From NCBI RefSeq assembly GCF_024437735.1, contig NZ_JANFQO010000006.1, positions 1 to 64,000 on the forward strand: a DNA stretch of 64,000 bases. Reading direction: 5' to 3'. Source of the stretch: Tahibacter harae (GTDB lineage Bacteria > Pseudomonadota > Gammaproteobacteria > Xanthomonadales > Rhodanobacteraceae). Shown in pieces: positions 1-64,000 of the stretch (position 1 is the first letter of the stretch; each line of letters begins with the position of its first letter). The position numbers and the translations under genes are program-made. The notes beneath the pieces were generated by a model. That model was not told where the DNA came from and searched no databases. It worked only from the letters and a program-made list of their open reading frames with translations.

Positions 1-1108
1 GCCGCCGGCCGGGCAGGCGGCACCCGCCGACGCACCGGCCGCCGCGCCGGCCGCCGCGCCGGCCAAGGCGGCCGCCGTGGCCTGGCCCGAGCCGGTCGAC
101 AGCAAGGCCGAGGCCATGCCGCTGGTAACCCAGTCGCTGCTGCTGGATCTGGTCGAATCCGGCAACCGCGCCATAGGCGTGGGCGAGCGCGGCGCGATCA
201 TCGTCTCCGAAGACCGCACCACCTGGCGCCAGGTCGCCGATGTGCCCACGCGGGCCACGCTGACCGCGCTCAGCGCCGTGGGCAACCTGGTGTGGGCGGT
301 GGGCCGCGACGGCGTCATCCTCGCCAGCACCGACGCGGGCGAACACTGGCAGCTGCAGCGCAAGGATCCCTGGCTGCCGCCCGGCGCCGACGCCGGCGCG
401 GCCAGCTCCGATGCCCGCCACGGCGCGCCGCTGCTGGATGTGCTGTTTCTCGACGAACGCCGCGGCTTCGCCGTCGGCGCCTACAGCCTGTTCCTGGAAA
501 CCAGCGATGGCGGCGCCACCTGGACCCAGCGCAGCATCCTCGCCGATGCCACGTCCGCCGCCAGCGGCGGCGGTGGCGCTGCGGCGGCCGGCGGCGGCGA
601 CAAATGGACCTTCTCCAGGGAAGAACTCAAGATCGAGGACGAGAGCGAGCCGCATTTCAACGCCATTGCGCGCACCAGCGACGGCTCGCTGCTGATCGCG
701 GGCGAACGCGGCAGCCTGCTGCGCTCGCGCGACAACGGCGCCAACTGGCAGCGCATGAAGCTGCCCTACGACGGCTCCATGTTCGGCGCCATCGGCTTCG
801 ACGGCCAGCGCGCCATCGTCTTCGGCCTGCGCGGCCATGCTTTTGAAACCGAGGATCTCGGCGACAACTGGCGCGAACTGGCCACAGGCACCGAACTGAG
901 CCTGCTCGGCGGCGTCAAGCTGGCCAACGGCGGCGTCGCCCTGGTCGGCGCCAATGGCCTGGTGCTGGTGCGGCGCAGTCCGACCGAAGCCCTGCGCGCC
1001 GGCGCCATAGACCCGGCCGGCGCCCTGGCCGCGGTGCTGCCGATCGAAGGCGCGGCCGCCTTTCTGGTCGCCGGCGAGAACGGCGTGGCGCGCTACCAGC
1101 CGCGCTGA
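1..1108 (+). CDS. YCF48-related beta-propeller protein (5' partial)
   Basis: The reading frame is open from the window's first full codon (position 2), so the N-terminus lies outside. The visible part begins with a Pro/Ala-rich stretch, then about 340 residues of repeated units with the pattern 'G..G.I..S.D.G..W', such as SDGGATWTQR and SRDNGANWQR. This is typical of YCF48/BNR-type photosystem-assembly-like propellers. A Gly/Ala-rich insert sits in the middle. In other proteobacteria such proteins are encoded beside MMPL-type RND permeases, often with DUF1329 and DUF1302 genes, and the next gene here is such a permease. A periplasmic partner role for the permease is inferred. The GTG at 77 is only an internal in-frame start candidate. 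Confidence 0.8.
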   Translation, partial: PPAGQAAPADAPAAAPAAAPAKAAAVAWPEPVDSKAEAMPLVTQSLLLDLVESGNRAIGVGERGAIIVSEDRTTWRQVADVPTRATLTALSAVGNLVWAVGRDGVILASTDAGEHWQLQRKDPWLPPGADAGAASSDARHGAPLLDVLFLDERRGFAVGAYSLFLETSDGGATWTQRSILADATSAASGGGGAAAAGGGDKWTFSREELKIEDESEPHFNAIARTSDGSLLIAGERGSLLRSRDNGANWQRMKLPYDGSMFGAIGFDGQRAIVFGLRGHAFETEDLGDNWRELATGTELSLLGGVKLANGGVALVGANGLVLVRRSPTEALRAGAIDPAGALAAVLPIEGAAAFLVAGENGVARYQPR

Positions 1109-1197
1109 TGCGGCGTTGTAGATAAGGCAAGAACTCCAGAAATTCCGGCCGGCGCCGCACCGCGGCGGCCGTCGCCAGCCAAGCACGAGGGGACGAC

Positions 1198-3702
1198 ATG
1201 GCGGGTTCGATCAAGGCGGTAGACAATCCCGGCGCATTCCACCGTTTCGCCGAACGCGCCATCTTCGGCAACCGCGCCGCCGTGCTGGTGCTGTTCGCGC
1301 TGGTGACCATCGCGATGGGCTGGTTCGCCGCGCAGCTGCGCGTGGACGCGGGCTTCAAGAAGCAGATCCCGCTGCAGCACGAATACATGCAGACCTTCCT
1401 CGATTACGAGAAAGAGTTCGGCGGCGCCAACCGCATCCTGATCGCGGTGATGGCCAGGAACGGCGACATGTTCAACCTGCCGTTCATGCAGACCATGGAG
1501 CACATCACCCAGGACGTGAAGACCATCGAGAACATCGATGAGGCGCGCATCCGCTCCATCTTCACGCCCAACGTGCGCTTCGTCGAAGTGGTCGAGGACG
1601 GCTTCGCCGGCGGCAACGTCATCCCGCAGGAATTCACGCCCAACGTCGAAGGCTTCGAGGCCACCAGCGAGCAGTTCGCCACGATCAAGGCCAATATCGA
1701 GAAGGCCAACATCGTCGGCCGTCTGGTCGCCAAGGATTTCTCCGGCGCCATGGTCTGGGCCGAACTGGTGCCCGAGGGCGGCGAAGGCCAGGTCAAGCTC
1801 GACTACCAGAAAGTCGCCAAGCAGCTGGAAGACATCCGCGCCAAGTACGAGAACGAAGCCACCAGCGTCCACATCATCGGCTTTGCCAAGATGGTCGGCG
1901 ACATCAGCGACGGCGCGCGCTCGGTCATCATCTTCTTCTTCCTCACCATCGCCTTCACCTGGATCCTGCTGTTCCTGTATTCCTCGTCGGTGAAGCTGGC
2001 CTCGCTGACCGTGTTCTGCGCGCTGGTGGCCGTGCTGTGGATGCTGGGTGCGCTGCGCCTGCTCGGCTTCGGCATAGACCCGATGAACATGCTGACGCCG
2101 TTCCTGATCTTCGCCATCGCGGTCAGCCACGGCGAGCAGATGATCAACCGCTTCCGCGGCGAGATCTTCTTCGGCGGGCTGGAGGAAGGCACGGTCGAGG
2201 AACTGCGCAGCCGCCGCGGCGTCGACGCGCAGACCGCCGCGCGCCTGGCCTTCCGCATGCTGCTGGTGCCCGGTGCGGTGGCGCTGATCGCCGGCTGCAT
2301 CGGCTTCGCCACCATCCTTATCATCCCCATCCAGATCATCTACGAGCTGGCCATCACCGCCACCGTCGGCGTCGCCATCACCATCCTCACCGACCTGGTG
2401 CTGCTGCCGGTGCTGCTGTCCTACTGCAAGCTGCGCAACCTGGAAAAGAAGCGCGAATACCGCCTGCGCCAGCTCACCCAGTTCGACAAGATCTGGTCGC
2501 TGCTGGCCAAGTTCGCCCGGCCCGTGCCGGCGGCGGTCATCATCCTGCTCGGCGTGGTGATCTGGTTCTTTGCCAAGCAGTACGGCCATCAGGTGATGAT
2601 CGGCGACGCCGAGAAGGGCGTGGCCGAGCTGCGTCCCGAAGCGCGCTACAACAAGGACGCCGTGCTTATCAGCGAGAAATTCTCGCTCGGCGTGGACATG
2701 CTCAACGTCATCGCCGAAGCCCAGCCTTCGGCCTGCACCACCAGCTATCCGGTCATGGAAACCATGGACCGCTTCGCCTGGCACATGCGCAATGTCGAAG
2801 GCGTGGAGCAGGTCATGACCCTGCCCATGGCGGCCAAGATCGTCAACGCCGGCTGGAACGAGGGCAACCTGCGCTGGCGCGCGCTGCCGCGCGATCCGGA
2901 CACCCTGCGCATGGCCACCCAGGGCTTCGAAACCGATTCCGGCCTGCTCAACAACGATTGCAGCGCCATGCCCATCATGATGTTCCTGGGCGACCACCGC
3001 TCCACCACCATCGACCGCGTCGTCGCTGCGGTGAAGGAATTCCGCGAGAAGAACGGCGCCTGGGCCGGCGGCAACACCAACCTGATGAAGCAGCTCACCG
3101 ACCAGGCCGCCGCGGCGGCCGAGAAGGGCGAGACCTTCCACAGCGACCAGATCAACCTGCGCCTGGCCACCGGCAACGTCGGCGTGCTTGCCGCGATCAA
3201 CGACAAGGTGCGCGAGGTCGACGCGGTGATGCTGTACCTGCTCTACGGCGCGGTGTTCATCATGTGCCTGCTGAGCTTCCGCAATCCGCTGGCGGCGCTG
3301 TGCATCGTGCTGCCGCTGGTGCTGGTGACCGAACTGGGCCACGCGCTGATGGTGAAGCTGGGCATCGGCCTCAAGGTCAACACCTTGACCGTGGTGGCGC
3401 TGGGCGTGGGCATCGGCGTGGATTACGCGATCTACATTTTCGCGCGCATGCGCGAATCGATGCAGGCGGGCAGTCCGTTGACGGAGGCCTATTTCGGCGC
3501 CCTGAAGACCACGGGTATCGCCATTTTCTATACCGCACTGACGCTGGCGGTGGGCGTGGCGATGTGGATTTTCTCCGATCTGAAATTCCAGGCGGACATG
3601 GGACTGATGCTGACCTTCATGTTCGTGGTGAATATGTTTGCGGCGTTGATTTTCTTGCCGGCCTTGTGTCGGTGGTTGTTGAGGCCGTTTGAGAAGGTTT
3701 GA
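1198..3702 (+). CDS. RND/MMPL-family efflux transporter permease
   Basis: This 834-residue inner-membrane protein has the RND layout: an N-terminal helix at about residues 25-45, a large periplasmic loop, a membrane block at about 235-420, a second loop, and a final membrane block from about 680 to the end. The diagnostic segment GVGIGVDYAIYIFAR is present in the last block. It lies 89 bp after the YCF48-type gene and probably forms a unit with it. Relatives export lipids or hydrophobic compounds (MmpL/hopanoid-transporter-like superfamily). The substrate cannot be told from sequence. The ATG at 1198 follows GAGGGGACGAC, a usable ribosome-binding site. Confidence 0.85.
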   Translation: MAGSIKAVDNPGAFHRFAERAIFGNRAAVLVLFALVTIAMGWFAAQLRVDAGFKKQIPLQHEYMQTFLDYEKEFGGANRILIAVMARNGDMFNLPFMQTMEHITQDVKTIENIDEARIRSIFTPNVRFVEVVEDGFAGGNVIPQEFTPNVEGFEATSEQFATIKANIEKANIVGRLVAKDFSGAMVWAELVPEGGEGQVKLDYQKVAKQLEDIRAKYENEATSVHIIGFAKMVGDISDGARSVIIFFFLTIAFTWILLFLYSSSVKLASLTVFCALVAVLWMLGALRLLGFGIDPMNMLTPFLIFAIAVSHGEQMINRFRGEIFFGGLEEGTVEELRSRRGVDAQTAARLAFRMLLVPGAVALIAGCIGFATILIIPIQIIYELAITATVGVAITILTDLVLLPVLLSYCKLRNLEKKREYRLRQLTQFDKIWSLLAKFARPVPAAVIILLGVVIWFFAKQYGHQVMIGDAEKGVAELRPEARYNKDAVLISEKFSLGVDMLNVIAEAQPSACTTSYPVMETMDRFAWHMRNVEGVEQVMTLPMAAKIVNAGWNEGNLRWRALPRDPDTLRMATQGFETDSGLLNNDCSAMPIMMFLGDHRSTTIDRVVAAVKEFREKNGAWAGGNTNLMKQLTDQAAAAAEKGETFHSDQINLRLATGNVGVLAAINDKVREVDAVMLYLLYGAVFIMCLLSFRNPLAALCIVLPLVLVTELGHALMVKLGIGLKVNTLTVVALGVGIGVDYAIYIFARMRESMQAGSPLTEAYFGALKTTGIAIFYTALTLAVGVAMWIFSDLKFQADMGLMLTFMFVVNMFAALIFLPALCRWLLRPFEKV

Positions 3703-4288
3703 TTTTTTGATTGATCGCTTGTGGGCGGAATTGTTTTTGCGTCCATCGCGGTTTTGCTTGAAGAGCGGGGTTGTGCGCCTGCGGCGCGGGGTGTTTGTTT
3801 CAGGGCGGTTTCGTGCGCCTGCGGCGCCCGACCTACTCTTTCTTTGCTTGTGCAAAGAAAGAGTAGGCAGAAAGAAACACACCCCAGAAGCCGCGCCCTG
3901 CGGGCATCCTGCCCTCCGGGTGCGCGAGGCGGCTGCGGGGTCGGCCGAAGGGCCATCCTGGCCCAACGGCCGACTCGCGCCCATCCCTGGGCGCGACCCG
4001 CGCGATGCGCGGGCTGGTCCTACGCCGCCTCGCCGCGGCTTATGGGGCCCCGGTAGAGCGGCGCACATCCGTGTGCGCAGAAGCAACGGCAACGGCAAAA
4101 GCCACAGCAAGCGCGGAAGCCACAGCTGAGGACAGAAGCAGCAACCGGAGCACAAGCGACAGCTTAGGCACGAGTCACAGCCAAGGCACGAGCTGAAGCA
4201 CAATCACGCGCAGCAGCTGGTCAGTTGCTCAAAACCTGCGCTGACTCCGTTGTCCAGTGGAGCTGCGACGAGCTGATCGCGCTACGGC
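3703..4288. other. Repeat-rich intergenic region
   Basis: This gap of about 590 bp holds no convincing gene. It contains a near-exact direct repeat of GTGCGCCTGCGGCGC at about 3772 and 3814, a perfect 16-bp palindrome at 3832-3867, a GC-rich stretch at about 3890-4060, and from about 4075 to 4200 a degenerate array of short units resembling AAGCCACAGC/AAGCAACGGC. A 63-codon open frame at 4005-4196 crosses the array, but its Ala/Thr/Ser composition simply reflects the repeats. Confidence 0.6.
3832..3867. repeat. Perfect 16-bp inverted repeat (CCTACTCTTTCTTTGC)
   Basis: The arms 3832-3847 and 3852-3867 are perfectly complementary around a TTGT loop. There is no T-run after the stem, and the element lies 130 bp past the permease stop, so it looks more like a dispersed palindromic element than a simple terminator. 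The arms' low-GC purine/pyrimidine composition differs sharply from the surrounding DNA. Confidence 0.8.
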
Positions 4289-4696
4289 TCAACCGTCGGC
4301 CACGCTTGCATAGCCGGTTGCGCTGAATTCGACCAGGCAGAAGCCATGACCGTAGGGATCGGCCAGGCGCACCTGGCGGCCCCAGGCGGCGCTCTCGATG
4401 CCGCTTTCCGCCACGGCGCCGGCGTCCAGCGCGCGCCGCAGGGCGCCTTCCAGGTCGTCCACGACGAGATCGAAATGCACGGGTGTCCAATGCCGGCCGT
4501 AATCGCGCGGCTGCCCGCCGGCGCCGATGGAGCCGGCGGGCTTGAGCAGCAGGAATACGGCGACACCGGCGCCTTCGAGTTCGGCCACGCTGTGTCCGAA
4601 CAGATACCGGCGCAGCTCCAGCCGCACTGCCTGGGTATAGAACGCGACCGCGCTGTCCAGCTCGGGTACGTCGATGTTCAGCAGCAACCGGCCCAT
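4289..4696 (-). CDS. VOC-family (glyoxalase/bleomycin-resistance-like) protein
   Basis: This 135-residue protein has the vicinal-oxygen-chelate pattern of two beta-alpha-beta-beta-beta modules. The first begins NIDVPELDSAVAFYTQAV, and the second ends ADPYGHGFCLVEF with the typical 'DP.G...L.E' close. The ATG at 4696 is chosen because AAGGAG sits 7 nt upstream, although the frame is open much further. It is transcribed away from the next VOC gene, with 84 bp between the starts, so both may share a divergent promoter region. VOC proteins include lyases, dioxygenases and antibiotic-binding proteins. The reaction here is unknown. Confidence 0.8.
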   Translation of the reverse strand: MGRLLLNIDVPELDSAVAFYTQAVRLELRRYLFGHSVAELEGAGVAVFLLLKPAGSIGAGGQPRDYGRHWTPVHFDLVVDDLEGALRRALDAGAVAESGIESAAWGRQVRLADPYGHGFCLVEFSATGYASVADG

Positions 4697-4780
4697 GGCA
4701 ACGCTCCTTGCGGGTACTTGCGCGCGGCTGCCGCGGCTGCAAATCTGCGCGGCGGGACCCGCGCGCGGAGCCAGCTCATC

Positions 4781-5131
4781 ATGCCCACCAAGTTCCATGC
4801 CGTGACACCATTGCTGCCGGCCGGCGCTTCGCTGGACGAGGCGCTGGGATTGTATTGCGGCCAGCTCGGTTTCGCGCTGCGCTGGCGCCAGGGCGACATG
4901 GCAGGTATCGGGCGCGACGGTGTCGCGTTCAATCTGGTCGTCAACAGCGAACGGGCCTGGGCCGACAACGCCAGCTGTGCGATCGCGGTTGCGGATCTCG
5001 ATGCGCTGTATGCGGAATATGCCGGCGTTGCGGCGCGGACCGGCGCGCTGGAAATCAAGCCCTGGGGGCGGCGCGAATTCCATATGATCCTGCCTTCCGG
5101 CGTCTGCCTGCAGTTCCACCAAGGCGAATAG
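4781..5131 (+). CDS. VOC-superfamily (glyoxalase-like) protein
   Basis: This 116-residue protein resembles bleomycin-resistance-type VOC proteins: an N-terminal TPLLPAGASLDEALGLY helix-forming segment, then a core ending GRREFHMILPSGVCLQF. The start at 4781 is preceded by GGAG at 11 nt. The gene leads a compact plus-strand run, with a DUF1697 gene 33 bp downstream and a GFA-family gene 29 bp after that, suggesting co-transcription. It is only distantly like the divergent VOC gene at 4289-4696. Substrate unknown. Confidence 0.75.
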   Translation: MPTKFHAVTPLLPAGASLDEALGLYCGQLGFALRWRQGDMAGIGRDGVAFNLVVNSERAWADNASCAIAVADLDALYAEYAGVAARTGALEIKPWGRREFHMILPSGVCLQFHQGE

Positions 5132-5164
5132 GCCGCAGGTTTCCAGCAATCCCAGGGCGGCACG

Positions 5165-5701
5165 ATGAAATTCGCGGTATTTTTTCGCAACGTCAATCTG
5201 GGCCGCGCCAACTGCCCGAGCAAGGCGCAGCTGGAGCAGGCCTTTCTCGACGCCGGTGCGGCCGAGGCGGCATCGTTCCTGGTCAACGGCACCCTGGTCT
5301 TCTCCGCGCCGGCCAACCGTTCCGCCGGTGTGCTGAAATCGGCGGTACAGCAGCTGCAGCAAGTCTGCGGACTGAAGGAGCCGGCCTTCCTGCGCCGCGT
5401 GGATGAGCTGGCCGCACTGGTTGCGGCCGATCCCTTCGCGGGCATTGAGCGGGAACAGGTATACGAATGCTGCATTACCTTCCTCTCGCCGCGCTCGCCG
5501 GATCTGCCGGCATTGCCGCTGCACTCGCGCCGCGGCGATGTGGCCGTGCTGTCCTGCAATGGGCGCGAGGCGTTCAGCCTCAGCTACAAGATCGGCAACA
5601 CGCCGGGCAGCCCGAATGCGCTGCTGGAGAAAACCCTGGCACTTCCCGCCACCACGCGCGCCTGGAATACGATAGTGCGCCTGGTCGCCAGGCACGCCTG
5701 A
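5165..5701 (+). CDS. DUF1697 domain-containing protein
   Basis: This 178-residue protein starts MKFAVFFRNVNLGRANCPSK, matching the characteristic 'F.R.VN.G..N..K..L' opening of DUF1697. A central FLVNGTLVFSAP and a C-terminal NTPGSPNALLEKTL-type segment are also as expected. The family is usually about 180 residues, soluble and uncharacterised. It is the middle gene of a probable three-gene unit with a VOC protein and a GFA protein. No function should be assigned beyond family membership. Confidence 0.85.
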   Translation: MKFAVFFRNVNLGRANCPSKAQLEQAFLDAGAAEAASFLVNGTLVFSAPANRSAGVLKSAVQQLQQVCGLKEPAFLRRVDELAALVAADPFAGIEREQVYECCITFLSPRSPDLPALPLHSRRGDVAVLSCNGREAFSLSYKIGNTPGSPNALLEKTLALPATTRAWNTIVRLVARHA

Positions 5702-5730
5702 GCGGCCCTTCATCCGTCACGGAGATCCCC

Positions 5731-6078
5731 ATGAAATACAGCGGCAGCTGCCATTGCGGCAATGTGAAGTTCGAAGTCGAGGGCCAGCTCGACGGCGTCA
5801 TGTCCTGCAACTGCTCCATGTGCCAGCGCAAGGGCGCGCTGATGTGGTTCGTGCCGCGCGACGCGCTGAGTCTGCAGACGCCGGAAGAAAAGCTCGCCAC
5901 CTACACCTTCAACAAGCACGTGATCCAGCATCGGTTCTGCCCGGACTGCGGCATCCATCCCTACGGCGAAGGCAGCGATCGCCAGGGCAATCGCATGGCG
6001 GCGGTCAATGTGCGTTGCCTGGACGATGTCGCGATCGAATCGCTGGCGGTAAAGCACGTGGACGGGCGTTCGTTCTGA
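5731..6078 (+). CDS. GFA family (glutathione-dependent formaldehyde-activating-like) zinc protein
   Basis: This 115-residue protein has the GFA zinc-binding cysteine pattern: GSCHCGNVKFEVEG near the N-terminus, CNCSMCQRKG at about 30-40, and FCPDCGIHPYGEG at about 70. These three clusters bind zinc in known family members. Some relatives act as S-(hydroxymethyl)glutathione synthase-like proteins, but most have no proven activity. The ATG at 5731 has GGAG 6-9 nt upstream. It is the last gene of the VOC-DUF1697-GFA run. Confidence 0.88.
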   Translation: MKYSGSCHCGNVKFEVEGQLDGVMSCNCSMCQRKGALMWFVPRDALSLQTPEEKLATYTFNKHVIQHRFCPDCGIHPYGEGSDRQGNRMAAVNVRCLDDVAIESLAVKHVDGRSF

Positions 6079-6303
6079 GGGGGCGCCGCCCGCTGCCTGT
6101 TGCAAAAATTGCGCGATGCGCCGCAGTGATACCGGCTGGCGGCGACAGCCCGGCTTCAGCCGCGTGTGCCTAATCTGCGCCGCGTCCCCCGCGCTACCAT
6201 GGCCTGGCCCGCAACCGCCGCGTGCTGCGGCATGGCCACACACGGGCGGCAACCGCGTTCGCGCCGCCGGGTCGTCCACCCGGTCCAGCCCAGGAGAAAT
6301 CCC

Positions 6304-6573
6304 TTGCGTCCCCTGATTCTCGCCGCCGGCCTGCTGATGGCCGGCACCGCCCTGGCGGCGGACACCTATCGCGTCGGCAGCCGCGTCATTACGGTTGGCG
6401 ACAGCGCCGCCAAGGTTTCCCAGGCTGTCGGCGAGCCGGCAGTAAAAGTGCCGATCGAAAGCAAGCAAGGCGGCTATCTCGGCGAGCGCTGGCAGTATGC
6501 GCTCGACGGCAAGACGGTCACCTTCGAGATCCGCGCCGGCAAGGTCGCTTCGATCGACGAGCGCTACGACTGA
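6304..6573 (+). CDS. Small secreted DUF2845-like protein
   Basis: The 89-residue product starts at a TTG, chosen because AGGAGA lies 6 nt upstream and because this start gives a clean Sec signal peptide (residues 1-18, cleavage after ALA). The mature part of about 70 residues contains TYRVGSRVITVGDSAAKV and a GERWQYALDGKTV segment, as in small periplasmic DUF2845 proteins of xanthomonads, which have a loosely BamE-like layout. It stands alone between a GFA gene and a convergent Mpo1-like gene. The function is unknown and the family assignment is moderate. Confidence 0.7.
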   Translation: MRPLILAAGLLMAGTALAADTYRVGSRVITVGDSAAKVSQAVGEPAVKVPIESKQGGYLGERWQYALDGKTVTFEIRAGKVASIDERYD

Positions 6574-6667
6574 ATCGGTTTCCGGTTTGCCGCGACGCAG
6601 CCGGGAGGAGCGCACGCACCAGGCGGTGCGCACGGCTCCAGCGGCGCGTAGCGTCTGGTCTTCTGCC

Positions 6668-6688
6668 GTCGCTGTAGCAGACAGCGAC
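6668..6688. terminator. Hairpin between convergent genes, weak terminator candidate
   Basis: GTCGCTGT and ACAGCGAC form a perfect 8-bp stem with a 5-nt loop. It sits about 95 bp past the DUF2845-like stop and 130 bp past the stop of the convergent Mpo1-like gene. No T-tract follows on either strand, so termination is only suggested by position. Confidence 0.25.
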
Positions 6689-6821
6689 ACCGCTACCAAA
6701 GCGGCGGCACACACAAGATCAGCGCGCCCGTCCGGCCGTGGGGCGCGCACTCGCGCAGCTGAGCCAGTTGGATCTGGCCTACCCGCCGGGTAACTGTCTG
6801 TACGCTGCCGTGGCGGCGCGG

Positions 6822-7319
6822 TCAGTAGCCAATGCCCGCCTTGCGCATCAGCTTGGCGACGATCCAGGCCGGGCCTATCAGCAGGTAGGCCAGGTCGGTC
6901 AGGAAGGACGGGCGCTTGCCTTCGATGTGATGGCCGATGAACTGGGCGATCCAGGCGGCGACAAAGACGCCTATGGCCGTATACAGCAGGTTGGCCGGCC
7001 CCAGCGTGCGGAACAGCCATTCGGTCAGCAGGCTCAGCAGCACGAAGACCAGGAACATGGCCAGGCCGAGATTGCGCGACAGGCGCAAATAGAACATCAG
7101 CGCGAAGAACATGGCCGCGCCGGCCCACAGTCCGGCCCGGCCCAGCAGCGGCGGCACCGGTATCACCCACAGGGCCGCGATCACCGTCCACAGGATGGCC
7201 GGCACGCAGATCCAGTGGATCAGCACATTGGTCGGGTTGCGATGGTCTTCGGCGTAGTTGCCCAGCCAGCGGTCGACTTCGCGGCGGGAATCGATTTCCG
7301 GGTGCGTGGCGGTGTTCAT
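6822..7319 (-). CDS. Mpo1-like (DUF962) membrane protein
   Basis: This 165-residue membrane protein belongs to the DUF962/Mpo1 family. It has the conserved HRNPTNVLIHWICVP opening, several hydrophobic helices, and the C-terminal IGHHIEGKRPSFLTDLAYLLIGP segment with clustered histidines. The yeast member Mpo1 is an Fe(II)-dependent dioxygenase acting on 2-hydroxy fatty acids in alpha-oxidation, and the histidines are the expected metal ligands. Bacterial members are largely untested. It is a single-gene unit, convergent with the upstream small secreted protein gene. Confidence 0.88.
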   Translation of the reverse strand: MNTATHPEIDSRREVDRWLGNYAEDHRNPTNVLIHWICVPAILWTVIAALWVIPVPPLLGRAGLWAGAAMFFALMFYLRLSRNLGLAMFLVFVLLSLLTEWLFRTLGPANLLYTAIGVFVAAWIAQFIGHHIEGKRPSFLTDLAYLLIGPAWIVAKLMRKAGIGY

Positions 7320-7605
7320 GGGGGCTTCCCGCAGGCTGGCGAGGGATTGGCCAAGCTTAGCGCGAACCGGGCATTTCTGTACTGGCCGGTTTTTCTTTGG
7401 GGCGATCGATCCGGGGTTGGACTATTTCCCCGGCTGGCAGTTTCTCCCGGTCGGGCGACGGGTTTTCCGGGTGCGTCGGATCAGGCCAGGCGCTGCAGTG
7501 GCAGGCTGGGCCGGGCAGATTTGCGGGTGTCCTGAAATGGCGCGGTGCGGGCGCTCCGGAATGGCGTCGCCCGCGCCCTGGAAAGCTCCGGCAGCAGCCT
7601 CCGCC

Positions 7606-8526
7606 TCAGTGGGAGGCGGAGAGGAAGCTGTGGATGTAGTTGCTGATGAGAACGGGGTGCTGATGCTGGGGCGCGTGCCCGGTCTTGGAGAAAAAGATGT
7701 ACTGGGCGTCCTGCATCTTCCCGATCAGCGGGAACCAGTTCTGCCCGGCGGTGCTTGTGTCGTGATCGCCGGAGATGACCAGGATCGGCGTGCGCGCCTG
7801 CGCCAGGCGGTCGCGTCTGCCTTCGGCATCCTGGCGAAAGCCTTCGGCGGCCTTGAAGTACGGGGCGAATTCTTCGGGCGTGGACGGTATCCGCGCGGCG
7901 ACATCGCTGCGGGCATAGATGCGCGTGTGCGAAGCCTTGGCCTGGGCACGGCTTGCTTCCGAGGCAGGCTCGAAGAACAGCACTTCCTCGTCGGCCAGGT
8001 CGTTCACCGGCTTGAACGCCCGGTCAAGAAACACCTGTTGCAGCGGGATTTCGTTCTGGCCGGGTGGATTGGTGCCAATGAGAATCGCGTGGGTGACGCG
8101 CTGCGGGTGATCGAGCAGATAGGTCTGGGCGACCAGCCCGCCCCAGGACCAGCCGAGGAGGACGAAGCGCTCGGCTTTTATGGCGTTCGCAAAGTCATCG
8201 ATGAACTTCGCCGCGTCCGCCATGTTGTCGGGCAGCTTGCCTTCCGAATAGGCGATGCCCGGGTAATCGACGGTCACCACCGTGTACTGCGCGGCCAGCC
8301 TGTCGAGGAACAGGGGATCCCAGGTATCCAGTGTTCCGCGCAAGCGGTTTGCGAGGATGATCGTAGGACCGTGGCCGATCCTGCGGTAGGCGATCTTGTC
8401 GCCAGCCACGGTTACATACCGCGTTGCCGCGGCCGCTGCGGATATGGCTGCGCCACGGTCTGCGGCGTGGCTCGTCCACGAAAGTGCACTGGTCAACAGC
8501 AACCAAAGAAACGCGGCGGGCTTCAT
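7606..8526 (-). CDS. Secreted alpha/beta hydrolase
   Basis: This 306-residue protein has an N-terminal signal peptide (about 1-21, ending SHA). The catalytic set is a nucleophile elbow GWSWG (Ser127), an acid in ISGDHDTS at about 250, and a His in SKTGHAPQ at about 285. It is the last of six minus-strand genes in close succession (38 bp after the HD-domain gene), so it is probably co-transcribed with them. The stop codon overlaps an inverted repeat (CTCCGCC...GGCGGAG, about 7600-7622), a possible terminator stem. Substrate unknown. Confidence 0.82.
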   Translation of the reverse strand: MKPAAFLWLLLTSALSWTSHAADRGAAISAAAAATRYVTVAGDKIAYRRIGHGPTIILANRLRGTLDTWDPLFLDRLAAQYTVVTVDYPGIAYSEGKLPDNMADAAKFIDDFANAIKAERFVLLGWSWGGLVAQTYLLDHPQRVTHAILIGTNPPGQNEIPLQQVFLDRAFKPVNDLADEEVLFFEPASEASRAQAKASHTRIYARSDVAARIPSTPEEFAPYFKAAEGFRQDAEGRRDRLAQARTPILVISGDHDTSTAGQNWFPLIGKMQDAQYIFFSKTGHAPQHQHPVLISNYIHSFLSASH

Positions 8527-8565
8527 GGATGATTCTCCGATCTCAGGTCCGGGGTCACTGGCGTA

Positions 8566-9123
8566 CTACCAGCGCATCATGGGAAGCGGGTTAAGCGGGT
8601 ATTGAACGAAACGCCGGCAGGCGAGGCGAAACAGCAGGCGATGGAACCCGGCAGTGGGAAACCGGCCGAACACTTCGGACAGGAACGGACGCGCAATCCC
8701 CGCCGCAAAAAGGCCTGCCGATACGTCGGCCAGATCGGCTCGCCGGAACGGTTCGACCAATGCTTCGCCGGCGCCCCGATAGCGCGTCACCTTGTGATGC
8801 TGGCCGATCATGGCGTCGATGACCTCGCCCTGGTTGTCGTGGTCGTTCGACGCCAGCCATTCCTGCGCGCGTTTCCTCGACGGTTCGAGATAGTCGAAGG
8901 TCCGCTGTGTCCAGATGCCAATATCGTGAAAAGCCGCGGCAATGCTGACGGCATCCAGCGAACTCGCCGGAGCCAGCACATGGCAGAAATTGGCCACGCG
9001 ATACGCATGGTTGCGGTAAGCGACGAAGTCGGTGCCAAGGTGCTGCGCATGCTGTCCGAGAATGTCGTCCAGCAGCGGCAACCGGGCCAGAAGAACAGGG
9101 GCGCTACGCGGATGCACGCTCAT
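8566..9123 (-). CDS. HD-domain metal-dependent hydrolase-like protein
   Basis: This 185-residue protein has HD-superfamily metal ligands: His39 in YRNHAYRV, the His66-Asp67 pair in AAFHDIGIW, and downstream DHDNQ and GQHHKV histidines. HD proteins are typically phosphohydrolases, and some act as hydratases. The ATG at 9123 overlaps the upstream gene's TGA as ATGA, indicating translational coupling. The frame is open further upstream, but that part lies inside the preceding gene. Substrate unknown. It is followed after 38 bp by the secreted hydrolase gene. Confidence 0.8.
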   Translation of the reverse strand: MSVHPRSAPVLLARLPLLDDILGQHAQHLGTDFVAYRNHAYRVANFCHVLAPASSLDAVSIAAAFHDIGIWTQRTFDYLEPSRKRAQEWLASNDHDNQGEVIDAMIGQHHKVTRYRGAGEALVEPFRRADLADVSAGLFAAGIARPFLSEVFGRFPTAGFHRLLFRLACRRFVQYPLNPLPMMRW

Positions 9124-10196
9124 TCCGGCGGCGTTGCGGGAAGCTTGAAACGGCTCAGCGTCCATCGCGTCACGTCCTCCTCCCATTCGTCGCCCTGCAT
9201 AGGCGTGATCGGCAACGACAGGTTGGTGACCACCATCCAGCCACCGTTTACCGCCGTACTCGCCGGGAACAGCAAGCCGCGCGGCGCACCGCCGTCCAGT
9301 CCCTCGAACGCGCCGGCGCGTGCGCGCACACGTCCGGCCGCATCCAGCGCGATCACGGCGTCGGCCTGGTTCGCCGCAACCCAGAACCATCCCTTGTGCT
9401 GCAGCAGGCCGTCGGCGCCGTGGATGCTTTCCGCCACGACATTCACGCTGCCCTGGGGCAGCTTCATCCGCAGCAGCCGTCCGTCGCCGGCGTTGGTGAT
9501 GTACAGGTGTTGCTCGTCTTCATCGAGCGCGAGGCCGTTGGCACCGAACGGCAGGGCGCCGGCCGTGCCCAGCAGCGGGTCGCGCGACACGACCTGCACG
9601 TCGCACGGCGCGCACTGCGCAGCCTTGGCGATGCGGTAAATCGCACCCTGGAACGAATCGGAAACATACAGGTTGCCGGCGCGGTCCGGCACCATGCCGT
9701 TGATGCCGGGAAATCCCGACGCACCGAATTCGATGCGGTCCTGGCTTCCTTCCGGGTTGGCGACGGTGCGCGCAGTGGGCTGGGGCGGATCGAGCCGCCC
9801 GAAGGTGGCGACATCCGTAACAGCGGTAGATGCGTCGAAGTCCACCGGCAAACGCTGCAGCTTCGATGCACCGAAGTTGAGCACGTAGACGTGGCCGCCG
9901 GCCACCGCCAGGCCGGTGAGCGGCGCAGTGCCGAAGCGGCGCTGTGCCAGCAGCCGGCCGTCGCGGGAATAGCGCAGCAACTGGTTGTTGCGCACGGATT
10001 CGGGCAGGCGCGCGTCGTACGTTCCTACAAAGATATCGCCGCTGGCGGCATCAACGGCCAGCCCTTCGGGCTGGCGTACATCCGGCGGCAATTCGATGAA
10101 GCGCTCCACGGCGATGCGCAGCGGCAGGGATTCGGCTGCCGCTGCCGCTGCCGCGGCAGCCGCCAGGATCAGCACGGGGAGAAAGGCGGTTTTCAC
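9120..10196 (-). CDS. Secreted SMP-30/NHL-like beta-propeller protein
   Basis: This 358-residue protein has a signal peptide with a long Ala-rich hydrophobic core (residues 1-21). Propeller blades follow with repeated motifs such as PEGLAVDAASGDIFVGTYD, GINGMVPDRAGNLYVSDS and GANGLALDEDEQHLYITNAGD. The last resembles SMP-30/gluconolactonase and NHL blades, where Asp/Asn residues coordinate a metal. The GTG start overlaps the preceding isochorismatase-like gene's stop as GTGA, so the pair is translationally coupled. It may be a lactonase or only a ligand-binding propeller. Activity is not proven. Confidence 0.78.
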   Translation of the reverse strand: MKTAFLPVLILAAAAAAAAAAESLPLRIAVERFIELPPDVRQPEGLAVDAASGDIFVGTYDARLPESVRNNQLLRYSRDGRLLAQRRFGTAPLTGLAVAGGHVYVLNFGASKLQRLPVDFDASTAVTDVATFGRLDPPQPTARTVANPEGSQDRIEFGASGFPGINGMVPDRAGNLYVSDSFQGAIYRIAKAAQCAPCDVQVVSRDPLLGTAGALPFGANGLALDEDEQHLYITNAGDGRLLRMKLPQGSVNVVAESIHGADGLLQHKGWFWVAANQADAVIALDAAGRVRARAGAFEGLDGGAPRGLLFPASTAVNGGWMVVTNLSLPITPMQGDEWEEDVTRWTLSRFKLPATPPE

Positions 10197-10852
10197 GGCG
10201 AATCCCGGCGAACGGCACCGGCCTGCTGCTCGCCGCGCGGAAGGGCCGCCAGGAGTTCATCGGTGGAAAGGATCGCGTGCGCGAAGGAAGGGCCGTTTAC
10301 CTCGTGTGCGGCGTGCATGCCTTCGGCGCTGAAGGCGGCCGTGGCGTCTCTTACCAGCGTCACGTGATAACCCAGCTCCATGCCGAATCGCGCGGTGGAC
10401 TCGACGCAGGTGTTGGCAACCATGCCGACCAGGATGATCCTGCGGATCCCGTGCAGCTTCAGCTGTGCATCCAGGTCGGTGTTGGCAAAGCCGCTCTGCG
10501 CCCAATGCTCGTGCACGACGATGTCGCCGGGCCTGGGACCGAACCCGGGATGGAATTCGCCGCCCCAGCTGCCTTCGGCAAACAGCTGTGTTCTGGCGAC
10601 GCCCTGCTGCGACAGATTGGTCTGCAGCCAGCCCGCGTAGTCGCCGGGCCGCCAGCGCCGATGAGGCACGATGAACACGCGCAGGGAAGCAGCACGGACC
10701 GCCTGGATGACACGGGGCAGGTTTTCATAGAAGCCCGAGGCTTGCGCAGTACCTTTCGTGAGTTCGTAGAGCTTGCCGCCCTCGCTCATGAAGTCGTTGT
10801 ACGGGTCTACGATCAGCAGGGCGCTGTCATGTGCGGTGTAGGCTGAGTCCAC
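10193..10852 (-). CDS. Isochorismatase-family cysteine hydrolase
   Basis: This 219-residue protein has the family layout: the nucleotide-fold strand ALLIVDPYND (Asp16), and the catalytic loop VGMVANTCVEST with Cys149. The position usually held by the catalytic Lys reads HEHWAQSGFANTDLD, a Glu-His-Trp variant I know from a subgroup of isochorismatase-like proteins. It is therefore probably an amidase-like or uncharacterised member, not an isochorismatase of siderophore synthesis. It overlaps the following propeller gene by 4 nt and lies 15 bp after the membrane-protein gene. Confidence 0.83.
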   Translation of the reverse strand: MDSAYTAHDSALLIVDPYNDFMSEGGKLYELTKGTAQASGFYENLPRVIQAVRAASLRVFIVPHRRWRPGDYAGWLQTNLSQQGVARTQLFAEGSWGGEFHPGFGPRPGDIVVHEHWAQSGFANTDLDAQLKLHGIRRIILVGMVANTCVESTARFGMELGYHVTLVRDATAAFSAEGMHAAHEVNGPSFAHAILSTDELLAALPRGEQQAGAVRRDSP

Positions 10853-10867
10853 CTTTTCCTCCTCCTG

Positions 10868-11365
10868 TCAGGCTGACGGCGCAATCCTTGGCGCACGGCG
10901 AATCCGCAGCACCTGCCAGGCGGCGCCGGCCAGATAAATGACGAAGCCGATTGCGACCAGCAGCTTCAATGTCGGATCTTCCGGCCCGCTGAAAGCCGGG
11001 GCGCCCAGTGGAATGCGCGTTCCGGTTTCGGTCAGGCCGGGAATCAGGTGGAAGAACAGCGTCAGCGAGTAGCCCGTTACCGCCAGGTAGCGGGAGAGGC
11101 CGGTACCGCCGCGTTTCCCGGCTGCGTGGGCGATGAGCAGCACCACCAGGGTCAGTATGGCCAGCGCATGCGGCGGACCGAATCCGCCGTGGCGGAAGAT
11201 GAAAAGGCCGGTAAATGCGGTGGCGGCGGTCAGCCAGACGTACAGCCGGCCGGCGCGCGTGTGCATGCCGATCTCGCCGTACTTGAACAGGGCCGCCAGG
11301 CCGCAGGCCACCGCCGCGAGAGCGATGATGGTGTGGATCATTCCGAACGGACTGATGTTGAGCAT
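10868..11365 (-). CDS. Small integral membrane protein, unknown function
   Basis: This 165-residue protein has about four hydrophobic helices (roughly residues 6-27, 40-57, 63-82 and 130-152) and a basic C-terminus (RIRRAPRI). A His-rich interhelix segment, FRHGGFGPPHAL, and a second one, FHLIPGL, could bind a metal or haem, as in DUF2306-like membrane proteins, but I cannot assign a family firmly. It lies 54 bp downstream of the haloperoxidase-like gene and 15 bp before the isochorismatase-like gene, so it belongs to the same probable operon. Confidence 0.7.
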   Translation of the reverse strand: MLNISPFGMIHTIIALAAVACGLAALFKYGEIGMHTRAGRLYVWLTAATAFTGLFIFRHGGFGPPHALAILTLVVLLIAHAAGKRGGTGLSRYLAVTGYSLTLFFHLIPGLTETGTRIPLGAPAFSGPEDPTLKLLVAIGFVIYLAGAAWQVLRIRRAPRIAPSA

Positions 11366-11419
11366 GGCGCGTACTCCGGCGTCGCGGCGAGGTGTCCGGC
11401 TTCTACGGCTGCACGGGGT

Positions 11420-12454
11420 TCAGGACCGGGCGAACGCCAGCAGGTCGGCGTTGAGACGGTCCTTGTGCGTGTCGGCGATGCCGTGCGGGGCACCTTCGTA
11501 GACGACCAGCTTGTTGTTCGGGATCAGCCTGGCCGAGGCGCGCGCGGCGGCGTCGATCGGCACGATCTGGTCGTCGTCGCCGTGGACCAGCAGGGTCGGC
11601 ACGTCGAACTTCTTCAGGTCCTCGGTGAAATCCGTTTCCGAGAAGGCCTTGATGCTGTCGTAGGTGTTCTTGTGCCCGCCCATCATGCCCTGCATCCACC
11701 AGGCCTGGATCACGCCCGGCGAGGGCTTGGCGCCGGGGCGGTTGTAGCCGAAGAACGGGCCGGAGGGGATATCCAGGAACAACTGCGAACGGTTGGCCAG
11801 CAGGCCGGCGCGGATGCCGTCGAAGACCGCGAGCGGCAGGCCGCCGGGATTGGCTTCGGTCCTGACCATCAGCGGCGGCACCGCGGAGATCAGGCCGGCC
11901 TTCTTCACGCGCTTGCTGCCATGGCGGCCGATGTAGCGCGCCACCTCGCCGCCACCGGTGGAGAAGCCGAACATCGTCGCGTCCTTCACGTCGAGGTGAT
12001 CGAGCAACTGCGCCAGATCATCGGCATAGTGATCCATGTCGTTGCCGTCCCAGGGCTGGCTGGAGCGGCCGTGTCCGCGACGGTCGTGGGCGATGCAGCG
12101 GAAACCATTGGCGGCCAGGTGATACATCTGCGATTCCCAGCTGTCGGCATTGAGCGGCCAGCCATGGCTGAAGGTGACCACCGGGCCGGTCCCCCAGTCC
12201 TTGTAATAGATCTCCACGCCGTCTTTGGTTGTGAAGGTGCTCATGGTCCGGCGGACTCCTGCGCTTGAGGAAGGGGATGACGCGACGGGAGCATTCCCGC
12301 CGGGTGGCGGCGGCGAGGGCGCACAGCCCGCCAGCGGAAGCAGCGCAGCCGCGGCGAGTGCGGCGCCGCCGATAATCAGTTCCCGGCGGGTCGCGTCCAA
12401 CGGCCCGCGGGCGCTGCTGTCGGCCGGGGAGTGCGCAATGCGAGGCGGGCCCAC
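11420..12454 (-). CDS. Tat-exported lipoprotein, alpha/beta hydrolase of the non-haem haloperoxidase type
   Basis: The catalytic domain (from Met71) matches cofactor-free chloroperoxidase/esterase proteins: [12 protein letters not shown] oxyanion region, nucleophile elbow GFSTGGG (Ser165), acid in [10 protein letters not shown] and His in [11 protein letters not shown]. The GTG start at 12454 is chosen because GGGGAG lies 8 nt upstream. It adds a twin-arginine motif TRRELIIGG (Arg23-Arg24), a hydrophobic stretch and a lipobox LAGC (Cys44), then a Pro/Ser-rich linker. A start at Met71 would give a cytosolic enzyme. It is the first gene of the six-gene minus-strand cluster. Confidence 0.85.
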
Positions 12455-12666
12455 AGGTCATCTCCCCAGGCTGGAATGCGGAGCGGCTGTGCAAGATGGT
12501 CGGTCCGCCGCCTGCGGCCTGGCTACGTAAAAACGGCAAAAAGCACCACCGCCGCGATTTTCGCTTTGTGATCCGGCGGCGAGCGGAATTGCCAGATTTG
12601 CGTAGCCGACGCCGGGATTTCCGGAAATGATGGGAACGTGTCCCGCAGCCCGCACAGGCCGGCCTC

Positions 12667-13041
12667 ATGGTGCGCTCTCCCGCGTGGTCCCCGGTTGGAC
12701 ATGGCCACAGGACACCTGTGGACAAGATCGTTGATCGGCTCAGGCAGGCGGATGCCCGGCCGCTCTGTGTTGCGGATCTGGTGCAGGCCTCGGGCATGAG
12801 CGAGCGGACGCTGCGTTCCTGGTTCCGGCGGTGTTTCGGCGTGGCGCCGCACCGCTACCTGCATATCCGGCGCATGCATTTGATCCGCATTGCATTGAGT
12901 ATGTCCGGGGCGGGTCAGGACACCGTGGCCGCCGTGGCGAAGCGGTTCGGATACGCCGATGCCGGGCGCATGGCGTCCGCTTATCTGGACCTGTTCGGCG
13001 AGTATCCGCAACAGACATTGGAACGACGCCTCGGCGAGTAG
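12667..13041 (+). CDS. Short AraC-type HTH protein (DNA-binding domain only)
   Basis: This 124-residue protein is essentially one AraC C-terminal domain with two helix-turn-helix units: CVADLVQASGMSERTLRSWF, then VAAVAKRFGYADAGRMASAY with the usual 'F....G..P' close. The 200-residue sensory domain normally found in front is missing; only about 20 residues precede the domain. It is transcribed away from the six-gene hydrolase cluster, 212 bp from that cluster's start, so it may regulate it. It may be a stand-alone small regulator or the remnant of a full AraC protein. Confidence 0.72.
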   Translation: MVRSPAWSPVGHGHRTPVDKIVDRLRQADARPLCVADLVQASGMSERTLRSWFRRCFGVAPHRYLHIRRMHLIRIALSMSGAGQDTVAAVAKRFGYADAGRMASAYLDLFGEYPQQTLERRLGE

Positions 13042-13178
13042 CTGCGTGCGGTCTTCGTGTACCCGGGCCGGTGTTCGCGGCACGGTCGCGTATCCGTTCT
13101 TTCATCTTCGCAGCCCCGCCGGACGCCTGTTGCGCAGGCACCGGGCCGCCCGCCTGGACAGGAGGCCCGCCGCGCAGA

Positions 13179-14141
13179 TCAGGATTCCGGCTTGTTCAGT
13201 GCTCCCCGCAGGGCCGTCGATGGAAGCACGCCAAAATAGTCACGGTACTGCCTGGCGAAACGCCCGAGATCCCAGACGCCGAAGCGGGCGCACACATTGG
13301 TCACGGTTTCGCCTGGAGGCGCCTGCTTCAGCGCGGCGTGTATGACCCTCAGGCGGTGCCCCATCAGATACCGGTGGGGACTGATCCCGAGATGGCTGTT
13401 GAATATGTTGCGCAGCGTCCGCTCGGAAGCGCCGGTGGCGGAGCACAGATCTTCCGTGTAGAGCGGCGCGTGGGATACCGAGTCGATCAGTTCCAGGGCA
13501 AGCCGCAGGACGCGGGCGTAGTCGACATAGCCCTTGGGGCGCAGCACCTGGCGGGATTCGACCGGCAGCAGCAGCGCGAATACCGCCTCCAGCAATTCAC
13601 GGCGGGCGGCGTCCTGGGCGGCGTCGGCGTGCAGTTCCTCGGGGGCATTCAGCTCCTGCCGGAACAGCCGCCGCACCAGCCAGGAGAGCGCGGTGGTACC
13701 GGCGGCGGAGCGGATCACCAGGTTCTTTTTCAGCAGCGAAGCATCGAATTCATCCTCGTGCGCGGCGGCCCACCGGAGCACCAGCTCGCACGACATGGCT
13801 ATCGTCATCCAGCTTGCCGGGCGCGCTGCGTCGATGTGAAACATGGCGCCGGGGATCATCCATCCGACGGTACGCCGGTTGAAGCGATTCCCGTCGACGG
13901 CCGTCATGTCGTGGCCGGTGATCGGAAGAAAGAGGTTGAAGTAACCGGAAAGCCCGACGCCGTGATACACGGTGCCGGCGCCTTCGCGTCCGGCCATGAC
14001 GGCCACGCCGCCCAGGTCGAGGACGCGCAGGCGCCAGTCGCGCTGCTGCCTGGACTTCAGGACGTAGCGCCCCTGTACGCCGTAGAGCGCTTCCTCGAAC
14101 TCGTCGAACTCGCCGCAAGTAAGCTTGAGCATCGCGGGCAC
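13179..14141 (-). CDS. AraC-family transcriptional regulator
   Basis: This 320-residue regulator has an N-terminal cupin-like AraC-binding domain (about 1-200) and a C-terminal double HTH (about 215-315): EDLCSATGASERTLRNIF and VTNVCARFGVWDLGRFARQY, with LGISPHRYLM between them. The C-terminus is clearly homologous to the short AraC protein at 12667-13041, with which it is convergent. Effector and targets are unknown. The upstream side borders the tandem-repeat region at 14.3 kb, so its promoter lies between the ATG and that array. Confidence 0.88.
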   Translation of the reverse strand: MPAMLKLTCGEFDEFEEALYGVQGRYVLKSRQQRDWRLRVLDLGGVAVMAGREGAGTVYHGVGLSGYFNLFLPITGHDMTAVDGNRFNRRTVGWMIPGAMFHIDAARPASWMTIAMSCELVLRWAAAHEDEFDASLLKKNLVIRSAAGTTALSWLVRRLFRQELNAPEELHADAAQDAARRELLEAVFALLLPVESRQVLRPKGYVDYARVLRLALELIDSVSHAPLYTEDLCSATGASERTLRNIFNSHLGISPHRYLMGHRLRVIHAALKQAPPGETVTNVCARFGVWDLGRFARQYRDYFGVLPSTALRGALNKPES

Positions 14142-14707
14142 CTCGTCCGGGACGCTACAACAGCGGACTCATCTGTTACAAGCCTCGCATTCTGGACAAT
14201 GCGGAGCAAAAAAAAAATCGGGATCAATGGCTTGCGTCGGCCGCACGGTATGCCGAAACGGGCGGGGCGATGAAATGGCGCCCCAGTAGCACAGCGGGAA
14301 TCATGAATGTCCCCGAATTGCCCTCCTGCAATCGGCTGGCGCTGAAGGCGTTGGCGCGGTTGTGTGGTGCGGGATTGTGTGGGGGTCCCGGAACTGCGGG
14401 ATATGGGTGTCCCGAAATTTCGTCCATGGGTGTCCTGAAATTTCGCTGCAATGGGCTGGCGCTCAAGGCGTTGGCGCGGTTGTGTGGGGCAGGATTGTGT
14501 GGGGGTCCCGGAACTGCGGGATTTATGGGTGTCCCGAAATTTCGTCCGGGCCGGGCTGAGGGTGGCCGTAACGGACGGGCATGAGCGGGGAGCGCCGCAA
14601 GAAACGCAGGAAGTTTGCTTGTCGTGCGCGGGGGAAAACACGCCTTGTGCCAAACTTCCGCATGACGCCACCCTGTTCGGGCTGGCGAACCGGACGGGGA
14701 GGGGGAC
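14142..14707. other. Intergenic region with tandem repeat
   Basis: This gap of about 565 bp lies between divergent genes. It has no plausible coding sequence. A poly-A tract lies at about 14210-14218 and the tandem repeat at 14327-14547. The segment after about 14550 leads to the start of the 411-residue secreted protein. Confidence 0.55.
14327..14547. repeat. Two ~100-bp direct repeats with CGAAATTTCG palindromes
   Basis: Units at 14327-14425 and 14447-14547 are nearly identical (few substitutions, a 2-bp indel) and offset by about 120 bp. Each ends with ATGGGTGTCCCGAAATTTCG, whose CGAAATTTCG core is a perfect palindrome. A third, slightly altered copy of this end motif sits between the units at 14426-14446. 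A weaker relative (AATGTCCCCGAATTG) occurs at about 14306. No transposase is adjacent. Confidence 0.85.
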
Positions 14708-15943
14708 ATGCGCCGTTGGATAGCCTTGGCGGGTCTGTTGCTGGCGGCCGTGCCGCCGGCAGTGGCAGAGGTCAAATTCCCCACCGCGAGGGAGTACATC
14801 GACGAGCACCGGCCGAAGATCGAGAAGCGCCCGCTTACGTCGAAGGAGAAGTCGACGGCGAAGAACGTGATCGCCGCGCTCAAGAAAAAGAAGACCCTGA
14901 CCGAAGCCGAGTTGATCGCGCTGCGCCCGATGGCCAACGCGGGCGATATTGCCGCCATGTACGCACTGTTCGAGGGCTATGGCGATGTGCGGGACGTCAA
15001 GACCCTTTTCACCGGCGGCAGCCGCCGCGAGTCGGAAGCGATGGCGGGCTTGCGCGGCCTGTGGGCCATGGCGCTGTGGCGGGAAGGCGAGCGCGACCGA
15101 TGGCTGGCGTGGGCGATCAACGGGTGCCTCGATGATGCCGGCGGTCCCCAGACCGGGCCGAAGTCCGGCCGCTTCACGGCCACGCAATGCGGTTACAGCG
15201 CGACCATCGAACTTGATGCCGGCCAGGACCTGTTCCGCTATGCCAACGGCCAGCCGGGATTCGCCGCGCCGCGCAGCATCGTGTTCGAGGAATACGCGAT
15301 GGCGCCGAAGCTGACGCCGGAAGAAGAGCTGGCGCGGTTCCAGCGGATCATCGCGAAGTGGAACCAGGGCGAGACCACGGATGCGCCGGAAGATGGCGTG
15401 TGGATCATGTCCTGGGTCTATACGCAGGGCCCGGAGGTGAGAGCGGCCTACTCGACGGCTTACGACAGGATGCGCGCCGGCGTGAACGCGCGGGAAGGCG
15501 CCGCCAACATCGCCAAGCGCGAAGCGGATGCGGCCGCACACCAGGCCCGCATCGCGGAATGGAAATCGCTGCAGGAAAAGCGCATCGCGGCGAAGGCGGC
15601 TAAACAGGAACTCGACGCGAAAGACGAACAGCGGTTCGTGCAGCTCTCCTTCTGGCTGCGCGGGGAGTACATCGTACCGATCGGGAAGGAGCAGGTGCTG
15701 ATGCAGCAATGGCAGCGCGACGACTTCTGCCAGTACGGTCCGGCCGATTATTGCCAACGCCAGCGCGATCTCGCCTACGCGCGCGAGAATGCCGCGATGG
15801 AAGAGCGGGTGTCGCGGGCGAATGCCTGGAAGATCGACCGCAGCCGCGGCGATGTCACCGTCCGCAGCTACGACCAGAACGGCAACTATCTCGGCACCTC
15901 CACCATGCCGTCCTGGCAGGCGGACATCCTGAAGGGCAATTGA
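14708..15943 (+). CDS. Secreted protein of unknown function
   Basis: This 411-residue protein has a clear signal peptide (residues 1-20, ending AVA). The first half contains LIALRPMANAGDIAAMYALF, reminiscent of a Sel1-like or TPR helix pair, and two cysteines. A charged segment at about 260-310, rich in Ala/Lys/Glu, is predicted to be helical and perhaps coiled-coil. Two further cysteines follow in DDFCQYGPADYCQRQ. The C-terminus has a beta-like VTVRSYDQNGNYLGTSTMP segment. I recognise no family. It stands alone after the tandem repeat. Confidence 0.7.
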   Translation: MRRWIALAGLLLAAVPPAVAEVKFPTAREYIDEHRPKIEKRPLTSKEKSTAKNVIAALKKKKTLTEAELIALRPMANAGDIAAMYALFEGYGDVRDVKTLFTGGSRRESEAMAGLRGLWAMALWREGERDRWLAWAINGCLDDAGGPQTGPKSGRFTATQCGYSATIELDAGQDLFRYANGQPGFAAPRSIVFEEYAMAPKLTPEEELARFQRIIAKWNQGETTDAPEDGVWIMSWVYTQGPEVRAAYSTAYDRMRAGVNAREGAANIAKREADAAAHQARIAEWKSLQEKRIAAKAAKQELDAKDEQRFVQLSFWLRGEYIVPIGKEQVLMQQWQRDDFCQYGPADYCQRQRDLAYARENAAMEERVSRANAWKIDRSRGDVTVRSYDQNGNYLGTSTMPSWQADILKGN

Positions 15944-16147
15944 GAAAGGTCTGAACAATCCACCTGACCGAGACAGCCCCGCCCCGATCGGAACTCCGGG
16001 CGGCGGACCCGATGAGCGTCGGCGATGGCGAGTACGCGAGCCAGCGCAAGCGTACAGGCCGGGAAACCTTGCTTGCGGAGTCGCCATGGCCATTTCCTCG
16101 TGCCACGGCGAGGCCAGGCTTGTGTCAGGGGGCTGCCGAACCGGGAA

Positions 16148-16915
16148 CTAGGCAAACACCGGATCCGTCTCGTCCATCAGATCGATCCCGCAAGCCAGGT
16201 TTTCCACCCAGTCGAGGAATTTGCCGATGGTCGCCGGATCCGCAAACGGCACGCCGTGCTGCGGCACGATCATCGAGGGATTCAGCGCGCGCACCCGCCG
16301 CGCCCATAGCCGGCAGACCTTGTTCGAGGCCATGTAGCGGCGGTGGAAACCGGCCATCGTCGGCACATGCGCCTCGAAATCGCGCACCGGCGCGTATTCG
16401 CCGTCGACCATGGAGGCGCCCATGTCGCCGGAGAAGAGAATGCGGCTGACCGGATCGAAAAACTGGAAATTGCCCACACTGTGCAGAAAGTGCGCGGGTA
16501 CCGCGCGCAGGTGGGAATTGCCCAGCGGAATGTCCGCGCCGGGATCCGGCAGCAGGAAATAGCGTTCGCCGCCGCTGTCTTTCTGGTAATGCGGCACGCC
16601 GTGCGGAATGAAGCGGCCCCACAGGCGCGAGCAGACGATGGTGGCCGAGGTATACATCAGCCAGCGGTCGACCGAACCGATGATGTCCGGATCCTGGTGC
16701 GAAGCCAGCACGTAGGTCAGCTGGCGCAGCGGCAGATAGCGCGATACGGCCAGGCTCAGCGGCGTATACAGCAGGGCGCCGCCTGGATCGATCAGGGCGG
16801 ATTTGTCGCCGTGCAGCACCAGGAATTGATTCGCCTGTATGCCGTCGTCGCCACGCACCAGATCGTGGAAGGCGATACAGGCATGGTCGCCCTGGCGGAA
16901 TAGTTCGGTAGGCAT
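16148..16915 (-). CDS. Metallo-beta-lactamase-fold protein of the ODP (di-iron) type
   Basis: This 255-residue protein has the metal-binding order of the oxygen-binding di-iron (flavodiiron-like) branch of the fold: ASHQDPDIIGSV at about 71-82, then AHFLHSVGNFQFFD, LFSGDMG and a late PQHGVPF. The first motif is His-x-Asp-x-Asp rather than the standard HxHxDH. It lacks the flavodoxin domain of FprA proteins, so it is a stand-alone ODP domain. Its reaction (O2 or NO reduction, or sensing) cannot be stated. It is a single gene. Confidence 0.8.
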   Translation of the reverse strand: MPTELFRQGDHACIAFHDLVRGDDGIQANQFLVLHGDKSALIDPGGALLYTPLSLAVSRYLPLRQLTYVLASHQDPDIIGSVDRWLMYTSATIVCSRLWGRFIPHGVPHYQKDSGGERYFLLPDPGADIPLGNSHLRAVPAHFLHSVGNFQFFDPVSRILFSGDMGASMVDGEYAPVRDFEAHVPTMAGFHRRYMASNKVCRLWARRVRALNPSMIVPQHGVPFADPATIGKFLDWVENLACGIDLMDETDPVFA

Positions 16916-17221
16916 GGGGCTGGGTCGGCAGGCGCACGCGGAGTGTGCAGGGCCATGCTAGCCGGCGCTGCGGGGCGCGTTTTGATCCTGATCAAGCCGG
17001 GATCGGGGTTTCGGGTTACGGAGGGCGATAGGGATTCCGAGCCGTGTCGTCGCGGTGCCGGGGCGATCCGGCGGCCGACGCGCCTGATCCTTCGCCCCAG
17101 GTTGCTCAAAAGCCGGAAGGCGCGTCGCCCAGTACCGCAAGCTCCCACCCGGAAACCTGCAAGCTGGCCATTCCAGGCGCACCCTGCCACGAATCTCCCA
17201 TCGCCAATCCGGTTCCGCCGC
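16916..17221. other. Intergenic gap, nothing recognised
   Basis: About 306 bp separate the ODP gene start from the purC stop, both on the minus strand. The sequence is GC-rich without clear stems, repeats or coding potential. The ODP gene's promoter should lie here, but no good -35/-10 pair stands out. Confidence 0.5.
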
Positions 17222-18118
17222 TCAGGCCAGATCTATTCCCGCCAGCCGCTTCAGCGCTTCCGCATACTTCGCCGCCGTCGCCGCAATCACCTCGGCGGGC
17301 ACGCGCGGGCCGGGTGCGGTCTTGTTCCAGTCCAGCGTTTCCAGGTAGTCGCGCACGAACTGCTTGTCATAGCTGGGCGGGCTGATGCCGACGCGGTATT
17401 CGTCGGCGGGCCAGAAGCGCGAGGAATCCGGCGTCAGCATTTCATCCATGATGTAGAGCTTGCCGTCCTCGTCGGTGCCGAATTCAAATTTGGTATCGGC
17501 GATCAGGATGCCGCGCTCGGCGGCGAAGGCCGCGGCCCAGCGGTAGATGCGCAGAGTAGCTTCGCGCACCTGCTCGGCCAGGTCGGCGCCGACCTTGGCC
17601 ACCAGGCTGTCGAAGCTGATGTTCTCGTCATGGTCGCCGACGGCGGCCTTGGTCGACGGGGTGAAGATGGGTTCGGGCAGCTGTTCGGCCTGGCGCAGGC
17701 CGGCCGGCAGCCGGATGCCGCAGAGCGAGCCGCTGGCCTGGTAATCCTTCCAGCCCGAGCCGATCAGGTAGCCGCGGGCGATGGCCTCCACCGGCACCGG
17801 CTTCAGGCGCCGCGTGATGACGCTGCGGCGGGCATAGGTGGCCAGGTCGGTGCCGGCCGGCAGCACGCCGGCGATGTCCTTGCCGGTCAGGTGGTTGGGC
17901 ACCAGGTGGGCGGTCTGGGCGAACCAGAAGTTGGACATCTGGCAGAGCATCTCGCCCTTGCCGGGGATGGGGTCGGGCAGCACCACGTCGAAGGCGCTGA
18001 GACGGTCGCTGGCGACGATCAGCAGCTCCTGCGGCGACAGGGCATAGACGTCGCGCACCTTGCCGCGGTGGATCAGGTTCAGGCCGGGCAGGTGGGATTC
18101 GCTCAGGGTGGTAGGCAC
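17222..18118 (-). CDS. purC: Phosphoribosylaminoimidazolesuccinocarboxamide synthase (SAICAR synthetase)
   Basis: This 298-residue enzyme joins CAIR and aspartate using ATP in purine synthesis. Family signatures are visible: the start of the ATP-grasp-like fold [34 protein letters not shown], the substrate-binding [18 protein letters not shown] region, and [15 protein letters not shown] with [11 protein letters not shown] near the C-terminus. The length matches the single-domain yeast-type and proteobacterial form. It diverges from the cytochrome c gene across an 84-bp gap. Confidence 0.95.
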
Positions 18119-18202
18119 TGGCCGGGGCTCCGCGGGAAAAGGCGCGCATTGTAGCGGCCGCGCCGGCTAGAATCGCGCGCATTTCGTTTCCGGTAGCGTC
18201 CC

Positions 18203-18517
18203 ATGCCGTTCCTGTCCCGTGCCGCGCTCGCGGCCGCCGCCCTGGCCGCGCTGCCGGCGGCTCATGCCCAGAACCCGGCCAAACCCGCCCGCCTGGGCCT
18301 GTGCGCGGCCTGCCACGGCGAATCCGGCCGCTCGCCGCTGAAGGGCACGCCGCACCTGGCCGGGCAGGATCTGGATTACCTGAAGACCGCCCTGGCCGCC
18401 TACCGCAGCGGCGCCCGCGACGTGGCGGTGATGCGTGCGGCGGTCGGTGCGCTGAGCCAGTCCGATCTGGACGAACTCGCTGCCTGGTATGCGGCCCAGG
18501 CGCCGCAGCCGCAATGA
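18203..18517 (+). CDS. Small periplasmic c-type cytochrome
   Basis: This 104-residue protein has a signal peptide (1-22, ending AHA) and one haem site CAACH (Cys34, Cys37, His38). Met77 in RDVAVM is the likely axial ligand. It resembles one half of cytochrome c4, a class I electron carrier. TAGAAT about 30 bp upstream of the ATG could be a -10 box. Its stop overlaps the djlA start as ATGA, so the two genes are translationally coupled despite unrelated roles. Confidence 0.87.
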
Positions 18518-19320
18518 AAGGATGGCTGGGCAAGATCATCGGCGCCGCGGTCGGCCTGGCCCTGCTGCGGCATCCGCTGGGCCTGCTGTTCGGGCTGCTG
18601 GTCGGGCATATGTACGACATCGGCGGCTTTTCGTTTTCCCGGCCGCGGCCGCGCGTGGCGCGCAGTTTCGTCGATCCGCTGTTCGGCCTGATCGGTGCCA
18701 TGGCCAAGGCCGACGGCCGCGTTTCCGAAAGCGAGATCGCGGCCGTCGAGCAGCTGATGCAGCGCATGGGCCTGAGCGCCGCCCAGCGCCACGAGGCCAT
18801 CGCCTGCTTCAACGCGGGCAAGACGCCGGGCTTCGTCGTCGACCGCGCCATCCGCGACCTGCGCAGCTGGTGCCTGGGCCGGCGCGATCATGCCTACGTG
18901 CTGATCGACGTGCTGCTGGACGTGGTGTTCTCCGACGGCCAGGGTACCGAGCCGCGCATGCAGCTGATGCGGCGCATGTGTGCGGCGCTGGGCGTGCAGG
19001 AGCGCGAGATCGCGGTACTCGCCGCGATGAAGGGCCATATCTGGAATCCGGCCGGGCAGAGCTATTCCTACCGCCACGGCGGCGGCACCGCCGCGCCGCC
19101 GCCGCCGCAGAACGGCGGCACCGATCCCTACGCCGTGCTCGGCGTGGAGCGCGGCATCGACGAGCGCGGTCTCAAGCGCGCCTGGCGCAAGCTGATGAGC
19201 GAACACCATCCGGACAAGCTCGGCGACGTGCCCGAACTGCTGCGCCAGCGCGCCGAGCAGCGTGCGCGGGAGATCAATACGGCATACGAGCGGATCAAGG
19301 CCGAGCGCGGATTTCGCTGA
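18514..19320 (+). CDS. djlA: DjlA-like membrane-anchored DnaJ co-chaperone
   Basis: This 268-residue protein shows the DjlA order. An N-terminal membrane helix (about 6-30) is followed by a TerB-like helical domain (about 50-175, with [20 protein letters not shown]). A Gly/Pro linker and a C-terminal J domain (about 200-268) follow, with the HPD motif in [10 protein letters not shown] that stimulates DnaK ATPase. The ATG at 18514 overlaps the cytochrome stop. The order purC-(cytochrome)-djlA-rpe fits a conserved housekeeping block of xanthomonads, as far as I recall. Confidence 0.9.
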
Positions 19321-19427
19321 GCGCGCTGCCGCTGCGCGGCAGCGCGGACGATCCTGCATTTGCCAGCCCGGACGGCGCGGTTACACTGCGCGCCGCCCGC
19401 GTCCGCGGTGTCCACGGAAACCGTCCC

Positions 19428-20102
19428 ATGTCCCGCCAGTCCGCCGTCATCGCGCCGTCCATCCTTTCCGCCGATTTCGCCCGCCTCGGCGAAGAGGTGA
19501 ACAACGTCCTTGCCGCCGGCGCGGACTGGGTGCATTTCGACGTGATGGACAATCACTACGTGCCCAACCTGACCATAGGCCCGCTGGTCTGCGAGGCGCT
19601 GCGCAAGCACGGCGTCACCGCGCCCATCGACGTGCATCTGATGGTCAAGCCGGTGGACCGCATCGTGCCGGATTTCGCCAAGGCCGGCGCCACGTACATC
19701 TCCTTCCATCCGGAAGCCTCGGAACACATCGACCGCACCATCCAGCTGATCCGCTCGCTGGGCTGCAAGCCCGGGCTGGTATTCAATCCGGCCACGCCGC
19801 TGAACTACCTGGACCACGTGCTGGACCAGCTCGATCTGGTGCTGATCATGTCGGTCAATCCCGGCTTCGGCGGCCAGAGCTTCATTCCCTCGGCGCTGGA
19901 CAAGCTGCGCCGCGTGCGCGAGCTGATCGACCGCAGCGGCCGCGAGATCCGCCTGGAGATCGATGGCGGCGTGAAGCCCGAGAACATCGCCGAGATCGGT
20001 GCGGCCGGCGCGGATACCTTCGTCGCCGGCTCGGCCATCTTCGCCAAGCCGGACTACGCCCAGGTCATCAATGCGATGCGGGCGGAGCTGGCGAAGGTCT
20101 GA
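19428..20102 (+). CDS. rpe: Ribulose-phosphate 3-epimerase
   Basis: This 224-residue TIM-barrel enzyme interconverts ribulose-5-phosphate and xylulose-5-phosphate in the pentose phosphate pathway. It starts with [15 protein letters not shown]. It contains the metal/catalytic motifs [26 protein letters not shown] and [14 protein letters not shown], and the phosphate loop [10 protein letters not shown]. The start at 19428 is the family-consistent Met. TACACT about 40 bp upstream may be part of its promoter. The sortase locus is inserted directly after it, before trpE. Confidence 0.96.
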
Positions 20103-20110
20103 CGGCGGCG

Positions 20111-20135
20111 CGGGTCTGCGTTCGCCGCAGGCCCG
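20111..20135 (+). terminator. Hairpin after rpe, terminator candidate
   Basis: CGGGTCTGCG and CGCAGGCCCG pair (one G-T) around a TTCGC loop, 8 bp past the rpe stop. No T-run follows, so it may end transcription weakly or stabilise the message. It also faces the end of the convergent sortase gene. Confidence 0.35.
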
Positions 20136-20214
20136 GCCGGGTGCTGCGGTCCGCCGCGCATGGGCCGCGACGCCGTACCGTGCCGGAGGCCGCAGCCGCT
20201 GCGGCCCCAAGCCT

Positions 20215-20781
20215 TCAGACCGGCACCGCCTCGATCACATAGCGCAGCGGTCCGCCCGCGATCCAGCCGTCGAACGGATAGCAGGTCACCAGCAGCAGCT
20301 TCGACGTAGCCGTTCCCTCGCCGGCGGCGATGCGCGTGGTGCGCGCATCGACTACCTGCTGCGCACTGATGCGGTAGCGCCGCAGCCGGCCGCGGCTTTC
20401 GATCTCGATCACGTCGCCGTTTGAAAGATGCCGCAGGAATTCAAAATGCGTGTCGCGGTGGCCGCTGATGACGCTGGTGCCGGCGGCGCCGGGCGCGGCG
20501 CTGGCCTCGTTCCAGGCCGGGCCGAAGGCCAGGCTGCGGCCCGAATCGCCGGCCAGCACGATCTGGTCCACGCCCAGCCGGGCCACCCGCAGGCGCGCGA
20601 CGGGGCGGGTATCGGCCCAGGGCCACGGTTTGGCCGCGACAGCGCCGGCCGCGCTGCGTTGCCAGGCCTGTTCCAGCAGCAGCTGGGCCAGCCAGGCCTT
20701 GGCCTGCACATAGCCGGCGCTGCCGCAGAGCAGGCCGGCGGCGAGCAGCAGCAGAAGGCTGAGACGGCGGCGTGTGTTCAT
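20215..20781 (-). CDS. Class GN (proteobacterial dedicated) sortase
   Basis: This 188-residue protein has an N-terminal membrane anchor (about 7-25) and the sortase catalytic triad: His108 in VISGHRDTHFEF, Cys167 in LLLVTCYPF, and Arg180 in GPLRYVIEA. It fits the 'marine proteobacterial' GN sortases that pair one-to-one with a VIT/vWA target protein. The start at 20781 overlaps the target gene's stop as ATGA, so target and sortase are made together. A longer open frame upstream lies inside the target gene and is rejected. Gram-negative sortases have no established anchoring substrate in the envelope. Confidence 0.9.
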   Translation of the reverse strand: MNTRRRLSLLLLLAAGLLCGSAGYVQAKAWLAQLLLEQAWQRSAAGAVAAKPWPWADTRPVARLRVARLGVDQIVLAGDSGRSLAFGPAWNEASAAPGAAGTSVISGHRDTHFEFLRHLSNGDVIEIESRGRLRRYRISAQQVVDARTTRIAAGEGTATSKLLLVTCYPFDGWIAGGPLRYVIEAVPV

Positions 20782-22799
20782 GCGGCCAGTCCGCGGCGCG
20801 CTGCCGGCGCGCGGCGCAGCGCCAGGGCCAGCAGCAGGCACAGGGCGCCCAGGGCCAGCCACAGCCTGCCCGATGTCGCGGTCTGGGCGAACGCCACGCT
20901 GCCGGCCGGTGCGGCATTTTCTACTTCTACTGATTGCAGTCCGGCATCGGCCGGCCGCTGCGGCGTGCGGTCCACTGCGACCAGGCTGGTATAGCGGCCG
21001 ACCAGGTGGTGCTTGAGCGCCAGCGCCGTGGCCTCGGCGCGCAGGGCTTGCGCATCGCCGCCGCGGCGCTGGGCATCTTCCAGTGCCTCCAGCTTGCGCT
21101 GGGCCCAGAGCCGGGCCAGGCCCTTGGCCTGGCCGTGCAGTTCAAAACCGATCTTCTGCGACCAGGGCGCTGCGGCGAGCTGGCCCAGCAGCTCGATCTG
21201 GCCGCCGCTGCGCGCCGCGCCGTCCAGGCGCGCGACCAGCAGCAGGGGCTCGCCGGCGTAGAGATCGGGCAGGCGCTGCGGATAGACCTCGGCCGCCACC
21301 GGCAGATTCAGCTGCAGATCGCGCAGGGCCGGGCGGTCCAGGCGCGCGAAGAGTTTTTCCATCTGCGCGCCGACTTCGTTGATATCGCGGATCACCACCG
21401 CGCTGCCGCGGCCCAGCTCGGCCGCCTTGCGCAGGAATTCGCCGTTGGGCGCGCTGCCTATGCCGACCGGGAATACGCGCGCCGCGCCCAGCTCCGTATC
21501 CAGCGCGGTATACAGCGCATCGGCCTGTTCCACCGCACCGTCGGTGATGAATACCACCTGGCGCAGGCGGTCGGGCGCCGCCTCGCTGCGCAGCGCGGTC
21601 TGCAGCGCCGGCAGCATCTCGGTGCCGCCGTCGGCACCGAGATTGGCCACCCATTCGCGCGCCAGCTGTACATCGTCCGCGGCGGCCGGCACCGAGCGCG
21701 GGAACAGCGCGTGGGTATCCGAATCGAATTCGATCACGTTGAAATAGTCCTGCGGCGCCAGATGCCGCAGCGCCAGGTCCAGTGCCGCGCGCGCCTGCAG
21801 GATGGACTGGCCTTCCATCGAGCCGGAGGTGTCGATGACCAGGATCAGCTCGCGCGGCAGCGGCGCGGCCGGCCGGGTCGCCGGCAGCAGCATCAGCAGG
21901 GCGAACTGCTCGCCGCCGGCCTGTTCGCGCAGCAGGGCGGCGGTGGGCGCGGCCAGCGGCTGCGGCGTCCAGCGCAGCACAAAGTCGCGGTCGGGGGCGA
22001 CCACGCGATCGCGCAGCGCGATGCGGTAAGTCCCGTCCTGGCGCTGCACCTCCAGCGCATGGGTGGAGGATCCCACGTCCTGCAGCGGCAGGCCGGCGTC
22101 GAGGACGGCGTCGATCACCACGGTCGGGGCGCCGGCGCGCACCGGCGGCGTGGTCAGCGTCGATTGCTGCGTCGCCGCCGGTGCCGGCGCGGCGGTGTCC
22201 ACCGCGGCCGCGGCGTCCTGCGGCAGCCCATCGATTGCAGGCGCGGCAGCCTGCACCGGCATGGCCTGCTGCGTGTAGCGCGGGGTGAAGGTCAGCGGCA
22301 GGTGCAGCGAGAACTCGCCGTCGCGGTAATCCACCTGCTGCCAGTAGCGGATTTCCACCTCGACGGTCTCGCCCGGTGCCACGTTGGCCAGGGCGGTGCG
22401 GAACAGGTTGGCGCTGTGCGCCTCGACCAGACTGGCCTTGCGGCCGCTGGCCACGGCCTGGGCGTATTCGGCGCGGGCGGCTTCCTTTTCGCGGATCTCG
22501 CCGACGATCAGGCGCCGGCCCAGGCGCAAGGTCATCGCATGCACCGCCGCGCCTTCGGGCAGCGGCAGCAGGTATTCGCCCTGCTGCCAGGCTGCGCCGT
22601 CGTTGCGGAAGCGCTGCTTGAGCTGCACTTCGGCCAGCAGGCCGTGGATGTCGATTTGCGCCGTGGTTTCCAGGCTGGCGACTTCGAGCCGGCTGCCGTC
22701 CTCGCGCAGTATGGCGAGTGCGCCGGCATCGGCGCGGACAGCGGACGGCAGCAGGCCCAGACCCGCGGCAGCGGAGAACAGCAAAGACAGGAATTTCAT
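20778..22799 (-). CDS. Dedicated sortase target: VIT + vWA domain surface protein
   Basis: This 673-residue protein has a signal peptide (1-23), a VIT domain (about 28-160, with LRLGRRLIVGEIREKEAARA), and a Pro/Ala linker with RAGAPTVVID. A vWA domain follows from about 317, with MIDAS motif VIDTSGSMEG (Asp323) and Thr/Asp in GADGGTEM and ITDGAV. The C-terminus has a hydrophobic helix ending RRAPAARRGLAA. The sorting-type motif before it reads FAQTATS (637-643) instead of the LPxTG-like LPQTATS usual in this family. The start at 22799 gives the signal peptide; a 64-codon upstream extension has none. Confidence 0.9.
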   Translation of the reverse strand: MKFLSLLFSAAAGLGLLPSAVRADAGALAILREDGSRLEVASLETTAQIDIHGLLAEVQLKQRFRNDGAAWQQGEYLLPLPEGAAVHAMTLRLGRRLIVGEIREKEAARAEYAQAVASGRKASLVEAHSANLFRTALANVAPGETVEVEIRYWQQVDYRDGEFSLHLPLTFTPRYTQQAMPVQAAAPAIDGLPQDAAAAVDTAAPAPAATQQSTLTTPPVRAGAPTVVIDAVLDAGLPLQDVGSSTHALEVQRQDGTYRIALRDRVVAPDRDFVLRWTPQPLAAPTAALLREQAGGEQFALLMLLPATRPAAPLPRELILVIDTSGSMEGQSILQARAALDLALRHLAPQDYFNVIEFDSDTHALFPRSVPAAADDVQLAREWVANLGADGGTEMLPALQTALRSEAAPDRLRQVVFITDGAVEQADALYTALDTELGAARVFPVGIGSAPNGEFLRKAAELGRGSAVVIRDINEVGAQMEKLFARLDRPALRDLQLNLPVAAEVYPQRLPDLYAGEPLLLVARLDGAARSGGQIELLGQLAAAPWSQKIGFELHGQAKGLARLWAQRKLEALEDAQRRGGDAQALRAEATALALKHHLVGRYTSLVAVDRTPQRPADAGLQSVEVENAAPAGSVAFAQTATSGRLWLALGALCLLLALALRRAPAARRGLAA

Positions 22800-23113
22800 G
22801 GCGCGTCGTCGGTGGCGCGGCGGTCGCCGCGGCCTCACTTTCCGCAGCGGCGGCGGCGCGGGTATTGCGGACTTGCGGCGCGGCGGCGGCGAATGCGGCG
22901 CTTTTTCTGACGCGGCTGCGGCGGCCGCCGCGGACACGACGCGGACACGGCAAGGCCGCCGGCGTCGCTGGCGCGGCGATGAATATTTCACAGTTGCCTA
23001 TATGGGATTTATTGCAAACGACGGCGTGCGGTCGGGGCCGCGCGAATCGCGGGCGGCGATTCCGGAGTCGCGAACATCCGGCGGCAGCCTTGCGCTGCCG
23101 CCGTCGGGAGAAT
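22800..23113. other. Upstream region of the sortase target gene
   Basis: This stretch of about 314 bp is mostly GCG/CGG-rich low-complexity DNA (22800-22975), followed by an unusually AT-rich patch at about 22979-23022 and a GC-rich remainder. No credible gene. The leader of the target/sortase transcript would be about 180 nt if it starts at the AT-rich patch. Confidence 0.5.
22979..23022 (-). promoter_or_regulatory. AT-rich island, candidate promoter of target-sortase unit
   Basis: Read on the minus strand, the patch holds TTGCAA followed by CATATAGGC and GAAATATTC. These resemble -35/-10 elements, though spacing is imperfect. It stands out against GC-rich flanks and lies upstream of the target gene. 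It may be bound by the divergently encoded response regulator; this is inference. Confidence 0.3.
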
Positions 23114-23290
23114 TCAGCCTATCTGCCAGGTCGGGTCGTCGCGGCGTGCATTGCGCTGCGCTGCCGCCGCGCGCTGCGGCACGCCGCTGACCCAGGCTTC
23201 GGCGCCCAGCCAGTCGGCGCAGTTCGCATCGGTTTCGCCAGCGTTCTCGCTGGTCAGGCGCAGGAATTCTTCGGGCAGGCAGACGTCCAT
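23114..23290 (-). CDS. Small hypothetical protein (58 aa) in the sortase locus
   Basis: A 58-codon frame starts at an ATG with AAGG 8-11 nt upstream. The product is acidic in its first half (CLPEEFL, SENAGETDANCADW), has two cysteines, and ends with a basic Arg-rich segment and a DPTWQIG tail. No signal peptide or family is recognised. It lies 38 bp after the tiny membrane-peptide gene and before the sortase target gene on the same strand. Its expression is not proven. Confidence 0.45.
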   Translation of the reverse strand: MDVCLPEEFLRLTSENAGETDANCADWLGAEAWVSGVPQRAAAAQRNARRDDPTWQIG

Positions 23291-23328
23291 GGAGCAACCT
23301 TGCTGGTGGGGAAGGGCGGTCCGGCCGC

Positions 23329-23448
23329 TCAACCGCCCTGCAGCGCCGCGAGAAAGCCGAGCAACAGGGCGCCCAGGGCGAAGATCACGCGCAGCGGCTC
23401 GAAGCTGCTCTTGAGTTCGGCGTTGGGTTCGGCGGGACGGGCTTGCAT
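23329..23448 (-). CDS. Tail-anchored membrane mini-protein (39 aa) in the sortase locus
   Basis: A 39-codon frame starts at the ATG at 23448 with GAGG about 9 nt upstream. Residues 1-18 are polar (PAEPNAELKSSFEP). Residues 19-37 form a single hydrophobic helix (RVIFALGALLLGFLAAL), so a tail-anchored inner-membrane peptide is predicted. It is divergent from the response-regulator gene across about 180 bp and precedes the 58-residue gene. No known family. It could be an accessory of the sortase or of its kinase. Confidence 0.5.
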   Translation of the reverse strand: MQARPAEPNAELKSSFEPLRVIFALGALLLGFLAALQGG

Positions 23449-23625
23449 GGGGATTGCCTCGGTTCGGTGGAAATCAGCGTAGTCGCGCATTCGGGGCCGC
23501 GTGCTGCCGGCGGCGGACATTCCAGCAGCGATTTCTGGCTTTTCGCGGGCAAACCGTCCCCCGCCGTTGCGGCCGGTCGCGGCGGGCCGATACAGTGCCG
23601 CCCGAATCCACGCCGAGTTCCGCCC

Positions 23626-24315
23626 ATGCCCCGCAGCATTGCCATCGTCGAAGACGAACCGCTGATCCGCGCCAACTACGTCGAGGCCCTGACCCGCTTC
23701 GGCTACGAAGTGCGCGGCTACGCCTCGCGGCCCGAGGCCGAGGCCGCCTTCGCCCTGCGCCTGCCGGAGCTGGTCATCATCGACGTGGGCCTGGGCGACG
23801 AACCCGAAGGCGGCTTCGACCTGTGCCGTTCCCTGCGCACCCGCGCCGCGACCCTGCCCATCCTGTTCCTGACCGCGCGCGATTCGGACCTGGACGTGAT
23901 CTCCGGCCTGCGCCTGGGCGCCGACGATTACCTGACCAAGGATGTCTCGCTGCACCAGCTGGCCGCGCGCATCAGCGCGCTGCTGCGCCGCATCGACGCG
24001 CTGCGCAAGCCGGCCGAAGCGGAAAACGTAATCAGCCACGGCCCGCTCAAGCTGGAGCAGGAACGCATGCGCGTGACCTGGAACGGCGAGGAAGTGCCGC
24101 TGACCGTGACCGAGTTCTGGATGGTCCACACCATGGTGCGCTTCCCCGGCCACGTGAAGAACCGCGACCAGCTCATGCGCGAGGCCCAGGTCGTGGTCGA
24201 CGACGCGACCATCACCTCGCACATCAAGCGCATCCGCAAGAAATTCCTCGCCATAGACGCTGACTTCGATGCGATCGACACGGTGCACGGGGTCGGCTAC
24301 CGCTGGAAGCCGTGA
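23626..24315 (+). CDS. pdsR: Response regulator of the dedicated sortase system (OmpR type)
   Basis: This 229-residue regulator has a receiver domain (1-125): acidic pair Glu9-Asp10, phospho-acceptor Asp53 in LVIIDVGLGDE, Thr in LFLTARDSD, and Lys in DDYLTKDVS. A winged-helix DNA-binding domain follows (about 130-229), ending VHGVGYRWKP. The TEFWMVHTMVRFPGHVKNRDQLM segment fits the regulator family associated with proteobacterial dedicated sortases. Its kinase gene follows after 226 bp. The likely regulatory target is the divergent target/sortase unit. Confidence 0.85.
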   Translation: MPRSIAIVEDEPLIRANYVEALTRFGYEVRGYASRPEAEAAFALRLPELVIIDVGLGDEPEGGFDLCRSLRTRAATLPILFLTARDSDLDVISGLRLGADDYLTKDVSLHQLAARISALLRRIDALRKPAEAENVISHGPLKLEQERMRVTWNGEEVPLTVTEFWMVHTMVRFPGHVKNRDQLMREAQVVVDDATITSHIKRIRKKFLAIDADFDAIDTVHGVGYRWKP

Positions 24316-24541
24316 AGCCGCGCGCAGCGGCCGGCATGGCGGTTGAAGCCGGCGCGGGTATTTCACCGCCGCTGCGGATTCCCGGCTGTCTCCTGCGCGG
24401 TTCTCTCCTGCCGGTGCGCGGGCGGTATCGCAAAGGGCGGCAGGAATACGGCGGGAACCGTTCCCTGATCCTTGTTCCCGCCGTTGCGGCGCTTGCCGCT
24501 GGCACGTCCCACCCGTTCACCTGATTTCCGGCTCCCAGCCT

Positions 24542-26575
24542 ATGTCGCTACGGCGCAAACTCCTGCTCGTCGCCCTCGCCATGCTGGCCCTGCCCTGGGC
24601 CGGCTGGCAGTTCGTGCGCCAGATGGAAGTGCTGCTGCGCGAAGGCCAGGAGCAGACCCTGATCGCCTCGGGCAAGGCGCTGGCGCGCAGCCTCGCGGCC
24701 ATCAACGCCGAGCTGCCGCCGCCGGGCGGCGCGCTGTACGTGCATGCGCTGGACATACAGCTGCAGGTCGACGGCTATGCCGACGACTGGCTGGAACTGC
24801 GCGGTTATTCCCAGCACCTGGGTCCGCCGCAGAACGCGCAGAAGCTGAAGATGACCCTGGCTGCCGACGCGGCCTGGTTGTATCTGCTGATCGAAGTGCG
24901 CGATGCCAGCCGCCACCGCGCCGACGCGGCCGCGGCGCTGGAGCAGAAAACCGACCGCATCGAGCTGGGCCTGGAACGCGCCGGCGCCGAGCGGCGCTAC
25001 CTACTGGCCAGCGCGGCGCCGGGTTCGTTCGAGGCCCAGGGGCTGGGCGGCACCGGCGCCGGCCTGCCGCTGGCCCTCAGCGGCGAATGGCAGGAAGACG
25101 CCGCCGGCTACCGCGTCGAGCTGCGCCTGCCGCTGGCGCAGCAGCCGCAGCGGCTGTCATTGCAATGGTTCGATTCCGCTGTCGGCGCCGCGCCGGTGGT
25201 GAGCCTGGAAAAACTGCCGCTGCTGAGCTACTCCGCCGCGCTGGCCGCCGAGCTGGCCCAGTTCGCGCCGGAGGCCACGCGCGCGCGCCTGGTCAGCGGC
25301 GAAGGCTGGCTGATGGCCGAAAGCGGCGAGCTGGGCGCCGGCGCCGCGCCGGCGGCGGAGCAGGAGCCCTCGGCACTGGCGCGCTGGTCTTACCGCTGGC
25401 TGATCGCGCCGGCGCTGCAGGGCACGCCGGGCCTGGCCGGGCGCCAGCCGCGGCTGGACGCGGCCGAACTGTGGCAGGCCCTGTCCGGCGTGCCCGCGGC
25501 GAGCTGGCGCGCCGGCGAACGCCAGGGCGACGTGGTGCTGGTGGCCGCGCTGCCGCTGCGCCTGAACGGCGAAACCCGCGGCGCGCTGGTGCTGGAGCAG
25601 GTCAATACCGCGCTGCCGCTGCTCACCGACGCGGCGCTGCAGCGCCTGGCCCTGGTCAGTGTGGCCGCGCTGCTGCTGGCCGGCGGCGTGTTGTTCGTCT
25701 TCGCCACCTGGCTATCAGTGCGCATACGCCGCCTGCGCGACGGCGCCGAGCGCGCCCTGGCCGCCGACGGCCGCATCCAGGGCCGCGTGCCGCTGACCGA
25801 CATGCGCGACGAACTCGGCGACCTCGCGCGCAGCTTCCAGCAGCTGCTGGATGCGGTAGGCGCGTATACCGACTACCTGCGCACGCTCGCCTCCAAGCTC
25901 TCGCACGAGCTGCATACGCCGCTGGCCATCGTCAAATCCTCGCTGGACAACCTGGAGCACCAGCCGATTTCCGCCGAGGCCCGCGCCTACGTCGTGCGCG
26001 CCCGCGACGGCACCGACCGCCTCACCCACATCGTGCGGGCGATGAGCGAATCCAGCCGCATGGAGCGTGCCATTGCCTCGGCCGAGGGCGAGGATTTCGA
26101 CCTGGCCGACGTGGTGCGCGGCTGTGCCGAGGCCTACCGCGCGCTGGCCGCGCCGCGGCGCATCGACTGCGAACTGCCGGCCCAGGCCGTGCCCATGCAC
26201 GGCGCGCCGGAACTCATCGCCCAGGCCCTGGACAAGCTGTTCGACAACGCGCGCTCGTTCACCCCCGAATCCGGCTGGATACGCATTGCCCTGGACAGCG
26301 GCCCGGACGGTATCTCGCTGCGCGTGGCCAACCAGGGCCCGGAGCTGCCGCTGGCCATGCAAGGCCGCCTGTTCGACTCCCTGGTCAGCCTGCGCGAGGG
26401 CGCCTCGCGCGGCGAGGCGCCGCACCTGGGCCTGGGCCTGTACGTGGTGCGCCTGGTCTGCGAACGCCACGGCGGCGGCGCGGCCGCGCACAACCTGGCC
26501 GGCGGCGAGGGCGTGGAATTCGTGCTGCGCCTGCGCGGCATGGCGCGCGAATCTGTGTTGCGCCGGGGCGGCTGA
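24542..26575 (+). CDS. pdsS: Sensor histidine kinase of the dedicated sortase system
   Basis: This 677-residue kinase has an N-terminal helix (about 5-25) and a long periplasmic domain (about 30-360), including a carbohydrate-binding-like segment with QVDGYADDWLEL and WLYLLIEVRD. A second helix (about 365-388), a HAMP region and the H-box SHELHTPLAIVKSS (His455) follow. In the ATPase part the N-box is KLFDNARS. The G1 box reads VANQGPEL instead of DxGxG, a variant seen in some active kinases. The length and large sensor fit kinases paired with PdsR-type regulators. Confidence 0.85.
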   Translation: MSLRRKLLLVALAMLALPWAGWQFVRQMEVLLREGQEQTLIASGKALARSLAAINAELPPPGGALYVHALDIQLQVDGYADDWLELRGYSQHLGPPQNAQKLKMTLAADAAWLYLLIEVRDASRHRADAAAALEQKTDRIELGLERAGAERRYLLASAAPGSFEAQGLGGTGAGLPLALSGEWQEDAAGYRVELRLPLAQQPQRLSLQWFDSAVGAAPVVSLEKLPLLSYSAALAAELAQFAPEATRARLVSGEGWLMAESGELGAGAAPAAEQEPSALARWSYRWLIAPALQGTPGLAGRQPRLDAAELWQALSGVPAASWRAGERQGDVVLVAALPLRLNGETRGALVLEQVNTALPLLTDAALQRLALVSVAALLLAGGVLFVFATWLSVRIRRLRDGAERALAADGRIQGRVPLTDMRDELGDLARSFQQLLDAVGAYTDYLRTLASKLSHELHTPLAIVKSSLDNLEHQPISAEARAYVVRARDGTDRLTHIVRAMSESSRMERAIASAEGEDFDLADVVRGCAEAYRALAAPRRIDCELPAQAVPMHGAPELIAQALDKLFDNARSFTPESGWIRIALDSGPDGISLRVANQGPELPLAMQGRLFDSLVSLREGASRGEAPHLGLGLYVVRLVCERHGGGAAAHNLAGGEGVEFVLRLRGMARESVLRRGG

Positions 26576-26744
26576 GCGCCGCCGCCGTCGCCGGGCCGAC
26601 AGGCCCGCCGCGTGCAGGCGGCCGCGACCATGGCGGCATGCGCCGCGCCCGCCCGGGCCGCGCGCTTATGCCGCCAGGCTTACAACCTGTCGCCCGCGCG
26701 GCGGTCTTGCTATCGTCCGCCGCCTCCGGAGCAAGGTGGCGGCA

Positions 26745-28220
26745 ATGATTTCCCAGGAAGAATTCCAGGCGCTGGCCGAGGAAGGCTACAACCGTATCCC
26801 GCTGATGCGCGAAGTGCTGTCCGACCTGGACACGCCGCTGTCGGTGTATCTCAAGCTGGCCGACGGGCCTTACACCTACCTGCTGGAATCCATCGAAGGC
26901 GGCGAATCCTGGGGCCGCCATTCCATCATCGGCCTGCCCTGCCGGCGCGTATACAGCCTGCGCGGCACTACGCTGACCGTGTCCGAGCTGGGCGAGACCG
27001 TGGAAACGCGCGAACTGGCCGACCCGCTGGCCGACGTGGATGCGCTGCGCCGGCACTACCGCGTGCCGCGCCTGCCCCAGCTGCCCGCCTTCAGCGGCGG
27101 TCTGGTCGGCTACTTCGGCTTCGAGACCATTGGCTACATCGAGCCGCGCCTGGCCGGCTGGGACAAGCCCGACCAGCTCGGCACGCCCGATGCGCTGCTG
27201 ATGCTGTCGGAGGAAGTCGCCGTCTTCGACAACCTCAAGGGCCGGCTGTACCTGATCGTCCACGCCGATCCGTCCGAACCGCGCGCCTACGCCCGCGCCG
27301 TGCGCCGGCTGGACGAGCTGAGCTTCCGCCTGCGCCATTCCGGCTCCAGCTACCCCGAGGTGCTGGATCCGAAGCTGCTGGACGAGGGCGATTTCGTTTC
27401 CGGCTTCACCCGCGAAGGCTTCATCGAGGCAGTGGAAAAAAGCAAGGAGTACATTCGTTCCGGCGACGTGTTCCAGGTGGTGCTGTCGCAGCGCATGAGC
27501 GTGCCGTTCCGCGCCCGCCCGGTCGATGTCTACCGTGCGCTGCGTGCGCTGAATCCTTCGCCGTACATGTATTTCCTCGACCTCGGCGGCTACCAGATCG
27601 TCGGTTCCTCGCCGGAGATCCTGGTGCGCCTGAAGCAGGGGCGGGTGGTGCTGCGTCCCATTGCCGGCACGCGCCCGCGCGGCGCGACGGCGGAAGCCGA
27701 CCAGGCGCTGGAACGCGAGCTGCTGGCCGATCCCAAGGAGCGCGCCGAACATCTCATGCTGATCGATCTGGGCCGCAACGACGTGGGCCGCGTCGCCCGC
27801 ACCGGTACGGTCACGGTGACCGAGAGCTTCGCCGTCGAGCGCTATTCCCATGTCATGCACATCGTGTCGCAGGTCGAGGGCGATCTTGCCGACGGCCTGA
27901 GCTACATGGACGTACTGCGCGCCAGTTTCCCCGCCGGCACCGTCAGCGGCGCGCCCAAGATCCGCGCGCTGGAAGTGATCCAGGAACTCGAACCCATACG
28001 CCGCAATATCTACTCCGGCGCGGTCGGCTATATCGGCTGGTGGGGCGACGGCGACACCGCCATCGCGATCCGCACCGCGGTGATCCAGGACGGCCGCCTG
28101 CACGTCCAGGCCGGCGCCGGCATCGTCTACGACTCCGACCCGGCGACCGAGTGGGACGAGACCATGAACAAGGGCCGGGCGCTGTTCCGCGCGGTGGCGC
28201 AGGCGGTGAGCGGGCTTTGA
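26745..28220 (+). CDS. trpE: Anthranilate synthase component I
   Basis: This 491-residue enzyme makes anthranilate from chorismate, the first step of tryptophan synthesis, with TrpG supplying ammonia. The N-terminal domain carries the tryptophan-feedback motif LLESIEGG. The chorismate-binding domain has PIAGTRPRGAT, IDLGRNDVGRVAR and FPAGTVSGAPKIRA. The start at 26745 has AAGGTGG 6-12 nt upstream. No Trp-rich leader peptide is visible in the 169-bp upstream gap. trpG does not follow here. A hairpin with a T-run ends the gene. Confidence 0.96.
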   Translation: MISQEEFQALAEEGYNRIPLMREVLSDLDTPLSVYLKLADGPYTYLLESIEGGESWGRHSIIGLPCRRVYSLRGTTLTVSELGETVETRELADPLADVDALRRHYRVPRLPQLPAFSGGLVGYFGFETIGYIEPRLAGWDKPDQLGTPDALLMLSEEVAVFDNLKGRLYLIVHADPSEPRAYARAVRRLDELSFRLRHSGSSYPEVLDPKLLDEGDFVSGFTREGFIEAVEKSKEYIRSGDVFQVVLSQRMSVPFRARPVDVYRALRALNPSPYMYFLDLGGYQIVGSSPEILVRLKQGRVVLRPIAGTRPRGATAEADQALERELLADPKERAEHLMLIDLGRNDVGRVARTGTVTVTESFAVERYSHVMHIVSQVEGDLADGLSYMDVLRASFPAGTVSGAPKIRALEVIQELEPIRRNIYSGAVGYIGWWGDGDTAIAIRTAVIQDGRLHVQAGAGIVYDSDPATEWDETMNKGRALFRAVAQAVSGL

Positions 28221-28223
28221 TTT

Positions 28224-28249
28224 GCCGGGTGGATTTTTCCCGGCTTTTT
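28224..28249 (+). terminator. Rho-independent terminator after trpE
   Basis: GCCGGG (28224-28229) and CCCGGC (28239-28244) form a 6-bp GC stem with a 9-nt loop, followed directly by TTTTT. It starts 4 nt after the trpE stop. This is the clearest intrinsic terminator in the window. Confidence 0.75.
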
Positions 28250-28326
28250 CCTCTGTGGATCTCCCTGGTTTTTTCCTCTTGCGGGAAATCCATGTCCGGA
28301 AATGAAGCCGGCTGCAGCACGCTTTA

Positions 28327-28361
28327 GCCCTCTCCCCCAAGCTTGCTTTGGGGGAGAGGGC
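28327..28361. repeat. Dispersed palindrome, CCCTCTCCCCCAA family
   Basis: A perfect 14-bp stem (GCCCTCTCCCCCAA at 28327-28340 with TTGGGGGAGAGGGC at 28348-28361) surrounds a 7-nt loop. A GGTGAGGGGG tail follows. The same element recurs near 37.3, 37.5 and 41.0 kb. Confidence 0.85.
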
Positions 28362-28481
28362 TGGGTGAGGGGGAAACGACAAACCCCGCCGCAGCATTTG
28401 AGTTTCCGCCATGATTTTCAGCACCAGAGCTTTCGGCGAAACTTCGGGCTTCATGGCTTTCTGATGCGTCGCCCCCTCGCC

Positions 28482-28526
28482 CGACCCTCTGCCCCAAGCG
28501 CGTGAACGCATTTGGGCAGAGGGTCG
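28482..28526. repeat. Dispersed palindrome, CGACCCTCTGCCCC variant
   Basis: Arms CGACCCTCTGCCCCAA (28482-28497) and TTTGGGCAGAGGGTCG (28511-28526) pair nearly perfectly around GCGCGTGAACGCA-type loop sequence, itself partly self-complementary. It is a diverged relative of the element at 28327 and close in its loop to the copy at 41027. Confidence 0.8.
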
Positions 28527-28727
28527 AAGCGCCCGCCTGCAACCCACCAGGCTGTCCCCGCCGCACCGCCGCCAGGTGCGCGCCCGGCCGCGCTGTCATC
28601 AAACCGCCACCGTAAGCTGCAAGGCTCTGCTGCTGGCCTGCAACGCTGCTGTCATCCGGCGGCAATCAAAGTCAAATGTCACATGTGTAGTTAGTCATTA
28701 ATTGCCATGGACGATTACGGTGTACGC

Positions 28728-29876
28728 ATGAAGCACTCCTCCGCCATCGTGGTCGGCGCGGGCATTGTGGGGCTGGCGCTGGCGCGGGCCCTGGCTGTGC
28801 AGGGTGTCCGCGTGGTCGTGTTTGAACGGCATGAGCGCGCCGTCGGCGCGTCGGCGCGCAACCCGGGCCTGGTGTTGCCGCTGGGCGTGGCCGAGGGGCC
28901 GGCGCTGGAGCAGGCGCGGCGTTCCCGCGCGGTATGGCGCGAGTTCTGCGAGGCTGCCGATGTCTGGTACGACGCTTCAGGCTGCCTGCTGCCGGCCTGG
29001 CAGGACGACGAGGCCGCCGTAATGCAGGAATTCGCCGCCGGCGCGCACCGCGGCGGCGAATGGCTGGGGCCGGCCGCCGCGCGCGAGCGCTGCCAGCTGC
29101 TGCCGGCCCGCGGCCTGCGCGGCGCGCTGTGGAGCAGCGAGGAAATGTTGGTCGATCCGCGCGTCGCGCTGCGCCAGCTGCCGGCCTGGCTGGCGGATCG
29201 CCATGACGTCGAATTCCGCTGGAAGCACGCGGTCACGCGGGTCGAGCACCCGTATGTCTGGAGCGGCGGGCGCCGCCACGCCGCCGACGTGATCTATCTC
29301 ACCGGCGGCGCCGATCTGCCCGCGCTGGTGCCGGCGCTGTCCGCGGCCGGTGCGGTGCGGCTGCAGCGTCAGCCCGCGGCGCGCCTGGTGAACCAGCCCG
29401 AGGGCTGGCGCCTGCCGCTGCCGCTGGGCAATGCCGCACTGCTGCCGCAGCTGGCCGCCTTCGCCGGATTGCCCGCCCTGCCGCGGCTGCGCGAGCGGCT
29501 GGCGCAGGAGGGCGGCAGCGGCCTGCTGCTGCTGCAGAACGGCAGCGGCGAGATCCTCGCCCTGCCCGAGGGCGAAAGCGGCGACGATGCCGGCAACGAC
29601 AGCTTGCGTCAGCGCCGTGTCCTCGATGCGGTGCGCGGCCTGGCCCAGTTGCCCGACTGCCGCCTGCAACAGACCTGGCAGGCCGCACAGGCGCTGGGCG
29701 CCGGCGAAGGCGCGGTCGCCATCGCCGACGGCGTGACCGCCGTAGCCACGCCGGGTGCCGGCCTCGGCATGACGCTGGCATTCGGCCTGGCCGAGGATGT
29801 GGTAGCGGGACGCTGCCGCGCCCAGGTTTTGCCGGTGCCGCCAGCCGGTGCGCGCCGCGTCGAAGCGATACGCTAG
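28728..29876 (+). CDS. FAD-dependent oxidoreductase (DAO family, TIGR03364-like)
   Basis: This flavoprotein of about 382 residues begins with a Rossmann dinucleotide fold (IVVGAGIVGLALARALAVQG, then VVVFERHE) and the DAO-type GASARNPGLVLPLG. The C-terminal TPGAGLGMTLAFGLAEDV helps bind FAD. It resembles the DAO-like enzymes described near phosphonate-use genes, but no phosphonate genes are visible here. An alternative ATG at 28707 adds seven residues; neither start has a strong ribosome-binding site, and 28728 gives the usual short lead into the first strand. Substrate unknown. Confidence 0.8.
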   Translation: MKHSSAIVVGAGIVGLALARALAVQGVRVVVFERHERAVGASARNPGLVLPLGVAEGPALEQARRSRAVWREFCEAADVWYDASGCLLPAWQDDEAAVMQEFAAGAHRGGEWLGPAAARERCQLLPARGLRGALWSSEEMLVDPRVALRQLPAWLADRHDVEFRWKHAVTRVEHPYVWSGGRRHAADVIYLTGGADLPALVPALSAAGAVRLQRQPAARLVNQPEGWRLPLPLGNAALLPQLAAFAGLPALPRLRERLAQEGGSGLLLLQNGSGEILALPEGESGDDAGNDSLRQRRVLDAVRGLAQLPDCRLQQTWQAAQALGAGEGAVAIADGVTAVATPGAGLGMTLAFGLAEDVVAGRCRAQVLPVPPAGARRVEAIR

Positions 29877-30091
29877 CGGCGGCGCCGTGCGCATTGCGGC
29901 ATCGCAGCGCGCTTCTGCGTACCGCGGGACCACATGCACCGTACGCATCGCGCGGACCGCATGGATCGACGTACCGCAAGAACCACACGGCACAGCACGC
30001 GCCGCACCGCATGGCATCGCACGCACCACATCGTCCGCTGCCGCCGCGCTTTCCCGACAGCGACAGCGGCGCAGGAAACTCCGTCGTGTCC

Positions 30092-31906
30092 TCAGCGCAC
30101 GCCGTGCATCAGCCGCCGCAGCAACGGCGCCGCGACCAGCGCGGCCAGGCCGCAGCCCACGCCGATCAGCAGCAGCACCCAGAACAGATGCGCGTACTTG
30201 GCGCCGGCCTCGGCGAAGGCGAGGGTGGCGCCTTCGGGGATCTCGATGGCGGCGAGCTTGCCCAATTGCGCGGCCAGGGTTTCCGAGAACGCCGTAGCCA
30301 GGAACCAGGTGCCCATCATCAGGCTGACCACGCGCGGCACCGACAGCTGCGTCACCGCGGAAAGGCCTACGGGCGACAGGCACATTTCGCCCAGCTCCAG
30401 CACCAGATAGGCCAGCACCAGCCACCATACGCTGGCCTGCACGCCGCTGGCGCCGGCCTGCTCCGCGGCCCAGATCAGCGGCAGGAAGGACAGCCCGGCC
30501 AGCAGCAGTCCCAGGGCGGATTTCACCGGCTTGGACGGATCCGCGCCGCGCCGGTCCAGCCAGCCCCACAGCCCGCTGAACAGCGGCGCCAGCAGCACCA
30601 GGAACAGCGCGCCGAGATAGGTCAGCGAGCCTGCGGTCTGCGGCAGCACCACGCAGTCGCGCACCAGCATCAGCAGGCCGGCCAGCGCCACCGTGCCGAA
30701 CAGCAGGCGCGGCGCGCGCGAATGCGGATCGCGGTCGGACAGGCGCGCGGCCACGACAAAGGCTCCGGGCGCCAGCAGCAGCACGCTGGTCGACCAGGGC
30801 GCGGTGCGCAGGAACAGCGAAAGATTGGCGCCCCAGTCGCCGCTCCAGACGATGGGCGGCGTCGCCTGCACCAGCGCGGGCACCACGTCCTTGGTCAGCA
30901 GGCGGTCGGTGAAGGTGACCCAGGAGCCGTAGGTCTGCTCGTACAGGGTGAAGAACACCAGGCACATGGCGATCATGGCCATCAGCGCGAGCATCTGGTC
31001 GCGCTGTACTTTGCTGCATTTGAACGTAATGAACCAGGCGAACCAGCCCAGCACGGCCAGCATCATCAGGATCATCAGCGCCAGGGCCAGGGTGATCTCG
31101 CCGCCGAGCTTGAACGCACCGTTGGCCACCGCCCACATCAGCCCGGCCAGCGGCAACAGCCCGGCGAGAGCCGCGGCATAGATCAGCCATTCGCGCGGTA
31201 CGCCGGCCACGCGCTCGCGCAGCTTCTGCGGCGCCGGCGCCTCGGCATGGCCGTGCAGGTATTTCTGGCCCCAGAGGAATTGCAGCAGTCCCAGCAGCAT
31301 GCCCAGGCCGGCGATGCCGAAGCCGTAGCTCCAGCCCAGGGTCTCGCCCAGATAGCCGCAGACGATGGACGCGAGCAGGGAGCCCAGGTTGATGCCGGCA
31401 TAGAACAGCGCGAAGCCCGAATCGCGGCGCGGATCGTCGGCCGCATAGAGCTTGCCGACGATGGTGGAGATGTTCGGCTTGAGGAAACCCACCCCCATGA
31501 TGATCAGTGCGAGCGAGAAATAGAACACGTAAAGGGCGTTTTCGTCCCGCTGCACCACGCCGCCGGCGAGACTGGCCTCGTGCCCTTCCACCGCCATGCC
31601 CGCATGGCCCAGCACCAGCAGCAGGCCGCCGAACAGCACCGCCTTGCGCATGCCCAGCCAGCGGTCGGCCAGCATGCCGCCGATCACCGGCAGGCAGTAG
31701 ACCAGGCCGCCGTAGGCGCCGAGCACGTCCAGGCCGACGTTGTCGCCGAACTTGTGATGGCGCAGCAGGTAGAGCAGCAGCAGCGCCTTCATGCCATAGA
31801 ACGAGAAGCGCTCCCACATCTCGGTGAAGAAGCAGACGTAGACGCCCTTGGGATGACCGAGGAAATTGTCCGTGGATGGCGCGGCGGCGATGGCGTTGGA
31901 TGACAT
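30092..31906 (-). CDS. POT/PTR-family proton-dependent peptide transporter
   Basis: This 604-residue inner-membrane protein has the PTR signature FFTEMWERFSFYGMKALLLL near the N-terminus and GGMLADRWLGMRKAVLFGG after it. A long hydrophobic profile of about 14 helices follows. Family members take up di- and tripeptides with protons. The start at 31906 is the family-like Met; a much longer open frame upstream has no transporter features. It lies in a neighbourhood with an OPT transporter and a secreted S9 peptidase, which suggests peptide scavenging. Confidence 0.93.
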   Translation of the reverse strand: MSSNAIAAAPSTDNFLGHPKGVYVCFFTEMWERFSFYGMKALLLLYLLRHHKFGDNVGLDVLGAYGGLVYCLPVIGGMLADRWLGMRKAVLFGGLLLVLGHAGMAVEGHEASLAGGVVQRDENALYVFYFSLALIIMGVGFLKPNISTIVGKLYAADDPRRDSGFALFYAGINLGSLLASIVCGYLGETLGWSYGFGIAGLGMLLGLLQFLWGQKYLHGHAEAPAPQKLRERVAGVPREWLIYAAALAGLLPLAGLMWAVANGAFKLGGEITLALALMILMMLAVLGWFAWFITFKCSKVQRDQMLALMAMIAMCLVFFTLYEQTYGSWVTFTDRLLTKDVVPALVQATPPIVWSGDWGANLSLFLRTAPWSTSVLLLAPGAFVVAARLSDRDPHSRAPRLLFGTVALAGLLMLVRDCVVLPQTAGSLTYLGALFLVLLAPLFSGLWGWLDRRGADPSKPVKSALGLLLAGLSFLPLIWAAEQAGASGVQASVWWLVLAYLVLELGEMCLSPVGLSAVTQLSVPRVVSLMMGTWFLATAFSETLAAQLGKLAAIEIPEGATLAFAEAGAKYAHLFWVLLLIGVGCGLAALVAAPLLRRLMHGVR

Positions 31907-32128
31907 GGAAAACCTGTGGTCGAAGCAGAAGACGGCCGGCGGCGCCAGGATGACGGCGCCGGGCCGCGCGGACGGGAAGCGGTGTTGCCGTGCCGAGCAT
32001 AAACGGCGGACGGCCTGCCAGGCGGACCGCGCGCGTCGGATCGGCCCGGGATGGCGGAAACGGCGCGCGCTGCGGCCCGGTATGGGCCAAGGTTTGCGGC
32101 GCCGCGCCGGGATTCGTACTGTAGCCGG

Positions 32129-32830
32129 ATGAATCCCACGACGATGCGTTCCCTGTTCCTCCTGCTCGCCGGCCTGTATGCCGGCAGCGCCGCCGCCGGT
32201 GTCGCGGTTATTTCGGCCGATGCGGGCGCAGCGCCCGAACCTGCCGCCGCGAAGGCGGACTCCGCAAAGCCCGCGCCCGATGCCGCCGCGGCGCGCGATG
32301 CCTTTCTCGCGCAGCTGCGCGCGCACTGCGGCAAGGCCTATGCCGGCCGCATAGTCGCCGACACCCCGCCCAGTGCCGACAACCCCTTCGCCGGCAAGCC
32401 CCTGGTCATGCACCTGCGCGACTGCACGGCGGACACGCTGCGCATTCCCTTCCACGTCGGCGACGACCGCTCGCGCACCTGGATCATCACGCGCCTGGAC
32501 GGCGGCCGGCTGCGCCTCAAGCACGATCACCGCCACGAGGACGGCAGTTCCGATGCGATGACCCCGTACGGCGGCGAGACCCAGGCCGCCGACCGCGACG
32601 CCGCAGCGGACCGCTGGCGCTACGAATTCCCGGCCGATGCGGAATCCAAGGCACTGTTCCAGAAGCTGGACCGGGCGGTGTCGATACCGAATGTCTGGGC
32701 GCTGGAACTGGACGGACAGCGCTTCATCTACGAACTGGCGCGGCCCGGGCGGCTGTTCCGGGTGGAGTTCGATCTGGGCAAGCCGCAGAAGCTGCCGCCG
32801 GCGGCGTGGGGTGCGGAATCGCGCAAGTGA
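32129..32830 (+). CDS. Secreted protein of unknown function
   Basis: This 233-residue protein has a signal peptide (about 1-24, ending SAAAG) and a Pro/Ala-rich linker. The mature domain contains the segments AHCGKAYAGRIVAD, HLRDCTADTLRIPFHVGDD and IITRLDGGRLRLKHDHRHEDGSSD. Two cysteines may form a disulfide. I recognise no named family, though the pattern looks conserved and envelope-located. A second start at 32144 would shorten the signal peptide slightly. It is divergent from the POT gene. Confidence 0.72.
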   Translation: MNPTTMRSLFLLLAGLYAGSAAAGVAVISADAGAAPEPAAAKADSAKPAPDAAAARDAFLAQLRAHCGKAYAGRIVADTPPSADNPFAGKPLVMHLRDCTADTLRIPFHVGDDRSRTWIITRLDGGRLRLKHDHRHEDGSSDAMTPYGGETQAADRDAAADRWRYEFPADAESKALFQKLDRAVSIPNVWALELDGQRFIYELARPGRLFRVEFDLGKPQKLPPAAWGAESRK

Positions 32831-33078
32831 GGTCCGTGCTGCCGATGGATTAATCCACATCGGGAAAAGCGGCGCAGCTGGCCTCGCTTGGGGCCGGTTG
32901 CAGGTTCTGTCGCACAGTTTTTTGCGCGGCGCAGCAAAAATCACCATGACCAATGGCAGGGTAGGTCGCCGGTGATGCCATCGCGCTTTCCGGGCATCCA
33001 GCCCCGCACCCATCCCGGTTATGCTTGGCGCCCCCGCGCCAGCCGCGCGGCCGTGTTTTCCGCGATTCCGGAGTCCGC

Positions 33079-35010
33079 ATGAGTACACCTGCCGTTCCGC
33101 AGCTGACCGTACGCGCCGTCGTGCTGTCGGTGGTGCTGGCGATGATCCTCGCCGCCGCCAATACCTACCTCGGCCTGTTCGCCGGCCTGACCATCGCCAC
33201 GGCGATTCCCGCCGCCGTGATCTCCATGGCCGTGCTGCGCGTATTGGGCGGCGGCACCATCCTGGAAAACAATATCGTGCAGACCGGCGCCTCGGCCGGC
33301 TCGTCCATCGCCGCGGGCGTGATCTTCACCATCCCCGCGCTGATCATCCTCAACTACTGGCAGGACTTCCGCTATTCCTGGGTGCTGGCCATCGCCGGCC
33401 TGGGCGGCCTGCTGGGCGTGCTGTTCTCGGTGCCGCTGCGCCGTTCCATGATCGTGGAAGAACCGCTGCCGTTCCCTGAAGGCAAGGCCGCGGCCGAAGT
33501 GCTCAAGGCCGGCGAGAACCCCGGCCCGGGCATCAAGATCCTGGCGATTTCCGGCGCCATCGGCGCCCTGGTCAAGCTGATGGCCGAGAGCGGCCTGCGC
33601 ATGATCCCGGACAACGCCTCCGGCGCGACCTTCTTCGGCAAGTTCCTCGGCTACATGGGCACCAACCTGTCGCCGGCGCTGCTGGGCGTGGGTTACATCG
33701 TCGGCCTGAACATCGGCATCGTCGTGCTCTCGGGCAGCGTGCTGTCGTACAACATCGCCATTCCGCTGTTCCACCTGTTTGCGCAGAGCCTGGACCCGGA
33801 ACTGGCCACGCGCCTGGCCGGCCTGGGCGCGGCCGAAGCCGCCGGCCTGATCCGCGCCGAGAAGGTGCGCTACCTCGGCGTCGGCGCCATGCTGATCGGC
33901 GGCATGTGGACCTTGTTCTCGCTGCGCAAGTCGCTGCTGTCGGGCATCAAGAGCGGTATCGCCGCCGCGCGCAAGGGCGGTACGGAAAACGTCGCCGAGA
34001 CCGAGCGCGACCTGCCCATGAAGTGGATGCTGATTGCGCTGGTGCTGTTCGTGCTGCCGCTGCTGCTGCTGTATCAGGCCATCGTGGGCAACTGGGTGGT
34101 CAGCGTGCCCATGGCCATCATCATGGTAGTGGCGGGCTTCCTGTTCGTATCGGTGTCGGGCTATCTCGCCGGCCTGGTCGGTTCCAGCAACAACCCGGTC
34201 TCGGGCATCACCATCGCCACCATCCTGTTCGCCTCGGTGGTACTGATGCTGCTGCTGGGCCGCGATTCGCCCATAGGCGCGGTGGCCGCCATCATGATCG
34301 GCGCCGTGGTCTGCTGCGCGGCCGCGGTCGGCGGCGACAACCTGCAGGATCTCAAGGCGGGTTACCTGGTCGGTGCCACGCCGTGGAAGCAGCAGGTGAT
34401 GCTGGCCATCGGCGCGCTGTCCTGCGCCCTGGTGATGGCGCCGGTGCTGAACCTGCTTGCCACCGCCTACGGCATAGGCCCGGCCACGCCGGAGCATCCC
34501 AATTCGCTCAATGCGCCCCAGGCCACGCTGATGGCCTCGGTGGCGAAGGGCCTGTTCGGCGGCAAGCTGCCCTGGGACATGATCGGCCTGGGCGCCGTGA
34601 TCGGCGCGGCCATCATTGCTTACGACGAATGGTTGAAGGCGCGCAAGTCGCACTTCCGCGTGCCGGTGCTGGCCGCGGCCATCGGCATCTACCTGCCGCT
34701 GGAACTGATGGTGCCCATCTTCCTCGGCGGCGTGCTGTCCTACATCGTCGAGCGCCGCTTCGGCGTGCCGGCCACGGACGAGGAAGCGCGCGACCGCGTG
34801 CACCGTCCGGGCACCCTGTTCGCCGCCGGCCTTATCACCGGCGAGGCGCTGATGGGCATAGGCATAGCCGTGCCCATCGTGCTGAGCGAGCGCGCCGATG
34901 TGCTGGCCCTGCCGACGCCGTGGCACCTGGGCCAGTTCGCCGGCCTGATCGTGCTGGGCATCACTGGCTGGCTGCTGTACCGCACCGCGATCAAGGGCCA
35001 GGGCCAGTGA
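33079..35010 (+). CDS. OPT-family oligopeptide transporter
   Basis: This 643-residue membrane protein matches bacterial OPT transporters: NTYLGLFAGLTIATAIPAAV near the N-terminus, ILENNIVQTGASAGSSIAAG, and late helices around LELMVPIFLGGVLSYIVE. The start at 33079 has GGAG 6-9 nt upstream. TTATGCT about 60 bp upstream may be a -10 element. OPT proteins move oligopeptides or metal chelates, usually with protons. It is 78 bp ahead of the secreted S9 peptidase, possibly in one transcript. Confidence 0.92.
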   Translation: MSTPAVPQLTVRAVVLSVVLAMILAAANTYLGLFAGLTIATAIPAAVISMAVLRVLGGGTILENNIVQTGASAGSSIAAGVIFTIPALIILNYWQDFRYSWVLAIAGLGGLLGVLFSVPLRRSMIVEEPLPFPEGKAAAEVLKAGENPGPGIKILAISGAIGALVKLMAESGLRMIPDNASGATFFGKFLGYMGTNLSPALLGVGYIVGLNIGIVVLSGSVLSYNIAIPLFHLFAQSLDPELATRLAGLGAAEAAGLIRAEKVRYLGVGAMLIGGMWTLFSLRKSLLSGIKSGIAAARKGGTENVAETERDLPMKWMLIALVLFVLPLLLLYQAIVGNWVVSVPMAIIMVVAGFLFVSVSGYLAGLVGSSNNPVSGITIATILFASVVLMLLLGRDSPIGAVAAIMIGAVVCCAAAVGGDNLQDLKAGYLVGATPWKQQVMLAIGALSCALVMAPVLNLLATAYGIGPATPEHPNSLNAPQATLMASVAKGLFGGKLPWDMIGLGAVIGAAIIAYDEWLKARKSHFRVPVLAAAIGIYLPLELMVPIFLGGVLSYIVERRFGVPATDEEARDRVHRPGTLFAAGLITGEALMGIGIAVPIVLSERADVLALPTPWHLGQFAGLIVLGITGWLLYRTAIKGQGQ

Positions 35011-35088
35011 GCCCGCGCCGGCGGCCGCGCCGCCGGCGTGCCTTGTGAAGAACTATTGTTTTCCACCTTTCCGATGATGGACGGACTC

Positions 35089-37209
35089 ATGAAACTGTCT
35101 GCCACGCTTTCCCTCGCCGTGCTCGCGGCGCTGGGCGCCGGCAATGCCGCGGCCGCCCGCGGCTTCACCGTGAACGACCTGGTCAACCTGGACCGCATCA
35201 GCGATCCGCAGCTCTCGCCCGACGGCCGCTACCTGGCCTACCAAGTGCGCGAGACCGACTACGCCGCCAACAAGGGCGTCAATGGCCTGTGGCTGCTCAA
35301 GCTGGATGGCAAGTCCGCACCGCTGCGCCTGACCGCGCCGGGCAAGAGCAGCGCCGGTCCGCGCTGGGCGCCGGATGGCCGCAGCGTCTATTTCACCGCG
35401 GTGCAGGAGGGCGTGAACCAGCTCTGGCGCGTGGAAATCGCGCCGGCCCTGGAAGGCAGCGACAAGGCGCCCAAATCGGTGATGCGCGACGCCTTCGAGG
35501 CGCGGCCGCAGCCGGCCGTGGTCACCAGCGGCCTGCCGCTGGACGTGGGCTCGTTCAAGCTCTCGCCGGACGGCACGCACGTGCTGCTGGGGCTGGACGT
35601 GTTCACCGACTGCCCCGATCTGGAATGCACCAAGAAGCGCCTGGATGAGCGCGCCGCCGCCAAGAACACCGGCGTGCTGTACGACAAGCTGTTCGTGCGC
35701 CACTGGGATACCTGGTCCGACGGCCGCCGCAGCCAGCTGTTCCTGGGCGAGATCGGCGCCGACGGCAAGCTCGGGCCGCGCCTGAAGCTGATGTCGCGCG
35801 GCATCGACGGCGATGTGCCGTCCAAGCCCTTCGGCGACGATAGCGAATACGCCTTCTCGCCGGACGGCAAGACGGTCTATTTCGGCGCGCGCATCGCCGG
35901 CAAGAGCGAGCCCTGGTCGACCAATTTCGATCTCTACGCCGTACCGGCCGACGCTTCGGCCCAGCCGCGCAACCTGACCGCGGCCAACCCGGCCTGGGAT
36001 GCCAACCCGCTGCCTTCGGCCGACGGCAAGACCCTGTACTACCTGGCCATGAAGCGGCCCGGCTTCGAGGCCGACCGCTTCGGCCTGATGGCACTGGATC
36101 TGGCCAGCGGCAAGGCGCGCGAAGTGAACCCGGACTGGGACCGCTCCGCCGGCTCCATCCAGCTCTCCGCCGACGGCAAGACCGTATTCGCCACCGCCGA
36201 CGACAACGGCCAGCATCCGCTGTTCGGCATTGATGTCGCCAGCGGCAAGGTGCGCCAGATCGTGGGCGAAGGCCATATCAACGGCTATGACGTCGCCGGC
36301 AATACGCTGGTGTTCGGCCGCGATCATCTGCGCTCGCCCAGCCAGCTGTTCCTGACCACGGTCAAGGGCGGCAAGGCCAGGCAGCTCACCGACCGCAACG
36401 CCGACAAGCTGAAGGACATCGCCTTCGGCGAACGCGAGTTCTTCGATTTCCCGGGCTGGAACAACGAGCGCGTGCAGGGCTATGTGGTCAAGCCGTGGAA
36501 TTATGAAGAAGGCAAGAAGTATCCGGTTGCCTACCTGATCCACGGCGGCCCGCAGGGCGCCTACGGCGATGATTTCCATTACCGCTGGAACCCGCAGACC
36601 TATGCGGGCCTGGGCTTCGCCGTGGTCGCGGTGAATTTCCACGGTTCCACCGGCTACGGCCAGGCCTTCACCGATTCCATCTCGGGCGACTGGGGCGGCA
36701 AGCCGCTGGAGGACCTGCAGAAGGGCTGGGCTGCCGCGCTGGCCAAGTACAGTTTCCTCGACGGTAGCCGCGCCTGCGCACTGGGCGCGTCCTACGGCGG
36801 CTACATGATCAACTGGATCGCCGGCCACTGGCAGCAGCCGTGGAAATGCCTGGTCAACCACGACGGCGTGTTCGACACGCGCATGATGGGCTATTCCACG
36901 GAAGAGCTGTGGTTCAGCGAGTGGGAAAACGGCGGCACGCCGTACGAAAAGCCGGAGAACTACGAGAAGTTCAACCCCGCCAACCACGTGGCCAAGTGGA
37001 AGGTGCCGATGCTGGTGATCCAGGGCGGCATGGACTTCCGCATTCCGCTGGAGCAGAGCCTGGGCGCCTTCACCGCCCTGCAGCGCCAGGGTATCGAAAG
37101 CCAGCTGCTGCACTTCCCCGACGAGAACCACTGGGTGCTCAAGCCGCAGAACAGCGTGCAGTGGCATGAGACGGTGGGGGCTTGGTTGAAGCGGTGGACG
37201 GGGCAGTAA
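35089..37209 (+). CDS. Secreted S9-family peptidase (prolyl oligopeptidase/dipeptidyl peptidase type)
   Basis: This 706-residue protein has a signal peptide (1-23), then a beta-propeller (about 35-400) with repeated LSPDGRY/SPDGKTVYF blades. A C-terminal alpha/beta-hydrolase domain carries the triad Ser568 (GASYGGYMINW), Asp649 (GGMDFRIP) and His681 (DENHWVL). It probably releases short peptides in the periplasm, which the neighbouring OPT and POT transporters could import. The start at 35089 is chosen for the signal peptide; Mets at 35074 and 35077 are alternatives. Confidence 0.92.
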   Translation: MKLSATLSLAVLAALGAGNAAAARGFTVNDLVNLDRISDPQLSPDGRYLAYQVRETDYAANKGVNGLWLLKLDGKSAPLRLTAPGKSSAGPRWAPDGRSVYFTAVQEGVNQLWRVEIAPALEGSDKAPKSVMRDAFEARPQPAVVTSGLPLDVGSFKLSPDGTHVLLGLDVFTDCPDLECTKKRLDERAAAKNTGVLYDKLFVRHWDTWSDGRRSQLFLGEIGADGKLGPRLKLMSRGIDGDVPSKPFGDDSEYAFSPDGKTVYFGARIAGKSEPWSTNFDLYAVPADASAQPRNLTAANPAWDANPLPSADGKTLYYLAMKRPGFEADRFGLMALDLASGKAREVNPDWDRSAGSIQLSADGKTVFATADDNGQHPLFGIDVASGKVRQIVGEGHINGYDVAGNTLVFGRDHLRSPSQLFLTTVKGGKARQLTDRNADKLKDIAFGEREFFDFPGWNNERVQGYVVKPWNYEEGKKYPVAYLIHGGPQGAYGDDFHYRWNPQTYAGLGFAVVAVNFHGSTGYGQAFTDSISGDWGGKPLEDLQKGWAAALAKYSFLDGSRACALGASYGGYMINWIAGHWQQPWKCLVNHDGVFDTRMMGYSTEELWFSEWENGGTPYEKPENYEKFNPANHVAKWKVPMLVIQGGMDFRIPLEQSLGAFTALQRQGIESQLLHFPDENHWVLKPQNSVQWHETVGAWLKRWTGQ

Positions 37210-37657
37210 AGATCGGGATTCGGAGTAGTGGTGAGGTTCGATTGGCTGGTTCGCGGCGGTAGATCTCCCTCTCCCCCAGGCAAGCTTGGGGAAGAGGGCT
37301 ATTGCTAACTTGAGCCCTGTCGCGCTTTCTGATTCCGGACCCCTGGGATCAAACCCCTGCGGTAAATCGCCCTCTACCCCAAGCGCGCCTGGGGCAGAGG
37401 GGCGGGGTGATGGGGCGACGCGGACGATCACCTCATTGCTGGTTTTCCGCCGCATGCAAGGCATGGCTAAGACTTCTGCTTTGCCGATGGTGTGGGCGTT
37501 TCCCCCTCACCCAACCCTCTCCCCCAAGCAAGCTTGGGGGAGAGGGCTATCGCTAACTTGAGCTCTGTCGCGCTTTCGTTTCATCCATTGCGTGGTTCGC
37601 AATCATCGTGGTTCAGGAAACGTACGTTTCTTGAGATCGTCGACTCAAGCGAACAAT
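37210..37657. repeat. Cluster of three C-rich/G-rich palindromes with a duplicated flank
   Basis: This gap of about 450 bp contains palindromes at about 37267-37297, 37370-37408 and 37515-37546 (arms CCCTCTCCCCCAA and TTGGGGGAGAGGG in the last). The sequence after the first and third is a direct repeat: GAGGGCTATTGCTAACTTGAGC at 37294 and GAGGGCTATCGCTAACTTGAGC at 37542, each continuing CTGTCGCGCTTTC. No gene is visible. Confidence 0.8.
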
Positions 37658-38992
37658 TTAGTTCGCCTTCGCCTTCCACCCATCCCGCGCCGCTACGCCC
37701 AGATCCGGGAAATCGGTGAAATAGCCGTCTATCCCCGCGGCAAGCAGCAGCGCGATTTCCTGCGGCATCGGCAAGGTGCGGCCATCGGCGTCCGCAACGA
37801 GGAAACCCGGGTCCGCACGCAAGGTATAGGTATGCACCTTGAGTCCGGCCGCATGCGCAGCCGCAATCAGTGGCGACACCGTGCCGCTCAGTCGCGGCAG
37901 GACTTCATCCGGAACAGTGCTGCGCGGCAGCAGATTGTCCTTCCACGGCGCAATCCCGTAGGCATACCGCGCCTGCATCCAGTGCAGCACGGCCGGCGCG
38001 CCGAGATCGCCGTAGCTGACGGGGCTTTGTCCCAGCACCGGCAGCACCTCGCGCAAACCCGGATACAGCGCATCGAGATCGTCGCCGCGCTGCGCATGCC
38101 AGCGCAAATCGTGGGGCAGGGCGAAATCCCGGTTCTGCGCCGTGACCGTGCCGGTATCGCCGAACAGCTGCATCAGCCGCGCGTCCAGGCCGGCGGCCGG
38201 CAGCAGCCTGTCGCGCAGTTCGATCAGATTGGCCAGTTCAAACGACTGGATATAGATGCGCGTGGCGTCGGTGAAACCGCTGCGTACCAATTCCTCGACC
38301 AGCAGCGTTCCCAGCGATACGTGTATCGGCGTGCCGTCCAGGTAACGGCCTTCGTGGGCGAAAAACGTCGGATGCTTGGTTTCCGGATAGATCGCGACAG
38401 GTCGCGGCGCCGCGGCGGCGAGTGCGATCACTTCGGCGAATGTGGGAATGCCGAATTCGCCGTCGTACCGCGCGCTGCCGCCGCGCAGCTGCGGCAGGCG
38501 TTCGCGTGCGCGCAGGGTGCGGATCTCGGCCAGGGTGAAATCCTCGGCGAACCAGCCTTCGACCTCCTCGCCGTCGATGCGCTTGCGCGTGCGGCGGTTG
38601 GCGAATTCCGGCCGTGCGGCCACGTCGGTGGTGCCGCTGATCTCGTTCTCGTGGCGGCAGATCAGCACGCCGTCGCGGGTTGGCACCAGATCGGGCTCGA
38701 TCACATCGGCGCCTTGTTCTATCGCCAGGGCGTAGCTGGCGAGCGTGTGCTCGGGCCGGTAGGCGCTGGCGCCGCGGTGGGCGATGACAAGCGGCGTGGC
38801 GGTCGGCATGCGGGTTTCCCTGTCAGGTGAGGGCTGCGGCGGTGCCTGCGTGCAGGCGACGGGCAGGGCGGCCAGCATTATCGAAGCGATCCGCAGCGGA
38901 TACGACAGCCGCCGCCGGGGCGATGTCGCGCTGCGCAGGGCCGCCGTGTCCTGGCCAAGCGGATTCCGCTGCCCGAGAAGCCGGTTGAACAT
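37658..38992 (-). CDS. Lipoprotein glycerophosphodiester phosphodiesterase
   Basis: This GDPD enzyme cleaves glycerophosphodiesters to glycerol-3-phosphate and an alcohol. The catalytic pattern is clear: VIAHRGASAYRPEHTLASY, then GADVIEPDLVPTRDGVLICRHE, and a late GIDGYFTDFPD. The start at 38992 is supported by AGGAG 9 nt upstream and yields a 444-residue protein. Its N-terminus has a basic region, a hydrophobic stretch and a lipobox LPVAC, so it should be an outer- or inner-membrane lipoprotein. A start at the Met just before the domain would lose this signal. Confidence 0.9.
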   Translation of the reverse strand: MFNRLLGQRNPLGQDTAALRSATSPRRRLSYPLRIASIMLAALPVACTQAPPQPSPDRETRMPTATPLVIAHRGASAYRPEHTLASYALAIEQGADVIEPDLVPTRDGVLICRHENEISGTTDVAARPEFANRRTRKRIDGEEVEGWFAEDFTLAEIRTLRARERLPQLRGGSARYDGEFGIPTFAEVIALAAAAPRPVAIYPETKHPTFFAHEGRYLDGTPIHVSLGTLLVEELVRSGFTDATRIYIQSFELANLIELRDRLLPAAGLDARLMQLFGDTGTVTAQNRDFALPHDLRWHAQRGDDLDALYPGLREVLPVLGQSPVSYGDLGAPAVLHWMQARYAYGIAPWKDNLLPRSTVPDEVLPRLSGTVSPLIAAAHAAGLKVHTYTLRADPGFLVADADGRTLPMPQEIALLLAAGIDGYFTDFPDLGVAARDGWKAKAN

Positions 38993-39187
38993 CGCGCTGC
39001 ATGCTCCTGTCGCAACTACCGCGACGCAAGGCCCGACCGAACAAATTGTCCAGTTCTTCGCAGCGCGCTGGACAAGGCCGGCAGGCCGGTACGCGGTGAA
39101 TTTCGCAGACTGCGATGGCGGCAGCGTGACGCCGGCCCTGCCGGCGCCGGCTGCCGCTCCCTGGAACTTCATCGCTAGGAGCGACCC

Positions 39188-40855
39188 ATGCCATTGCACT
39201 CCCTCGTACCCGATTTCCTCGAATCCATTTCTTCCCGCCGCCGCGTGCTCGCCGTTGCCGTGCTGCTGGGCCTCGCGGCCGCGGGCACGGCCCAGGCGGT
39301 CGCGCCCGGCGCGCCGGCCGGTGCGGTACTGCGCTACAACCAGGTCAGCTCGGGACCGCAGCAGCAGGCGTCGGTCGCCGCGGCGGCGGACGGCAACGCC
39401 GTCGCGGTCTGGTACAGCCGGCCTGATTCCGGCGCCGGCCCCGCCGGTGTGCGTGCGCGCCTGCTCGACAGCGCCGGCGCGCCGGCCGGTGCCGAAATCC
39501 TGGTCAACGACATTGCCCAGGCCGGCAGCGTTTACCACCCGTCCGTCGCCACCGATGCGGACGGCAATTTCGTCGTGGTCTGGTCGGCGTCGAGCACGCA
39601 GCTGTACAGCCTTACCCATGTGCACATGCGCCGCTTCGACCGCAACGGCGTGCCGCTGGGCCCGCAGCAACAGATCGACACCGCTGTGCCCGAGGCGGGC
39701 GGCGCCGTGGTCGCGCGCAGCGCCGATGGCCGCTATGTGGTGGCCTGGGACGCCTATCCGGCCAGCGGCGCCGAGATCCGCGCGCGCCGCTTCGATGCGG
39801 CCGGCAATGCGCTGGGCGGCGAGATCACCGTCGCCGTGCGCGGCAGCGGCTATGCCGGGCCGGATCTGAGCATCGCCACCGACGACAGCGGTGCCTTCAC
39901 CGTGGTGTGGACGCACGATACGGGCAACGGCGCCGACTATGACGTGTTCCGCCGCCGCTTCGACGCCTATGGCATCGCCCAGGGGCCGGTGCAGCGGGTG
40001 AACACCGCCTACGCCGGCGGGCAGCGCGTGGCCGACATCGCCATGGATGCGGCCGGCAACAGCGTCGTGGTCTGGGACAGCTACATCAATCGCAACGATT
40101 CGCGTGTGCTGGGCCAGCGCTATGGCGCGAACGGCGCGGCCGTCGGCGGCGAATTCGTCCTGGCCTACAAGCAGGGCTATCCGGCCGAGGAACCGACCCG
40201 GCCTTCGGTGGCGATGGCGCGGGCCAGCGGCGATTTCAGCGTGAGCTGGCAGCGGCGCAGCAGCACTATCTACGTGCGCAGCTACGCGGCGAACGGCACG
40301 GCGCGCAGCAGCGAGCAGCTGATCTCCGACGGCACCGCGGGAGCGGCCTATGCGCAGATTGCCGCCGATGCCGACGGCGACGCCACGGTGGTGTGGCAGA
40401 ACGCGGAATCGTCCTGGAGCAACGATTTCGGCGTGGTGGGCCGGCGCATCGCCGCCTACGCCAGCGTCGATCTGGCGGCGCGCCTGCAGGCCAGCGTGCA
40501 GAGTGCGACGGCGCCGACGCTGATCGGTTACCAGATCGGTGTGGACAATCTGCAGATGCCGTCGCCGGTTCGCGGCATGGGCACGGCGGGCGGAATCGTC
40601 GCGGTGCTGACGCCGCCGGCCGGCGGCGTGGTGCTCAGTGCCGGCGGCAGCGGCTGGCAGTGCGATACGACCGTGCCCGCGCCGCGCTGCAGCTATGCCG
40701 GCTTTGTCGCACCGGGGGCGGGTGCGCCGGCGTTGCTGGTCGAAGTGGGCGGCGTGCCGGCCGGGGTGGCCCAGGCCAGCGTGCAGGTCTCCGGCGGGCA
40801 GCCGGATGCGAATGCCGGCAATGACGGGGCGGCGGCGGAGGTGGTGTTGCCGTAG
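39188..40855 (+). CDS. Secreted repeat protein with DUF11-like C-terminus
   Basis: This 555-residue protein has a signal peptide (about 1-37, ending AQA, with a long n-region). At least six repeats of about 55-60 residues follow, with the pattern 'PSVA.D.DGNFVVVW......V..RRFD..G.PLG', for example SVATDADGNFVVVWSA and ADIAMDAAGNSVVVWDS. These form a propeller-like array. The last 110 residues change to a beta-rich, Ala/Gly/Val-rich domain ending in a DANAGNDGAAAEVVL motif, as in DUF11-like surface proteins. Function unknown; probably extracellular. Confidence 0.75.
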   Translation: MPLHSLVPDFLESISSRRRVLAVAVLLGLAAAGTAQAVAPGAPAGAVLRYNQVSSGPQQQASVAAAADGNAVAVWYSRPDSGAGPAGVRARLLDSAGAPAGAEILVNDIAQAGSVYHPSVATDADGNFVVVWSASSTQLYSLTHVHMRRFDRNGVPLGPQQQIDTAVPEAGGAVVARSADGRYVVAWDAYPASGAEIRARRFDAAGNALGGEITVAVRGSGYAGPDLSIATDDSGAFTVVWTHDTGNGADYDVFRRRFDAYGIAQGPVQRVNTAYAGGQRVADIAMDAAGNSVVVWDSYINRNDSRVLGQRYGANGAAVGGEFVLAYKQGYPAEEPTRPSVAMARASGDFSVSWQRRSSTIYVRSYAANGTARSSEQLISDGTAGAAYAQIAADADGDATVVWQNAESSWSNDFGVVGRRIAAYASVDLAARLQASVQSATAPTLIGYQIGVDNLQMPSPVRGMGTAGGIVAVLTPPAGGVVLSAGGSGWQCDTTVPAPRCSYAGFVAPGAGAPALLVEVGGVPAGVAQASVQVSGGQPDANAGNDGAAAEVVLP

Positions 40856-41200
40856 CGCATGCAGGTACCGCGCGCGGTGGCCAGGCACCGGCTGGGGTCG
40901 CGATGGTTTGCGCCGGGAGCGGTGCCGGTGCTGGCGGGAGATTGCAAATTCACTTGAATTTTCAATGTTGAACTCGCGCCGAAAAACCTGATGTTGCGCT
41001 GGAGGCCGGCGTCGCCCCTCACCCAACCCTCTCCCCCAGGCGCGTGAACGCGCTTGGGGGAGAGGGCTTTTCCTGGTGCATCGGCGGGGCGAGGGCGATT
41101 GGGAACGGTTGTGGCATGTTTGCGCAGCTGTCTTCGCGCTGCGGCTGCGGATTGGTGCGGCAGCCGTGCAGCGTGGCTGCGATTCTCCGCCATCGTCGGC
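40856..41200. other. Intergenic region with one palindromic repeat
   Basis: About 345 bp lie between the convergent secreted-repeat gene and thrC. The only structure is the palindrome at 41027-41066. Its position between two convergent stops would allow it to act as a bidirectional terminator. No coding potential seen. Confidence 0.55.
41027..41066. repeat. Dispersed palindrome, CCCTCTCCCCCA family
   Basis: Arms CCCTCTCCCCCA-GG-CGCG and CGCG-CT-TGGGGGAGAGGG pair across a TGAA loop, with one internal 2-nt mismatch. It is preceded by CCCCTCACCCAAC, as is the copy at 37515. It is the sixth recognisable member of this family in the window. Confidence 0.85.
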
Positions 41201-42496
41201 TCACATCCGCTGCAGTTCTCCCGCAAACGCCGCATAGTCCGCCGCCAGCGGTTCGGCCCGGGCCGGGCGTTGCAGCAGTTCGGCCAGGGCCGGCGGCACG
41301 TCCACAGTGCGGCCGATCAGCGGTTCGACGATGCTTTCAAACTTGGCAGGATGCGCCGTCGCCACTGCGCACCAGTCGCCATCGCGGCCTTCGCCACGCA
41401 GCGTTTCCAGCACATGTACCGCGGTAGCGGTATGCGGGCAGAACACTTCGCCGTGATCGCGGCAGCGGCGGGCGATGGTGGCGCGGATGGCGGCATCGTC
41501 CACGCGCACGGCGCGGAAGGCGCTGCGCAGCGCGGCGGCGTCCGGATACAGCCAGCGCAGACGCTCGAAATTGCTGGGCGCGCCCACGTCCATGGCATTG
41601 GCCAGGGTCGCCACGCTGGCGCGCGGCGTGTAGTCGGCGCCGGCGAAGAACTGCGGCAGCACGTCGTTGGCATTGGTGGCGAGCACGATTTCGCCCAGCG
41701 GCAGGCCCAGCGCGCGCGCCAGAACCGCGGCGAAGGCGTTGCCGAGATTGCCTGTCGGTATGACGAAGTTCAGCACCTCGCCGTGGCGGCGCCAGTGCTG
41801 CAAGGACGCCGCGGCGTAATAGCTCATCTGCGGCAGCAGCCGGCCCAGGCTGATGCTGTTGGCGGAACTCAGCGGCACGGCCTGCTGCAGCGTGGCATCG
41901 TTCAGCGCCTGCTTGACCAGGGCCTGGCAGTCGTCGAAGGAGCCGGCCACGCGGTAACTGTGGATATTGCCGCCGAAGCAGCCGAGCTGGTGCGCCTGGC
42001 GCGGCGATACGCGGCCGTCGGGATAGAGCACGGCCACACGCAGCCCGGGCTGACGATGGAACGCCGCTGCGACGGCGGCGCCGGTGTCGCCGGACGTGGC
42101 TACGACGATGGTCAGCGGCTGCTGCCGTGCGCGCTGCAGGCGGCTGAGGCAGGCGGCGAGGAAGCGCGCGCCGAAATCCTTGAACGCGGCGGTAGGGCCG
42201 TGCACCAGTTCCAGCACGGAGTCCCGCGGCGTGGCCAGTGCGCGCAGCGGTGCGGGGAAGTCGAAGGCTTCGGCGCAGATGGCATCCAGCTCGGCCTCCA
42301 GCGCGTCGCCGGCGAAGAACGGCTGCAGCAGGCGTGCGGCAATGGCGGGCAGGGTGTCGCGGCCGGCGAAGTCTTCGGGTTTCAGCGCCGGCAGGTTCTG
42401 CGGCACGTACAGGCCGCCGTCGGGCGCGAGACCGGCGGCTATCGCGGCGCTGAGCCCGGCGGGTGGCGCCTTGCCGCGGGTGCTGACGAAGATCAT
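41201..42496 (-). CDS. thrC: Threonine synthase
   Basis: This 431-residue PLP enzyme converts O-phosphohomoserine to threonine. The PLP-lysine segment is [16 protein letters not shown]. Other signatures are [26 protein letters not shown] and [14 protein letters not shown]. The N-terminus [17 protein letters not shown] is typical of the gammaproteobacterial long form. Its ATG overlaps the thrB stop as ATGA, so translation is coupled. It is the last gene of the thrLABC operon. The palindrome about 135 bp downstream may end transcription. Confidence 0.96.
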
Positions 42497-43416
42497 GCGA
42501 GCACCTCGGCCGCGGGTCCGGCCACCGGAGACAGGAAGGCCTGGCTGGAAAAGCCGGCGGCGGCGAAGGCGGCCTGCATGGCCGGTGCGGCGCGGCTTGC
42601 GCTGGCGGCGTCCTCGAACCAGGCGAATACGCTGGGGCCGGCGCCGGAAATGCTCGCGCCCAGCGCGGCGTGATCCAGCGCGGCCTGCTTGACCGCGGCA
42701 AAGCCCGCGATCAGCGGCGCGCGGCGCGGTTCCACCAGCACGTCGCTGAGGCCGGCGCGCACCAGGGCCGCATCGCCGCGCCAGCAGCCGGCCAGCACCA
42801 GACTGAGGTTGGCGCTCTGCGCGACGAATTCCTTCAGTTCGTAGGCGCCCTGCAAAGCAGCGCGGGCGCGGCGGGTTTCCAGCACCGCATCCGGATGCAC
42901 CAGTACGCAGGTCCATTGCGGGGGCACCGGCACGGCGACGACGTGGTCGGCCGTGGCCAGGACCAGGCCGCCCAGCAGCATGGGGCCTACGTTATCGCCG
43001 TGGCGGCCGCCGCTGGCGACGGCTTCGCCGGTCATGGCATGCGGATACAACTGCGCAGGCGACAGCGGCGCATCGAGCAGCGCATTGGCCGCGACCAGCG
43101 CGGCGACGCAGGAAGCGGCCGAGCCGCCCATGCCCGAGCCCAGCGCAATGCCCTTGTCCAGTTCGATCTCGAAGCCGTAGGGCAGGGCGAGCGCCTCGCG
43201 CAGCGCGATCAGCGCGGCGCCGGCGGTATTGGCTTCGGCCTGCAGCGGCAGGTCCACGGTGCTGCCGCGGATCGCGGCGATGCGCACCGTGGGCTCGGTG
43301 ATGCGCCGCACTGTGGCGCGGTCTCCGGCGCCGGCGATGGAATGGCCGAGGATGTCGAAACCCACGCCGATATTGCCGACCGAGGCCGGCGAGAAAGCAG
43401 TAGCCTCATGCTTCAT
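42493..43416 (-). CDS. thrB: Homoserine kinase
   Basis: This 307-residue GHMP kinase phosphorylates homoserine with ATP. It has the substrate-binding [14 protein letters not shown] near the N-terminus, the GHMP ATP loop [18 protein letters not shown], and the C-terminal [15 protein letters not shown]. The start at 43416 is the family-consistent Met, 1 bp after the thrA stop. It overlaps thrC by 4 nt. The close packing indicates a single transcript from the thr leader. Confidence 0.96.
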
Positions 43417-43417
43417 G

Positions 43418-45931
43418 TCAGATGCGCGCTCCCAGCGTGGCGGCGACGCGCAGCAGATCGGCAAAGACCCCGGCGGCAGTGACTTCGGGCCCGGCGCCGG
43501 GGCCTTGCACCACGAGTGGATTGTTGCAATAGCGTCTTGTGGAGAATTGCACGATGTTGTCCGTTTCGCGCAGATGGGCGAAGGCGTGTTCGCGGCCCAG
43601 TTCGACCAGGCCCACGCTGGCGCGGCCGTCGCGGTCGAGCTGCGCAACGTAGCGCAGCACCTTGCCGGACGCGGCGGCGGCGGCGTGGCGCGCGGCGAAG
43701 GCGGTGTCGAGTTCGCCCAGGCGCTGCATGAATTCCTCCGGCGCGGCGGCGCGCAGGGATTCGGGCACCAGGCTTTCCACGCGCACATCGGCCAGCGACA
43801 GTTCGCGGCCGGCCTCGCGCGCGAGGATGACCAGCTTGCGCGCCACGTCGGTGCCGGAGAGATCGTCGCGCGGATCCGGCTCGGTATAGCCCAGGCCGTG
43901 CGCCTCGCGCACCAGGGCCGAGAACGCGGCCGAGCCGTCGTAGCGGTTGAACAGCCAGGCCAGCGTGCCGGAGAAAATGCCTTCCACCGCGCTCAGTTCG
44001 TCGCCGGTGTCGAGCAGGTCGCGCAGGGTGCCGACCACCGGCAGGCCGGCGCCGACGGTGGCCTCGTAGCGGAAGCGCGCGCCGCTCGCGGCGGCGGCCT
44101 GGCGGATCGCGCGGTAGCGTTCCAGCGGGCCGGCGCCGGCCTGCTTGTTCGGCGTGATGACGTGAATGCCGGCGGCGAGCCAGCCGGCATAGCGCTCGGC
44201 CACGCGGTCGCTCGCACTGCAGTCGATGATGACGGTATGCGGCAGATGGGCCGATTGCAGGTGCGCGGTGAAGCGGTCGAGATCGGTGGCTTCGGCCGAA
44301 GCCTGCAGGCGTGCCTGCCAGCCGGCGGTGTCGCCGCGCTCGTCCAGCCACATCTGGCCGCGCGCGGCGACGGCGCGCAGGCGCAGGTCCAGGTTGGCTT
44401 CGCGCTTGAGGCGCGCCTGCGCCGCATGCAGCTGGTCGAGCAAGGCGCCGCCGACCTTGCCCGGGCCGATCAGGCCGACCGAGATGGTCTGCGCCGACAG
44501 CCAGAAGCCCGCGTGCGCGGCGCGCAGGGCCTTGTCCGCATCGGCGCTGGCGACGGCGACGGAGATATTGCGTTCGGACGCGCCCTGGGCGATGGCGCGG
44601 ATGTTCACCTGCGCCCGCGCCAGCGATCCGAACAGGCGCGCGGCCACGCCGGGCGTGCCGGCCATGCCGTCGCCGACCGCGGCCAGCACGCTGATGTCGC
44701 GGATCAGCTGCACGTTCTGCACCTGGGCGTTGGCCAGTTCGCGCGCGAACGCGGCCTGCACCGCGCGCCGGCCGATCTCGGCCTCGGCTTCGCGCACCAC
44801 GCAGCAGATGGAGTGTTCGGAGGAACCCTGCGAGATCATCACCACCGATACGCGCGCATCGCGCAGCGCGGCGAATACGCGCTCGGCCGTGCCCGGTACG
44901 CCGATCATGCCGGCGCCTTCGAGATTGAGCAGGGCCAGCCCCGGCGACAGGGTCAGGCCCTTGACCGGGCCGGCCTCGTCGCCGGCCGCGGCGATGCGCG
45001 TGCCCGGGTGTTCCGGCCGGAAGCTGTTGCGGATCAGGATGGGCAGGCCGCGGCTGATGGCCGGCGTCATGGTCTGCGGATGCACGACCTTTGCGCCGAA
45101 ATAGGCCAGTTCGCAGGCTTCGTGATAGGACAGCGCGGCCAGCGGCACGGCGTCGGGCACCAGCCGCGGATCGGCCGAGAGCACGCCGTCGACGTCGGTC
45201 CAGATGTGCAGCTCCTGCGCCTGGAACAGCGCGGCGAAGATGGCGCCGGAATAGTCGCTGCCGTTGCGGCCCAGGGTGGTGATGCGGTTGGCGCCGTCGC
45301 GCGCGACGAAGCCGGTGATGATGATGCGCGGCGCCGGATGGCGTTCGCGCCAGCGCGCCAGGCGTTCCTCGCTGGCCGGCCAGTCCACCGCGACGCCGAG
45401 GTCGCCGTGGTTGACCACCAGCACCTCGCGCGCGTCGAGCATGGCCACGTCCTCGCCCAGGGCGGCGAGATGGGCCGACAGCAGCCGTGCCGAATACACC
45501 TCGCCCAGGCCCTGTACGCGCTCCAGCGCCTCGCGCGTGGGCGTGCCGAGTACGGACAGGGCGTGGAGCAGTTCGGCCAGTTCGTCGAACTGCGCGCGCA
45601 GCCAGTCCTGTACGGGAGCGGCATCGGCCTGGAGCAGATCGGCGGCGGTGTCCAGATGGCGCCCGCGCAGGGCTTCCCAGGGCGTGCGCCAGTCGCGGCC
45701 GTCGGCGGCACTGTGGGCCAGGCCGATCAGCGCGTCGGTGACGCCCTTCATGGCCGAGACCACGCTGGCCTGCACGGCCTCGTCGCGGGCGCGCAGCAGG
45801 CCGGCCACATGGCGGTAGCGCGCCGCGTCGGCGACGGACGAGCCGCCGAATTTATGCGCAATGATGGACAAGGGCGCCGCCGCCAGTGCGGCGGCCCCGG
45901 ACTCCTGAACCTGTACAGCGGACGAACTCAT
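43418..45931 (-). CDS. thrA: Bifunctional aspartokinase / homoserine dehydrogenase
   Basis: This 837-residue fusion catalyses the first and third steps of the aspartate-to-threonine path. The N-terminal kinase (about 1-300) starts [20 protein letters not shown]-type regulatory segments follow (about 310-460, including [15 protein letters not shown] and [13 protein letters not shown]), which in relatives give threonine feedback. The C-terminal dehydrogenase (about 470-837) has NAD loop [17 protein letters not shown] and [13 protein letters not shown]. The ATG at 45931 has GGAGG 5 nt upstream. It is preceded by a leader peptide and alternative RNA stems. Confidence 0.96.
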
Positions 45932-45947
45932 GCTGCCTCCGTTGAGA

Positions 45948-46056
45948 GGCCCCGCCGTCACAGGGATCCGGGTTCTGGCCCGCATCCGTGTTCGGGTGCG
46001 GGGCCGTTTGCGTATGAACCTATTCGCGCACGACTCGCCGCACCACGGTAGTGGTG
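45948..46056 (-). promoter_or_regulatory. Threonine-operon attenuator (mutually exclusive RNA stems)
   Basis: In transcript order there are four pairing segments. Segment 1 is CACCAC (46051-46056, within the leader's Thr codons), which pairs with segment 2 GTGGTG (46041-46046). Segment 2, as GGTGCGG (46038-46044), can instead pair with segment 3 CCGCACC (45995-46001). Segment 3 also belongs to a GC-rich stem (45993-46005 with 45977-45988, 4-nt loop). Segment 3 can further pair GGCCCCGC (45998-46005) with GCGGGGCC (45948-45955), next to the thrA ribosome-binding site. No T-run follows the main stem, so the output may be Rho-dependent or translational. Confidence 0.7.
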
Positions 46057-46136
46057 GTGGTAATGGTACCGCCGCCAATGGACGCTGCCGCCGCAAGGGC
46101 GGTCGCGTTCAGTTCACTGTGCGGGGTCGTGGACAT
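46020..46136 (-). CDS. thrL: thr operon leader peptide
   Basis: This 38-codon frame has the hallmark of a thr leader: residues 24-30 are Thr-Ile-Thr-Thr-Thr-Thr-Thr, followed by VVRRVVRE and TAG. The Escherichia coli leader has a comparable Thr/Ile run. The stop lies 88 bp upstream of thrA. A TTGACA (46168-46173, minus strand) lies 31 nt ahead of the ATG but has no good -10 at the right distance, so the promoter and exact start codon are uncertain. Scarcity of charged tRNA-Thr would stall ribosomes on this run. Confidence 0.85.
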
Positions 46137-46259
46137 GCGGGCCAGTGGAGCGGATGCGGCCCCGTGCTGTCAAGGGCGCAGATGGCATAACGTCCGGGCC
46201 GCGCCGGCACAGGGTCGGCGCGGCTGTGTTTCAAAGTGGAACTGTTGAAAGTGCGGCAG

Positions 46260-47345
46260 TCAGAGCAGCGTTGCCAGACGCGGATAAAGCACCTCGCGGC
46301 GCCAGCCTTCCAGCGCCTCGGGCCACTGGCCGTCGAAGACGTAGGCTTCGAGGTGGCGGCGGGCGCAGAGCAGGCCGTCGGGAATGTCCAGTTCGGCGGC
46401 GATGGCGACCACGGCTTCCTTCATTGCGGCGATGGTGCGCTTCTGCGCCGGGCTGGGCAGCGGGAAGATCGGCGCGAAGTCCATTTCCTCGGGCAGCAGC
46501 GGCGTGGCCAGCTGCAGGAACAATTCCTCGCGCTGCGGCCCGCGCAGGGCGCGCAGGCCCTTGGCGCGCTGGAACAGCTCGTCGGTATCGTGCGGCGGAC
46601 GCAGCACGAATTCGGCGATATGCGCATCGTCGATCAGCCAGGGGCGCGGCTTGTCGATCTGGCGCGCGGTGGCTTCGCGCCACAGCAGCACGCGGCGCAG
46701 CAGGGCCTGCTGCGGGCGGCTCCATTCGGCGGCGCTCTTGAAGCTGCGCTGGGGCTGCGGGTCGCCGTCGCGGCTGCGCGCCTTGGCCAGCAGGCGCTGG
46801 CAGTCCTGCGCATGCCAGTCGCTGCGGCCGCGGGCGCGCAGGCGCGCATCGAGTTCGGCGTGGATGGCGGCGAGGTGGATCACGTCCTGGGCGGCGTAGT
46901 CCAGCTGCTCGGCGCTCAAGGGGCGGCGCAGCCAGTCCGAGCGGGTTTCCGCCTTGGGCAGATCCACGCCGGCGATGGCGGCGACCAGTTTCTGGTAGCT
47001 CAGTCCGGCGCCGTAGCCGCACAGCGCGGCGGCGATCTGGGTGTCGAAGAGCTGGCCCAGGCCGCCGGGTACGGCCTCGGCCAGGGCTTCGAGGTCTTCG
47101 CTGGCGCTGTGCATGACGCAGAGCGTGGCCGGATCGGCCAGGCGCGGCGCCAGGGCGCCTATGCCGCCCAGGGCGAGCGGGTCGAGCAGGGCGATCTCGC
47201 CTTCCAGGTTGACCTGTACCAGGGCCAGGCGCGGATAGAAAGTGTCTATGCGCATGAACTCGGTGTCCAGGCCGACCAGGCGGGCGGCGGGGTGGCGGTT
47301 GAGCAGCTCGGCGGCGGCTTCAGGCTGCGCTATCCATTGGTGCAC
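46260..47345 (-). CDS. rnd: Ribonuclease D
   Basis: This 361-residue 3'-5' exoribonuclease trims tRNA 3' ends. The DEDD exonuclease motifs are present: VGLDTEFMR, HSASEDLEAL and the Tyr-type third motif DYAAQDVIHLA. A helical HRDC-like C-terminus follows (about 210-361, with LCARRHLEAYVF). The length matches proteobacterial RNase D. It lies upstream of the thr leader on the same strand, 123 bp away, and is divergent from the SUMF1-like gene. Confidence 0.93.
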   Translation of the reverse strand: MHQWIAQPEAAAELLNRHPAARLVGLDTEFMRIDTFYPRLALVQVNLEGEIALLDPLALGGIGALAPRLADPATLCVMHSASEDLEALAEAVPGGLGQLFDTQIAAALCGYGAGLSYQKLVAAIAGVDLPKAETRSDWLRRPLSAEQLDYAAQDVIHLAAIHAELDARLRARGRSDWHAQDCQRLLAKARSRDGDPQPQRSFKSAAEWSRPQQALLRRVLLWREATARQIDKPRPWLIDDAHIAEFVLRPPHDTDELFQRAKGLRALRGPQREELFLQLATPLLPEEMDFAPIFPLPSPAQKRTIAAMKEAVVAIAAELDIPDGLLCARRHLEAYVFDGQWPEALEGWRREVLYPRLATLL

Positions 47346-47442
47346 GCAATACTCCGGGCAGGGCGCGCGGGGCGCGCGCGGTTGTCAGGTCAAACGCATT
47401 AGCCTAAGGTCAGTCGCCCCTGCTGTCACACTGAAAGCGCGC

Positions 47443-49362
47443 ATGGCTGGTCCTGAAAAAGTCCGCAAGCAGACCACCTGGGGTGGGGCAGCGGGTATCG
47501 CCTTGCTGGGCTTCGCGCTGGTTTACCGCTTTTTTCCCGAAGTGATCCACGTTTCCCCGGGCGAGCGCCCGGCCGGCCTGCCGGTGCGCACCAGCGCGCC
47601 GCCGCCGCCGATCAATGTGCGCGGCGCGGCGCCGGCGGTGGTCGAATTCGGCCCGCCGCGCGAACTGGCCGGCGTGGCCGAGGCCCTGCCCGAGGCGCCG
47701 CCCGAACCCGAAGTGCCGGCCAGCGAGAAGATTGCCGGCCTGCTCAAGCAGGCCGACGAGGCGCTGGCCCGCGGCCAGTTGTTCGAGCCGGCCGAAGGCA
47801 GCGCCCTGCTGCTGTACCGCGAGGCACTGGACGAGGACAAGGGCAACCGCCGCGCGCGCAGCGGCCTGGCCGCGGTGCAGGACCAGTTGCTGGGCGACAT
47901 CGGCGCGCGCCTGGACGGCGGCGACACGGACGAGGCCGAGCGCATGCTGGCCGCGCTGGAAAAACTGCCGCACGAGGCCAACCGTTTCGCCGAATTGCGC
48001 GCACGGGTGAAGCTCGCGCGCCAGGTCGAGCCGCTGCTGGCCCAGGCTGCCGAACTGCTGCGCGAAGGCAAGGGGCTGGAGCCGCCGGGCAACAGTGCGC
48101 TGGATGTCTACCGCCGCGTGCGCGAACTGGATCCGGCCAATGTGCTGGCGCAACAGGGCCTGGAGCAGATCCAGCGCGGCGTGCTCGAACGCGCCCTGGC
48201 CGCGGTGGCGCGGGACGATTTCCTCGCCGCCGACGCCATCCTGGCCCAGGCCGCGACCATAGCGCCGGGTTCGCAGCAGCTGCTGGACACGCGCACGCGC
48301 ACCGAGGGCGTGCGCCGCCAGCGTGCCGAGACCGTGCTGGCCCAGGCCCAGTCGGCGCTGGATTCGGGCAATGCCGACCTGGCCGAGCGCCTGGCCGCGC
48401 AGGCCCAGGGCATCAGCGCCGATCTGCCCGGCGTGGACGAATTCCAGGACCGCCTGCGCAACGCGCGCCTGTACGCCAGCCTGCGCCCGGGCCAGCTGGT
48501 CAGCGATCCCTTCCTCGATCGCGCCGGCTCGGCGCCGGCGCTGCTGGTCGTGCCCACCGGCCGTTTCCTCATGGGCTCGCCCGATGCCGAGGAAGGCCAC
48601 CGCAGTTCCGAAGGACCGCAGCGTGAGGTGGTGATCGACAGCGGTTTCGCCCTGGGCCGCAGCGAGGTCACGGTGGCCGAGTTCCGCGAGTTCATCCGCG
48701 CCAGCGGCTACCGCACCACGGCCGAGATCGAAGGCACCTCCAGTGTCTACGACGAGAATTCCGGCCGCATGGGCGACGGCCGCGGCGTGACCTGGCAGGA
48801 CGACTACCGCGGCCGCCGCGCCGCCGACGACCTGCCGGTAGTGCATGTGAGCTGGGACGATGCCAGCGCCTACCTGGCCTGGCTGGGCGAACGCAGCGGC
48901 AAACGCTATCGCCTGCCGTCCGAAGCCGAATTCGAATACGCCCTGCGCGCCGGCTCGGTCACGCGCTTTCCCTGGGGCGACGGCGATCCGCCGCGGGTAC
49001 TGGGCAATTACACCGGCACCGGCGACCGCTCGCCGGCCCACCGCACCTGGCGCAAGGCCTTCGCGCGCTATTCCGACGATCACTGGGGCCCGGCGCCGGT
49101 GCGCACCTTCCCGGCCAATCCGCTGGGCTTCTTCGACCTGGACGGCAATGTGTCGGAATGGGTGCAGGACTGCTGGCATGACAACTACATCCGCGCGCCG
49201 CGCGACAGCCGCGCCTGGGTCAATGCCGGCTGCGAGCGTCATGTGGTGCGCGGCGGTTCCTGGGGCAGCGATCCGGACCAGGTGCGCTCGGCCTTCCGCC
49301 TGTCCGCGCTGAGCACCACGCGCAGCGGTCGCGTAGGCTTCCGCGTAGCGCGGGATCTGTAG
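47443..49362 (+). CDS. Membrane-anchored SUMF1/FGE-like domain protein with TPR-like region
   Basis: This 639-residue protein has an N-terminal membrane helix (about 12-28) and a Pro-rich linker. A helical TPR-like region spans about 85-360, with repeats such as LARGQLFEPAEGSALLLYREAL. A C-terminal SUMF1 fold (about 375-639) has GRFLMGSPDAEEGHRS, EVTVAEFREF, YRLPSEAEFEYALR and FDLDGNVSEWVQD. The catalytic cysteine pair of true formylglycine-generating enzymes is missing: after VRGGSW comes GSDPDQVRSAFR. It is therefore probably not a sulfatase activator. Start at 47443 chosen for the helix. Confidence 0.87.
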   Translation: MAGPEKVRKQTTWGGAAGIALLGFALVYRFFPEVIHVSPGERPAGLPVRTSAPPPPINVRGAAPAVVEFGPPRELAGVAEALPEAPPEPEVPASEKIAGLLKQADEALARGQLFEPAEGSALLLYREALDEDKGNRRARSGLAAVQDQLLGDIGARLDGGDTDEAERMLAALEKLPHEANRFAELRARVKLARQVEPLLAQAAELLREGKGLEPPGNSALDVYRRVRELDPANVLAQQGLEQIQRGVLERALAAVARDDFLAADAILAQAATIAPGSQQLLDTRTRTEGVRRQRAETVLAQAQSALDSGNADLAERLAAQAQGISADLPGVDEFQDRLRNARLYASLRPGQLVSDPFLDRAGSAPALLVVPTGRFLMGSPDAEEGHRSSEGPQREVVIDSGFALGRSEVTVAEFREFIRASGYRTTAEIEGTSSVYDENSGRMGDGRGVTWQDDYRGRRAADDLPVVHVSWDDASAYLAWLGERSGKRYRLPSEAEFEYALRAGSVTRFPWGDGDPPRVLGNYTGTGDRSPAHRTWRKAFARYSDDHWGPAPVRTFPANPLGFFDLDGNVSEWVQDCWHDNYIRAPRDSRAWVNAGCERHVVRGGSWGSDPDQVRSAFRLSALSTTRSGRVGFRVARDL

Positions 49363-49537
49363 GCGTGCGGCAGGTGCCGCCACGCCGCCCGGGCCGGTTC
49401 CGCTTCGCCGACCTTCGCCGCGGCGCCGGCAGCGCCAGTCCGAATCCCGAATTCCCAATCCCGCATCCCGCCCCCGCAACCCCGCGCCGCCGCCCCTGTC
49501 GATACACCCTGCCTTCCGCCGCTACCGGACGCCGAAC

Positions 49538-50284
49538 ATGCTGCGCTGGACGCTTTTCCTGCTTGCCGCCTGTGCGGCGGCCATGGCTCCGTGGGCCTGG
49601 AGCAAATCGGGCAGAACCCTCGTGAATGCCGTGGAAGGCGGCGGCAGTCGCGCGCAGCAGGCCGCGGCCCGCGTGAGGCCGGCGCTGCAGCGCGATCTGG
49701 CCGCACTGGGCCTGGAATACGGCGGCGCCGTGTTCATGCGCATCTTCAAGCGCGAGGCCGAACTGGAACTGTGGCTGGCCGGCAAGGACGGCCGCTACCA
49801 GCTGTTCCGCACCTATCCGATCTGCACCTTCTCCGGCGGGCTGGGCCCCAAGCGGCGCCAGGGCGACCGCCAGGCGCCGGAAGGTTTCTACCGCGTGGGC
49901 CTGGGCCAGCTCAATCCGGCCAGCAGCTACCACCTGTCCTTCAACCTGGGCTATCCCAACGCCTACGAGCGCGCCAACGGCTATACCGGCGACTTCCTCA
50001 TGGTCCACGGCAGCTGCGTTTCCATCGGCTGCTACGCCATGGGCGATGCGGCGATCGAGGAGATCTACACCCTGGCCGAGGCCGCCCTGCGCCAGGGCCA
50101 GGCGGCGTTCGAGGTGCATGCTTTTCCGTTCCGCCTGGATGATGCCGCGCTCGCTGCGGCGCGGGCCTCGCCCTGGTTCGATTTCTGGTCCGAGCTGAAG
50201 CCCGGTTACGATGCGTTCGAGCGCGAGCGCCAGCCGCCGCGCGTGCGGGTGGAAAACAAGCGCTATCGGATCGGCGAGGGGTAG
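49538..50284 (+). CDS. YafK-type murein L,D-transpeptidase
   Basis: This 248-residue protein has an N-terminal hydrophobic signal/anchor (about 4-22) and the L,D-transpeptidase catalytic motif HGSCVSIGCYAM (His157, Ser162, Cys165). Flanking segments such as RIFKREAELELWL and APEGFYRVGLGQLNP are typical of the YafK/DpaA group, which in Escherichia coli (DpaA) hydrolyses the link between Braun lipoprotein and peptidoglycan. It likely acts on periplasmic murein cross-links or attached proteins. A YjbR gene follows 7 bp later. Confidence 0.88.
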   Translation: MLRWTLFLLAACAAAMAPWAWSKSGRTLVNAVEGGGSRAQQAAARVRPALQRDLAALGLEYGGAVFMRIFKREAELELWLAGKDGRYQLFRTYPICTFSGGLGPKRRQGDRQAPEGFYRVGLGQLNPASSYHLSFNLGYPNAYERANGYTGDFLMVHGSCVSIGCYAMGDAAIEEIYTLAEAALRQGQAAFEVHAFPFRLDDAALAAARASPWFDFWSELKPGYDAFERERQPPRVRVENKRYRIGEG

Positions 50285-50291
50285 GCAGGCG

Positions 50292-50654
50292 ATGACGACA
50301 CTGGAAGCCGAGCAACTGGCCGCGATCTGCGCCGACTGGCCCGGCGTGAGCACCACGCTGAAATGGGAAGTGGACCTGGTCTACAACGTGGCCGGCAAGA
50401 TGTTCGCCGTCTACTGCACCCTGGGCGTGGAACGCGGCCGGGTCTCCTTCAAGGTGGATGCGGACAAGTTCCTGGAACTGGCCGAGCATCCCGGCTTCAT
50501 GCCGGCGCCGTACATGGCGCGGGCGTTCTGGGTCACCCTGACCGATCCGGCCCAGCTCGCCCCGGGCGAACTGGAGGCCTATCTGCGCCGCTCCTACGAG
50601 CTGGTGGTGGAGAAGCTGCCGGAAAAGGCGCAGCAGTCGCTGCAGCCGCGCTGA
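50292..50654 (+). CDS. MmcQ/YjbR-family protein
   Basis: This 120-residue protein belongs to the MmcQ/YjbR family with a CyaY-like fold. The pattern 'W......L.Y.VAGKMFA' is seen in EVDLVYNVAGKMFAVY. RVSFKVDADKFLELAE and a C-terminal LRRSYELVVEKLP helix also fit. A DNA-binding role is only suggested by fold and charge. The ATG at 50292 is 8 bp past the transpeptidase stop, so they are probably co-transcribed. Confidence 0.88.
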   Translation: MTTLEAEQLAAICADWPGVSTTLKWEVDLVYNVAGKMFAVYCTLGVERGRVSFKVDADKFLELAEHPGFMPAPYMARAFWVTLTDPAQLAPGELEAYLRRSYELVVEKLPEKAQQSLQPR

Positions 50655-50718
50655 CATCCTTCGCCACGCTGTCCGCGTGCCGGCTGTGCCGGCGCGGCAG
50701 CCCCACTTTCCGGTGCGC

Positions 50719-51312
50719 ATGAAAATCTACGACAAGGCCTATTTCGACAAGTGGTACCGCGACGGCCGGCACCGCGTGATTTCCTCTGGCGTGCTCGCGC
50801 GCAAGGCCGCGCTGGCGGTGGGCCTGGCCGAGTACTACCTGGGCCGGCCCATCCGCAACGTGCTCGACGTGGGCTGCGGCGAAGGCGCCTGGTACAAGCC
50901 GCTGCGCGCGCTGCGGCCGCAGGCGAGCTACCTCGGCCTGGATTCCAGCGAATACGCCATCGCCCGCTGGGGCCGCCAGCGCAACCTGCGCCTGGCCAGC
51001 TTCGGCGACCTGGGCCAGCTGCGCCTGGGCGAGCGCTACGACCTCATCATCTGCGCCGACGTAATGCACTACCTGCGCGCGCCGGAGCTGCGCCGCGGCC
51101 TGGACGGCATCGTCGATCAGCTCGAAGGCCTGGCCTATCTGGAGGTGTATACGACGGCCGACCGCCTCGACGGCGACATGGTCGGTTTCCAGCGCCGCAC
51201 GCCGCGCTGGTACCGCCAGGTGTTTGCCGAGGCCGGGCTGCTGTCGGTGGGCTCGCAGGGCTGGGTGGGCCCGCGCCAGGCGCCATGGATCACGGCGATG
51301 GAAGCGGGCTAG
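50719..51312 (+). CDS. Class I SAM-dependent methyltransferase
   Basis: This 197-residue enzyme has the SAM-binding motif VLDVGCGEGAWYKPL, then YLGLDSSEYAIARWG and LIICADVMHYL as motifs II to IV. The N-terminal AYFDKWYRDG is seen in several small-molecule or lipid methyltransferases. The start at 50719 is preferred; a GTG or Met at 50677 would add an unstructured tail. It ends before a strong hairpin between convergent genes. Substrate unknown. Confidence 0.87.
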   Translation: MKIYDKAYFDKWYRDGRHRVISSGVLARKAALAVGLAEYYLGRPIRNVLDVGCGEGAWYKPLRALRPQASYLGLDSSEYAIARWGRQRNLRLASFGDLGQLRLGERYDLIICADVMHYLRAPELRRGLDGIVDQLEGLAYLEVYTTADRLDGDMVGFQRRTPRWYRQVFAEAGLLSVGSQGWVGPRQAPWITAMEAG

Positions 51313-51431
51313 CCGGCCGGCGTCCGCAGGCGGCGAAGCGCTCCGGAAACGAAGCGGGCAGACCGGCCGCGCAAGCGCGCCCGTGACTGCCTCGTGCCCG
51401 CAGCTGCCCGGCGAAGACGTCCGGAAAACGA

Positions 51432-51466
51432 ACGTCACGCCGCGCGAGGGAAGCGCGGCGTGACGT
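51432..51466. terminator. Bidirectional hairpin between convergent genes
   Basis: A perfect 14-bp stem (ACGTCACGCCGCGC with GCGCGGCGTGACGT) closes a 7-nt loop. It lies 120 bp past the methyltransferase stop and 110 bp past the stop of the convergent LVIVD gene. No T-run follows on either strand. Position and stability suggest a shared terminator. Confidence 0.5.
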
Positions 51467-51575
51467 CCCGGGGTGTGCCGCACCGGGGGGTAGGGGAGGA
51501 AAGCGGCACACCTCAGCCCGGACGCGAAACCGTGGTGCGGCGTCGCGGCGTCCTGCGATCAATTTTCCGCGCCGC

Positions 51576-53513
51576 TCATTCCATGCCGTCGGCGAACAGG
51601 CGGTCGACTTCGTAGACGTACACGCCGCCGACCGTGGTCATGGCGTAGACGCGCGCATCGCTGCCGACCTGCAGGCGCATCACGCCGGCGGCCTGGTCCC
51701 AGTGCTGCAGCAGCTGCGGCTGGGCCGGGTCGGCGAAGCTGACTTCTTCCAGGCGGCCGTATTGGGCGCCGATATAGGCGCGGTCGCCGTGCAGGGCCAC
51801 GGAATAGGTATCGGCGGCGTAACTGCCCAGCAGCACCGGTGCCGCCGGGTTGCTCACGTCGAGCAGCTGGGCCTTGTCGCCGCAGGCCAGCAGCAGGCGC
51901 CGGCCATTCGGCGCCAGGGCCAGGTCGCGGGTGCTGCCGCAGCCGTCGAAGTGGGACAGCAGCTGCGGCGCCGCCGGCTTGGACACATCCAGGATGTACA
52001 GCCCGGCGCCGGTATTGCCCATCTGCGCCTCGTCGGCGACGTAGAGATAGTTGCCGTGCAGGGCCAGGCGCATGAGCTTGCTGGTTTCCATCGACGCCAG
52101 CGGTTGCGGGTTGGCCGGATCGGTCACGTCCAGCACCACCAGCTCGCCGCCGTTGGTGGTCCGGCCGACGTAGGCGTAGTTGCCCGCCGCGGCGATCGCG
52201 GTGGCGAAGGGATATTCCCAGTAGCCGGTCTGCACCGGTTGGCGCGGGTTGCTGATATCGGCGATGACCAGGCCGCTGCCCCAGCTGGTCAGGTAGGCGC
52301 GGTCGCCGTCCAGGGCCAGCTGTTCAAAGGCGCGGCCCTGAATCGAAAGCTCCAGGTCGGCGACCATGCGGCCCAGCGGGGCCAGGTCGGCGCGTTCGGC
52401 CACGCCCAGGCCGTAGGCACTGCCCAGCATCAGGGCGGTATCGCCGCGGATGGCGATGTCGTAGGTCATGGCGCCGCCCGGCAACAGGGCTTCGCCGCGC
52501 AGGGTGGGCGTGGCCGGCTGGGTCGCGTCCAGGCGCACCAGGCGGTCGGCCAGGGTGGCGAGGAAAGCGTCGTCGCCCAGTACTTTGGTGGCGATGGTGG
52601 CGAAGCTGTCGATATCGGCATGGCCGGCTTCGGCCGGCGCATCCGGATTGGTGACGTTCCACACATCGATGCCTTGCAGGCCGACGCTCCAGGCATGGCT
52701 GCCCAGGACCAGGCCTTCGTACGCAATGGGCGCGTCCACGCGGCCGCGCTGGGTGATGGCGGCGGGATCGCTGAAATCGGTGACGTTCAGCGCCAGGCCC
52801 ACGCCGTAGGCATAGGGCGGCTGCACCTTGAGGCGGAAATTGTCGTAGCCGTCCAGCGTGGCCGAGCCCAGCAGCTGCGGCGCCAGCGGCGTGCTCAGGT
52901 CGAAGATGTTGAACGAGGTGCTGGACAGGAAATTGCGGCCGGTGGTGTAGAGGCGGTTGCCGTCCACCACGACGTGGTCGTAGTTGCTCCAGCCGGTATA
53001 CACCTGGCTGAACACCGGCATGGCCGGATTGTTGGCCAGGTTGCTGGCGAACAGGCCGTGTTCGTTGTCCAGCACGTAGAGATAGCCGTTGGCGATGGCG
53101 ATGTTCTGCGCGTACAGCAGGCTGCCGTTGCTGTACGGGTACTGGCCCAGCAGCTGCGGGTGGTCCCGGTCGGCGATGGAGTAGACCGCCACGCCGGACA
53201 CGTCCTCGGCATGGGCGCGGTAGCTGGCATACAGATAGTCGCCCTGGCGGGCCAGGCCGTTGAGCAGGCCCTTGGCCGGGCTGGTGCGGGTGTCGCCGGC
53301 AAAGCGCAGCGAACCGTCGGCGTTGCGGTCCCACACCGTGAGGGTGGAGCCGGCGGCGAAATAAACCCGGCTCTCGGCGGCGACCGGCGGCACGGCATTG
53401 CCGCCGCGGGCGGCGATGAAGGCGGTCGGCGCCGGCGGTGCGGCGGTGGCGGAGGCGACGGCGGCGGCGGCGGCGAGCAGGGACAGGGCGAGAACGGTAT
53501 GCGGCGCTTTCAT
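51576..53513 (-). CDS. Secreted LVIVD-repeat beta-propeller protein
   Basis: This 645-residue protein has a signal peptide (about 1-24, ending SATAA). Many LVIVD-type blades follow, of the form 'Y.Y......L.V.D.S.P..P...G', for example GSGLVIADISNPRQPVQTG and GAGLYILDVSKPAAPQLL. Two or three propellers are likely. The C-terminus ends VYEVDRLFADGME. LVIVD proteins are surface or periplasmic and largely uncharacterised. The start at 53513 is chosen for the signal peptide. It is downstream of and on the same strand as the CadC-like regulator (306-bp gap). Confidence 0.82.
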   Translation of the reverse strand: MKAPHTVLALSLLAAAAAVASATAAPPAPTAFIAARGGNAVPPVAAESRVYFAAGSTLTVWDRNADGSLRFAGDTRTSPAKGLLNGLARQGDYLYASYRAHAEDVSGVAVYSIADRDHPQLLGQYPYSNGSLLYAQNIAIANGYLYVLDNEHGLFASNLANNPAMPVFSQVYTGWSNYDHVVVDGNRLYTTGRNFLSSTSFNIFDLSTPLAPQLLGSATLDGYDNFRLKVQPPYAYGVGLALNVTDFSDPAAITQRGRVDAPIAYEGLVLGSHAWSVGLQGIDVWNVTNPDAPAEAGHADIDSFATIATKVLGDDAFLATLADRLVRLDATQPATPTLRGEALLPGGAMTYDIAIRGDTALMLGSAYGLGVAERADLAPLGRMVADLELSIQGRAFEQLALDGDRAYLTSWGSGLVIADISNPRQPVQTGYWEYPFATAIAAAGNYAYVGRTTNGGELVVLDVTDPANPQPLASMETSKLMRLALHGNYLYVADEAQMGNTGAGLYILDVSKPAAPQLLSHFDGCGSTRDLALAPNGRRLLLACGDKAQLLDVSNPAAPVLLGSYAADTYSVALHGDRAYIGAQYGRLEEVSFADPAQPQLLQHWDQAAGVMRLQVGSDARVYAMTTVGGVYVYEVDRLFADGME

Positions 53514-53819
53514 GGGTACTCCAGACAAGGATTGCAACCGCCCAAGTGTCGGCAGCACCGTGCGCCGGCGCATTCGTTCGCCATGCGTTTGTCATGCGGA
53601 TTTGCCTGAGGGCGGCGCTGGCGCCGCGCCGCGGCCGGGCTGCCGGCGGCACAGCCCAGGCCATCGTGGCGGCGGCGAAGTCCTGGTTGTCGCCGGCTGG
53701 CACAGCTCGGGTTGCCGCTGGCAATGGTGCCGCTCAGGCCATTGCGGCAGTGATGCCGCTCAGGTCGCCGCGGGGCGGCGGCCCAGCTCGGCTTGTGGTC
53801 GGCGGTGCGGCAGCCTGGC
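53514..53819. other. Intergenic gap between regulator and LVIVD gene
   Basis: About 306 bp, GC-rich, with short repeats of GCCGCTCAGG near 53730 and 53758 and a GCGGCGCTGGCGCCGC stem at about 53612. A less GC-rich patch at about 53565-53605 could hold the LVIVD promoter. No gene seen. Confidence 0.45.
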
Positions 53820-56483
53820 TCAGCGCTGGGCCTGGATCAGGCGGCGTTCGCCGGCCAGCTGCAGGGCGCGTTGTTCGGCACTCTGGCGCGCCTCGCTGCG
53901 GCCCGGGGCGCTGTTGATCTGCACCAGCACGGTGGCGGCCCGCAAGTCGCGCTCGGACCAGGGCGCGATGCGCGCACTCAGGGCGCGGGCCTGGTCCAGG
54001 CGGCCGTCGCGCACCAGCAGGGCGGCATAGGGCTGGATCACTTCGACCACGTCGTCGGGGATGGCGCCGGCGGCGTCGATCAGGCGCAGGGCCTGGTCGA
54101 AGCGGGCCAGGGCCGGCTCGTGGCGGTCTTCGGCGGCGTATTGCTCGGCCTGGGCCAGATCGGCATAGGCCTGGCGCCAGGGCGCCGGATGCTGCTTGAC
54201 CCAGTCGCCCAGGCGGGCGGTTTCCTGCGCCGCCTCGGCCAGCCGGCCGCTGCCGCGCAGGCCGCGCAGCTGCAGCAGCCAGGCCTGGACGTAGCGCACG
54301 CTGTCGTTGGCCTGCAGCACCGGCGTCAGCGCGGCCCTGGCCAGGCCGGCACTGGCGGCCGCGTCGCCGCGGGCCGCGGCCAGGCGCGCCTGCAGCAGGG
54401 TAGTGCGGGCCAGCGCCGGCGCATCCAGGTTGCTGTCGGCGCCGGCGACGATGGACTGGGCCAGCTGGTCGGCGGCCTCGACCTGGCCGGTTTCCAGCAA
54501 TGCCTCGGCCCGTACCAGGCTGATCTTCCAGCGCAGGCGCGGATTGGCGCTGTGCTCCTGCGGCGGCCAGCAGCGCGCGATGGTGGCCAGGGCACCCTGG
54601 TGATCCAGCAGCAGCTGCTGCACCTCGGCGATGCTGGCGATGCTGAACACGTACTCTTCCTGCGCGCCCAGGCGCTCGAAGCGCGCGGCCACGTCGACCA
54701 GCATGGGCAGGGCCGTGGCCGGGCGCAGCCGGCGCACCTCGATCAGGGCCAGGTTCAGGTCCACCTGGGCCGTGCCCAGCGGATTGCCGGCGGTCTCGGT
54801 CTCGCCGCGGGCCTGGCCCAGGTCGCTCATGGCCGAGGCGTAGTCCTCGCGCAGGGTGGCGACCAGACCGCGGCCGAGCAGGGCGATGCCCAGCGCATCC
54901 GAGGCGGTGCTGCCGTGCAGCAGCTGTATGGCTTCCTCGTAGTAGCGCTCGGCGTCGGCCGGGCGCTCGCGCCGGATGTAGCTGGCGGCCAGGGTGACCA
55001 GGGCGCGGCCGCGCAGTTCGGCATCGCGTTCGGGCGGGATCTGGTCCAGCAAATGCAGCAGGCGCTGCTCCACCGCGAGGTAGGCGCCGGCGCGCAGTTC
55101 GACATTGGCCTGGCGCAGCACGATCTCCGGCCGCTCGCGCAGGGCCGGGTCGGCGCGGGCGATCAGTTCGCCGGCCAGTTGCAGTTGGTCGGCCAGCATG
55201 GCGGCGCGGGTGCGCTGCAGCAGCTCGGTGAGTTCCTGCGGCTTGTCCTCGGGCTGGGCCGGCGGCAGGTGGCCCAGGCGCAGCAGCAGGATGTCGGCGG
55301 CTTCGCGCGCGGCGCTGATGGCGTCGTCGGCACGGGTCTCCACCACGAAGCGCCGGCTGCGGTCGCGCGCGTGCAGGCGCAGCAGCCAGCGGCCCTGCTG
55401 CTGTTCCACTTCCGGCAGTATGCGCAGGCTGTCGGCGCCGGCCAGGCCGGGCAGGTCCAGCAGGGCCTCGGCCGGGACATCGGCATGCTCGCGCAGCACC
55501 GCGACCACGCTTTCACTGGCCGCCGTGGCCAGGTCGCCGCGGCGCAGGCGGCCGGCGATCAGATCCATCAGGCCCAGACGCAGCCATTCCCATTCCGGAC
55601 CGGTCTTGACCTGGGCCGGCAGCACCAGCGCGGGTGCCGTGAGCAGCGCGGCCGGAACGGCGGCGTCCGGCGCCGCGGTGCGGCGGCTGCCGGCAAGGTG
55701 GACGAAGAGCAGCGCTGCCAGCGCGGCGGCGAAGGCGGCAGCAGCCAGCAGGAAGGCGGCCGGACGCTGCCGCGGGGCGGCCGCCGGCGCCGGCGGGTGG
55801 AGGGGCGCGGCGGTGGGTACGGATGGATCGGCGACCGGCGGTGCGGCGCCGGCTGCGGCCTCGGACGCCGCGCCCGGAGCGGCTGCGACAGGCGGTGCGG
55901 CTACGGCGGCGGGAACCTCCGGTGCTGCAACCGCCGCTGGCGCGGCGGCCGTTGGCGTCGTAACGGGCGCCGCGGCGGCGGCCTTCGGGCCGGGCTGCCC
56001 GGCATCCGTCGCCGTTGCAGCGCTGGCTGCCGTTGCCGCCGCCACGGCGTCCGCTGCCGTCGCGGTTGTGCTGCGCACCGCGATCGCAGCCGTGGTTGCG
56101 GCGCCCGCTGCCGTTGCCGCGGCAGCCGCGGCGTCCGCCGCAACCGCCTCTGCCTCGCCCGGCATTTCCTCGCGCAGTTCCCCCACCCAGCGGTAGCCGA
56201 AGCGCGGCACGGTGCGTATCCACTGCTGTGTCTCGCCGTTGTCGCCGAGGGCGCGGCGCAGGCGCACCAGGGTCTGGCCGAGCAGGCTGTCGGCCACGTC
56301 GGCGCGGCCCCAGATCGCCGCCATCAGTTCGTCGCGGCCGACCGCGCGGTCGCGCTGGGCGATCAGATAGACCAATCCGTCGAAGGCGCTGCCGGGCAGC
56401 TCAACCCGTTCGGTCCCGCGGCGCAGTTCGCGCGCGGCCGGGTCCAGGTCGAATTCGCCGAAGCGGTAATGCAGATGCGGCAT
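53820..56483 (-). CDS. CadC/ToxR-like transmembrane regulator with periplasmic TPR domain
   Basis: This 887-residue protein starts with an OmpR-type winged helix (about 1-105): FDLDPAARELRRG, LPGSAFDGLVYLIAQRDR, and TVPRFGYRWVGEL as the closing hairpin. An unusually long Ala/Thr/Pro-rich linker (about 110-240) leads to one membrane helix (about 241-262). About 600 periplasmic residues then form helical TPR-like repeats. No receiver domain is present, so signalling should occur directly through the membrane as in CadC. Target genes are unknown. The adjacent LVIVD gene is one candidate. Confidence 0.88.
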   Translation of the reverse strand: MPHLHYRFGEFDLDPAARELRRGTERVELPGSAFDGLVYLIAQRDRAVGRDELMAAIWGRADVADSLLGQTLVRLRRALGDNGETQQWIRTVPRFGYRWVGELREEMPGEAEAVAADAAAAAATAAGAATTAAIAVRSTTATAADAVAAATAASAATATDAGQPGPKAAAAAPVTTPTAAAPAAVAAPEVPAAVAAPPVAAAPGAASEAAAGAAPPVADPSVPTAAPLHPPAPAAAPRQRPAAFLLAAAAFAAALAALLFVHLAGSRRTAAPDAAVPAALLTAPALVLPAQVKTGPEWEWLRLGLMDLIAGRLRRGDLATAASESVVAVLREHADVPAEALLDLPGLAGADSLRILPEVEQQQGRWLLRLHARDRSRRFVVETRADDAISAAREAADILLLRLGHLPPAQPEDKPQELTELLQRTRAAMLADQLQLAGELIARADPALRERPEIVLRQANVELRAGAYLAVEQRLLHLLDQIPPERDAELRGRALVTLAASYIRRERPADAERYYEEAIQLLHGSTASDALGIALLGRGLVATLREDYASAMSDLGQARGETETAGNPLGTAQVDLNLALIEVRRLRPATALPMLVDVAARFERLGAQEEYVFSIASIAEVQQLLLDHQGALATIARCWPPQEHSANPRLRWKISLVRAEALLETGQVEAADQLAQSIVAGADSNLDAPALARTTLLQARLAAARGDAAASAGLARAALTPVLQANDSVRYVQAWLLQLRGLRGSGRLAEAAQETARLGDWVKQHPAPWRQAYADLAQAEQYAAEDRHEPALARFDQALRLIDAAGAIPDDVVEVIQPYAALLVRDGRLDQARALSARIAPWSERDLRAATVLVQINSAPGRSEARQSAEQRALQLAGERRLIQAQR

Positions 56484-56799
56484 GCGTGCGACGGAATCGG
56501 CAGGAATGGGCAGGACGCGAGGAACCGGCGTAACGTCGCATCAGGAACGGCCAGAATAGCCGTTCGAGGCGCGGGCTTCTGTGTCTTGCGGCAGGTCTGC
56601 GCAACAGCGCCAGGCGCGTGTTGCGTCGTCCTGCCGCGGTCGCCGGGCTCAGGCGGGCGGCGGCATGAGCCGGCCAGGGCTTGCGCTCGCCGGACAGGCG
56701 CAAACCTGCTTCGCCCGGCGCGGCGCATGGTGGATTTCCGGCCGGCGCGGCCGGGGCCTGTCAACCGGTGTCCCGGCGTCTTTCACGGCAAGTCCCGCC
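56484..56799. other. Intergenic gap between rapA and the CadC-like gene
   Basis: About 316 bp, mostly GC-rich, with a small stem AACGGC...GCCGTT near 56540-56560. The AATAGCC-type patch there lies upstream of the CadC-like gene and may be promoter DNA. Nothing else recognised. Confidence 0.45.
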
Positions 56800-59643
56800 T
56801 CAACGCAGCGCCAGGAAATCCTGGCTGCAGACGAAACGCACCGCATCCAGCCGCGGCCGCGCCCGCGGCAGTGCGTCCAGCACGGCCGCGCGTTCGTTCA
56901 CCAGTTCGTCCACTTCCTCGGCGCGCACCGCCGGATTCACGCTGCGCAGCGCCTGCAATCGCGCGATATCCGCCGACAGCGCGGCCTGGGCCGCGGCTAC
57001 GGCGGCGTCGATCTCGCGCGCGGCCGCGTCGCGGGCGACGCTCTCGCAGCGCTCCAGCATCGGCGGCACCAGCTGGGCGAGGAACTTGCGGTAGCGGTTG
57101 AAATCCACCGCGCGGTCGGCGGATTTCTTCAGCGACACCGGATTGGGCCGGTATTCGCGCGCCTGCAGCTTGGTATCCACCACCACGCGCAGCGGCAGCG
57201 GCGGCAGGAAACGTTCCAGGCCGAGGCTGCGCTGGGCGATGCATTCGAGCACGTACACCGCCTCGATCAGCACCGTGCGCGGCGGCAGCACGTCATCGAC
57301 CAGGAAGGCCGCATTGCCCTGCTCGCCTTCCAGCAGCAGGTCCAGTGCGCCGATCACCATGGGATGGTCGTTGCGCAGCAGCGGCAATTCCTCGCGCGCC
57401 AGCGCCGTGGCGCGGTCGAAAGTGACCTGCTGCGGGCCGTCCTTGAGGCCGCTGAAGCCTTCCGTGCTGAGGTATTCCGGATCCAGCACCCAGGTGCGCG
57501 GGCCGGTTTCCTCGTGCTGCACGCCGAACTGCTCGAACAGGCGCAGGATGAAGTCCTCGGTTTCGAGATCCGCGTCGCCGGCGAGCAGGGCCTCGCGCAG
57601 GGTTTCCGTGCGCGCCTCGCGGCTGGCGGCCAGTTCCAGCAGGCGGTCGCGCCCGGCGTGCACCAGGCGCGAGAGTTCCTCGTGCGCAGCGCGGGTCTCG
57701 GCGATCAGCGAATCCAGTTCCTGGTCCGGATCGGTACCTTCTAGCGCGTGCGTGGCGGCGCGCTCGGCCAGGTCCGGGCCGAAGCGCTTGTACAGCTCGC
57801 GCCCGTCGGCCGGGCTGCTGCGCAGGGCGTCCAGGCCTTCCATGTACCAGCGCAGCAGCACGTGCTGGGCGCTGCCGGCGAAGGCCGCGGCGTGGAGCTG
57901 GATATCGTGCTGCTGGCCGATGCGGTCCAGGCGGCCGATGCGCTGTTCCAGCAGGTCCGGATCCAGCGGCACATCCCACAGGATCAGGTGATGGGCGAAC
58001 TGGAAGTTGCGTCCTTCCGAGCCGATTTCCGAACAGATCAGCAGGCGCGCGCCTTCCGGATCGGCGAAGTACGCCGCGTTGCGGTCGCGGTGGACGATGG
58101 ACAGGCCTTCGTGGAAGCGCGCCAGATTGATGCCGCTGCGCGTGCGCACGGCTTCTTCCAGCGCCAGCACCTTGGCCTGGCTGCGGCAGATCAGCAGGAA
58201 CTTGTCGCGCGGGAACTTCTCCAGCACGCCGATCAGCCAGCCCAGGCGCGGGTCCTGGGTGTAGTCGTATTCGTGCAGGGTGGGCGGTTGCTGTATGTCG
58301 GACAGGAATTCGGTCAGCAGGCGCTGGCGCTGGTCCTCGCTCAGCTCGGTGCCGTCGAGCAGCTCGATATTCGCCACGCGGCGCGGAAAGCCGCCGACCA
58401 CGGCGCGGCGGTTGCGGAACATCACGCGGCCGGTGCCGTGGCGGTCGATCAGCGCGTCCAGCAGCTCGCCGGCGGCGGCTTCGTCCGTGTCCAGGCGTTC
58501 GAGCAGGCCGCGGCTGCGTTCGTCCCCGCCCAGTTTCTGCGCCAGTTCCTCGCGCTCGGCCGCGTCCAGCGGCTGCGCGTCGACCAGCTTGGCGGCGATG
58601 CGCGACAGGGCGAGATAGCCGTCGGCTTCGGCGGTATAGCGTTCCAGATCGTGGTAGCGCGCCGGATCGAGCAGGCGCAGGCGGGCGAAATGGCCGGTGC
58701 GCCCCAGCTGTTCCGGCGTGGCGGTAAGCAGGATCACGCCGGGCGTGGCCGCGGCCAGGGTCTCGACCACGCTGTATTCGCGGCTGGCCGCCTGCGGCGT
58801 CCAGGCCAGGTGATGGGCTTCGTCGACGACGATCAGATCCCAGCCCGCCGCGACCACCTGCTCGGCGCGGCGCGGATTGCCGGCGAGGAAGGCCAAGTCG
58901 GTGATGACCAGTTGCTCGTCCTCGAACGGATTGCGCCCGTCGCCGCCGATCTCGATGGCCTCGCAGCGCTCTTCGTCAAAAATGGAAAATTGCAGATTGA
59001 AGCGCCGCAGCAGTTCCACGAACCACTGGTAGACCAGCGGCTCGGGCAGCAGCACCAGCGCGCGCTCGACCCGGCCGGCGGCGATCAGGCGAGCCAGGAT
59101 CATGCCGGCCTCGATGGTCTTGCCCAGGCCGACCTCGTCGGCCAGCAGCAGCCGCGGCGGACGCCGGCTGGCGCCGATCTGGGCCACGCGCAGCTGGTGC
59201 GGCACCAGCGCGATGCGTGCGGCGGCCAGGCCGAAATCCAGGCCGCGGCGGGCGCCGGCGCGGCGGTTCAGGGCTTCCAGGCGGAAATCGAAGCGGTCGG
59301 GCCGGTCCAGCCGTCCCGACAGCAGGCGCTCGTCGGCCTGGGACAGGCTCTGCACGTCGTCCAGCTCGCCCTCGACGATGACGGTGCTGCCGCTGTAGTA
59401 GTGCAGCAGGCCCTGGTGGGTCTCGACCCGCTCCACGGTGTAGTTGCCGCCCTTGCCGCTGATTTTCTGGCCGACGCGGAATTCCGCCCGCACCAGCGGC
59501 GCGGCATGTGCGGCGTAATGCCGCAGCACGCCGGATTTGGCGAACAGCACCTGAATGCTGCGCCCCTCGATGCGCAAGATGGTGCCCAGGCCCAGTTCGG
59601 GCTCGGCATTGGAGATCCAGCGTTGTCCGGGGGTGAAATGCAT
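56800..59643 (-). CDS. rapA: RNA polymerase-associated ATPase RapA (SWI2/SNF2 family)
   Basis: This 947-residue protein recycles RNA polymerase after termination. The N-terminal Tudor-like region begins TPGQRWISNAEPELGLGTIL, then come the helicase motifs: Walker A in ADEVGLGKTIEAG (about 165-177), motif II VDEAHHLAW (about 273), TATPEQLG, and in the second half ICSEIGSEGRNFQFAHHLIL and EQRIGRLDRIGQ. The length is close to the usual 945-970. The start at 59643 aligns with known RapA N-termini; a Met 15 codons upstream is less likely. Confidence 0.95.
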   Translation of the reverse strand: MHFTPGQRWISNAEPELGLGTILRIEGRSIQVLFAKSGVLRHYAAHAAPLVRAEFRVGQKISGKGGNYTVERVETHQGLLHYYSGSTVIVEGELDDVQSLSQADERLLSGRLDRPDRFDFRLEALNRRAGARRGLDFGLAAARIALVPHQLRVAQIGASRRPPRLLLADEVGLGKTIEAGMILARLIAAGRVERALVLLPEPLVYQWFVELLRRFNLQFSIFDEERCEAIEIGGDGRNPFEDEQLVITDLAFLAGNPRRAEQVVAAGWDLIVVDEAHHLAWTPQAASREYSVVETLAAATPGVILLTATPEQLGRTGHFARLRLLDPARYHDLERYTAEADGYLALSRIAAKLVDAQPLDAAEREELAQKLGGDERSRGLLERLDTDEAAAGELLDALIDRHGTGRVMFRNRRAVVGGFPRRVANIELLDGTELSEDQRQRLLTEFLSDIQQPPTLHEYDYTQDPRLGWLIGVLEKFPRDKFLLICRSQAKVLALEEAVRTRSGINLARFHEGLSIVHRDRNAAYFADPEGARLLICSEIGSEGRNFQFAHHLILWDVPLDPDLLEQRIGRLDRIGQQHDIQLHAAAFAGSAQHVLLRWYMEGLDALRSSPADGRELYKRFGPDLAERAATHALEGTDPDQELDSLIAETRAAHEELSRLVHAGRDRLLELAASREARTETLREALLAGDADLETEDFILRLFEQFGVQHEETGPRTWVLDPEYLSTEGFSGLKDGPQQVTFDRATALAREELPLLRNDHPMVIGALDLLLEGEQGNAAFLVDDVLPPRTVLIEAVYVLECIAQRSLGLERFLPPLPLRVVVDTKLQAREYRPNPVSLKKSADRAVDFNRYRKFLAQLVPPMLERCESVARDAAAREIDAAVAAAQAALSADIARLQALRSVNPAVRAEEVDELVNERAAVLDALPRARPRLDAVRFVCSQDFLALR

Positions 59644-59751
59644 CAGCAGCGGGTTCCAGGCGTGCGGGGCGCGGATTATCCCGTGCATCCGCCACGCTGC
59701 AAACCTCCGCGTGCCGCGGCGGCAGCCCGGCCGGGCCGCCGCCGCGCCGGT

Positions 59752-59955
59752 TCAGCAGCAGCGCGAGCGGCCGCGCGCATAGCGTGCGGCCAGGCGGTCG
59801 GCGAAGAATTGCTCGTAACTCAGCGGCGCCTGGCCGGGGTGGGCCTGGGCATGGTGGCGCAGGTAGCTGCCGTAGTCCGGCACGCCCACGGCCAGGCGCG
59901 CCGTCTCGCACAGCTGGCGCCAAGCCTCGCGCAGCAGCGTTACCGGGCGCCTCAC
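59752..59955 (-). CDS. ybdD: YbdD/YjiX-family small protein (CstA partner)
   Basis: This 67-residue protein matches the YbdD family: LREAWRQLCETARLAVGVPDYGSY, then HHAQAHPGQAPLSYEQFF and the typical Arg-Cys-Cys C-terminus. In enterobacteria YbdD-like proteins act with CstA/BtsT-type transporters for pyruvate uptake. The GTG start at 59955 overlaps the cstA stop as GTGA, so it is translationally coupled to cstA. Confidence 0.88.
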   Translation of the reverse strand: MRRPVTLLREAWRQLCETARLAVGVPDYGSYLRHHAQAHPGQAPLSYEQFFADRLAARYARGRSRCC

Positions 59956-62030
59956 GTGCCCACCGAGGCCGCGGCCACGTAAGGCGTTTCCAGCGCCGTG
60001 GGCTGGCTGTTGCGGCGTGCCGCCAGCGCCGCGCGCAGGCCGAAATACAGCGTGGTCAGCACCACCAGGGCGAACAGGGCGCACAGGGCCGCGTCCAGGT
60101 AATTGTTGAATGCAACCCGTTGCATGTCGCCGATGGACTTGGCCGGCGCCAGGATCTGGCCCGAGGCCGCCGCGTCGGCGAAGCGTTTTGCGTTGGAAAG
60201 AAAGCCGATCTTGGGGTTCTCGTGGAACAGCTTCTGCCAGCTCGCCACCAGGGTGCACAGCACCAGCCAGGCCGTGGGCATGGCCACCACCCAGACATAG
60301 CGGTCGCGCTTCATCTTGATCAGCACGACGCAGGCGAAGATCAGCGCCAGCGCCGCCAGCATCTGGTTGGCGATGCCGAACAGCGGCCACAAGGTATTGA
60401 TGCCGCCCAGCGGATCGACCACGCCCTGGTACAGGAACCAGCCCCAGCCCGCGACGCACAGGCCGGTCGCGACCAGGTTGCCGGTCCACGATTCGGTATG
60501 CCGCAGCGGCGCATGTACGGTGCCGAGCAGGTCCTGGATCATGAAGCGGCCGACGCGGGTGCCGGCGTCGATGGTGGTGAGGATGAACAGGGCCTCGAAC
60601 AGGATGGCGTAGTGGTACCAGAACGCCATCATGCCCTCGCCGGAGATCACGCTGTGCAGGATCTGCGCCATGCCCACGGCCAGCGTAGGCGCGCCGCCGG
60701 TGCGCGAGAGGATGGTGCTTTCGCCGATTTCCTTCGCCGTCTGGGTGAGCATTTCCGGCGTGATGACAAAACCCCACTGGCTGATCGCCGCGGCGGCCGA
60801 TTCCACCGTGCCGCCCAGCGCCGCCGCCGGCGAGTTCATGGCGAAGTAGACGCCCGGCTGCAGCGCCGCGGCGGCGACCAGGGCCATGATGGCGACAAAG
60901 GCCTCCGTCAGCATGCCGCCGTAGCCGATCAGGCGGATGTTCTTCTCGTTGTCGAGCATCTTGGGCGTGGTGCCCGAGGAGATCAGCGCGTGGAAGCCCG
61001 ACACGGCGCCGCAGGCGATGGTGATGAACAGGAACGGGAACAGGCTGCCCGACCAGACCGGGCCGCTGCCGTCGATGAAGCGGGTGACCGCCGGCATCTG
61101 CAGGTCTGGCCGCACCGCGACGATGGCCAGGGCCAGGATCACGATGGTGCCGATCTTGAGAAAAGTGGATAAATAATCACGCGGCGCGAGCAGGAACCAC
61201 ACCGGCAGCACCGAGGCGACGAAGCCGTAGACAATCATCATCCAGGCCAGCTGGCGCCCGTCGAAATGGAAGCGTGCGGCCCAGTCCGGATCGGCCGCGA
61301 CCACGCCGCCCAGCCAGATCGACACGAACAGCAGCACCAGGCCGATCAGCGAGGCTTCGAGGATCTTCCCCGGCCGCAGCCAGCGCATGTAGATGCCCAT
61401 GAACATGGCGATGGGAATGGTCGCCGCCACGGTGAAGGTGCCCCAGGGGCTTTCCGCCAGCGCCTTGACCACCACCAGCCCCAGCACCGCGAGCAGGATG
61501 ATCATGATGGCGAGAATGCCCAGCATGGCGATGGTGCCGGCAGTGTTGCCCATTTCCGCCCGGATCATGTCGCCCAGCGAGCGCCCGTCGCGGCGGGTGG
61601 AGCAGAACAGGATGACCATGTCCTGCACCGCGCCGGCGAAGACCACGCCGGCGAGTATCCACAAGGTGCCCGGCAGATAGCCCATCTGCGCGGCGAGCAC
61701 CGGCCCCACCAGCGGGCCGGCACCGGCGATCGCGGCGAAGTGGTGGCCGTAGAGAACCCATTTGTCGGTGGGGACGAAATCCAGGCCGTCGTTGCGACGC
61801 AGCGCCGGCGTGGCGCGGCCCGGATCCAGTTGCAGCGCCGTATCGGCGATGAAGCGGCTGTAGAAGCGGTAGCCGATCACCAGCACCGCAACCGCCGCGC
61901 AGACCAGCCAGATCGCGTTGACCGGCTCGCCGCGCTGCAGTGCGACCACGCCCAGGCAGGCGGCGCCGAACAGCGCGAACACGAGCCAGCCCAGCTTGCC
62001 CATCCAGTTTGCCGTCGTTCCCGTCGTCAT
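59952..62030 (-). CDS. cstA: Carbon starvation protein A (pyruvate/peptide transporter)
   Basis: This 692-residue inner-membrane protein has CstA hallmarks: YRFYSRFIADTALQLDP, FVPTDKWVLYGHHFAAIAGAGPLVGP, ILFCSTRRDGRSLGDMI, GCGAVSGFHALISSGTT-type segment (here ACGAVSGFHALISSGTT) and many helices. CstA proteins take up pyruvate and possibly peptides under carbon limitation. The start at 62030 (with GGGA upstream) gives about the usual length; a Met seven codons earlier at 62051 is an alternative. It is followed by ybdD in an overlapping pair. Confidence 0.94.
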   Translation of the reverse strand: MTTGTTANWMGKLGWLVFALFGAACLGVVALQRGEPVNAIWLVCAAVAVLVIGYRFYSRFIADTALQLDPGRATPALRRNDGLDFVPTDKWVLYGHHFAAIAGAGPLVGPVLAAQMGYLPGTLWILAGVVFAGAVQDMVILFCSTRRDGRSLGDMIRAEMGNTAGTIAMLGILAIMIILLAVLGLVVVKALAESPWGTFTVAATIPIAMFMGIYMRWLRPGKILEASLIGLVLLFVSIWLGGVVAADPDWAARFHFDGRQLAWMMIVYGFVASVLPVWFLLAPRDYLSTFLKIGTIVILALAIVAVRPDLQMPAVTRFIDGSGPVWSGSLFPFLFITIACGAVSGFHALISSGTTPKMLDNEKNIRLIGYGGMLTEAFVAIMALVAAAALQPGVYFAMNSPAAALGGTVESAAAAISQWGFVITPEMLTQTAKEIGESTILSRTGGAPTLAVGMAQILHSVISGEGMMAFWYHYAILFEALFILTTIDAGTRVGRFMIQDLLGTVHAPLRHTESWTGNLVATGLCVAGWGWFLYQGVVDPLGGINTLWPLFGIANQMLAALALIFACVVLIKMKRDRYVWVVAMPTAWLVLCTLVASWQKLFHENPKIGFLSNAKRFADAAASGQILAPAKSIGDMQRVAFNNYLDAALCALFALVVLTTLYFGLRAALAARRNSQPTALETPYVAAASVGT

Positions 62031-62325
62031 CGTTCCCGTCCCCACGTACATGACGGCGCGAGCGTCCGCGGGTTGGCCGCGGCAGGTCAAGTTATTCTTT
62101 AGTCTTGCCGGCGAAGCGGGCTAGAACGCTGTTTTCAGCTGAATTTTTGCTGCGGTGCGCAAGGCGCGGGAGGGTGTCTGCGGCGGCCCTGCGGCCGCAG
62201 CGCCGGCGCGCCGCTGGCGGAGGATGGCCGGCGGCATCAAACGCGCCGCCGCCGCCCCTTCGGGACGGCGGCCCGGCCCGCTTGTGGCATCATACGCGGC
62301 CTTTGCGCCAGCCCACTTTCACGCC

Positions 62326-62697
62326 ATGCCCAGCAACGAGCCGCGCGGCCCCAAACAGATACTCAAAGCCTTGCGCTGGTCCTGGCAGGGCATCAAGGCG
62401 GGCTATACCTTCGAGGCATCGTTCCGGCTTGAGGTCTACCTGTTCGCGATCTTCGCGCCGCTGGGGCTGTGGCTGGGCCGGGGGCCGATGGAAAAAGCGC
62501 TGCTGGTGGGCAGCCTGATCCTGGTGCTGTCGGCCGAACTGCTCAACTCTGCGGTCGAGGCCATCGTCGACAAGGCCAGCCCCGAATTCCACGTGCTGGC
62601 CGGCCGGGCCAAGGACATGGGTTCGGCGGCAGTATTCATGCTGATGGTCAACGTGGTGCTGTGCTGGGGGCTGATCCTGGGTTCGCGCTGGTTCTAG
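62326..62697 (+). CDS. dgkA: Diacylglycerol kinase
   Basis: This 123-residue integral membrane kinase phosphorylates diacylglycerol to recycle it into phospholipid synthesis. Typical segments are GYTFEASFRLEVYLF, SAELLNSAVEAIVDKAS (with the catalytic Glu and Asn-Ser-Ala-Val-Glu motif) and AGRAKDMGSAAVFML. The length and three membrane helices match the family. It is a single gene between the divergent cstA and the rRNA methyltransferase gene. Confidence 0.94.
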   Translation: MPSNEPRGPKQILKALRWSWQGIKAGYTFEASFRLEVYLFAIFAPLGLWLGRGPMEKALLVGSLILVLSAELLNSAVEAIVDKASPEFHVLAGRAKDMGSAAVFMLMVNVVLCWGLILGSRWF

Positions 62698-62861
62698 CGC
62701 CGCCCGGAGATTCACCCGGCTTGCCAGCGCGGCGGCGGGCCGCCGCAGCGCCGCAGCGCCGCAGCGGGAGCTGCAGGCGTACGCGGTCCTGCAGCGAACT
62801 TTATTTTTCCATTTTGCGTGCGATTCATGCCTGCCGCGCGCCTCCGAACCAGGATCGAGCC

Positions 62862-64000
62862 ATGTCCGACGCCGTCGAATACCCCGCGCTGTATCTGAAG
62901 AAAGGCGAAGACGCCCGCCTGCGCGCCGGCCATCTGTGGGTGTTCTCCAACGAGGTCGACGTGCGCCGCACGCCGCTGAGTGGCTTCACTCCGGGGGAAA
63001 TCTGCATCGTCGTCGACCACGCCGGCAAACCCCTGGGCGTGGGCTATGTGAATCCGAACTCGCTGATCTGCGCGCGCCTGGTCGCGCGCGGCCTGGACCA
63101 CGCGCTGGACCGTTCCCTGTTCGTGCATCGCCTCAACGTCGCGCTGAGCCTGCGCGAGCGCCTGTTCGACGAACCCTATTACCGCCTGGTCTACGGCGAA
63201 TCCGACGGATTGCCCGGCCTGACCCTGGACCGCTTCGGCGACGTCATCGTCGGCCAGACCACCACGGCCGGCATGGAACGGCTCAAGGACGAGATCAGCG
63301 AAGCCGTGGTCAAGGTGCTCAAGCCCAGGGCCGTGGTGTGGAAGAACGACGCCGGCATCCGCAGCATGGAACAGCTGCCCGAATACGCCGATATCGGCTA
63401 CGGCGCACTGGATGCGCCGGTCGTCGTGCGCGAAGGCGGCGTCGAATTTGAATGCGATGTGATCGGTGGACAGAAGACCGGCTGGTTCTACGACCAGCAG
63501 GCCAACCGCGACCGCCTGGCGCGCTATGTCGCCGGCAAGCGCGTGCTGGACATCTGCAGCTACCTCGGCGGCTGGGGCCTGCGCGCCGCGGCCATGGGCG
63601 CGAGCGAAGTGGTCTGCGTCGACGTCTCGCAGCACGCGGTCGACGCCATCCGGCGCAATATCGAACGCAACGGCATGGGCGGGCGCGTCAGCGCGGTCAA
63701 GGCCGACGCCTTCGACGAACTCAAGCGCCTGCGCGAACTGCGCGAACGCTTCGACGTGGTGATCCTGGACCCGCCCGCCTTCGTCAAGCGCAAGAAGGAT
63801 TTCGCCGAAGGCCGCATCGCCTACCGCCGCCTCAACGAAATGGGCATGCAGGTACTGCAGCGCGACGGCATCCTGGTCACCTGCTCCTGCTCCTACCACA
63901 TGCCGCGCGCCGCCCTGCTGGACAGCGTGCAACAGGCTGCGCGTCATCTGGACCGCCAGGCCCAGGTGCTGGAACAGCTACAGCAAGGACCCGACCATCC
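62862..64000 (+). CDS. rlmI: RlmI-like 23S rRNA (cytosine-5) methyltransferase (3' partial)
   Basis: The frame runs from the ATG at 62862 off the window end (379 codons seen, perhaps 15-25 missing). An N-terminal PUA-like domain (about 1-75, LYLKKGEDARLRAGHLWVF) precedes an EEHD-like segment with YRLVYGESDGLPGLTLD. A Rossmann methyltransferase domain follows: LDICSYLGGWGLRAAAMG, motif IV ILDPPAFVKRK and motif VI TCSCSYHM, whose cysteine is the expected nucleophile site. RlmI modifies C1962 in 23S rRNA of Escherichia coli; the same site is inferred here. Confidence 0.9.
   Translation, partial: MSDAVEYPALYLKKGEDARLRAGHLWVFSNEVDVRRTPLSGFTPGEICIVVDHAGKPLGVGYVNPNSLICARLVARGLDHALDRSLFVHRLNVALSLRERLFDEPYYRLVYGESDGLPGLTLDRFGDVIVGQTTTAGMERLKDEISEAVVKVLKPRAVVWKNDAGIRSMEQLPEYADIGYGALDAPVVVREGGVEFECDVIGGQKTGWFYDQQANRDRLARYVAGKRVLDICSYLGGWGLRAAAMGASEVVCVDVSQHAVDAIRRNIERNGMGGRVSAVKADAFDELKRLRELRERFDVVILDPPAFVKRKKDFAEGRIAYRRLNEMGMQVLQRDGILVTCSCSYHMPRAALLDSVQQAARHLDRQAQVLEQLQQGPDH

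Follow-up and report, generated by a model that had tools for sequence, protein, structure and literature searches.

Textbooks present the thr attenuator as an example of control by transcription termination. Our literature search found no paper on a thr leader of the Xanthomonadales; a comparative study of 2004 (Vitreschak and others) that may include Xanthomonas lay outside it. In the erm and cat leaders, hairpins that hide the Shine-Dalgarno (SD) sequence control translation. The available text of PMC1262725 describes SD-hiding hairpins in translational T-boxes before ileS, as well as leader peptides without obvious terminators in cys operons of Actinobacteria and in the LEU element before leuA. 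Leaderless leader peptides of Streptomyces lividans (leuL, trpL, ilvL, metL, and thrL before thrS) are described in the available text of PMC8079986, in which we found no thrA case. Going by these portions of the two sources, Actinobacteria are already known to have leader peptides that are leaderless and leader peptides that lack a terminator. The case presented here was not found in the available text of PMC3766115, PMC3896937, PMC8079986, PMC1262725, PMC2965389 or PMC4833913.

Here, we describe a leader element ahead of the threonine genes of Tahibacter harae, in a stretch of 64,000 nucleotides that was analysed as a whole (the window). On the minus strand, a leader ORF is followed by thrA, thrB and thrC, which make up a thrABC operon (Table 1). 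A preliminary description of this DNA had pointed to a 38-codon frame with Thr-Ile-Thr5 upstream of thrA, and direct reading finds it there: a short ORF rich in codons for the amino acid that the operon makes, as in the classic thr type. On the other side of the leader ORF from thrA lies a ribonuclease D-like gene (46260-47345), which scores 291.2 bits against rnd, slightly below the cut-off of 298.95. Two hairpins flank the region. A perfect 9-bp GC hairpin (GCCGCGCCG...CGGCGCGGC, 46224-46198, minus strand) sits in the stretch that separates the ribonuclease D-like gene from the thr promoter, in a terminator-like position and without a T run, and a strong 18-pair hairpin with the tail CTTTTCC (41027-41066, plus strand) lies ~135 nt past the end of thrC.

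Table 1. Features of the thr leader and operon, in window positions.
Feature	Position	Strand	Basis
-35 element TTGACA, 37 nt ahead of leader ATG	46168..46173	-	TTGAC conserved in relatives
-10-like TCCACT, spacer 18, 7 nt ahead of ATG, poor TATAAT match	46144..46149	-	by eye
Leader ORF, 38 codons, Thr-Ile-Thr5, without SD	46020..46136	-	sequence reading, anti-SD energies
Thr/Ile run; near its end CACCAC (segment 1), partner GTGGTG	46047..46067	-	
Segment 2 GTGGTGCGG (46046-46038, right after Thr run) and 2b GTCGT	46030..46046	-	partner is segment 3
Segment 3 ACGGCCCCGCACC, hub; partners 2, 4, possibly 5	45995..46007	-	swap tests, pair counts
Segment 4 GGATGCGGGCC; 3:4 is the counterpart of the E. 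coli thr leader terminator hairpin, without T run	45977..45987	-	
Segment 4' CCCGGATCC; pairing with 4 excludes 3:4	45964..45972	-	folding, swap tests
Segment 5 GCGGGGCCTC, anti-SD, also complement of segment 3	45946..45955	-	swap tests
Segment 6 GGAGGC, the thrA SD	45935..45940	-	
thrA, bifunctional aspartate kinase/homoserine dehydrogenase I, 837 aa	43418..45931	-	NF006959 1030.4 bits, cut-off 726
thrB, homoserine kinase, start approximate (family match)	42493..43401	-	NF002288 338.4 bits, cut-off 194
thrC, threonine synthase, start approximate	41201..42490	-	TIGR00260 235.4 bits, cut-off 167.1

Homologues of thrA were collected in two sets. In a sample of the window's family (f1), 196 of 197 genomes gave a match, many of them only via the homoserine dehydrogenase half; the second set comprised the best 80 of 229 loci from named genera, among which Tahibacter was the nearest genus, followed by Pseudoxanthomonas, Xanthomonas, Stenotrophomonas, Rudaea and Arenimonas. 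Taking as a Thr-rich leader any short ORF with at least four Thr in eight residues, we found one before thrA or hom at all 80 of the best named-genus loci and at 66 of 69 family-sample loci, over a range from Tahibacter to Xanthomonas. There was no Thr ORF at L010, L022 and L067; the first two have truncated matches or flanks, and L098, on the same contig as L010, has the leader. All 20 loci with a monofunctional homoserine dehydrogenase have it too. The preliminary description had named the lack of a conserved Thr run in relatives as an outcome that would speak against attenuation, and the run is kept. A fixed DNA pattern for the run proved too strict and was found in only 7 of 197 genomes. 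Many genera of the window's family (L073-L092) place the leader ahead of the monofunctional gene and not of the bifunctional thrA, with an equal architecture. Another locus, L160, comes from a record titled Bacillus subtilis SK7B5 and has a Stenotrophomonas-like thrA with its leader, so the record is probably mistitled or based on a contaminated assembly.

Counts of leader features refer to 137 loci, a set that excludes eight family-sample loci duplicating named-genus loci as well as L030, which has a Thr ORF and no TTGAC-spaced ATG; L072 duplicates L023. These leaders have a median of eight Thr codons, the last of which is 30 or 33 nt from the stop in 116 of them. The gap from leader stop to gene spans 82-111 nt, leaving aside L021, where a wrong gene start gives 73. 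Residues outside the Thr run vary, and the order of segment 2, stop, segment 3, segment 4, a GGGNCTC-like segment 5 and the SD recurs recognisably.

The preliminary description had further proposed four segments with mutually exclusive pairings; these are present in the window and recur in the homologues. It had paired GGTGCGG with CCGCACC after the leader stop and assigned the latter to a GC-rich stem as well. CCGCACC (46001-45995) is the exact complement of GGTGCGG (helix 2:3), and its second partner, with one bulge, is GGATGCGG (45987-45980; helix 3:4). Within segment 3, GGCCCCGC (46005-45998) is also exactly complementary to GCGGGGCC (45955-45948; 3:5), which ends 7 nt ahead of GGAGG (45940-45936). 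Two helices, together with the leaderless promoter discussed below, are additions to the earlier list: 4:4', formed by GGATGCGGG with CCCGGATCC, and 5:6, formed by GCCTC with GAGGC around the thrA SD. Both are in the minimum-energy fold. Folding of 45932-46136, which had been proposed as a check, gave a structure more stable than any of 200 dinucleotide shuffles (z -3.31).

For the pairings in relatives, we chose 64 representatives with <80% identity from 131 distinct sequences and applied a swap test, in which the pairing of each segment with its own partner was compared with its pairing with the partners of other loci. The z values were -9.4 for 2:3, -9.4 for 3:4, -9.5 for 4:4', -6.2 for 3:5, -4.8 for 5:6 and -3.4 for 1:2. 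Nine of ten control pairs stayed within |z| 1.6, and the tenth, 4':5, was worse than swapped (+4.8). This last pair, weaker with its own partner within groups as well (+3.0), behaves as if selected against. When partners were permuted only within groups defined by locus number and genus code, which removes shared ancestry only in part, 2:3 (-6.0), 3:4 (-4.1), 4:4' (-4.6) and 5:6 (-4.6) each gave 0 of 2000 permutations. The value for 1:2 was -1.9, and that for 3:5 was -2.1 (33/2000), no better than the control 2:6 at -2.3 (22/2000). We dropped a 4:5 pairing, which would have left the SD free, because its z was -0.1 overall and +0.7 within groups.

The thrA and hom loci were also tested separately. 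In the thrA set, z was -4.9 for 2:3, -3.7 for 3:4, -4.3 for 4:4', -2.9 for 5:6 (2/2000), -3.4 for 1:2 and -1.4 for 3:5, with -2.3 for the control pair 2:4'. The hom set (n=16) gave -3.8 for 2:3, -4.5 for 5:6, -2.4 for 4:4' (14/2000), -1.7 for 3:4 (113/2000), -1.6 for 3:5 and +1.7 for 1:2. The pairing of the Thr codons with GTGGTG that the preliminary description had included (1:2) is supported in the thrA loci and not in the hom loci. Its pairing of segment 3 with sequence ahead of the thrA ribosome-binding site (3:5) stands as an exact complementarity and is the least supported of the set; it is kept only as a candidate.

An alignment of 38 thrA loci including that of the window (A1; the hom group, the g25 group and five odd rows were excluded) has 92.1% standard pairs in 2:3, with covariation of 0.087 against 0.060 in shuffled alignments (2/500) and at most 0.055 in slid ones. 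The figures for 3:4 are 93.2% and 0.045, against 0.019 shuffled (1/500) and at most 0.013 slid; the pairs of both helices are mostly near-invariant, and double changes are few (4 and 3 cells). Pair counts for 5:6 and 3:5 were left out because MAFFT misaligned segment 5. RNAalifold on A1 returned a small hairpin inside segment 2 and part of 3:4, since competing helices cannot coexist in a single consensus. Compensated changes can be seen by eye in L019, where segments 2, 3 and 4 read GGAGCGG, CCGCTCC and GGAAGCGG, and in L149, where the SD hairpin is CCTT/AAGG. Absence of covarying stems in relatives, the other outcome that had been held to count against the attenuator, was thus not observed, with 2:3, 3:4, 4:4' and 5:6 all supported. 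The exclusive helices 2:3 and 3:4 of a classic attenuator have been kept by evolution, 3:4 weakly so in the hom subset, and so has 5:6, a hairpin hiding the SD of the controlled gene as in translational attenuators.

A covariance model (R1) was built from the 38 loci of A1, the window's among them, and applied at E<=0.001. It has a single match in this genome, at the leader locus. Over the order, it has one match each in 119 of 299 genomes (53 in f1, 64 in f2, one in f4 and one in f12), and over a sample of the class it matches 3 of 274 genomes, namely this one and two of f2. R1 also finds hom loci absent from the model, immediately upstream of the gene (e.g. G003, G013 and G022). Its counts are lower bounds, as G010 (the same as L084) was missed at E 0.001 although its leader could be read. 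The recurrence of the Thr-rich ORF and the segments in homologues, together with the single match of the model in the genome, places the observation beyond chance. That the leader is conserved and yet not controlled by threonine, as might hold for a constitutive 5' structure in which the Thr codons occur by chance, strikes us as very improbable: the Thr runs are kept though other residues differ widely, and a threonine-pathway gene follows in all loci examined, including the 20 of 20 with monofunctional homoserine dehydrogenase. Those loci were found via the gene, but R1, whose matches are found without recourse to it, gives one match per genome.

Other families were surveyed in 30 genomes of the order, in which a Thr leader was sought within 450 nt before thrA. 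A Thr leader without a U run precedes thrA in all nine f2 genomes and in one of three f10 genomes; at L230, where the contig ends early, the automated scan missed the leader and direct reading found it. In one of three f9 genomes, the Thr leader comes with T8, and TTGAC is absent at the spacing described below. No Thr leader was found within 450 nt in one f3, three f4, one f6, two f7, six f8 and one f11 genome; one f8 match is truncated, and the sole f5 locus is without upstream sequence.

Rfam at its gathering thresholds has no match in the window. RF00506, the E. coli thr leader, scores 13.6 bits at the locus, against a cut-off of 55 for membership, and none of the 299 genomes of the order has a match above that cut-off. 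At E<=0.001, 88 of 299 genomes match, and in the genome studied here both such matches are on other contigs. We discarded these sub-cut-off matches as evidence, as 4 of 14 control genomes were matched as well.

The preliminary description had also noted that the final stem is not followed by a T run. This is correct for the window; it had been presented as unusual, and it turns out to be the rule across two families, in 137 of 137 loci. Between 20 nt past the leader stop and the gene, 21 loci reach a T run of 3 and the other 116 stay below that, and L117, L025 and L086 have five T within some 8-nt window. The U run that follows the 3:4 hairpin of the classic thr type is thus missing. Leaders with T runs do occur elsewhere, before ilv genes in f2 (L277, T6), f5 (L210, T9) and f7 (L258, T7) and before a his gene in f9 (L197, T7). 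In the loci scanned, a His-rich leader precedes 1 of 25 hisG genes, and an Ile/Leu/Val-rich leader 2 of 23 ilvC and 1 of 23 acetolactate synthase genes; none of the hisG, ilvC and acetolactate synthase loci scanned in the window's own family f1 has one. A clade-wide lack of intrinsic terminators was considered, and the f2 genome G197 speaks against it, having a thr leader without a U run yet an ilv leader with T6. In 20 kb of the window, hairpins followed by T runs are not in excess (5 sites versus 8.3 in shuffles). Termination at 3:4 by an intrinsic mechanism is unlikely because there is no T run and because 4:4' and 5:6, which are transcribed later, have nevertheless been kept by selection. 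We consider it highly probable that intrinsic termination is absent.

The leader lacks an SD, and its promoter is placed where it would make the transcript leaderless. With the leader stop as the only reference, TTGAC lies 34-39 nt upstream of an in-frame ATG in 135 of 137 loci (298 in-frame ATGs in total); elsewhere in these stretches, 7 of 1110 ATGs have TTGAC so spaced; some earlier readings had chosen the leader ATG with the help of TTGAC, which the count from the stop codon does not. By eye, a -10-like motif lies 6-8 nt ahead of the ATG in relatives; it reads TnnACT in several of the thrA groups, where it is a poor TATAAT, and TAnnGT in the hom group, whereas the Xanthomonas group has a hexamer rich in T and C. 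The mean anti-SD energy upstream of the leader ATG is -1.75 kcal/mol, against -1.68 in shuffled sequence and -7.54 before thrA or hom, and an energy of -6 is reached before thrA or hom in 131 of 137 loci versus 3 of 137 before the leader (L146, L162 and L091); in this comparison and that with other ATGs, L104, L147 and L149 enter with a wrongly placed leader ATG. From the promoter spacing and the lack of a leader SD, the transcript probably starts at or adjoining the A of the leader AUG, and the message would be leaderless. An AUG start, no SD and a spacing that puts +1 at the AUG are all found computationally, with a poor -10 motif. Transcription starting downstream of the leader frame had been named as a further outcome against the attenuator, and the conserved promoter points instead to the leader ATG. 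In the ilv leaders L277, L210 and L258 and the his leader L197, too, TTGAC stands 35-37 nt ahead of the ATG, and hairpins with T6-T9 come after, so that leaderless leader peptides may be widespread in the order.

We have little doubt that the element is an attenuator, and the amino-acid attenuation logic of the preliminary description survives in the Thr-rich ORF and the exclusive, conserved helices. The reading we favour, as a probable one, is a ribosome-mediated attenuator of thrABC whose leader peptide senses charged threonyl-tRNA, with the outcome read after 3:4 and most likely expressed in the translation of thrA or hom. Transcription would start at or adjoining the leader AUG, as the promoter spacing suggests, and the leader would be translated without an SD. 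A ribosome slowed in the Thr run would cover segment 1, so that segment 2 could pair with 3 and leave 4 free for 4'; one reaching the stop codon would keep 2 off 3, and 3 could then pair with 4 (or 5). These occupancy steps come from folding models and homology with the E. coli thr leader, and the helices from comparison. Since 4' and 5:6 lie beyond the former terminator, the choice would be read later and not by intrinsic termination at 3:4. Given the SD hairpin, it would most likely act on the initiation of thrA (or hom) translation; Rho could be a partner or an alternative, and Rho termination or decay of untranslated message may follow. Starvation would be expected to raise expression. The earlier suggestion of translational or Rho-dependent control survives as well. 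That translation is the main output we regard as somewhat better supported than its opposite.

Folding with a sliding ribosome (equilibrium, pseudoknot-free models that assume a footprint edge 13 nt from the A site) made 2:3 strongest in the window (12.6-13.0 expected pairs) when the A site was 45-36 nt from the stop and so within the Thr run; 2:3 collapsed there between 33 and 24 nt. In all six group means, 2:3 peaks at 42-36 nt and drops at 33-24. Comparing the stalled with the read-through state, 5:6 is more closed (>0.1) when stalled in 22 of 64 representatives, with the reverse in 3 and no clear change in 39. At equilibrium, the 2:3 state has the SD closed by 5:6, and the SD opens once 3 can pair with 5; in the window and the Xan group, it opens only with segment 2 covered. 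Mean SD opening shifts clearly only in these two (Xan group 0.01 to about 0.2-0.3, window 0.04 to 0.28-0.35), with little change in the other thrA groups and none in the hom group, whose 5:6 helix is present throughout. Taken literally, the equilibrium fold would shut thrA in starvation, which is opposite to the expected derepression. Either kinetics, a pseudoknot, Rho or decay of the RNA transmits the signal, or the switch does not run in the textbook direction.

The expected direction does follow if control is by transcriptional attenuation. With ample threonine, 3:4 would form and leave 4' free for a stop dependent on Rho or on the hairpin only, and in starvation 2:3 and 4:4' would hide that stretch, with 5:6 merely keeping thrA untranslated for long enough. 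The spacing from the last Thr codon to segment 2 resembles that of the E. coli leader, and 4' looks C-rich by eye. We nevertheless judge this unlikely, because T runs do not exceed 3 in any of the 137 loci, the read-through state of the Xan group has 4' mostly paired with 4 and not free, and the covariation of 5:6 would be explained only loosely. The opening of the SD in the window could alternatively be taken at face value, as in Erm-like translational attenuation, in which 2:3, 4:4' and 5:6 would hide the SD at rest and a ribosome at the last Thr codons would cover segment 2, allow 3:5 and open the SD. When the A site in the window moves from -36 to -24 nt relative to the stop, the expected pairs fall from 12.6 to 0.1 for 2:3 and climb from 1.8 to 8.6 for 3:5, and SD opening grows from 0.04 to 0.28. 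The mean of the Xan group is similar, and the last Thr codon is close to this tipping point. Most Thr codons, however, lie upstream of it, where 2:3 peaks; 3:5 is weak within groups (33/2000, against 22/2000 for the control 2:6); and SD opening is near-constant in other groups and unchanged in the hom group. An Erm-like course appears quite improbable.

Returning to the ribosome-mediated attenuator with a late readout, we suggest tentatively, as an interpretation for and against which the case is nearly balanced, that two gammaproteobacterial families turned a terminator-based thr attenuator into a leaderless device acting at the level of translation, with loss of the U run and with 2:3, 3:4, 4:4' and 5:6 now serving as a relay that links the position of the ribosome to the SD of thrA or hom. 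As two families keep the thr sensor and have lost the terminator, one regulatory RNA can be compared with and without its U run. The locus is in addition a probable gammaproteobacterial example of a leaderless leader peptide, and R1 detects the element where Rfam's model does not.

Among known systems, the E. coli thr leader (RF00506) shares a Thr/Ile-rich leader peptide ahead of thrA, and its segments 2, 3 and 4 can be aligned with those described here (gGUGCGG - CCCGCACC - UGCGGGC). It differs in that our element has no A/U tract and no U run, has the extra helices 4:4' and 5:6, and is predicted to be leaderless. The SD-hiding systems, that is the erm and cat leaders and, in the available text on them, the ileS T-boxes, likewise cover the SD of the controlled gene with a hairpin, whereas the effector here is predicted to be the decoding of Thr codons. 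With the cys and LEU leaders of Actinobacteria, the element has in common an amino-acid-rich leader and no evident intrinsic terminator, but the series 2:3/3:4/4:4'/5:6 is not described in the available text of PMC1262725. The leaderless peptides of Actinobacteria, as the available text of PMC8079986 presents them, come from transcripts that begin at the start codon of the leader ORF, some without a U-rich terminator; they belong to another phylum and to other genes, and the transcription start of our element is a predicted one.
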